Source: Halomonas sp.
GTDB lineage: Bacteria; Pseudomonadota; Gammaproteobacteria; Pseudomonadales; Halomonadaceae
Direction of reading: 5' to 3'
Assembly: GCA_020201095.1 (NCBI GenBank)
Contig: JAIVHM010000164.1
Coordinates: forward strand, 9,660-50,522
DNA length: 40,863 nt
Made by a program: the position numbers and the translations under genes. The notes below the pieces were generated by a model. The model searched no databases, had not been told where the DNA came from, and saw only the letters and a program-made list of their open reading frames with translations. Position 1 is the first letter of the stretch. Every line of letters starts with the position of its first letter. Below, piece after piece: positions 1 to 40,863 of the stretch.

Positions 1-58
1 CCACCGGCTCAGCCTGCAATTCAGCCAGCGTCGACCCGTCATACGTACTACTCGGCAT
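1..58 (-). CDS. possible 5' end of a minus-strand CDS truncated by the window edge (reads [19 protein letters not shown]...)
   Basis: Open minus-strand frame from an ATG at 58 to the window edge; too short to identify. Confidence 0.2.
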
Positions 59-221
59 TGGCGTCCCGCGACGCCTTGCCCTTTCGTCGATTCGTTTTAG
101 TTTTGGACGATTTACAACCGAAGCTGATATCGACCACGCAATAACGCTTATCCGCCACGCGGTAAGCGGGCTGCGCGCTTAACGGCGCCAAGCAGCTGAC
201 TACTTACAGGAGGGCGCCTCA

Positions 222-548
222 ATGGCCACACTCAATATCACTCCCGCTGCCGCCGAGCAGATTCGTCACGTACTGGACGAACGCGGCCAAGGCCTGGGGC
301 TGCGAGTTTCCGTCAAACCCAGCGGCTGTTCAGGCTATAGCTATGTACTGGACTTCGCCGATCAGGTGAAAGACGAGGACGTTCGCTTTGAAGCCAACGG
401 GGCCAGCGTTTACGTCGCCCCCGACGCGGTCGAAATGCTCGACGGCAGCGAAGTCGATTACGTCAATGAAGGGCTGAATCGCTTTTTCCGTTTCAATAAC
501 CCCAACGTAAAAGACGAATGCGGCTGCGGTGAAAGCTTCACCGTCTAG
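222..548 (+). CDS. Iron-sulfur cluster assembly protein, IscA/ErpA family
   Basis: 108 aa; conserved SGCSGYSY and C-terminal CGCGESF cysteines of A-type carriers; AGGAGG-type RBS upstream (acaggagggcg). Confidence 0.9.
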
Positions 549-703
549 CGGGTGATACCGGCTCATGCACGGCGGTATTCATCCCCCGGCTTAAGCGCTA
601 TAATCGCGCCACTCGTTTGCCAACAAGGTTGACGACACCTTATTTGTACCGCCCCGGCCCTCCGGGGCGGCAATGTTTTTTATCCTTTCAGGAGACGCTG
701 AAC

Positions 704-1129
704 ATGGCAACTGAACGTACACTGTCTATTATCAAGCCCGACGCCGTCGCCAAAAACGCTATTGGTGAGATCATCGCCCGTTTTGAGAATGCAGGGCTGC
801 GCGTCGTCGCCGCTAAAATGCTGCATCTGTCTGAAGAAAAAGCCGGCGGTTTCTACGCGGAACACAAAGAGCGTCCGTTTTTCAAAGATCTGGTCGGTTT
901 CATGACCTCAGGCCCGGTTGTCGTTCAAGTGCTTGAAGGCGAAGGCGCGATTGGCAAAAATCGTGACCTAATGGGGGCCACCAACCCCAAAGAAGCCGCG
1001 CCCGGCACGATTCGCGCCGACTTTGCGGAAACAATCGACGCCAATGCTGTCCATGGCTCTGACTCTGTGGAAAGCGCTGAGCGCGAAATTAACTACTTCT
1101 TCGGCAACGACGAAATCTGCTCGCGCTAA
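704..1129 (+). CDS. ndk: Nucleoside diphosphate kinase
   Basis: [23 protein letters not shown]..., active-site NAVHGSDS motif; ATG at 704 preceded by aggag; longer ORF start at 617 is not needed. Confidence 0.96.
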
Positions 1130-1218
1130 CCCCTCCGTTAGCGCGGCCGTTTCAACGTCTGTTGTCGGCCATTTACGCGGGGGCATCGCCCCCGTCACTT
1201 CCCTAGACGCTGACCGCC

Positions 1219-2397
1219 ATGACCACCACCGTAGCCCAACATACGCCTAGCACTGCCCCCCAACAAACGCCCAGCGGACAAACAACGCCCGAGCGTCAGA
1301 ACCTGCTGGGCATGTCGCGCGAGCAAATGGCGGCTTTCTTTGTCTCCATTGGCGAAAAGAAATTCCGCGCCGCCCAGGTGATGAAGTGGATTCACATCGA
1401 AGGGTGTGACGACTTTTCCGCGATGACCAACCTGTCAAAACCGCTGCGGGAAAAGCTCGCCAAGGTGGCAGAAATTCGCGGGCCGGGGGTGATCTACGAA
1501 GGCACCTCGAGCGATGGCACGCGTAAGTGGGTGCTGGAAGTGGAAGACGGCAGCTACGTTGAAACCGTGCTTATTCCTGCCGAAAACGGCAAGCGCCGCA
1601 CCCTGTGCGTCTCTTCCCAGGTGGGCTGCTCGCTGGACTGCAGCTTCTGCTCAACCGGCAAGCAAGGTTTTCAGCGCAACCTCACCGCCGCAGAAATCAT
1701 TGGTCAGGTCTGGGTCGCCCAGCGCAGTGTCGGGCCGCGTCGGGATACCGCCAACCGGCCGGTGACCAACGTGGTGATGATGGGCATGGGCGAGCCACTG
1801 CTCAATTACGATAATGTCGTGCCGGCCATGAAGCTAATGCTCGATGATGACGGCTACGGCCTTTCCAAGCGACGTGTCACGCTTTCCACCTCGGGCGTTG
1901 TGCCCATGCTGGACAAGCTCGGCGATGAACTCGACGTCAGCCTCGCAGTGTCATTGCATGCCGCCAATGACGAGCTGCGCAACGAACTCGTGCCGCTAAA
2001 CCGCAAGTACAATATCCGGGCGTTGATGGATGCCTGTCAGCGTTATTTAGCCAAATGCCCCGAAAACCGCTTGGTGACCATCGAATACACCCTGATCAAA
2101 GACGTCAATGATCAGCAAGAGCACGCCGAGCAGTTAGCCGCGTTGCTCAAAGAGTTACCCTGTAAAATTAATCTGATTCCGTTCAACCCGTTTCCCAATT
2201 CTGGGTACGAAACGCCATCGCGGAACCAGACGATGCGTTTTCAGCAGTGGCTGCACGACTTGGGCTACACTGCTCCCATCCGGTCGACGCGTGGCGACGA
2301 CATTGATGCTGCCTGCGGACAGCTTGTCGGCCGAGTAAAAGACCGTACCAAACGTAGCGCCCGCTATATTCAATCGATTCAACTGGATGCCGATTGA
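1219..2397 (+). CDS. rlmN: 23S rRNA (adenine2503-C2)/tRNA A37 methyltransferase RlmN, radical SAM
   Basis: 392 aa, radical [14 protein letters not shown] motif, [13 protein letters not shown]-terminal [14 protein letters not shown] motif. Confidence 0.96.
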
Positions 2398-2498
2398 AGT
2401 GATGAGGCGCCTTCTTGACTTCCGGTTAACACAGCGCTTTGATGGACACGGTTTAGTTTAGCGATCCCTCTTTTTACGGTTACCTTGCGAGGATCTAC

Positions 2499-3236
2499 AT
2501 GATGTGTCACCGCAGGCTTTATCACCCATCTCGGGTGCCCTTGTTCGCCGCGCTTGTCGGCAGCATGTGGCTAGCCGGCTGTGCCTCCACTTCCAGTGTA
2601 CCCTCCTCGACGCCAACACCCGAGGCCGCGTCCGCCTACACCCGGCTCGGCGTTGCCTATTTAGAGCGCGACAACCTGCCCAGGGCACTCAATGCATTGG
2701 ATCGAGCTCTCGAAATTGCTCCCGACAATGCAGAAGCGCTGCAGGCCATTGCGCTTGTGTACCAGCAACAGGGAGAAAGCGATCTGGCTGATCAGCACTT
2801 TCAGCGAGCGATAGAGGCTACCCCTGACTTTACTCGTGCGCGCAACAATTACGCCGCGTTTTTGTACCAAGAAGGACAGGTGGAAGCCGCCTGCAACCAG
2901 TTAGAAAGTGCTTCTCAAGATGCCCAGTACGATAATCGTGCGCAACTGTTTGCCAATTTAGGGCAGTGCTATATGGCCCTCGGCGAGAGTGACCTGGCAC
3001 GCGCGCGCTTTGAGCGCGCGCAACGCATCAACCCGCGCAACCCACGCGGCTATTTAATGTTAGCTGAACTGGAATATTCACAGGGTAATTACACCGAGGC
3101 ATGGTCACCGTTGCAGGAATATCTGCAGCTTGCCGGGCCGAACCAGGAGGCGCTAACGCTGGCCATTGATATTGCCGAGGCTAGAGGCGACCACGCCGCT
3201 GTGGCCGACTATCAACGTCAGCTGAGTGCCAATTGA
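2499..3236 (+). CDS. pilF: Type IV pilus biogenesis/stability lipoprotein PilW/PilF, TPR repeats
   Basis: Lipobox (WLAGCAS), several TPR repeats, syntenic position between rlmN and rodZ as in other gammaproteobacteria. Confidence 0.85.
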   Translation: MMCHRRLYHPSRVPLFAALVGSMWLAGCASTSSVPSSTPTPEAASAYTRLGVAYLERDNLPRALNALDRALEIAPDNAEALQAIALVYQQQGESDLADQHFQRAIEATPDFTRARNNYAAFLYQEGQVEAACNQLESASQDAQYDNRAQLFANLGQCYMALGESDLARARFERAQRINPRNPRGYLMLAELEYSQGNYTEAWSPLQEYLQLAGPNQEALTLAIDIAEARGDHAAVADYQRQLSAN

Positions 3237-3283
3237 GCAATGGACGCCCTGATCACCGATTATTTAATGAAGGATGCTCAGCC

Positions 3284-4348
3284 ATGAGCGAGACACCGTC
3301 ACAAGCTAGCGATACCCCAAACGTTAATGACTCCCCCGGCGAGCTGCTTGCCCGCCGCCGCCAACAACTTGACATCGCCATAGACGATGTCGCTCGGGCA
3401 CTAAACCTGCGCCCTGCCGTCGTAGAAGGCCTTGAGCGCGATGATTACAGCGAAATTCCAGTAGTCACCTATCGCCGCGGTTACTTGCGCGCCTATGCCA
3501 AGTATCTCGACATCGATGAACGACAGATACTGGAGGCCTACCGGGCACGCTTCGGCGAAGCCGATGCCGAACGCAAAGTTACCCCCGTCACAGTGACCAG
3601 GCCGCCCTCCCGCATTGGCGCCTGGATATTCAAGCTCGTCACGCTGCTAATTATAGTGGCATTGATTGCCGTAACGGTGATGTGGTGGCAGAGCCGCGGG
3701 GGTAACGAACCCCCCGAGATGGATTCGTCGTCCACAATGGACGCCCCTGCAGAGCAAGACGATACAGGCGAACTCACTGATGAGTCTTCACAGTCTGACC
3801 CGGCGCTTTCCTCCGGTGACCCCGACAACGCCACGGAAGAAGACGCGGCACTGAATGACACGGCTAGCGAGGAAAGCAACTTCGCCGCTGAAAACACCGC
3901 CGAGGACAACAACGACACAGACAGCGAGCCTCTTTCAGGCTCTACTGATTCGACGCCACTGATTGATGAGGAAGAGGAACAAGAGGTCGACCCGTCGACC
4001 GACCTGGCGGCAACGGACAGCGAGTCCGACGGTGACGAAAGCAACGACGACGCCTCCGGCGATGATTCGACTGATAGCGACGAAAATACGGGCAACAACG
4101 ACAACACTAATCGCTTAGAGCTGACGTTTAATGAACAGTCGTGGACAGAAATTATCGATGCTGACGACCAGCGCGTGCTGGTAGGACTTCAAGAACCTGG
4201 CACGTCGGCCAGTGTCGAAGGTCAGCCACCGTTCAGGCTCACCGTGGGCAACGTCACTGGCGTTGAAATGCGCTACCAAGGCGAAGACGTCGACCTGACC
4301 TCTCGCGCTGGCGCCAACAACGTCGCTCGCTTCACTCTGGGAGAGTAA
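3284..4348 (+). CDS. rodZ: Cytoskeleton protein RodZ-like: cytoplasmic HTH, single TM, acidic periplasmic linker, DUF4115 domain
   Basis: [36 protein letters not shown], one TM segment ([22 protein letters not shown]), C-terminal [23 protein letters not shown] at 3284 within the longer ORF. Confidence 0.9.
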
Positions 4349-4355
4349 TCAATTT

Positions 4356-5471
4356 ATGCACGCTCATTCGCCCATCAAGCGCCGGGTCTCGCGCCAAATC
4401 CATGTGGGTAACGTGGCCGTTGGGGGAGATGCGCCCATCGCGGTTCAGAGTATGACCAACACGGATACGCTGGACGTCGAGGCTACCGTTGCGCAAATTG
4501 CCCAGTTAGAGAAAGCCGGGGCCGATATCGTCCGCGTATCAGTACCCGACATGGACGCCGCCGAGGCCTTTGGCAAAATCAAGCGCCTGGCCAACGTACC
4601 GCTGGTCGCCGATATTCACTTCGACTATAAAATCGCCTTGCGCGTGGCTGAGCTGGGCGTTGACTGCCTACGCATCAACCCAGGCAATATTGGCCGGGAA
4701 GACCGTGTCCACGCGGTCGTCAGCGCAGCACGCGAGCATGGCATTCCCATCCGCATCGGCGTTAACGCAGGTTCTCTCGAGAAAGACCTGCAAAAAAAAT
4801 ATGGCGAACCGACACCGGCGGCGCTGGTCGAATCGGCAATGCGACATATCGACTATCTGGATCGCCTGGATTTCCCCGACTTCAAGGTCAGCGTCAAGGC
4901 CTCAGATGTGTTTATGGCGGTAGCCGCCTACCGCGACCTGGCAACGCGCATCGAGCAGCCGCTACACCTGGGCATTACCGAAGCAGGTGGGCTTCGCTCA
5001 GGCACGGTCAAATCCTCCATTGGCCTTGGCATGCTGTTGATGGATGGCATTGGCGACACCATTCGCGTATCGCTTGCCGCCGACCCGGTGGAAGAGATCA
5101 AGGTCGGTTACGACATGCTGAAAAGCCTCAAGCTACGCGCCAAGGGCATTAACTTTATTGCCTGCCCGAGCTGCTCGCGGCAGAATTTCGATGTCATCAG
5201 CACCATGAACCAGCTTGAAGAGCGGCTTGAAGACGTCATGACGCCGCTCAATGTGTCGGTCATTGGCTGTGTCGTCAACGGTCCTGGCGAAGCCAAGGAA
5301 ACCGATATTGGCCTGACCGGCGGCAGCCCCGCCAACCTGGTATATATCGACGGCAAGCCAGCCAGCAAATTGCGCAACGACCACCTTGTCGATGACTTGG
5401 AGCGGCTGATCCGCGACAAAGTACGTGAAAAACAGCAGCAGGAAGACAACACGATCGCCCGCAGCGTTTAA
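4356..5471 (+). CDS. ispG: 4-hydroxy-3-methylbut-2-enyl diphosphate synthase (flavodoxin)
   Basis: 371 aa; [30 protein letters not shown] and [10 protein letters not shown] motifs. Confidence 0.97.
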
Positions 5472-5506
5472 GTGCGACGCGGGATAGCCGACCCAGGGAG
5501 TTTGCC

Positions 5507-6802
5507 TTGAGCAAGTCTGTAGCGAAAAAAATCCAAGCCATTCGAGGCATGAACGATCTATTGCCCAGCGAGAGCCCCCGCTGGCAGTTTTTTGAAGATA
5601 AAATACGCCAGTTAATGAAGCGTTACGGCTTTGCAGAAATCCGTACGCCGATCGTCGAGCAAACCGCGCTGTTTGCACGCTCCATCGGCGAAGTTACCGA
5701 CATCGTCGAAAAAGAGATGTATACCTTTGAGGATCGCAATGGCGACAGCCTTACTCTGCGCCCCGAAGGCACCGCCAGCTGCGTTCGCGCCGCCATGGAA
5801 AACGGGCTTCTCTATAACCAGACCCAACGGTTGTGGTACCAAGGGCCCATGTTTCGCCATGAACGACCCCAAAAAGGGCGCTATCGCCAGTTTCACCAAG
5901 TTGGCATTGAGGCTTACGGTTTTGAGGGCCCAGATATTGATGCCGAAGTAATTCTGCTCTCTGCTCGCCTGTGGAAAGAGCTTGGGCTGATGGAACACGT
6001 TACCCTCGAGCTCAACTCACTGGGTTCCAGCGAGGCCCGTGCGGCTTACCGCGACAAACTGGTCGCCTACTTCGAAGAGCACCGTGAAGTGCTCGACGAA
6101 GACGCCAAGCGACGCTTGACTAGCAACCCGCTGCGCATCCTCGATTCCAAAAATCCGGCCATGGCAGAGGTGCTCGACGGCGCACCACGCCTGCTGGATA
6201 ACCTGGACGCACCTTCACAAGCCCACTTTGAGCAGTTAAAAGCCATGCTCGACGCGGCGGGTATTGCGTATGTCATCAACCCACGACTGGTTCGTGGGCT
6301 CGACTACTACTCGCGTACCGTCTTCGAATGGACCACCACTGCGCTGGGTAGCCAGGGCACGGTATGCGCGGGTGGCCGCTACGACGGCCTCGTCGAACAG
6401 CTGGGCGGCAAACCCACCCCCGGGGTAGGTTTTGCCATGGGCATTGAGCGCCTGATTTTATTGCTCGAAACCCTCGACCTTGTGCCCAACGAAGCTGGCA
6501 GCGATGTGTATTTGCTGGCGATGGACGATACGGCGACGATTGCCGCGATAACCCTGGCTGAACAGCTTCGCAGTGAGCTCCCCTGGCTTCGCCTGCAGCT
6601 GCATTGCGGCGGCGGCAGCTTCAAAAGCCGTATGAAAAAAGCCGATAAAAGCGGTGCAGCATTTGCCCTGCTATTGGGCGAAGACGAAATGAACGAACAC
6701 ACCGTCACACTCAAGGCTCTGCGCGACGATCAGGCACAGCAACGCGTCCCACAGGCCATGCTTGCCCACACGCTCAGCGAACAGCTATCACAAACACCTT
6801 AA
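5507..6802 (+). CDS. hisS: Histidine--tRNA ligase
   Basis: 431 aa class II aa[30 protein letters not shown] motifs. Confidence 0.97.
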
Positions 6803-6883
6803 ACGGGTGGCAAGCATTGCCTGCCACTCAACCCATTATAACCGTGGCCAGAGCGGCGGTTATTGCTGAATAGGAGACCGCCC

Positions 6884-7540
6884 GTGGCGGATAGAAGCGA
6901 AGACGAACAGCTGGATGTGATTAAGCGCTGGTGGAAAGAAAACGGCACGTCATTAATAGCTGGCGCTGCGCTGGCAGCAGCCGGTGTATTTGGCTGGAAC
7001 GCCTGGCAAGATTATCAAGCCGGCAAATCCGAGGCAGCGTCAGTACGTTATCAGGAACTGGTAAGCCTTGCGGCGGGCAACGAACTCGAAGGCGAACAGC
7101 TTAGCGAAGCACGTGAGATGGTCGACGAGATCGTCGCTGAGCATGACGATACCCTTTACGCTGAGTTAGCCTTGTTGCTTGATGCGCGCCTTGCCGTTCA
7201 ACAGGACGACCTGGAAAGCGCCGCTGAGTCGCTCACCCAGGTAGCGGAATCCTCTTCGCGGCGCTATGTGCAAAGCCTGGCCTGGCTGCGGTTAGCGCGT
7301 ATCGCCATTGCCAACGATGACCCCGAACGTGCGCTCGAATTACTCGATGAACCAATCACCGAATCCCTGGCAGCGCAGCAAGCCAATGTCCGGGGCGACG
7401 CCCACATGGCGCTTGGCCAGAACGATCAGGCTCGCAATGCCTGGCAAGATGCTCTTGAGCTGGCACAGCAGCAAGACCAGCCGCTTTATGGCGTGCAGTT
7501 CAAGCTTGACGATCTCGGCGCTGAGGAGACAGCTCAATGA
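6884..7540 (+). CDS. YfgM/AncA-family tetratricopeptide membrane protein
   Basis: GTG start with aggag RBS; EDEQLDVIKRWWKENGTSLIAGAALAAAGVFGWNAWQ, between hisS and bamB. Confidence 0.85.
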   Translation: MADRSEDEQLDVIKRWWKENGTSLIAGAALAAAGVFGWNAWQDYQAGKSEAASVRYQELVSLAAGNELEGEQLSEAREMVDEIVAEHDDTLYAELALLLDARLAVQQDDLESAAESLTQVAESSSRRYVQSLAWLRLARIAIANDDPERALELLDEPITESLAAQQANVRGDAHMALGQNDQARNAWQDALELAQQQDQPLYGVQFKLDDLGAEETAQ

Positions 7541-8718
7541 AATCCCCGTTTTCAACATCTAGGTTTTCAACCCCCATGATGCGCGCCACGCTTGGCGCTG
7601 CGGCACTTGCCCTGTTGGCTGGCTGCGCAAGCAAGAGTGAGCCCGCCTACACACCCAAAGAGCTTAAAAGCTTCGAAGAAAGTTCAAGCCTTGAGAGCCT
7701 TTGGCAACACGATGTGGGCGACGGACTCGGCCGTGCGCGCTACCCGATTACCCCAGCGCGTGAGGGCGATAATGTTTTCGCCGCCGACGCCGAAGGCGTG
7801 GTGATGTCCTTCAGCGCCGACGACGGCGAAGAACGTTGGGAAGTCGACCTTGAGACACCCATCTCCAGTGCTCTGACTGCGATCGCCGGCCAGGTTTATC
7901 TGGGCACGCGCAACGGCGAAGTCATTTCCCTGGATCAGCGCGACGGCAGCGTTAACTGGCGCTCGCGTGTATCCAGCGAAGTATTGGCTGCCCCCCAGGC
8001 CAACCCGGAGCTTCTGGTGGTACAAAGCATCGACGGCCAGGTGACGGCACTTGATCGCGCCAGCGGTGACGAGCGCTGGGTGTTTTCCAGTTCGCTGCCG
8101 TCGCTGACGCTGCGTGGCACCGGCACACCGATGGTGATCGAACCGGTCAGCTTTGTCGGCCTGGCCAACGGTCGCTTGACAACCATTGATAACCGCAATG
8201 GACAGCCACTTTGGGACATGCAGGTTGCTACGCCTGAAGGTCGCAGCGAAGTCGAGCGCCTTGTCGACCTTGCCGGCCAGCCGGTTCTCAGCCAGGAAGG
8301 TCGCCTGTTCGTGACCAGCTATAACGGCCAACTGATGGCACTGGAAGCGACCCGCGGCAACGTCATTTGGGAGCGCGAACTCTCCAGCCGCCACACGCCC
8401 TTACTGGTAGGTGACCTGCTGTTTGTGGTCACCGACGATAGCCATATGGTCGCCATTGACAGTACTAACGGCCAGGAAGTATGGCGCAATGAAGATCTGG
8501 AAGACCGTCAACTGACGGCGCCATCATTTGCCGATGGACGTGTGGTGGTTGGTGACTTTGAAGGCTATGTTCACCTGATCGACGCCCGCGAAGGTGATCT
8601 GGTGGGTCGTAGCGAGGTCGACAGCTCGGGTATTAGCATCCCGGCGGTCACTGAAGGCAACATCATTCACGTGCTGGCGAATGATGGACATCTTGAAACG
8701 CTGGAAGTCTCTCAATGA
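7537..8718 (+). CDS. bamB: Outer membrane protein assembly factor BamB (lipoprotein, PQQ-like beta-propeller)
   Basis: Lipobox ALLAGCAS; repeated GxVxALDxxxGxxxW blades; synteny hisS-yfgM-bamB-der. Confidence 0.94.
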
Positions 8719-10118
8719 CACCTGTGATTGCGCTGGTTGGACGTCCTAATGTGGGTAAGTCGACGCTGTTTAATCGTCTTACCCGCTCGCGGGATGCGCT
8801 GGTCGCTGACTTTCCTGGCCTGACCCGCGATCGTAAGTATGGCAACGGTATGCTCGGCAATAAAGCTTATACCGTGATCGACACCGGCGGTATCAGCGGC
8901 GACGAACAAGGCATCGATGCGGCCATGGCAGAGCAATCGCTGGCCGCTATAGACGAAGCGGATATCGTGCTGTTCATGGTCGATGCCCGGGCGGGGTTGA
9001 ACATGGCCGACGAGGCCATTGCCAACCACCTGCGGGTCAATCAGAAGAAAACCTGGCTGGTGGTTAACAAGACCGATGGGTTGGAAGAGCATTCCGCCAT
9101 GGGCGATTTCTGGTCGCTCGGCTTGGGTAACCCATGGCCGATTGCGGCGGCGCACGGTCGCAATGTCTCGACCCTGATGGATACCGTGCTTGAGCCCTTC
9201 CCAGAGCGCGATGCCGACATACCCGCTGATACCGGCACCAAGGGCATTCGTATCGGCGTGATTGGGCGGCCCAATGTAGGCAAATCAACGTTGGTCAATC
9301 GCCTGCTGGGCGAGGACCGCGTTGTCGTCTTCGATGAAGCCGGCACCACGCGTGACGCCATCGAAATCCCCTTCGAGCGCCGCGGCAAGCCATATGTGTT
9401 GATCGATACCGCTGGGGTTCGGCGACGTAAGAACGTCAGCGAAATAGCCGAAAAGTTTTCCATCATTAAAACCCTCGACGCCATTAAAGAATGCCACGTC
9501 GCGGTGATGGTGCTGGATGCACGCAGTGGGTTGGTCGAACAGGATCTACATCTGCTCGATTACGTGCTTACTTCCGGACGTGCACTGGTGTTGGCAGTCA
9601 ATAAATGGGACGGACTGGAAAGCGACGCCAAGGATAAGATGCGCAACGAAATCAAGCGCCGCCTGGGTTTTGCTGACTACGCCGAGATGCACTTTATCTC
9701 AGCGCTCCACGGCACCGCGGTAGGCGACCTCTATCCGTCGATAGAGCGTGCCTTCAACGCTGCCAACGCCCACTGGTCGACCAACCGGCTGACCACGCTG
9801 CTTCAGGATGCTGTCAGCCAACACCCACCGCCGATGATTCACGGGCGGCGCATCAAGCTGCGCATGGCCCACCAGGGAGGCAGCAACCCGCCAATTATCG
9901 TCGTCCACGGCAATCAGACCGATTCACTGCCCGACGCCTACCGCCGTTATCTCACCAACACCTTCCGCAAGGTGTTGAAAGTACGCGGCACCCCCATGCG
10001 CTTCGAGTTTCGCTCTGGCGACAATCCCTTTGATCACATGGCTGGCGCCAGCGACAAAGAAAAAGCCAAAAAGCGTGAGCTCACTCGTACCAAAGAAGCG
10101 CGCAAAAGCCGCCGTTAA
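8715..10118 (+). CDS. der: Ribosome biogenesis GTPase Der (EngA), two G domains
   Basis: Two Walker A motifs ([24 protein letters not shown]) and C-terminal KH-like domain. Confidence 0.97.
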
Positions 10119-10373
10119 TTGGTGCAATCTCCCTTGCGGCCTACCCAGTGGGTCGCAAACTGCCGAGCCGTGCGGCCATTTCCGTCTAACAATTAACCCG
10201 CTCGGCAGCTGGCGGCAGCCAATGGCCAAGCTGATCGAGTAAGCGGGTTAAACGCTGGTTCATTTCGGCATCCATAACCACGTTCTTAATGAATTGTGCT
10301 CATGAGGATTGATTTACCCTGCACAGCCGTTATCTTGGAGCAAGGAATTCACTTTCATAAAAGGAAATACGCC

Positions 10374-11177
10374 ATGCGCTGGTTTCGCCCTTTCGCCATC
10401 ACGGCTCTATGCGCTTCTGTTGCGGCCTGTTCGACATCGCCTACCGGTCGCTCGCAGCTACTGTTGTTATCCGACGATGAACTCAACAACATGGGCAGCC
10501 AAGCCTTCAACCAATATCAACAGGATTTGCCTAGGGCCGACCAGGCGAGTCAGCGCTACGCTCAATGCATTGCCGATGCCATCGTCGCGGAACTCCCAGA
10601 AGACCAGCAACAGCTGGACTGGCAGATCCGCGTTTTCGAAGCTGAAGAGCCCAACGCCTTTGCGCTTCCAGGCGGCTATATGGGCTTACATACCGGCATG
10701 TTGGATATCGCCACCAGCCAAGACCAGGTGGCGTCGGTGGTCGCCCATGAAATTGGCCACGTCTTGGCCAAGCATTCCAATGAGCGGGCATCTACCGAGA
10801 GCGCCACTCAGATGGGGCTTTCGGTCCTTTCCAGTGCGTCGGGTCTTCAAGGCGCTGGCGGTGAGCAGTTGATGGGCGTTCTCGGCATGGGCGCACAATA
10901 CGGCATCATGCTGCCCTTCTCCCGCCGCCATGAAAGCGAAGCGGATACCATTGGCCTGGATTTGATGGCCCAAGCAGGGTTTGACCCCCGCGAGAGCGTT
11001 ACGCTATGGCAGAACATGCAGCAGGCATCTGGCGGCGGCGCACCACCGGCCTGGATGTCGACCCACCCAAGCCAGGGCCAACGGATTGAAGGACTAGAAG
11101 CCGGCATGAGCGATGCCATGGCCACCTTTGAACAGGCACGCAACAACGGCCGCACGCCCAACTGCCCGCGTCCATAA
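10374..11177 (+). CDS. M48 family zinc metalloprotease, lipoprotein (LoiP/YcaL/BepA-like)
   Basis: Lipobox SVAACST; HEIGHVLAKHSNER zinc motif; ESEADTIGLDLMAQAGFDP. ATG at 10374 chosen within the longer ORF. Confidence 0.88.
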   Translation: MRWFRPFAITALCASVAACSTSPTGRSQLLLLSDDELNNMGSQAFNQYQQDLPRADQASQRYAQCIADAIVAELPEDQQQLDWQIRVFEAEEPNAFALPGGYMGLHTGMLDIATSQDQVASVVAHEIGHVLAKHSNERASTESATQMGLSVLSSASGLQGAGGEQLMGVLGMGAQYGIMLPFSRRHESEADTIGLDLMAQAGFDPRESVTLWQNMQQASGGGAPPAWMSTHPSQGQRIEGLEAGMSDAMATFEQARNNGRTPNCPRP

Positions 11178-11182
11178 CGCAA

Positions 11183-11212
11183 AGCCGCCGCTGCCTTTCG
11201 GCAGTGGCGGCT
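11183..11212. terminator. GC-rich stem-loop downstream of the M48 peptidase gene
   Basis: agccgccgctgcc-tttc-ggcagtggcggct, 13-bp stem with one G-U pair; no clear T-run, so only a probable terminator. Confidence 0.45.
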
Positions 11213-11284
11213 CATCCGGGTGCAATCCCCTTGGTAAACGCGAATATTCGCTAACTGACCATGATTAATTAAACATAGTTCAGC

Positions 11285-13540
<2,256 letters not shown>

Positions 13541-13579
13541 GAAGTCTCCACCCGTTATGGCAAAGGAAACATTATCCTA

Positions 13580-14695
13580 TCATGGGCGGGGTAACCGCAC
13601 CCAACCGCCCGCCCGTGATGCAACCCAACCGTCGATTTCCAGCATCAGCAGGCGCTGCTGGCAGTCACTCACCGAGCTGCCGCTTTGTTGAACCAGCGCA
13701 TCGATAGGCGTTGGCGAGGCGCTCAGCAAGCCGAGTAGCGTATCAGGCAGCGGTTCGGCTGCGGATTCAGTCGCAGGCCGATGGGTAGAGGAATTTTCCA
13801 CCGGGGAGGGCAGAAACTCACTCGCCCAGTGGTGAAGCTCGTTGACAATATCTTCGGGGTCGCAGGCCATGGCCGCCCCCTGGCGCAGCAACTGAAGGCA
13901 GCCACGGGCCTGCTGATTGTGCAGCGAACTGGGCAGGGCAAACACATCGCGGCCCTGCTCCATCGCCAGGCGGGCGCTGACCAGCGAGCCGCTTTTTTCG
14001 GCTGCCTCTACCACCAGCGTGCCCAGCGACAAGCCTGTCACGATACGGTTGCGGCGCGGAAAGAAGGCTGGATGGGCGGTGGTACCCGGCGGATGTTCAG
14101 CTAGTACCAGTCCTCCCGGCGAATCGCTAAGCTGTTGATAAAGCGCACGATGGCGGGCGGGATAAATTACATCAATCCCGCAGCCCAATACCGCTACGCT
14201 GCTGCCTCCCGCGTCAAGAGCGGCCTGCTGGGCGACCCCGTCAATGCCTAACGCCATTCCGCTGACAATGCTCCAGCCCCGCCTGGCCAACTCCCCAGCG
14301 AAGGTCTGCGCATTGTACGCACCTTCCGATGTCGGCCGGCGCGTGCCCACCATGGCAAGCGTCGGACGCTCAAGGGCGCTCAAGTCGCCCTGCGCCCAAA
14401 GGACGGCAGGCGGGTCAGGTATCTGATTGAGTAGTGCCGGCCACGCCGGATGGTCACGATGCAAGATTGCACGCCCTGGCGCACTGGACTGCCAGGCCAG
14501 GCTCGCTTCAACTCCTCGCTGTAAAGGGCTTTTTGTGGGGTGCTCACACCACAATCGCAGCGCACTGGCTGCTTTGCTGGGCAAACTCGCCAGCCACCCT
14601 TGTGGCCACTGCGGCTGTTTTGCTACAAGCTCAGCGATTCGCTGAGGCCCAACCCCCGGCAGCGCGTTGACCACCAACCACTCCCTGGTATCCAT
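13580..14695 (-). CDS. dprA: DNA-processing protein DprA (Smf)
   Basis: VGTRRPTSEGAYNAQTFAGELARRGWSIVSGMALGIDGVAQQAAL; FPRRNRIVTGLS; C-terminal winged-helix-like region. Confidence 0.94.
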   Translation of the reverse strand: MDTREWLVVNALPGVGPQRIAELVAKQPQWPQGWLASLPSKAASALRLWCEHPTKSPLQRGVEASLAWQSSAPGRAILHRDHPAWPALLNQIPDPPAVLWAQGDLSALERPTLAMVGTRRPTSEGAYNAQTFAGELARRGWSIVSGMALGIDGVAQQAALDAGGSSVAVLGCGIDVIYPARHRALYQQLSDSPGGLVLAEHPPGTTAHPAFFPRRNRIVTGLSLGTLVVEAAEKSGSLVSARLAMEQGRDVFALPSSLHNQQARGCLQLLRQGAAMACDPEDIVNELHHWASEFLPSPVENSSTHRPATESAAEPLPDTLLGLLSASPTPIDALVQQSGSSVSDCQQRLLMLEIDGWVASRAGGWVRLPRP

Positions 14696-14737
14696 CCTAT
14701 CTCCTTATCCAACCCATTAACGATTTACCCAACTGAT

Positions 14738-15805
14738 CTAGCGCGGCGGTGTCCTCACGAGATCGCCAACCTCCAGTACACGGGAGGCTTCCATCACCAG
14801 CGCATAACTCACCCGGTCATAGGGACTGAAGACCATCAAGGTGCCAGCGGCCTCACTGGGTAGCGTAAGCGGTGCTTGGCTACGTGGATCATTGATCACC
14901 TTGCCCTGCTGGGCAATCTGGAAGACATGCCCGGCCTGTACGCCATCCAACGTGCCTAAATCGATCGTCACCACCTGCAGACGGCCGATAAAGCGCACTC
15001 CGCCCGGCACGCCGATCAGCGCGCCGGATAGCGCATTGCGCGGCGCGCGGGGCACCATGTCGTTATCCAGTCGCGGGGGTTCCAGCGGCAAGACAAGATC
15101 GTTATTGCGTATTTCCTGGTTGGCGCTGTTCACCCGCAGTTGGGTGATATCCTCTTCGGCACGCAGGTAGCGGGCCTCGCCGATCTTGATCAGCTCGGTA
15201 CCCAACGCTGTGCCATCGCCTGCCGTATAGGTGTCGGCAGGACGATAAATGCCCACGTCCGCTTGCCTTGGCACCTGCCCGCGCACATACAGCGAATCCC
15301 CCGCCCCGCTGATCAAACGGCCCTGGTTTCCGGCCACGACATAAGCCATGGCGTCTGCCGCGGGATCACCCTCGACAATACGATGATCCCGCAAAAATGG
15401 CCGGATAATGTTCGCGTCGATGGGAGCTATCGCTTCGCGGCGAGGTACGGCGCGCATTTTGGGCGAGAGTGTCACGACCCGCTGGCCCCGGGAAAGCGAC
15501 AGGCAAGGAGCCCCCTGGCAATCGCCGAGGGTGAGCACATCGCCGGGGTAAATAAGATGAGGATTGCGGATAGCAGGATTGACCTGACACAGATCAGGCC
15601 ACTGCCAGGGCGCATGCAAAAACCGGCCAGCGATGCGCCACAGGGTATCGCCCTCGACCACCGTGTAGCGCTCGGGCGCCGAGTCGCGAACACGCTCCCA
15701 GGCGCTGACATCAAGTGATATCAACAGCGTCAATGCGCCAATGAACCAACTGCCCGCACCATATCGCCTGCGTTGTCCAACCCCCATTCTGCCCCCTGTT
15801 TTCAC
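14738..15805 (-). CDS. LysM peptidoglycan-binding domain protein
   Basis: YTVVEGDTLWRIAGRFLHAPWQWPDLCQVNPAIRNPHLIYPGDVLTL LysM domain after an N-terminal hydrophobic segment; classic neighbour of dprA and def. Confidence 0.88.
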   Translation of the reverse strand: MKTGGRMGVGQRRRYGAGSWFIGALTLLISLDVSAWERVRDSAPERYTVVEGDTLWRIAGRFLHAPWQWPDLCQVNPAIRNPHLIYPGDVLTLGDCQGAPCLSLSRGQRVVTLSPKMRAVPRREAIAPIDANIIRPFLRDHRIVEGDPAADAMAYVVAGNQGRLISGAGDSLYVRGQVPRQADVGIYRPADTYTAGDGTALGTELIKIGEARYLRAEEDITQLRVNSANQEIRNNDLVLPLEPPRLDNDMVPRAPRNALSGALIGVPGGVRFIGRLQVVTIDLGTLDGVQAGHVFQIAQQGKVINDPRSQAPLTLPSEAAGTLMVFSPYDRVSYALVMEASRVLEVGDLVRTPPR

Positions 15806-15992
15806 CAGCCACCTGCGTTTACGCTGGTGATCCGCGCTACGCTACCGGGCAGGCATGCCCGGAGCATTAACAGCATGATATAGTGGTAGATCATAAAGTA
15901 CCCGGATCATAAATAAAGCACTTGAGCATGCGACCCGATTGGCGCACTGCTCAAGCGATTACTCAGTTCAGCATAACGGTGGTAGCAACGCC

Positions 15993-16505
15993 ATGGCCAA
16001 ACTCGCCATTCTCGAATTCCCCGACGAGCGCCTGCGCACCAAGGCCAAAGCAGTTCAAAGCGTCGACGATGAAGTGCGCCAACTCGTCGATGACATGCTG
16101 GAAACCATGTATGACGCCAAGGGGATCGGCCTTGCCGCGACCCAGGTGGACGTTCACCGCCGCGTGGTGGTCATGGATGTCAGCGACGATAACTCCCAGC
16201 CGCTGGTACTTATCAATCCCAGTTACACCCCCATCGGCGACGAAAAAGAGCCATTGTCGGAAGGCTGCCTGTCGATTCCGGAGCACTACGCTGAAGTACC
16301 CCGCTACCTGAACGTGGAGCTGAAAGCGCTGGACCGCAACGGTGAGCCCTACACCCTGGAAGCCGATGGTTTACTGGCGCACTGTATTCAGCACGAGTAC
16401 GACCACCTGGAAGGCGTGCTGTTTGTCGACTACCTGTCGCCTCTCAAGCGTGACCGGATTCGCAAAAAAATGGAAAAACGCCACAAGCAGATGCAGGACG
16501 CTTAA
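15993..16505 (+). CDS. def: Peptide deformylase
   Basis: [18 protein letters not shown] and HEYDHLEG motifs; ATG at 15993. Confidence 0.97.
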
Positions 16506-16565
16506 CCGCGTCTTACTGTCCAATTTTACCGCCACGTTTACTTTTGCCGCCAGGTCCCTGTGTCC

Positions 16566-17660
16566 ATGTCATCATTGCGCGTTGTTTTTGCGGGTACCCC
16601 GGAATTCGCTGCCTCAAGTCTCGCCGCCCTTCTGAAAAGCCAGCATCAGGTGGTCGCCGCCTATACCCAGCCCGACCGTCCCGCCGGGCGCGGACGCAAG
16701 CTCACCCCAAGCCCTGTCAAGCGTCTGGCGCTTGAGCATGGACTGCCGGTTTACCAGCCTGAAAGCCTGAAAGCGGCCGATGCCCAGGCGACCCTGGCAG
16801 CGCTGAACGCCGACGTGATGGTCGTCGTGGCTTACGGGCTGCTGCTACCCCAGGCCGTGCTGGATATTCCTCGCCTGGGCTGCCTTAACGTTCACGCCTC
16901 ACTGCTACCCCGCTGGCGCGGCGCTGCGCCGATCCAGCGCGCCATTGAAGCCGGTGACAGCGTTTCCGGCGTGACCATCATGCAAATGGATGCCGGCCTG
17001 GATACCGGCGACATGCTGTGTGAGGTGCGTACGCCGATCACCGATCAGACCACCGGCGGCGACCTGCACGACCGGCTGGCCCTTCAAGGAGCCAACGCGC
17101 TGGTGAGCGTGCTGGACGAGCTGGAGACAGGGCGCGTCACTGCGTCGCCCCAACCGCAAGACGGCGTCACCTACGCCGCTAAGCTTACCAAGGCCGAGGC
17201 CGAACTGGATTTCAGCCAGCCCGCCGAGCAGCTGGTGCGCACCATTCACGCCTTCAACCCCTGGCCTGTCGCTTGGTGCGCTCTAGGCGACGACCGCATG
17301 CGCCTGCTGATGGCAAGCGTCGAGCCGGGCGAACAACCGCCAACATCACCCGGTACGCTGCTCGAACACGGTGAGGACCACTTGCGAATCGCCTGTGGCC
17401 CCGAAGGCCGACAGGTTCTTTGCGTCAGCCGCGCCCAACTTCCTGGGGGCAAGGCGCTGCCCGCCCGCGAGCTGCTCAACGCCCGCCAGACACGCCTCAC
17501 CCCGGGCACGCGCCTGGGGAGCGCGACAGCGATATCCAGGCGCTGCTGTTGGTGGGTATCTACCAGCTACTGTATATGCGCATACCGGCTCACGCGGCGG
17601 TTGGCGAGACAGCGGGGGCAGCGCGGTTGCTCGGCAAAGCCTGGGCCACGCGGGTGCTGA
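16566..17660 (+). CDS. fmt: Methionyl-tRNA formyltransferase; native 3' end lost, ORF continues out of frame into rsmB sequence
   Basis: [51 protein letters not shown]; residues after ~17520 are non-Fmt and overlap the rsmB frame. Confidence 0.9.
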
Positions 17661-18619
17661 ACGGCTGTCTGCGCCGCTTACAGCGAGAATCCGCTGAGCT
17701 TCAGGCGGTCGTTGACCGCGATGCCAACGTGGCGCTTGAGCACCCCACCTGGCTGTTAGAGGCGCTTCGTCACGCATGGCCTGAGCAGTGGCAGGCCATT
17801 GCAAACGCCAACAATCAGCCTGGGCCAATGACTTTGCGAGTCAACCAGCGTCATCACGACCGCGAAACCTACCTGTCCTTGCTTGATAGCAACGGCTTGC
17901 CCGGTCAGTTGTGTGTCCACGCTCCCGACGGCATTACCCTTGATCAGCCCTGCGACGTCACCACCTTGCCCGGCTTCGAGAAAGGCCTTGTCAGCGTTCA
18001 GGATGAAGCTGCCCAACTCAGCGCCGCGCTGCTCGGGCCGGCCCTTGCCCCACGCCCCGGCGCGCGCGTGCTGGACGCATGCTGTGCCCCGGGCGGGAAA
18101 ACTGCTCACCTGCTGGAACAGTTTGATATCAACCTTACCGCAGTGGACAGCGATAACCTGCGCCTGGCGAGAGTTGACGACACGCTACAACGCTTGGGCC
18201 TGACGGCCGAGTTGCAGCACGCTGACGCCACTCAACGCGACTGGTGGAAAGGCACGCCATTTGACGCCATTCTGCTCGACGCCCCCTGTTCCAGCACGGG
18301 CGTCATTCGCCGCCATCCGGATATCAAGAAGCTGCGCCGCCCCGACGATATCCGTAAGCTGGCCGCGTTGCAGCGCCAACTGCTGGATAACCTTTGGCCG
18401 CTATTACGCCCGGGTGGCACGCTGCTATACGCCACCTGCTCGGTGCTGCCTGAAGAAAATATCGATCAGGTAGAGGCATTTTTGGCCCGCACGCCCGATG
18501 CCAAGGCCACCACACCGGGCGACGTCGCCTGGGGTGCGCCAAGCGGCTCAGGCCGCCAGCTGTTTCCCGAAGACGGCGGCCACGATGGCTTTTTTTATGC
18601 CAGACTCGAAAAGCGTTAG
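17522..18619 (+). pseudogene. rsmB: 16S rRNA (cytosine967-C5)-methyltransferase RsmB lacking its N-terminal ~70 aa
   Basis: [74 protein letters not shown]. RsmB-like frame begins at ~17522 with no native start; the 17420 start in the ORF track lies in fmt. Confidence 0.85.
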
Positions 18620-18740
18620 GGCCTGCTTTTCGACAGCGGCTGGTTTACACTGACTGTCGTCATTATTGCAGCGCACGATAGGCCGCCTCGCGTAGCTAAC
18701 GGGGCATTTCTGGCGCTCTAAACGGAACCGATGCTCAGCA

Positions 18741-19893
18741 ATGAAAATCATCATTCTCGGCGCCGGCCAGGTCGGCGGCACCCTTGCGGAGCACCTTGCC
18801 CGTGAGGAAAACGACATCACCGTCATCGATACCGATGCCAAAAAACTGCACGAGCTGCATACCAAGCTCGACATTCGCACGGTGACCGGCGCGGGTTCCT
18901 ACCCCATCGTGCTGCGTCAGGCAGGCTGTGAAGACGCCGACATGCTGATTGCGGTCACCAGCAGCGACGAAATCAACATGATCGCCTGCCAGGTGGCCCA
19001 TACCTTGTTCCGCACCCCGACAAAAATCGCCCGGGTGCGCGCTACCGCCTACCTGACCCGCAAGGGGCTCTTCGCCCACGAAGCGATTCCCATCGACGTA
19101 CTGATCAGCCCCGAGCAGGTGGTCACCGACCACGTCCGCCGCCTGATCGAGCACCCCGGCGCGCTGCAGGTGCTGGAATTTGCCGGCGGGCTTGTGCAAC
19201 TGGTTGCAGTCAAAGCCTTTTACGGCGGCCCGCTGGTGGGCCAGGACCTGGCTTTTCTACGCCGTCACATGCCCAATGTAGATACCCAAGATTATCGAGC
19301 ACAGCCTGGAGCGCTGCACCACGCTCTCCGAGCGGCTCGACCGCACCGTCGTGCTGCATGGCAGCGCAACCAGTAAGCGGCTGCTTGAAGAAGAAAATAT
19401 CGAAGACTGTGATATTTTTTGCGCGCTGACCAACGACGACGAAGTCAATATCATGTCGTCACTGCTGGCCAAGCGGATGGGCGCCAAAAAGGTCCTGACG
19501 CTGATCAACAACGCCGCCTATGTCGACCTGGTTCAGGGCGGCGAGATCGATATTGCCATTTCCCCCCAGCAGGCGACGATCGGCAGCCTGCTGACCCACG
19601 TGCGCCGGGGCGACATCGTCAACGTCCACTCGCTACGCCGCGGCGCCGCCGAAGCCATCGAGGCCATCGCCCATGGCGATAAGCAGTCATCAAGAGTAGT
19701 CGGGCGGACCATTCGCGAGATCGACCTGCCCGACGGCACCACCATCGGCGCGATCGTTCGCGGTAAAGAGGTGATGATCGCCCACGACCACATCGTGGTG
19801 GAAAGCGGCGACCACGTGATCTTGTTCGTCATCGACAAGCGGCGCATTCGCGACGTAGAGCGCTTGTTCCAGGTAGGGCTGACGTTCTTCTGA
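18741..19893 (+). pseudogene. trkA: Trk system potassium uptake protein TrkA, disrupted by an internal out-of-frame deletion near 19287
   Basis: Frame 1 (18741-19376): [20 protein letters not shown] ... RRHMPNVDT; then a different frame: [68 protein letters not shown] to 19893. Confidence 0.9.
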
Positions 19894-19942
19894 TGCTTAG
19901 ACTCAGCGCGCAATTTAATGAACAGTGGAGCCTACGACAGCC

Positions 19943-21391
19943 ATGAGCCTGAGGGTTATTCTACGAATCCTGGGGCTGCTGTTGATGCTATTCAGCCTCA
20001 CCATGCTTCCCCCCATGTTGATCTCCGCGTGGTTTCGCGACGGCGTGTGGGAAGCGTTCATGCTGGCCATGGCGATTACCGTCTCCACCGGTCTGCTGCT
20101 TTACTTGCCTAACCGCCGGGCCCATAAAGAGTTGCGCGTGCGCGACGGTTTTATTATTGCCGCCATGTTCTGGACCGTGCTGGCCCTATTCGGCTCGCTG
20201 CCCTTGATGCTGTTTGGCGAGGAGGCGCTTGGCTTGACCGATGCGGTCTTCGAGTCTTTCTCCGGGCTGACCACTACCGGGGCGACGGTCATGACGGGCA
20301 TCGACTTTCTACCCGAATCGATTCTCTATTATCGCCAACAGCTCCAATGGCTGGGCGGCATGGGGATCGTGGTTTTGGCCGTGGCTATCTTGCCGACGCT
20401 CGGCGTTGGCGGCATGGCGCTGTACCGCACCGAAATACCCGGCCCTTTGAAAGACTCCAAGCTGACCCCGCGTATCACCGAAACCGCCAAGGCTCTTTGG
20501 TACATCTACGCCACACTCACCGTCGGCTGCATGCTGGCCTATATGGCGGCGGGCATGGATTGGTTCGACGCCCTGGGGCACAGTTTTTCCACCGTTGCGC
20601 TGGGCGGTTTTTCCACCCATGATGCCAGCATCGGTTATTTTGACAGCGCCGCTATCGAGCTGATATGCGTGGGATTTATGTTGGTTTCCGCGTTCAGTTT
20701 TAGCCTGCACTTTATTGCCTGGCGCGAAAAACGCCTTACCCACTACTTCCAGGATCCAGAAGCCCGTTTTCTGATGCTGTTCCTCGCCGGGCTGACCATC
20801 ATTACTGTGACCACCCTGTGGCTCAGCGATACCTACAGCGATATTGAAGTGCTGCGCCATGCGCTGTTTGAAGTCGTAGCGGTGGCGACCACCGCCGGGT
20901 TCGCCGTGGCTGATTTTTCAGGCTGGCCAGGTGCTCTGCCCTTTCTGCTGTTTGTGGCGGCCTTCGTGGGTGGCTGTTCCGGCTCCACCGCAGGTGGGAT
21001 GAAAGTCATCCGCATCATTCTGATCATGAAGCAGGGCATGCGCGAGGTCATGCGCTTGATCCATCCCAACGCCGTCATTGCCGTTAAAGTCGGCAAAGTC
21101 AGCGTGCCCGACGGTATCGCCCAGGCGGTATGGGGCTTCTTCTCGGTCTATGTGCTGCTGTTCTTTTTAATGCTGGTGGGCGTCATGGCAACAGGGGTCG
21201 ATCAGGTAACCGCCTGGTCAACCGTTGGCTCTGCCCTGAACAACCTGGGCCCCGCGCTTGGCGAAGCCAGCAGCCATTATGGCGATATGCCAAGCGCCGC
21301 AAAATGGATCCTTGTGTTTGCCATGCTGTTGGGCCGTTTGGAAATTTTCACCGTGCTGGTACTGTTTACACCCGCCTTCTGGCGACGCTGA
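19943..21391 (+). CDS. trkH: Trk/TrkH-family potassium uptake channel protein
   Basis: Multi-TM; FSGLTTTGATVMTGIDFLPESILYYRQQLQWLGGMGIVVLAVAILP; GGCSGSTAGGMKVIR filter motif; adjacent to trkA. Confidence 0.94.
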   Translation: MSLRVILRILGLLLMLFSLTMLPPMLISAWFRDGVWEAFMLAMAITVSTGLLLYLPNRRAHKELRVRDGFIIAAMFWTVLALFGSLPLMLFGEEALGLTDAVFESFSGLTTTGATVMTGIDFLPESILYYRQQLQWLGGMGIVVLAVAILPTLGVGGMALYRTEIPGPLKDSKLTPRITETAKALWYIYATLTVGCMLAYMAAGMDWFDALGHSFSTVALGGFSTHDASIGYFDSAAIELICVGFMLVSAFSFSLHFIAWREKRLTHYFQDPEARFLMLFLAGLTIITVTTLWLSDTYSDIEVLRHALFEVVAVATTAGFAVADFSGWPGALPFLLFVAAFVGGCSGSTAGGMKVIRIILIMKQGMREVMRLIHPNAVIAVKVGKVSVPDGIAQAVWGFFSVYVLLFFLMLVGVMATGVDQVTAWSTVGSALNNLGPALGEASSHYGDMPSAAKWILVFAMLLGRLEIFTVLVLFTPAFWRR

Positions 21392-21434
21392 TCCACCCAC
21401 GCTGCCTGCTTATTTATTGAATTGAGACGTTGTC

Positions 21435-22679
21435 ATGACCCAGGAAGACGTTACATCGACAGTGCCCGATAGCGATGCACTACCCGCGACCAGCGGCCCG
21501 ATAAACGTGATTACAGTGGGCGATACCCGCTACACGCTGTTAGGCACCGCACACGTTTCGGAAGAAAGCGCCAACGACGTTCGCCAGCTGATTGACACCG
21601 GCCGCTTTGATGCCGTTGCCATCGAGCTGTGCGATGCCCGACACCACAACATGGCAAACCCTGACGCCATGGGTGAGCAGGACTTGTTCCAGGTATTCAA
21701 GCAAGGCAAGGCCGGCATGGTGGCTGCCAGCCTCGCCCTGGGCGCGTTTCAACAACGCATTGCCGACCAGTCAGGCATTCAGCCAGGGGCTGAAATGAGA
21801 GCGGCCGTCGAGGCATGCAAGGCAAAACAGCTGCCGCTGATGCTGGTCGACCGGGACGTCGGTGTCACGCTCAGGCGCATTTACCGCAATGTGCCCTGGT
21901 GGCAGCGCTTCTCGCTGTTTACCGGTTTGATTGGCAGCGTGCTGTCGCGGGAAAATGTCTCGAAAGAAGATATCGAGAAGCTCAAAGAAGGCGATATGCT
22001 GGAAGCCACGTTCAGCGAATTCGCCGCTCAGTCGGAAGCGCTTTATAACCCGCTGATCCGCGAGCGCGACCGCTATATGGCGCTACGTCTAGCCGAAGAA
22101 ACGCCTTCAGGGGGCTATCGCAACGTGCTAGTGGTGCTGGGCGCGGGGCATTTGAAGGGTACCGCTGAGCATCTGGAAGCGCCGCTGCCCGCCAACCCCC
22201 GCGAGGAAATCGCCACGCTGGAAGCCACGCCGCCGCCGTCTAAAATTTGGAAACTGGTTCCCTGGCTGATTACCGCCCTGGTACTGATCGGTTTTGCGAT
22301 TGGTTTTTCGCGCAATACCGACTTGGGCTGGCAATTGGTGCTTGAGTGGTTTTTGATCAACGGAATTCTTTCTGGCGGTGCCACGATTATTGCCATGGCG
22401 CATCCAGTTACCGTGATTGCCACCTTCTTTGCCGCGCCGCTGACGTCGCTTAACCCGACGATTGGCGCCGGGTTTGTGGCCGCCGGGGTGGAGCTTTACA
22501 TGCGCAAGCCCAAGGTGCGTGACTTCGCCACCCTGCGCCACGATGTCGTAAACCTGAAAGGCTGGTGGAAAAACCGCGTGTCGCGCACGCTACTGGTCTT
22601 CATCCTCGCCACGCTCGGTTCAGCGGTGGGTACCTGGGTGGCCGGTTTCAGAATTGCCGGTACGCTGTTTGGCGGCTAG
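21435..22679 (+). CDS. TraB/GumN-family protein (TraB determinant-like) with C-terminal membrane domain
   Basis: YTLLGTAHVSEESANDVRQLIDTGRFDAVAIELC; LVVLGAGHLKG; C-terminal TM segments. Confidence 0.85.
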   Translation: MTQEDVTSTVPDSDALPATSGPINVITVGDTRYTLLGTAHVSEESANDVRQLIDTGRFDAVAIELCDARHHNMANPDAMGEQDLFQVFKQGKAGMVAASLALGAFQQRIADQSGIQPGAEMRAAVEACKAKQLPLMLVDRDVGVTLRRIYRNVPWWQRFSLFTGLIGSVLSRENVSKEDIEKLKEGDMLEATFSEFAAQSEALYNPLIRERDRYMALRLAEETPSGGYRNVLVVLGAGHLKGTAEHLEAPLPANPREEIATLEATPPPSKIWKLVPWLITALVLIGFAIGFSRNTDLGWQLVLEWFLINGILSGGATIIAMAHPVTVIATFFAAPLTSLNPTIGAGFVAAGVELYMRKPKVRDFATLRHDVVNLKGWWKNRVSRTLLVFILATLGSAVGTWVAGFRIAGTLFGG

Positions 22680-23429
22680 GCGCTGCATCGCCGCCGTCGG
22701 CGGGTCGATCTTGTGATACGACCGACTCGCCGCGTAGCTGTCGTTAAACACCTCGAAGTAGTCATCCAGCACCTCCGCAGCAGAGGTATCTCCGCCCTGG
22801 CGCAGCAGCTCAACGGCCACTTCAGCGGTGCAAAGATGCGCCTTGGAGGCAGGCTTGCGCAGCCGGTAGCGGGTCTCCCGCTCAGTGCGCAGCGGCAGCA
22901 CCGGTAGTCCATCAAGGTAGGGGCTTTTACGAAAGATTCGCCGCGCCTGGCGCCAGGTGCCGTCCAGCAGGATATATACCGGAACCTTACCGCTTTGCCT
23001 TGCGTCACTCACCGCTGCCAACGACACCACGCGGTCGGCGTAGTCGGGCTGATCATCGGGAAATATCACGAACGGCGCGTAGCGCGAGTCATCCAGCAGC
23101 GCCAATAGTTGTTCATCGGGTGCGGTGCGGTACCAGGTAAACACCCGGGTTTGGGTCAGCACGTCGCCGATCAATCGCCCCGTATTGGTGGGCTTATAGT
23201 GCTCCAGAGGGTGGGTCAGCAGCCACACCTGGGCATGGCTTTCGGCCTTGACCTGATAGGGGCAGAGGCAATTGAGCTCGGGCAGATTGCAACCTTCACA
23301 GCGTCTGACAAAGCTACCCTCTCTCGACGCCTGGGCTACCGGCATCGGCATTGTGCGTACCGGACTCAGAGACTGACATCTGCGCTCCCACGATTGGTAA
23401 GGGGCGCCGAGTATAAAGCAGGCCCCCAC
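22620..23429 (-). CDS. DTW domain protein, probable tRNA-uridine aminocarboxypropyltransferase (TapT-type)
   Basis: CxxC..CxC motif (RRCEGCNLPELNCLC), TNTGRLIGD, LDGTWRQARRI (DxTW). The first in-frame starts are uncertain; the true start may be further in. Confidence 0.85.
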   Translation of the reverse strand: MGACFILGAPYQSWERRCQSLSPVRTMPMPVAQASREGSFVRRCEGCNLPELNCLCPYQVKAESHAQVWLLTHPLEHYKPTNTGRLIGDVLTQTRVFTWYRTAPDEQLLALLDDSRYAPFVIFPDDQPDYADRVVSLAAVSDARQSGKVPVYILLDGTWRQARRIFRKSPYLDGLPVLPLRTERETRYRLRKPASKAHLCTAEVAVELLRQGGDTSAAEVLDDYFEVFNDSYAASRSYHKIDPPTAAMQRLAAKQRTGNSETGHPGTHR

Positions 23430-23491
23430 TCAAAACGAACCTGTCTCATCACAACCCCATCTCAGTTCGAATCCATCCACCATGCCCACCG

Positions 23492-23577
23492 TTGTAAACC
23501 TGTATCTTATCCTTAGTTGACACTTGAACCGAGTCGCCGATAAAGTCTCGTCAACTTCCAAAAGAATATAGGTTTAC
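23492..23577. promoter_or_regulatory. Candidate biotin (BirA) operator and sigma70 promoter upstream of bioB
   Basis: TTGTAAACC (23492-23500) matches the BirA left half-site; imperfect second arm AGTTGACA (23515-23522) overlaps a -35 TTGACA (23517-23522), with TAAAGT at 23541; a further GGTTTAC at 23571-23577. Confidence 0.55.
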
Positions 23578-23579
23578 CT

Positions 23580-24563
23580 GTGACCGCCACTGCTGCCAAT
23601 CCCCAGACTGCCGCCGCCCGCCACGACTGGACACTGGACGAGATCAACGCGCTGTTTGCGCTGCCCTTCAACGACCTGCTGTTTCAAGCCCAGCAGGTAC
23701 ACCGCGCGCATTTTGACGCCAATGCGGTGCAGATTTCGACCCTGCTGTCGATCAAGACCGGCGCCTGCCCTGAAGACTGCAAGTACTGCCCCCAGTCCGG
23801 CCACTACAATACCCAGCTGGAAAAAGAGAAGCTGCTGGAAGTTAAAAAAGTCGTCGAACAGGCCAAGGCCGCCAAAGAAGCAGGCGCCAGCCGTTTTTGT
23901 ATGGGCGCAGCGTGGCGCAGCCCGCGGGATAAAGATCTGGTGCTGGTGGAAGAGATGGTTCGCCAGGTCAAAGCCCTGGGGCTTGAAACCTGCATGACGC
24001 TCGGCATGGTCGACGGCGATCAGGCGAGCCGCCTGGCCACGGCGGGGCTCGATTATTACAACCATAACCTGGACACCTCGCCCGACTATTACGGCGAAAT
24101 CATCACTACCCGCACCTTTAGCGACCGGCTGGATACCCTGGCCACCGTGCGCGAGGCGGGCATGAAAGTCTGCTCCGGCGGCATCCTCGGCATGGGTGAA
24201 GACGCCCAGGACCGCAGTGCCCTGTTGCAACAGCTGGCCAAGCTGTCGCCACACCCGGAATCGGTGCCAATCAATATGCTGGTCAAGGTGCCCGGCACGC
24301 CGCTGGAAAACGTCGAAGACTCCACCCAGGCGCTGGCGTTCCTGGCCGGCGCCAACTCGATCTTCTACGGCGATACACTGCTGACCACCGGCAACCCCCA
24401 AGCCGATATCGACCGTGCGCTCTTTGCCAAGCTGGGCCTTCATCCGGAGCGCCGGGAAACCTGCGAAGATGACGCGACCCACGCCCAGCGTCTGGCACAG
24501 CAGGCCGAACAGCACGCCCGCGCAGAACGTGTCGCCGAGCTCGCGGTCGACGCCAGTGTCTAA
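23580..24563 (+). CDS. bioB: Biotin synthase
   Basis: GTG start; radical [30 protein letters not shown]. Confidence 0.97.
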
Positions 24564-25722
24564 AGCGTGGCGAGAGCGCTTGGTTGATGCCCGCTCGAGC
24601 CGCCAGCAGGCAAATCGCTGGCGGACACGCCGAGTCATGGCAACGGGTGCACTCGACTTTGCCGGCAACGACTATCTGGGCTTGGCCCAGGATCCAAGGG
24701 TGCGTGAGGCCCAGGCAGAGGGCGCACGCCGCTACGGGGCGGGCGCCGGGGCATCGCATCTGGTTAGCGGTCATTTGCAGGTTCACGAGGCCCTGGAAGA
24801 CGCCTTGGCACGCTGGACAGGCCGCGAGCGTGCGCTGCTTTTTTCCACCGGTTATATGGCCAACCTCGGCGTTTTGCAGGCATTGGCCGACGCCGATACG
24901 GCGATATTTCAAGACCGCCTCAACCATGCCTCATTGCTGGATGGCGCCACGCTAAGCGGCGCTCGTTCGCGGCGTTTTCATCACCGCGATGCCAACGACC
25001 TGAACCGCCTGCTCGCGCGCAGTAAGTGCCCACATAAACTTGTGGTTAGCGACGGCGTATTCAGCATGGATGGCGATGTGGCGGATATTGCCGCGCTGAC
25101 CCGGGTGAGCCGGCAACACCGCGCCTGGCTGATGATCGACGACGCCCACGGCTTTGGCGTGCTGGGCCATCACGGCAGCGGCTGCGTGGGCGCTTCTTGG
25201 GGCAGCGCAGAAGTGCCTGTCCTGGTCGGCACTCTGGGCAAGGCACTCGGCACAGCCGGCGCCTTTGTTGCCGGGGATGCTGCACTCATCGAGCATATCA
25301 CCCAGTTTGCCCGCAGCTATGTGTACACCACCGCCCAACCCCCCAGCATTGCCGCCGCAACGCTTAAAGCGTTGGAGATTGTTCAGGGTGAACCCGAACA
25401 CCGCGACCATCTCAATGCCAACATCGCTTACTTCCGCCGCGAGGCGTTGCAGCTGGGACTGCCGCTTGGCGCGTCGTCCACCCCGATTCAGCCACTGCTG
25501 CTGGGCAGCGAAATCCGCACCCTCGCCTGGTCGGCAACGCTTGCCAAGCACGGCTTACAGGTCGGCGCGATTCGTCCGCCCACGGTTGCCAACGGTGAGG
25601 CGCGCCTGCGAATCACGCTCAGCGCCCGCCACACCCGCAGTGACATCGATCGTTTACTGGACGGCTTAAAGGTCTGCCAGCGCGAGGAGGCAAGATGCCA
25701 CGCCCACCTTCACAACGCCTAG
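24556..25722 (+). CDS. bioF: 8-amino-7-oxononanoate synthase
   Basis: [52 protein letters not shown] (PLP lysine). GTG start overlapping the bioB stop; alternative GTG at 24529. Confidence 0.94.
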
Positions 25723-26423
25723 TATTGCTCTCGGGCTGGGGCATTGATCAACGCATCTGGCAGCCACTCGAGAGCTGTTGGCCCGCGTCTGTCGAAGCCC
25801 ACGCCGTTGACTGGCCGGGCTACGGCGATATGCCTGCCCTGCCCGACAACGCCACGCTTGACCAGCTGGCCAGCACCATTGCCGAACAACTGCCCATTGA
25901 TGCCATTTGGGTCGGCTGGTCGCTGGGCGGGCTACTGGCGACGGCGCTGCTTGATTATCTCCCCGCACCGCGCGGTTTGATTCTTATCGGCGCGGGCAAG
26001 CGGTTTTACAGCGATGATGGCGTCACCTGGTCAGAACTTGCCAGTTTTCGCCGCGCCTTTGCCCGTGAGCCACACGCCACCTGGCGACACTTTTTGCGCT
26101 GGCAAGCGCAAGGCGAACCCAACGCCCGCCAAGCCCACCGACAGCTGCAAGCACTTCTGGGTGATACCCCCAGCGCCAACCACAGCACGCTGGCCCTGGG
26201 GCTTGATTGGCTTGCCACCCTCGATAACAGCCAACGTCTACACACTGCCCCCTGCCCGGTGACGCGCTTGGTCGGCGAGCACGACCCGCTGGTCAGCACA
26301 TCGGCTCGTGACGAGGCAGCAACGCTAGCAAATGTCGGGCATTGCCCGATGCTCTCCCAGCCCGTTCAACTGGCTGAGTCACTCGCAACGCAGGCGGCGC
26401 TTGCCGTTAAGGAGCGAGCATGA
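25695..26423 (+). CDS. bioH: Pimeloyl-ACP methyl ester esterase-like alpha/beta hydrolase
   Basis: WGIDQRIW, GWSLGGLLA nucleophile elbow, located between bioF and bioC. Confidence 0.88.
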   Translation: MPRPPSQRLVLLSGWGIDQRIWQPLESCWPASVEAHAVDWPGYGDMPALPDNATLDQLASTIAEQLPIDAIWVGWSLGGLLATALLDYLPAPRGLILIGAGKRFYSDDGVTWSELASFRRAFAREPHATWRHFLRWQAQGEPNARQAHRQLQALLGDTPSANHSTLALGLDWLATLDNSQRLHTAPCPVTRLVGEHDPLVSTSARDEAATLANVGHCPMLSQPVQLAESLATQAALAVKERA

Positions 26424-27208
26424 GCACGACCGCCACCCCGCCACAGTCAGCCAACTGGCAGGCAAGCGTCGCGCATGCGTTTTCCCGCGCGGCCCCGCGT
26501 TACGACGCCCTGGCAGGCGCCCAGCGGCATATCGGCGACACCCTTTGGAGCACCTTACCTGGCAGGGCAAGCCAAGTGCTGGATCTTGGCTGCGGCACCG
26601 GTTACTGGACACATCGATTAGCCCAGCGTTACCCCGACGCCCAGCTAACGGGGCTGGATATTGCGCCCGGCATGCTCGCCCAAGCCCAGGCGTGCTATGG
26701 GCCCCGCATTCGTTGGCAACTGGGTAATGCCGAGGCGCTCCCCTTTGCCGCAGAAAGGTTTGATCTGGTGTTTTCCAACCTGGCGATTCAGTGGTGCCGC
26801 GATATTGGCATGGTGATGAACGAACTCCAGCGGGTACTTGCACGCGGGGGCCAGGCGCACCTCACGACGCTACTGCCCGGCACGCTGGTTGAGGTCGCCC
26901 ATGCCTGGCAGCGCCCGGAGGCGCTATTGCAGACACCCGACCGGAATGAACTGGTGCGCGCCATCGAGCACAGCGGGCTGACGCCTATTCATCAGCATGC
27001 CGAGCGGCGCACCTTCCACTACCCCGACCTGAACGCCGTGATGGCCTCCATCAAGGGCGTCGGCGCTCAGGTCTCAAGGCCCCACGCCCGGCGGCTGACG
27101 CGTCGCGAGCTGCAGACTGCCCGCGAGCGTTTTGAAACGCTGCGTGAGCCCCAAGGCCTGCCCCTCAGCTACCAGTGTCTTACCCTGCACCTGGAAAAAC
27201 CGTTATGA
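26420..27208 (+). CDS. bioC: Malonyl-ACP O-methyltransferase
   Basis: AFSRAAPRYDALAGAQRHIG, VLDLGCGTGYWT, FDLVFSNLAIQWCRD. Confidence 0.94.
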   Translation: MSTTATPPQSANWQASVAHAFSRAAPRYDALAGAQRHIGDTLWSTLPGRASQVLDLGCGTGYWTHRLAQRYPDAQLTGLDIAPGMLAQAQACYGPRIRWQLGNAEALPFAAERFDLVFSNLAIQWCRDIGMVMNELQRVLARGGQAHLTTLLPGTLVEVAHAWQRPEALLQTPDRNELVRAIEHSGLTPIHQHAERRTFHYPDLNAVMASIKGVGAQVSRPHARRLTRRELQTARERFETLREPQGLPLSYQCLTLHLEKPL

Positions 27209-27842
27209 ACACATTCTTTGTTACTGGCACTGACACCGATGCGGGCAAAACGCTGGTGACCAGCACCCTGCTCGCGACTGCCAGCGCGCAAGGGCTTACC
27301 ACGCTGGGCTTGAAGCCGGTCGGCCGCCCGTCAGTTACGCAACGGTCAATCCCTGGGCGTTCGAGCCCGCCATTGCGCCGCACTTGGCCGCAAGCGAGGC
27401 GGGGCAAGCGCTTAAGGTTAGCGACATCGTGGCAACACTTGGCGCGACCCTTGCGCAAACGCAACGAGACCTGACCCTGATCGAAGGCGCGGGCGGCTGG
27501 CGGGTACCGCTCAACGACCGCGAGGATTTTTGCGCTATTCCCCGCCTCATGCGCCTGCCGGTGATTCTGGTGGTCGGCCTGAAGCTGGGCTGTCTTAACC
27601 ATGCCAGACTCACCGCCGAGGCCATTCTCGCCGACGGCCTGACGCTTGCGGGCTGGGTGGGCAGCGTGGTCGACCCGGCGTTTGCCGCTGAGTCGAACCG
27701 CTTTGCTGCCAACCTTGACGTGCTCAAGCGAACCTTACCGGCTCCCTGCCTGGGCGTTATCCCGCAACTCGCACAGCCGTCGCCGGAAACCGCACAGCTT
27801 TACCTTTGCCTGCCGCCGTTACGCACACTGGAGACCCTATGA
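27205..27842 (+). pseudogene. bioD: Dethiobiotin synthase, disrupted by an internal out-of-frame deletion near 27325
   Basis: Frame A: MNTFFVTGTDTDAGKTLVTSTLL...GLKPV (P-loop); then frame B: PVSYATVNPWAFEPAIAPHLAASEAGQAL...LIEGAGGWRVPL...LPVILVVGLKLGCLNHA...PLRTLETL ending at 27842. Confidence 0.9.
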
Positions 27843-29671
27843 CCTCGCCTGTCTGGCATCCCTATGCCGATCTCAAACATCAAACGCCGGCGCCCAAGGT
27901 GGTGGGCGGTGACGGCGCTCACTTTGTACTTGAGAGCGGTGAACGCCTGCTGGATGCCACCTGCTCCTGGTGGTGCATGATTCACGGCTACGCCCACCCG
28001 CGCCTGGTGGCGGCCATTCGCGAGCAGGCCGGTGAGCTGTGCCACGTGATGCTCGGCGGCCTCACCCACGAGCCCGCCGATCGCCTGGCGCGCGAGCTGG
28101 TGCGCATCACCCCCGCTGGGCTTAACCACGTGTTCTATTCCGACAGCGGCTCGGTGGGCATGGAAGTGGCGATGAAAATGGCCTTGCAGTATCAGGTGCT
28201 CACCGGCAACCCCGGCAAGCGCAAGATGCTATCGCTGATGAAGGCCTATCACGGCGACACCACCGGCTGCATGGCGGTGTGCGACCCGGAAGAAGGCATG
28301 CACGGTCTGTTTACAGGCCTGCTGCCCCAGCACCATTTTGCCCCGGCACCCAACGCCCCTTATGACGCCACTGCTGAGCAGGTCGAACACGATCTTAGCG
28401 CCCTGCGTGAGGTGCTTGAACGCCACCATGATGAGATCGCCGCGCTTCTGATGGAGCCGCTTTTACAGGCCGCGGGCGGGCTCAATATGACCTCGCCGGA
28501 CTATATACTGGGTGCCAGGGCACTGTGCGATGAGTTTGGCGTACTGCTGATTTTCGACGAAGTGGCCACCGGCTTTGGCCGCACCGGCAAGCTGTTTGCC
28601 GCCGACCACGCGGGGGTTACGCCGGATATCATGGTGCTCTCCAAAGGCTTGACCGGCGGTTATCTAGGCCATGCCGCGACGCTTGCCACGGATCGCGTTC
28701 ACGACGCCTTTATCGGCGACAGCGAGCACCACGCCTTTATGCACGGGCCGACATTTATGGGCAACCCGCTGGCTTGTCGCGTGGCGCTTGAAAGCCTGCG
28801 GGTGTTCGAGGAAGAGGATTACCTTGGCAAGATCACAACGCTTAACCAATTACTGCGCCGCGAGCTTCTGGATGACCGGGCGCTCAACGCGCACCCAGCC
28901 GTGGCTGATGTTCGCGTACTTGGCGCTACAGCGGTGATTGAAGCGCACGCCGCAGAAGAACTGAAAGGCGTGGCAAGCTTCGCCCGCGAACGCGGCGTCT
29001 GGCTGCGCCCCATCGGCCGCTGGCTGTATACCATGCCCGCCTACATTACTTCCGAAACGGAGATGGTGAAGATTACTGACGTTATGAAGGCATGGTTTTT
29101 CGAAAGCTCAAGGCAGCATCAAATTACCCTGCTTGCGCCACTGGTTGACCAGCGCGGGGACGCCTTCGCCGGCGGTGGTGTTAATGGCCACTACCAGGAA
29201 AAAATCCGCTTGGCCTGCGATCTCGCAGGCGTCTTCAAACAGCGGTACCGATTCACCAAACCAGACAACGTCCGGGCGCAGTTGGCTGCCCTTATCGCAG
29301 ATATCTCCCAGCTCAATACCGCCTTTGGGAAGTGGATAACGCAGCCGGGGATCCACTGTAGAACGCGCTTTAAGGATTTCACCGTGCAGGTGCAAGACGT
29401 GGCGCGACCCTGCCCGCTCATGCAGATCATCAATGTTTTGGGTAATCACGCTGACCTTGAAGCCCTCCTGCTCAAGCGCAGCCAGCGCTTTATGGGCCGC
29501 ATTGGGCTTGGCGCGACGAATCTGATCTCGGCGCTGATTATAAAACCCCAGTACCCGCTCGGGATCGTGCCGCCAGCCTTCCGGCGTCGCCACCTCCTCT
29601 ACCGGGTGCTCTTCCCACAGGCCGTCACTGGCGCGAAAGGTTTTTATCCCGCTCTCGACGCTGATACCTGA
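27839..29671 (+). CDS. bioA: Adenosylmethionine-8-amino-7-oxononanoate transaminase; only codons to about 29115 look like BioA, the rest reads antisense through cobB
   Basis: WHPYADLKHQTP, LLDATCSWWCMIHGYAHPRL, FYSDSGSVGMEVAMKMALQY, LIFDEVATGFGRTGKLFA, GPTFMGNPLACRVAL, GVWLRPIGRWLYTMPAYI. No stop where BioA homologs end. Confidence 0.88.
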   Translation: MTSPVWHPYADLKHQTPAPKVVGGDGAHFVLESGERLLDATCSWWCMIHGYAHPRLVAAIREQAGELCHVMLGGLTHEPADRLARELVRITPAGLNHVFYSDSGSVGMEVAMKMALQYQVLTGNPGKRKMLSLMKAYHGDTTGCMAVCDPEEGMHGLFTGLLPQHHFAPAPNAPYDATAEQVEHDLSALREVLERHHDEIAALLMEPLLQAAGGLNMTSPDYILGARALCDEFGVLLIFDEVATGFGRTGKLFAADHAGVTPDIMVLSKGLTGGYLGHAATLATDRVHDAFIGDSEHHAFMHGPTFMGNPLACRVALESLRVFEEEDYLGKITTLNQLLRRELLDDRALNAHPAVADVRVLGATAVIEAHAAEELKGVASFARERGVWLRPIGRWLYTMPAYITSETEMVKITDVMKAWFFESSRQHQITLLAPLVDQRGDAFAGGGVNGHYQEKIRLACDLAGVFKQRYRFTKPDNVRAQLAALIADISQLNTAFGKWITQPGIHCRTRFKDFTVQVQDVARPCPLMQIINVLGNHADLEALLLKRSQRFMGRIGLGATNLISALIIKPQYPLGIVPPAFRRRHLLYRVLFPQAVTGAKGFYPALDADT

Positions 29672-29707
29672 ACCGGTGAATACCACCAAGTGTGGGGCGT
29701 CTGCCAT
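29108..29707 (-). CDS. cobB: NAD-dependent protein deacylase (CobB-type sirtuin) with an apparent in-frame deletion removing the GTS..VYPA segment
   Basis: VVFTGSGISVESGIKTFR, TQNIDDLHERAGS, VLHLHGE, RPDVVWFGE; QADFFLVV is joined directly to AINTTAGEGVPALVNQW. Confidence 0.85.
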   Translation of the reverse strand: MADAPHLVVFTGSGISVESGIKTFRASDGLWEEHPVEEVATPEGWRHDPERVLGFYNQRRDQIRRAKPNAAHKALAALEQEGFKVSVITQNIDDLHERAGSRHVLHLHGEILKARSTVDPRLRYPLPKGGIELGDICDKGSQLRPDVVWFGESVPLFEDACEIAGQADFFLVVAINTTAGEGVPALVNQWRKQGNLMLP

Positions 29708-29740
29708 AGTGTCCTCGCCGTGATTGCTGTATGTCTCGCC

Positions 29741-31492
29741 CTAATATACCAGCTGGCCCACGGTACCCGCGAAACGCTGCTTGTTACGATACGGGTAGAC
29801 ATCAATCACCCGACCATCGCGAATGGCTTTTTGTACCTCCAGCCAGTAGTCAGGGTCGAAGAGCTCGGGGTGCTGCTCCATGAATATGTCGCGCAGCGTT
29901 TTATTGGCAAACATGAAAGGGCCAAATTCCTCGGGGAAAATATCGTTGGGGCCTATCGACATACTCGAGGCATCGACGCCCTGGCCTTTTGGCATGTGCC
30001 GAAACCGGCACTCGGTGATGTAGCACACCTCGTCGTAATCGTAAAAAATCACCCGGCCGTGGCGGGTAACGCCAAAATTCTTGAGCAACATATCGCCAGG
30101 GAAAATATTCGCCGCCGCCATTTGCTTGATGGCGTTGCCATAATCCTTGAGCACCGTGGCCCGCTCGGTCTCGCTGCACTGCTCAAGGTAAATATTCAGC
30201 GGCGTCATCATCCGCTCGGTGTAGCAATGTTTGATGATCACCTTGTCGTCTTTAAGCGAGACAATTGAAGGGGCCACCTCGAGAAGATGCGCCAGACACT
30301 CGGGCTCAAAGTGATCCTTGCGAACGGTAAAATTGGAGAATTCCTGGGTATCCGCCATGCGCCCTACCCGGTCGTGGCGCTTCACCAGCCGGTACTTTTC
30401 GCGCACCACGGCGTGGGTCACATCCTTGGCCGGGTCGAATTTATCCTTGATGATCTTGAACACGGTGCGAAAGCTCGGCAGCACAAACACCGCCATCACC
30501 ATGCCACGCACGCCAGGTGCAATAATGAACTTGTCCTCGCGCTTGGCAACCTGTTGGTTCAAGGCACGGAAAAACTCGGTCTTGCCGTGCTTGAAAAAGC
30601 CGATCGCGGCATACAGCTCGCCTTCCGGCTTATGCGGCATCAGCTGTTTCAAGTAGTCGACAAACTCGCCGGGCACCGGTACGTCGACCTGAAAGTAGGC
30701 CCGCGTGAAGGAGAAAATAATTGATACCTCGTCGGTCTCGGTGAGCACCGTATCCAGATGCAGGCAAGGGTCGCCGCCCTGCTCCTCGCCAAAGCCTTCG
30801 CCATGCAAAATCGGTAGAACCAGCGACACCTGCTCACCGCCGCCCAGAATCCGCCCCACAAGATAAGCGCCTTTGTTGCGATAGAAGACACTTTTCAAAA
30901 GCTCTATCTGGGCATCATCGGCCTGTAAGATGGCGGCAGGCAGCTGCGCTTCGAGAAGCGCCGTCCCAAGCCCGACATCACGCTCCAGGTCGGCAAATGG
31001 GTTATCGAACGGGGCTTCTTCCAGCGCCCACCTCAGGGCACTTGGCCAGTCCCCATTGACCGAGCAGCGACGGCACAACTCAATGCCCGAGCGATGCGCG
31101 GCATCTTCGCGCGAGCTGTACACGAACATCCATTCATTGCGGATATGACGGTGTTGAAAAATCGAGCAAAACAGTGAGTTAAAAAAGGTTTCGGCCAGCT
31201 CGTAATCGAGCCGCTTGCTGATCAGTTCCGCATAGTGGTGGCGCGCTTCGCCCCAGGTCTCGCAGTGGGCCAGCACGTCTTGGGGGAAGGTACGCTGCAG
31301 GCGCCCCAGGGTGTCATCCACCTTTTCGCCATAGAGGTTGATACGCGCCGCGGATGCCTGCTGGGCGTCGCGCCAAGCCGCCTCGCGGAAGCGGCGACTG
31401 GCATCGAAAGTAATCTGTTTGAAGCGCGCACGGTACTCGTCAAAGCCGTGCAGAATGGTGGCCGCTAGGCGATACGCGGGAGAAAGTTTCAC
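29741..31492 (-). CDS. aceK: Isocitrate dehydrogenase kinase/phosphatase
   Basis: 583 aa, near the E. coli length; GVRGMVMAVFVLPSFRTVFKIIKDKFDPAKDVT, IKHCYTERMMTPLNIYLE, VIFYDYDEVCYITECRFR. Confidence 0.96.
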   Translation of the reverse strand: MKLSPAYRLAATILHGFDEYRARFKQITFDASRRFREAAWRDAQQASAARINLYGEKVDDTLGRLQRTFPQDVLAHCETWGEARHHYAELISKRLDYELAETFFNSLFCSIFQHRHIRNEWMFVYSSREDAAHRSGIELCRRCSVNGDWPSALRWALEEAPFDNPFADLERDVGLGTALLEAQLPAAILQADDAQIELLKSVFYRNKGAYLVGRILGGGEQVSLVLPILHGEGFGEEQGGDPCLHLDTVLTETDEVSIIFSFTRAYFQVDVPVPGEFVDYLKQLMPHKPEGELYAAIGFFKHGKTEFFRALNQQVAKREDKFIIAPGVRGMVMAVFVLPSFRTVFKIIKDKFDPAKDVTHAVVREKYRLVKRHDRVGRMADTQEFSNFTVRKDHFEPECLAHLLEVAPSIVSLKDDKVIIKHCYTERMMTPLNIYLEQCSETERATVLKDYGNAIKQMAAANIFPGDMLLKNFGVTRHGRVIFYDYDEVCYITECRFRHMPKGQGVDASSMSIGPNDIFPEEFGPFMFANKTLRDIFMEQHPELFDPDYWLEVQKAIRDGRVIDVYPYRNKQRFAGTVGQLVY

Positions 31493-31588
31493 AGGCTGGC
31501 CTCCAGTCGATTTTAACTAGCGTTACCCAACGGCAAACACCATGCAAGACGACATTGGTGGACGGGGTATCGCGCCAGGTATCGACGC

Positions 31589-32719
31589 TTACCAGTCAGC
31601 CAGCTTACCCATCGCATTGCTGGGCAGGGTATCGCCGTAGTCTACCCGAACGGGGCGTTCGGCGGCAGGCCACCGCGATATGGCTTGAGTGATCGCATCG
31701 GCGGCTTCCTGCTCGCTGCCTCGGGGCACCACAAACGCCTTCAAGCGACATTGATTGGTCGAGCCTGTAGTGCGTATCGCACAGTCAACAACGCTATCCA
31801 GCGACTTTAGCCGTTGGGCCACGTGCTGTGGGTTTACATTGACCCCACCAATGACAACCACATCGTCATGACGACCAAGTAGCGTAAAGGTCGTTTCATC
31901 GTGCCAACGCGTGTTATCCAGCAGTGGAGTGACCATGCCCCCCTGAACACGCTCCAAGTGATGCGCATCGTGGCGCTGCCAGTGGCCAAGTAGCTGATAG
32001 TCAGCGTCTCGCCGCCAGCGGGTAGCAACACCACCGGTTTCCGTACTGCCGTAAATATCCAGTAACCCGGTTAGCCCCCGGGCGATCAATGCATCCGACG
32101 TAGCAACCGATAAAGGCGCGGTAGACGACACGCCCATTATGCCTTCAGGCCATTCCTTTACTGACCTGGCCAAATAGTCCCAACGCGGCGGCACGGTGAC
32201 CAACAAATCGCCGGACGATAAGGGAGGTAAGGTCGTTGTTTCCACGCTCAGGCGGGGGATATTCAGGGTACCAGGCAACGCCACACCCAGCATGAAACCG
32301 TACAGATGATGCAACGGCAGCCAGCTGACCACGCGTTGTATCGGCATCAGCGTTGCAAAACGGTGGGCCAAGGCATGCGCCTCGGCTTCGATATCTTCCC
32401 AGCGGTGTAAATGAGGGGTGGGGGTTCCCGTGCTTCCCGATGTTCGAAACGTCACCCCAGACGTGTCGGCGACAGCATCCACAACTAAAGCGGCCCAATC
32501 ATCGACGCTTTGCGTCATTAACAGGCGGTCTTCGACGCCTTTCTCATGCAGACAAAAGAATTCATTGACGCAGGCGGCCAGGTGCAGTCTTTCGAGAGAA
32601 TCAATACTCGGTGAATATTGCCAGTCTGGCGCAGGCGCTCCGCGATAGGCCGCCAGTTCGGCGCTCAGCAATGACTTAAGGACCGCTTTACCATCGGCTT
32701 CGCTCAGCCACTGAGGCAT
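31589..32719 (-). CDS. Small AMP-forming acyl-CoA ligase, probable p-coumaroyl:CoA ligase for the PYP chromophore
   Basis: 376 aa; TFRTSGSTGTPTPHLHRWEDIE (AMP-binding P-loop), LDIYGSTETGG, C-terminal LPSNAMGKLADW; directly downstream of pyp on the same strand. Substrate is inferred from context. Confidence 0.78.
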   Translation of the reverse strand: MPQWLSEADGKAVLKSLLSAELAAYRGAPAPDWQYSPSIDSLERLHLAACVNEFFCLHEKGVEDRLLMTQSVDDWAALVVDAVADTSGVTFRTSGSTGTPTPHLHRWEDIEAEAHALAHRFATLMPIQRVVSWLPLHHLYGFMLGVALPGTLNIPRLSVETTTLPPLSSGDLLVTVPPRWDYLARSVKEWPEGIMGVSSTAPLSVATSDALIARGLTGLLDIYGSTETGGVATRWRRDADYQLLGHWQRHDAHHLERVQGGMVTPLLDNTRWHDETTFTLLGRHDDVVVIGGVNVNPQHVAQRLKSLDSVVDCAIRTTGSTNQCRLKAFVVPRGSEQEAADAITQAISRWPAAERPVRVDYGDTLPSNAMGKLADW

Positions 32720-32809
32720 CTGATTATCCTTAATGACACCAACACATCATTTGTAAATGCACAAAGCCGCTCACTCATGTTAACCGAAGAGCAAACGGCC
32801 GCAGGGGGG

Positions 32810-33193
32810 TTACAGACGCTTAACGAAAATCCAGTACGTATCACCTGAAATGGCTTTCTTCATGTGCACTTTTACTTTGGTGGGCGTCATCTTATAATCG
32901 AAGACGTATTCAAACATGGTGTTCAGATCACCACTTTTGACGCCTTCTTTAAAGCGGCCCTGGAATTCCTTGCTTTGCGTGCAGGGTGCAACGTCAGTAA
33001 AGAAGTTCTTGCCGATAACGCTTTTGGGATCTCGCCCCGTTATGCCGCCTTCTGCTGCGTTGTATTGAATAATTTTACCGTTGGCATCTAGTTGGATTGC
33101 TCCAAAGGCCAACTCATCCAGCTTTTTATCGTCCATCTTGGCAAGCGAGTTTTCGATATCATCGCCACCAAACTTAACCATTTCCATCGCCAT
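32810..33193 (-). CDS. pyp: Photoactive yellow protein (PAS-fold blue-light photoreceptor)
   Basis: Near full-length resemblance to Halorhodospira halophila [50 protein letters not shown]...[38 protein letters not shown]42, E46, T50, R52 and C69 equivalents present. RBS GAGGAG 8 nt before the ATG at 33193. Confidence 0.96.
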
Positions 33194-33245
33194 TACCACA
33201 TCTCCTCAGCAAAATAGACTGCTAATGTTGTTATCTTTCAAAATC

Positions 33246-33270
33246 TTTACAAACGTACAATATCTGTAAA
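33246..33270. promoter_or_regulatory. Inverted repeat TTTACA-N13-TGTAAA in the pyp upstream region
   Basis: TTTACAAACGTACAATATCTGTAAA, 25 bp, in the AT-rich 150-bp intergenic region upstream of pyp; function unknown. Confidence 0.3.
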
Positions 33271-33344
33271 AGCAATCTCAAATTAGCAGCATCGATCAGG
33301 TAAGGCAATCAACTCATACAAATGGATGAGATCCGTTTAATACT

Positions 33345-33848
33345 TTACGAATGTTTGAGTAATGCATCCAGCTTAGTCACCCGCAAGCAGAAAGGGCCGG
33401 CAGTGCGGTCGGCAATCAAAAACCCCACCTGGGTAATATCCGCTGGTTTGATAGGCGGTGCGTCGGTCAGCAGTGTGCCTCGGCGGACGGCCTCAAAATC
33501 TTCCCATGAAAAGCTCAGGGTTTCCCAACTATCCTGGGCAGGGGTAAATTTCACTCGGTAAGCGGAAGCATCACCAAGGGAAGTGCTTTTAAGACGCAGT
33601 TGATAGGTGCGGCCATCGCCGCACACGGTTAGCGTGATGCCTTGGGCATCCGCTAGCGTTGCTTCAAAATCGTGGGGCTCGCGACGAACGGAAGCAAAGC
33701 CACCGCCGTTTTCCAGCGATACCTCGCCATGAAAGCGCCCCATACCGTCAATAACACCGAACTGGCTCCGGGATTGGCCGCCCATCACGCCATCATCGAC
33801 GGCGTACCAGCGCGGCTGTTCATTGGGATCATTAAAGGTCAGCGTCAT
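33345..33848 (-). CDS. CIA30 family protein (complex I intermediate-associated protein 30-like)
   Basis: WYAVDDGVMGGQSRSQF, GFASVRRE, YRVKFTPAQDSWETLSFSWEDFEAVRRGT, ITQVGFLIADRTAGPFCLRV; ATG at 33848. Confidence 0.83.
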   Translation of the reverse strand: MTLTFNDPNEQPRWYAVDDGVMGGQSRSQFGVIDGMGRFHGEVSLENGGGFASVRREPHDFEATLADAQGITLTVCGDGRTYQLRLKSTSLGDASAYRVKFTPAQDSWETLSFSWEDFEAVRRGTLLTDAPPIKPADITQVGFLIADRTAGPFCLRVTKLDALLKHS

Positions 33849-33880
33849 AAGACCACCTCGCAACGGCTCATAAATACATT

Positions 33881-33919
33881 GATAAGAAAAAGCCCCTGGC
33901 GTCATGCCGCCAGGGGCTT
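33881..33919 (-). terminator. Intrinsic terminator downstream of the eat gene
   Basis: Perfect 11-bp stem agcccctggcg / cgccaggggct (33891-33901 / 33908-33918) with a T-run on the minus strand (TTTTTCTTATC). Confidence 0.85.
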
Positions 33920-33946
33920 ATCACACTAGCTTAATCTTAGGTTCGC

Positions 33947-35151
33947 TTATAGCTTGGCGGCGGCGGCCGATGCGGGTTCGCTCTCATCTAGCTCCTCAGG
34001 TGAAGCGGACACCAGCGCAAACTCCTCCTCGGCGGTTTTTGCGACCAGATGATGTTGACTGTAGAGGAAGTAGTAGGCTGCCCCGGCAATAAACAGCACG
34101 ATAGTGTAGTTAAACGCGCGGGGATCGAAGGCGTATACACCTGTGAGCGCCACCAGCGAGAGCACTAATGCAATGCCCGAGGTGACTACGCCGCCCGGCG
34201 TTTTATACGGGCGCGGCAGGTCGGGCTGTTTTACCCGCAGCATAATGTGGCTCAACGCCATCAGTGCATAGGAGATAGTGGCACCGACCACGGCCATGCC
34301 CAGCATGAGATCGCCCTCACCGCTGAGTGACACCAAAAAACCAAACACACCGGGGACAATCAGCGCTAGATAAGGCACTTTGCGTTCGCTGGTCAGCGAT
34401 AGCGATTTCGGTATATAGCCCGCACGGGAAAGTGCGAATACCAGACGGCTATAGCCGTAGATAATCGAAAAGAAAGAAGCAATCAGCCCGGCCAGGCCCA
34501 GCACGTTAACCAAGGTGGCAAGCATGGGGTTACCCGCCGCATTCAGCGCATCCACAAGCGGCACGCCGCTTTGACCAATCATTTCAGCCCCCGCCGCACC
34601 GGCGAGCAGTACCACGACTAACAAGGCGGTGAACAGCAGAAACAGCATCGCGCCGATAATGCCTTTGGGCATATCCCGCGCCGGGTCTTTGGCTTCTTCC
34701 GCGGCCAGCGGCACGCCTTCCACCGCCAGGAACAGCCACATGCCGAAGGGAAGCGCCGCCCAAATCCCGTACCAGCCAAACGGCATAAAAGCGCTCGCAC
34801 CTGCGGCATCGGTGGGGGCGATATCAAACAGGTTGGCGGCGTCAAAACTACCGATCAATGCCACGGCGGTGGCAATAATGGCAAACACCGCCAGGCCACT
34901 AATCACCATCATGACTTTTAGCGCTTCCCCTACGCCTGCCAAGTGAATGCCGATAAACACGGCGTAAAACAGCAGGTACACCAGCGGGCCATTAATGCCC
35001 AGTAACGACTCCACCGCCGCCCCGATAAAAATCACAATCGCCGCTGGGGCCAGGGCGTATTCGATCAATACCGCAAGCCCCGTCAGATAACCACCGGCCG
35101 GCCCCATTGCCTTGCCAGATACGCTTGATCAACGGATGGTTGTGTCATCAT
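33947..35151 (-). pseudogene. eat: Ethanolamine permease (APC superfamily), disrupted by an out-of-frame deletion near 35108
   Basis: Main frame GPAGGYLTGLAVLIEYALAPAAIVIFIGAAVESL... lacks the N-terminal helices; a separate frame begins at 35151 with RBS GAGGG and MMTQPSVDQAYLARQ, then stops at 35083. Confidence 0.82.
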
Positions 35152-35250
35152 TTTGCCCTCATGGTGTGGAACGAAAGTGTCGTCAGCGGCGTGCTTTGCT
35201 TTGTGCTGCTTACTGCGTTCCATATTGTTATTGGATAATCGTTACGTCGT

Positions 35251-35278
35251 TGTTGTTATACGGCTGTTGTTATACGGC
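35251..35278. repeat. Perfect 14-bp tandem duplication (tgttgttatacggc x2)
   Basis: Copies 35251-35264 and 35265-35278, downstream of eutC and upstream of the eat start. Confidence 0.9.
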
Positions 35279-35299
35279 TGCTGCCGTACGCTAAGGTTG

Positions 35300-36136
35300 T
35301 TAATCAGCGATCAGAAAGTTGCGTATTGAACCGGGGGCGGTGTTCCCCTCCAACACATCGTCTTCACTACGGTCTTTCAACTTAACCCCCGACAGCTTGA
35401 GCTGACGGGCCTCCTTTAACAGCAGAAAGAAGCGCCGCGCGGCCTCTTCAATCTGCAAACCTGCCGGGCGCACGTTGGAAATACAGTTGCGCCGGTCATC
35501 TTTTAGCCCCGGTTCTGGTGCCCAAGTCATATACAGCCCCAGGCTGTCCGGCGAGCTCAGGCCTGGTCGTTCGCCGATCATCACCAGCACGGCTTCGGCA
35601 TTGAGCAGCGCGCCAATCTCATCGCCAATCGCCACTCTCCCTTGCTCAACAATGGTCAGCGGAGCTAGCTGCCAATCGGCAGCATCGCTGTTGAACATCT
35701 GATACAGCGTGCTAAGAAACGGTGCGCTGTTCTGCTGCACGGCCAGCGCAGAGAGTCCGTCAACCACCACCACCGCCAGGTCATAGCGCTGCTGAGCCGC
35801 GGCGGCTTGCTGTAATTGCGCATGGGTTTCATCGTTGAGGCGGCGGCCATAGTCAGGCCGCTGCAGATACATGGCGCGGTCTTGGGCATGGCTATGTAAG
35901 CGTACGGGCGCCTCTGATAAATCAAGCGCTGCGGTTAACTCGCTGGCAAGCGCGTCGACATCCAGTGCGGTGTGAACGGCGTCTTGAGCCTGAGCGTGGG
36001 CCAGTTGAAACGCCAGTAGCTTGCTGGTCGGCAGGCTGATACCCGCGCGCCCCAGACCAATCCGTGCGTCGGTAAACGCATTCAGTCGCTCCCAAGGATT
36101 TTCCACCACTATGGGTGATGTTGACTTATCAACCAT
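35300..36136 (-). CDS. eutC: Ethanolamine ammonia-lyase small subunit
   Basis: NPWERLNAFTDARIGLGRAGISLPTSKLLAFQLAHAQAQDAVH; LVMIGERPGLSSPDSLGLYMTWAP; NCISNVRPAGL; start ATG at 36136 overlaps the eutB end. Confidence 0.95.
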   Translation of the reverse strand: MVDKSTSPIVVENPWERLNAFTDARIGLGRAGISLPTSKLLAFQLAHAQAQDAVHTALDVDALASELTAALDLSEAPVRLHSHAQDRAMYLQRPDYGRRLNDETHAQLQQAAAAQQRYDLAVVVVDGLSALAVQQNSAPFLSTLYQMFNSDAADWQLAPLTIVEQGRVAIGDEIGALLNAEAVLVMIGERPGLSSPDSLGLYMTWAPEPGLKDDRRNCISNVRPAGLQIEEAARRFFLLLKEARQLKLSGVKLKDRSEDDVLEGNTAPGSIRNFLIAD

Positions 36137-37541
36137 GACGAGGCTCCTTGGGCAGGTGGCGCAGGCTGTTGGCAAAGGCAGCGGGGAGTTGGTCGTTAAG
36201 CCGATGGGTGCTGACATCCTGGAAGATCTGCATCTCTTCAAGCCAGCGTTCAAACTCCGGTGCCGCTTTTAGCCCCAGCACCCGCCGGGCGTAGAGCGCA
36301 TCGTGAAAGGAGGTGGTCTGGTAATTGAGCATAATGTCGTCGGAACCGGGGATGCCCATGATGAAGTTGCAGCCCGCCACGCCGAGTAACGTGAGCAGGT
36401 TATCCATGTCGTTCTGGTCGGCCTCGGCGTGGTTGGTATAGCAAACGTCGCAGCCCATGGGCACGCCTAACAGCTTGCCGCAGAAGTGATCCTCAAGCCC
36501 TGCCCGAGTGATCTCTTTGCCGTCGAACAGGTACTCGGGGCCGATAAAGCCCACCACGGTATTGACCAGCAGCGGGTTAAACTTGCGCGCCACCGCGTAG
36601 GCGCGGGCTTCGCAGGTCTGCTGGTCGAGCCCGTGGTGGGCATCGGCGGAGAGCGAGCTGCCCTGCCCGGTTTCGAAATACATCACGTTACGCCCCACCG
36701 TGCCGCGGTTAAGCGACTGGGCCGCCACTTCGGCTTCCGCCAGAGTGCTCAAGTCAAAACCAAAGCTGCGGTTGGTGGCTTCGGTGCCGCCAATCGACTG
36801 AAACACCAGATCAACCGGTGCGCCCTGCTCGATCGCTTCCAGCGTATTCGTGACGTGGGTAAGCACGCAGGACTGGGTGGGGATTTGATACTTCTGAATC
36901 ACCTCGTCCATCAGGCGCATCAGCTTGACGCTCTGGGCGACGTTATCGGTGGCGGGGTTGATGCCGATCACCGCGTCGCCGCTGCCGTAGAGCAAACCAT
37001 CCAAGATACTCGCAGCAATGCCGGTGACATCATCGGTGGGGTGATTGGGCTGGAGCCTTGTTGAGAGCCGACCCGGCAGGCCGATGGTGTTACGAAACGC
37101 CGTAGTCACCCGGCACTTCTTGGCCACCAGAATCAGATCCTGATTGCGCATCAGTTTGCTGACGGCAGCGGCCATCTCGGGGGTAATGCCCGCTCTTACG
37201 TGTGTTAGCACGTCACTGGTCGCGTGGTCAGACAGCAGCCAGTTACGCAAGTCGCCCACGGTCAGATGGCTTATCGGCGCGAAGGCATCGGCGTCATGGT
37301 CATCCATAATTAACCGAGTAATCTCATCCTCTTCATAAGGAATCAGCGCCTCGTTCAAAAAGGTGGTGAGCGGAAGCTCAGCCAGCACCATCTGGGCTAC
37401 CACCCGCTCTTCAGCACTCTCGGCCATCACGCCAGCCAAGCGGTCGCCTGAACGAGGCGGCGTGGCTTTGGCCATCAGCTCGGCAAGGCTTGCGAAGCGG
37501 TAGCTGCGGCTGCCCACCGTAAAGTGATAGGTTTGTGCCAT
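36129..37541 (-). CDS. eutB: Ethanolamine ammonia-lyase large subunit
   Basis: GSGDAVIGINPATDN, VFQSIGGTEATNRSFGFDL, YFETGQGSSLSADAHHGLDQQT, CDVCYTNHAEADQNDMDNL; ATG at 37541. Confidence 0.96.
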   Translation of the reverse strand: MAQTYHFTVGSRSYRFASLAELMAKATPPRSGDRLAGVMAESAEERVVAQMVLAELPLTTFLNEALIPYEEDEITRLIMDDHDADAFAPISHLTVGDLRNWLLSDHATSDVLTHVRAGITPEMAAAVSKLMRNQDLILVAKKCRVTTAFRNTIGLPGRLSTRLQPNHPTDDVTGIAASILDGLLYGSGDAVIGINPATDNVAQSVKLMRLMDEVIQKYQIPTQSCVLTHVTNTLEAIEQGAPVDLVFQSIGGTEATNRSFGFDLSTLAEAEVAAQSLNRGTVGRNVMYFETGQGSSLSADAHHGLDQQTCEARAYAVARKFNPLLVNTVVGFIGPEYLFDGKEITRAGLEDHFCGKLLGVPMGCDVCYTNHAEADQNDMDNLLTLLGVAGCNFIMGIPGSDDIMLNYQTTSFHDALYARRVLGLKAAPEFERWLEEMQIFQDVSTHRLNDQLPAAFANSLRHLPKEPRHG

Positions 37542-37735
37542 AGCGCGTTCCTTTTGGCGAAATGAGGCGCTACAAAGCGCCAAGGTACAAAACTTGCTTG
37601 TTTCTACCTTAGCGCTAACCCTTAATAGGAAGTATCGAGTTTCGGCAAACTCACCAAACCTTCGATAACTCAAATTAAAACAAATAGATGCATATTAAAA
37701 AGAGCCATTAGCATCCTCAAAAGGCCCCAAAGGAG

Positions 37736-38713
37736 TTGATCATGGACTCGTCTGGCAGTGCTCGCGCACCAAAAAGATGCATTCAGGAAGCGTTTGATGC
37801 TGATGAGCACGCCAGCAACCTGACGCGCTGGCAACAGCAATACGACCAGTTAAGCCCTGGCCGATTTTATGGTCGGCTGGATGAAATCGAGCTGACCGGT
37901 ATGCAGGTGTTTAAAGAGCACACCGGCCAAGCGCTGCGCCAGGACTGCTGCGTTTGGCCCAACTCGCTGTGGATTGGCATACCGCCATTAACGCAAGGGT
38001 CGCGCATTAACGGGCAGTCGCTGAATGTCGATGAGGTCATGTGTCGGCCAGGCGGCCACGACTTTGAGCTCGTCACTCCAGACGCGTTTGATATTTACGG
38101 TTTGGTGGTTGACCTGCCCACGCTGAGCGCTGCTGCAGCGCAGCAGGGGATTACGCTGGACGAACGATGGCAGCAAGTACCCCGCCGCCATGTGCCACAT
38201 AACACCCTGAGTGCCGTTACGTTTTTGCTAGAAAGGCTATTGGTTAAACCGACGGGTGCAGTTGCCGAACAGCTGCATCAAGATATTTTTTTGATGGCCC
38301 TGCTTGAGTTACTTCAGGCCGAAAAGCCTTGCCAGGAAGCACCACCCAGCTATGCACACCGAAAAGAAGTCGTCGACCGCGTGAAGCGCTACGTCGACGA
38401 GCATTTGGAAGGGCCGGTCACCATGGAGGCGCTGTGTGAACTGACCCATGTTAGCCGGCGCACGCTGCAGTACAGCTTCACCACCATTCTTGGCATTAGC
38501 CCGCTACAGTTTTTACGCCTAACGCGGCTGAATCGCGTGCGTCGGGCGCTAAGAGCAGCATCACCGGAGCAGTCGGTCACCGACATTGCCACCTATTGGG
38601 GATTCTGGCATCTGGGCCAGTTCGCCCACGACTATAAGCAGCAGTTTGGTGAGTGCCCCTCACAAACGTTGAGCGCCAACCAGCCAGCGGTCAGCAAATT
38701 GGTCGGCGGGTAG
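37736..38713 (+). CDS. eutR: AraC-family transcriptional regulator, EutR-type, divergent from eutBC
   Basis: C-terminal AraC HTH (MEALCELTHVSRRTLQYSFTTILGISPLQFLRLTRLNRVRRALR ... VTDIATYWGFWHLGQFAHDYKQQFGECPSQTL); adjacent and divergent to eutB. Confidence 0.88.
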   Translation: MIMDSSGSARAPKRCIQEAFDADEHASNLTRWQQQYDQLSPGRFYGRLDEIELTGMQVFKEHTGQALRQDCCVWPNSLWIGIPPLTQGSRINGQSLNVDEVMCRPGGHDFELVTPDAFDIYGLVVDLPTLSAAAAQQGITLDERWQQVPRRHVPHNTLSAVTFLLERLLVKPTGAVAEQLHQDIFLMALLELLQAEKPCQEAPPSYAHRKEVVDRVKRYVDEHLEGPVTMEALCELTHVSRRTLQYSFTTILGISPLQFLRLTRLNRVRRALRAASPEQSVTDIATYWGFWHLGQFAHDYKQQFGECPSQTLSANQPAVSKLVGG

Positions 38714-40863
38714 CGGCCGGTCAAAATAGTAGCCTTGCGCCTGGGTACACCCCATCGCAACTAGCGCTTCTGCCTGGGAAGCATGTTCAATGCCTTCCGC
38801 GATCGTTTCGAGCCCCAAGGTGGTCGCCATGGCAATAATTGTCTCGACAATAACGCGGTCATTGTCACTGGTGAGCATGTCACGGACGAACGAGATATCA
38901 ATTTTGATTTTATCGGCGGCAAAGCGCTTTAAATAGGCCAGCGACGAATACCCTGTGCCAAAGTCATCAATGGCCAACCCCAATCCTTTCTCTTTCAGAG
39001 TTTTGGTCATGGCAATGGCTTTTTCGGGATTCACCATGATACCGCTTTCGGTGATTTCCAGGCTGAGCATTGAGGCTGCCACCTGAAACTGCTGACAGTA
39101 GTCCAATAGTGACGTTACCAAGTCGCCGTCTTCAAACTGGTCGGCCGCAATATTGATCGCCAACTGCCCCGGTAGCCGCAGGCCCTGTTGGTGCCATTGC
39201 GCCAATTGCCGACAGGCTTCCTCAATCACCCAGTTGCCCAGCGCCACTATCATGCCGCGCTCTTCGGCAATGGGAATAAACTTGCTGGGCGAGACGACAC
39301 CTAACTCCTCGTCGTGCCAACGGCATAGCGCTTCAGCGCCAATTAACTGCCCGTTGCGAAGGTCGATTTGAGGCTGAAAATGCAGACGCAGCTTTTTTTC
39401 TGTGATGGCAATGGAAAGACGTTTGGCGATCTGCAACTGCTCAGCGACTTCGCACTCCATCCAGGGCTCAAAGACACACACGGCTAACTTCTGGCGTTTG
39501 GCCTGATACATGGCAATATCGGCACTTTTCAGAAGATCCAAAGGCGTTGTCGCATGCCGGGGGTAGAGCGAGATACCGACGCTGACCGCGAGTTCAAAGG
39601 ATTGCTGGTGAATGCTGAAAGGATATTCGATGCACTCACACAATCGCCGGGCATTTGCCAGTGCATCGGCCTCATTGCGAGCAGGACAGACCACAACAAA
39701 TTCATCACCGCCCAACCGCGCCAGATACTCGTTGTTCATCAATGATGCCGCCAAGCGACTTGCCACCTCTTTAAGAACGAGATCCCCCAGATCGTGCCCG
39801 GCGGTGTCATTAATCTCTTTGAAATGGTTAAGGTCCAGAATTAACAGTGCCAAGCCCGGGGTCGGCGTGTCGGTGAGCACATGCTTTAAGTGGCGCATGA
39901 ACGCCGCTCGGTTGGGCAATTGCGTACCCGCATCACTGAAGGCCAGTTGCCTTATACGGTTTTCATCTTGCTGTCGTTCCAGCTCTGAGGCTGCCCGGGC
40001 TGCAAATATCTGCAGCACATTACGCACAATATCCACATCGGCCAATGGCTCTTTAAACATCACACCAATCAGCCCCATAGGCTGGCCATGGCTGTTATCT
40101 AACCGCCTCCCTACGTAACCGTTTACCCAACTAAGTGCCCCGTTCGCTTCATCGGGAAGCATCATGGCGGCATCGTTATAAACAATGCACTCCCGTTCGA
40201 ACATCACCTTGTGGCAAGGCACGCCGGGCAAGTAGTAGGCAAAATTATCCTGTAACTGGCCTTCTATGTAGAGCGTTAATGTACAAGCGAAATCAGTATC
40301 TTGTTCGTCCAGCAGCGCAATAAACCCGACGTCTGCCGATAAGGCTTCGGCCATGTGCACCGTGAGTTGATGAAGAAACGCCTCGCCATTGCTGGCCGAG
40401 ACAGCCGTCGCAATTCTTGTTACCGCATGCTGGATACGTGCTTCTGCTTGTTGTTGACGACGGCTATAAATCCCTAATGATACTTCACTAGCCAACTCTT
40501 CCAACAACTGTGTTTCATCGGCATCCAGCCTATCCGGCTGTCTATGATAGAGCGTCATAACGCCGTACTGTTTATCGGCATACTGAAGCGGCAAAGCAAC
40601 AATCTGTCCGGCACCCAACACACTGAGGGCCTGATTAACACCCGAGGGCAAGGTTTCATCATTGGGGCGTTCAATGACAACAGGGCGTTTAAGTTGCAGG
40701 GCTCTTTCGGCTAGCCCCTGGCAGTAACGTGAAATAAAAAGCTGGGCAGGGCTCAACCAGGAAGCGGCCTCACCATCTTCATCCGCCATTGCCTCTATGG
40801 ATAAAGTATCGTCTGATTCAGCATCAGGCGTTAACGCGGTAATCCAAGCACCAGCGTACCCGC
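38660..40863 (-). CDS. GAF-containing GGDEF-EAL protein (putative diguanylate cyclase/phosphodiesterase), 5' end beyond the window
   Basis: RLGGDEFVVV, GAEALCRWHDEELG, LAIDDFGTGYSSLAYLKRFAADKIKID; N-terminal GAF-like regions. The frame stays open from the 40789 ATG to the window edge (GYAGAWITALTPDAESDDTLSIEA-M). Confidence 0.92.
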   Translation of the reverse strand, partial: GYAGAWITALTPDAESDDTLSIEAMADEDGEAASWLSPAQLFISRYCQGLAERALQLKRPVVIERPNDETLPSGVNQALSVLGAGQIVALPLQYADKQYGVMTLYHRQPDRLDADETQLLEELASEVSLGIYSRRQQQAEARIQHAVTRIATAVSASNGEAFLHQLTVHMAEALSADVGFIALLDEQDTDFACTLTLYIEGQLQDNFAYYLPGVPCHKVMFERECIVYNDAAMMLPDEANGALSWVNGYVGRRLDNSHGQPMGLIGVMFKEPLADVDIVRNVLQIFAARAASELERQQDENRIRQLAFSDAGTQLPNRAAFMRHLKHVLTDTPTPGLALLILDLNHFKEINDTAGHDLGDLVLKEVASRLAASLMNNEYLARLGGDEFVVVCPARNEADALANARRLCECIEYPFSIHQQSFELAVSVGISLYPRHATTPLDLLKSADIAMYQAKRQKLAVCVFEPWMECEVAEQLQIAKRLSIAITEKKLRLHFQPQIDLRNGQLIGAEALCRWHDEELGVVSPSKFIPIAEERGMIVALGNWVIEEACRQLAQWHQQGLRLPGQLAINIAADQFEDGDLVTSLLDYCQQFQVAASMLSLEITESGIMVNPEKAIAMTKTLKEKGLGLAIDDFGTGYSSLAYLKRFAADKIKIDISFVRDMLTSDNDRVIVETIIAMATTLGLETIAEGIEHASQAEALVAMGCTQAQGYYFDRPLPADQFADRWLVGAQRL

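Follow-up and report, generated by a model that had tools for sequence, protein, structure and literature searches.

A photoactive yellow protein locus without tal in Halomonas and a candidate aryl-polyene source for its chromophore

The window analyzed here, a stretch of 40,863 nucleotides from Halomonas sp., carries the gene for a photoactive yellow protein (PYP) followed by a ligase gene (pcl), and the tyrosine ammonia-lyase gene (tal) that usually takes third place is missing. Judging from sequence comparisons, we consider it an even proposition that the p-coumarate chromophore of this PYP is supplied by the lyase of an aryl-polyene (APE) pigment cluster, following the loss of tal from the pyp operon. 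By this proposal, tal would have been lost from between pcl and aceK in the lineage of the window, and the APE-cluster lyase would make p-coumarate in an unlinked pigment pathway. The p-coumaroyl:CoA ligase (pCL) would then intercept this product for PYP, activating it as p-coumaroyl-CoA for attachment to Cys69, and the resulting holoprotein would act as a blue-light photoreceptor and might signal in response to light. The features on which the analysis draws are as follows.

29741-31492, minus strand: aceK, isocitrate dehydrogenase kinase/phosphatase, the downstream boundary of the locus (NF002804, 735 bits)
31493-31588, minus strand: pcl-aceK junction without tal, aceK leader retained (by-eye junction comparison and synteny)
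31589-32719, minus strand: pcl, p-coumaroyl:CoA ligase of the short pyp-associated type, 376 aa (TIGR02372 and context)
32810-33193, minus strand: pyp, photoactive yellow protein, 127 aa (TIGR02373, PDB matches, and chromophore-pocket residues)
33194-33344, minus strand: leader upstream of pyp (consensus scan)
33345-33863, minus strand: CIA30-domain protein (PF08547, E 2e-43; start taken from the relative G056)
Contig C178 of the same genome (G000), 352-1902, outside the window and unlinked: APE lyase (PF00221)

The pyp-pcl pair and its surroundings

The PYP locus belongs, without being exceptional, to a family already known. In a profile search the pyp product scores 213.2 bits (E 9e-64) against TIGR02373 (photo_yellow), for which the curated equivalog cut-off is 143.05 bits, and a PDB search returned chains of Halorhodospira halophila PYP at E ~1e-64. 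The two proteins are 78.4% identical, and their alignment reveals that the pocket residues Y42, E46, T50, R52, and C69 are all kept, as are P68, A67, F62, I31, and M100. The original prediction had called this ORF a true PYP with equivalents of the five pocket residues and had proposed a search against a PYP-specific model; the TIGR02373 score, the PDB matches, and the alignment agree with that reading. The same score and pocket residues rule out a generic PAS domain. Translation begins at an ATG at position 33193, preceded by a good Shine-Dalgarno sequence (AGGAG) at a spacing of 8 nt.

Downstream on the same strand, across a gap of 90 nt as previously described, pcl encodes a protein with the ANL motifs TSGSTG and YGSTET and the C-terminal GK. 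This protein matches TIGR02372 (4-coumarate-CoA ligase; 311.8 bits, E 5e-93) far better than any other family, the runner-up reaching only 47 bits. The score lies below the curated TIGR02372 cut-off of 334.7, as does that of every other pyp-adjacent ligase in the genus (294-330 bits), so the low score lies with the model and does not mark a doubtful gene. We label pcl by its context and best match, namely its adjacency to pyp, its ANL core motifs, and its best family, and do not file it as a strict TIGR02372 equivalog. In each of the 23 genus genomes that carry PYP, pyp and pcl are adjacent, which, like the best family match, fits the p-coumaroyl:CoA ligase role that had been proposed for this gene.

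In 18 of these 23 genomes, the pair sits within a conserved block with the order eutR (divergent), eutB, eutC, eat, CIA30, pyp, pcl, (tal), aceK, usually followed downstream of aceK by sir2 and bioA; eat is not called in every syntenic genome. In 18/18 syntenic genomes, the next gene upstream of pyp, in the same orientation, is that for the CIA30-domain protein, although this placement does not imply a functional tie to PYP. The CIA30-pyp-pcl genes are set off from eat by a strong terminator-like hairpin at 33919-33890. The promoter and terminator scan of the locus revealed no terminator-like element between pyp and pcl, nor any such hairpin between the CIA30 gene and pcl. A consensus scan of the leader and locus found no sigma-70-like site on the pyp strand, a result that is not evidence of absence.

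PYP genes are found well beyond this locus. Matches to TIGR02373 are present in 23/82 genus genomes, where they exceed the cut-off, in 32/275 genomes of the family, and in 7/392 sampled genomes of the order and 6/369 of the class, where both of the latter counts include the genome of the window itself. Thus, the earlier description of PYP as rare does not hold for the genus. The description of the chromosome as Halomonas-like fares better, because the nearest named pyp loci are from Halomonas and Vreelandella, including V. boliviensis LC1. Several unusual arrangements also came to light. Vreelandella massiliensis (G026) has a second PYP gene (L115, 10160-10537) that has no adjacent pcl and is located beside response-regulator-like genes. 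In G895 (L190, 6710-8317), PYP forms the C-terminal part of a longer protein with a membrane-like N-terminus and is followed by pcl; this genome also carries an aryl-polyene lyase. In genus g68 (L195 in G491, L196 in G452), pcl is divergent from pyp, and the five sampled PYP genomes (5/5) have no aromatic amino-acid lyase.

Absence of tal from the operon

Among the 18 syntenic genomes, tal occupies the position between pcl and aceK in 11 and is cleanly absent from seven, namely the window (G000), G044, G045, G046, G056, G066, and G069, in which aceK directly follows pcl. Contiguous pcl and tal genes also occur in three further contexts (G022, G026, and G039). The window, where aceK begins 96 nt after pcl, does not hold a complete pyp-pcl-tal operon. 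The original prediction of a compact pyp-ligase locus was therefore correct as to the pair and incomplete as to the locus, from whose usual third place tal is missing. A by-eye comparison of junctions without tal (G000, G056, G069, and G044) and with it (G018 and G016) indicates that tal-less genomes still have, in recognizable form, the aceK leader found after tal in tal-positive ones, which points to the removal of tal alone. In a tree of six neighboring proteins, the tal-less genomes occupy approximately five separate places: {window, G056}, G069, G044, G045, and {G046, G066}. Most likely, pyp-pcl-tal is the ancestral arrangement in the genus and the window is a tal-less derivative. A separate observation concerns G018, whose tal gene (L096, 11175-11705 and onward) is split by a frameshift that could reflect decay or a sequencing error, while its pyp and pcl genes are intact.

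Two other readings of the missing gene were weighed. The gap might be a deletion introduced during assembly, and some other genes of the window do look abbreviated: bioD, sir2, and eat (27181-27839, 29111-29707, and 33947-35125) are shorter than their G056 counterparts. The bioD gene has a frame change and lacks about 23 residues, sir2 lacks about 38 residues, and eat lacks its first 86, which suggests either small deletions in the assembly or real decay. However, the closest relative, G056, is assembled as one contig and shows this tal-less junction too, in near-identical sequence, which indicates that the loss in the window is real, and G069 and G044 are tal-less as well. We consider an assembly deletion very improbable. 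Slightly less remote, but still quite unlikely, is the idea that the locus is degenerating, such that PYP persists after tal loss as an apoprotein or in a role other than light sensing. Repeated loss or breakage of tal speaks for this idea; the intact pyp and pcl genes speak against it, as do the chromophore-pocket residues, all of which are kept in every tal-less genome of the genus.

The absence of tal from the operon of the window means that the source of p-coumarate must lie elsewhere. Among the 80 closest named pyp loci, a TAL-like lyase, recognized by motif only, is located within the fetched flanks in 29, and 42 loci with full flanks are without one. Published surveys place TAL adjacent to or inside the operon for only ~5-10% of pyp genes (PMC12826048, 2025; PMC9664959, 2022), and the 2025 survey counts tal in only ~5% of predicted pyp operons and leaves the origin of the chromophore open (PMC12826048). 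Unlinked enzymes or uptake have been proposed as the source of p-coumarate (PMC12826048, PMC9664959). The word Halomonas is absent from the main texts of both papers.

Candidate sources of p-coumarate

A PF00221 search of the genome of the window returned a single match, the lyase on contig C178, and no HutH. This result rules out an operon-type TAL elsewhere in the genome as assembled, which is ~90% complete, and another TAL could sit in the missing part. The neighbors of the C178 lyase gene encode an AMP-ligase/ApeI-like dehydratase fusion, two ACPs, a ketosynthase, a glycosyltransferase, a lipid-acyltransferase-like protein, and an acyltransferase, and this gene group is an aryl-polyene cluster.

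The APE lyase carries the MIO triad Ala-Ser-Gly (GASGDLTP) and an NQD sequence that aligns with the Gln of TALs at motif 2, and the first residue of its Watts selectivity motif is not His (FH, which is HAL-like). In our lyase alignment, for which solved TAL, tyrosine aminomutase, and HAL sequences served as a cross-check, motif 1 reads His-Leu in operon TALs and Ser-His in HutH proteins, with Gln and Glu, respectively, at motif 2. APE lyases have Phe-His at motif 1 (Tyr-His in the distant G933) and, in 25/25 proteins examined, Gln at motif 2. A Gln at this second site distinguishes TAL and PAL from HAL (PMC3992019). Furthermore, FlxA, a lyase from the flexirubin cluster of Chitinophaga, is reported to combine a HAL-like motif 1 with the TAL/PAL residue at motif 2 and is a proven TAL with a ~1000-fold preference for Tyr over Phe (PMC3992019). 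Because FlxA is likewise HAL-like at motif 1, a leading His does not define all TALs. The motif 2 Gln, together with the FlxA precedent, suggests that the APE lyase in the genome of the window is probably a TAL, with a predicted specificity for Tyr.

The two lyases also exclude each other among PYP genomes of the family, an association that is suggestive rather than proven. In the family, the APE lyase is present in 0/18 PYP genomes with an operon-type TAL (next to pcl in 16, of which one is frameshifted, and on other contigs in two), whereas it is present in 8/14 without one (the window, G019, G044, G056, G069, G225, G228, and G234), which gives a Fisher p value of 0.0003 when shared ancestry is ignored. 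Against a background of 59/243 PYP-negative genomes of the family with an APE lyase, the tal-less PYP genomes are enriched (p=0.011) and the tal-positive ones depleted (p=0.016), again ignoring ancestry. A Pagel test on an 18-tip tree gives a marginal p=0.04. In the tree, the sister pairs G044/G016 and (G000,G056)/G018 differ in the predicted direction. A missing tal with an APE lyase is seen again in the distant class-level genomes G895 and G933, and G736 and G768 have tal next to pcl and lack an APE lyase. The association is weakened by genus g15, where the APE lyase is widespread with or without PYP, and by G018, which is sister to {window, G056} and combines its frameshifted tal with the lack of an APE lyase. 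Because the genus data gave rise to the hypothesis, an independent check comes only from genomes of the wider family and the class.

Perhaps, then, a pigment enzyme doubles as the source of a photoreceptor chromophore, such that the APE lyase makes tal redundant, tal is lost, and light sensing becomes tied to a photoprotective pigment. We give this broader scenario slightly less than even weight. In the literature searched, from which subscription journals were mostly absent, we found no link between PYP and aryl polyenes beyond the citation of PYP as a bacterial 4CL precedent.

Other routes to p-coumarate must also be weighed. Both TAL and APE lyase are missing from six PYP genomes of the family (G040, G045, G046, G066, G216, and G220), and also from G279 and 5/5 sampled genomes of g68, an order-level genus, all of which carry pyp and pcl. 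The PYP pockets are intact in the examined genomes lacking both lyases, except for Y42F in G220. Such genomes need scavenged p-coumarate or an unrecognized enzyme, and whichever source they use could serve the window too. It is conceivable that environmental p-coumarate from plant or algal phenolics is taken up, in which case pCL alone suffices and the co-occurrence with the APE cluster is incidental. Uptake has been raised as a possibility (PMC12826048), and several of the lyase-free, tal-less PYP genomes that keep pcl and intact pockets are complete or near-complete, but scavenging leaves unexplained the split in APE lyase occurrence between genomes with and without an operon-type TAL. For the window, we regard it as a serious but rather unlikely alternative. 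We attach considerably lower odds to HutH or another unrecognized enzyme as the provider in tal-less genomes. G046, G066, and G279 do carry lyases of the HutH type only, yet the motif 2 residue of HutH is the HAL-type Glu, and the window's own genome yields no HutH match. The APE lyase thus stays our preferred source for the window, at the even odds stated at the outset.

Signaling output and relation to known PYP systems

The original prediction described the output of PYP in non-phototrophic halophiles as unresolved, and in agreement with this, the conserved neighborhood (eut, CIA30, and aceK) contains no plausible signaling partner. Output through a neighbor in the window can be dismissed because the conserved block has no signaling genes. 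On the far side of the eut genes, at a distance of ~5.5 kb, there is a GAF-GGDEF-EAL gene (38660-40861), and many syntenic relatives have other genes in its place. Elsewhere in the family, signaling genes follow pyp-pcl(-tal): MCP, CheB, CheR, and CheA genes in G026, those for an MCP and a GGDEF-EAL protein in G022, those for a GGDEF response regulator and a hybrid kinase in G040, and those for GGDEF-EAL proteins in G216. An output through phototaxis or c-di-GMP is plausible in the family group, and the same might apply to the window.

The locus resembles that of H. halophila in that pyp is followed by pcl on the same strand and the chromophore pockets are identical. In contrast to the pyp-pcl-tal order of H. 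halophila (PMC12826048), the window lacks tal, belongs to a non-phototrophic lineage, and has eut/CIA30 and aceK as flanks. With V. boliviensis LC1 (L205) and other members of the genus it shares the block eutBC-CIA30-pyp-pcl-...-aceK; unlike the window, V. boliviensis LC1 has kept tal, located between pcl and aceK, and its genome carries no APE lyase. Idiomarina loihiensis, whose PYP is reported to be involved in light-regulated biofilm formation (PMC12826048), is likewise a non-phototrophic gammaproteobacterium with a single-domain PYP. However, pyp in the window has no adjacent GGDEF/EAL gene, and the nearest one is kept in only some relatives. The parallel with FlxA/FlxY of Chitinophaga pinensis and with APE clusters resides in the pairing of a polyene-cluster lyase with a ligase for a p-coumaroyl starter, and FlxA and the APE lyase in the genome of the window have the same combination of a HAL-like motif 1 and a motif 2 Gln. 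The product of FlxA serves a pigment, whereas that of the APE lyase might also be shared with PYP.

The window and its relatives offer a concrete candidate answer to the question of chromophore source for one group of organisms, namely the aryl-polyene cluster, and close pairs with and without tal in the genus differ in the direction that this answer predicts. Family members in which pyp-pcl(-tal) lies beside chemotaxis or c-di-GMP genes provide a lead to the output. The missing tal and the likely aryl-polyene source set the locus of the window apart as a variant of known PYP loci.
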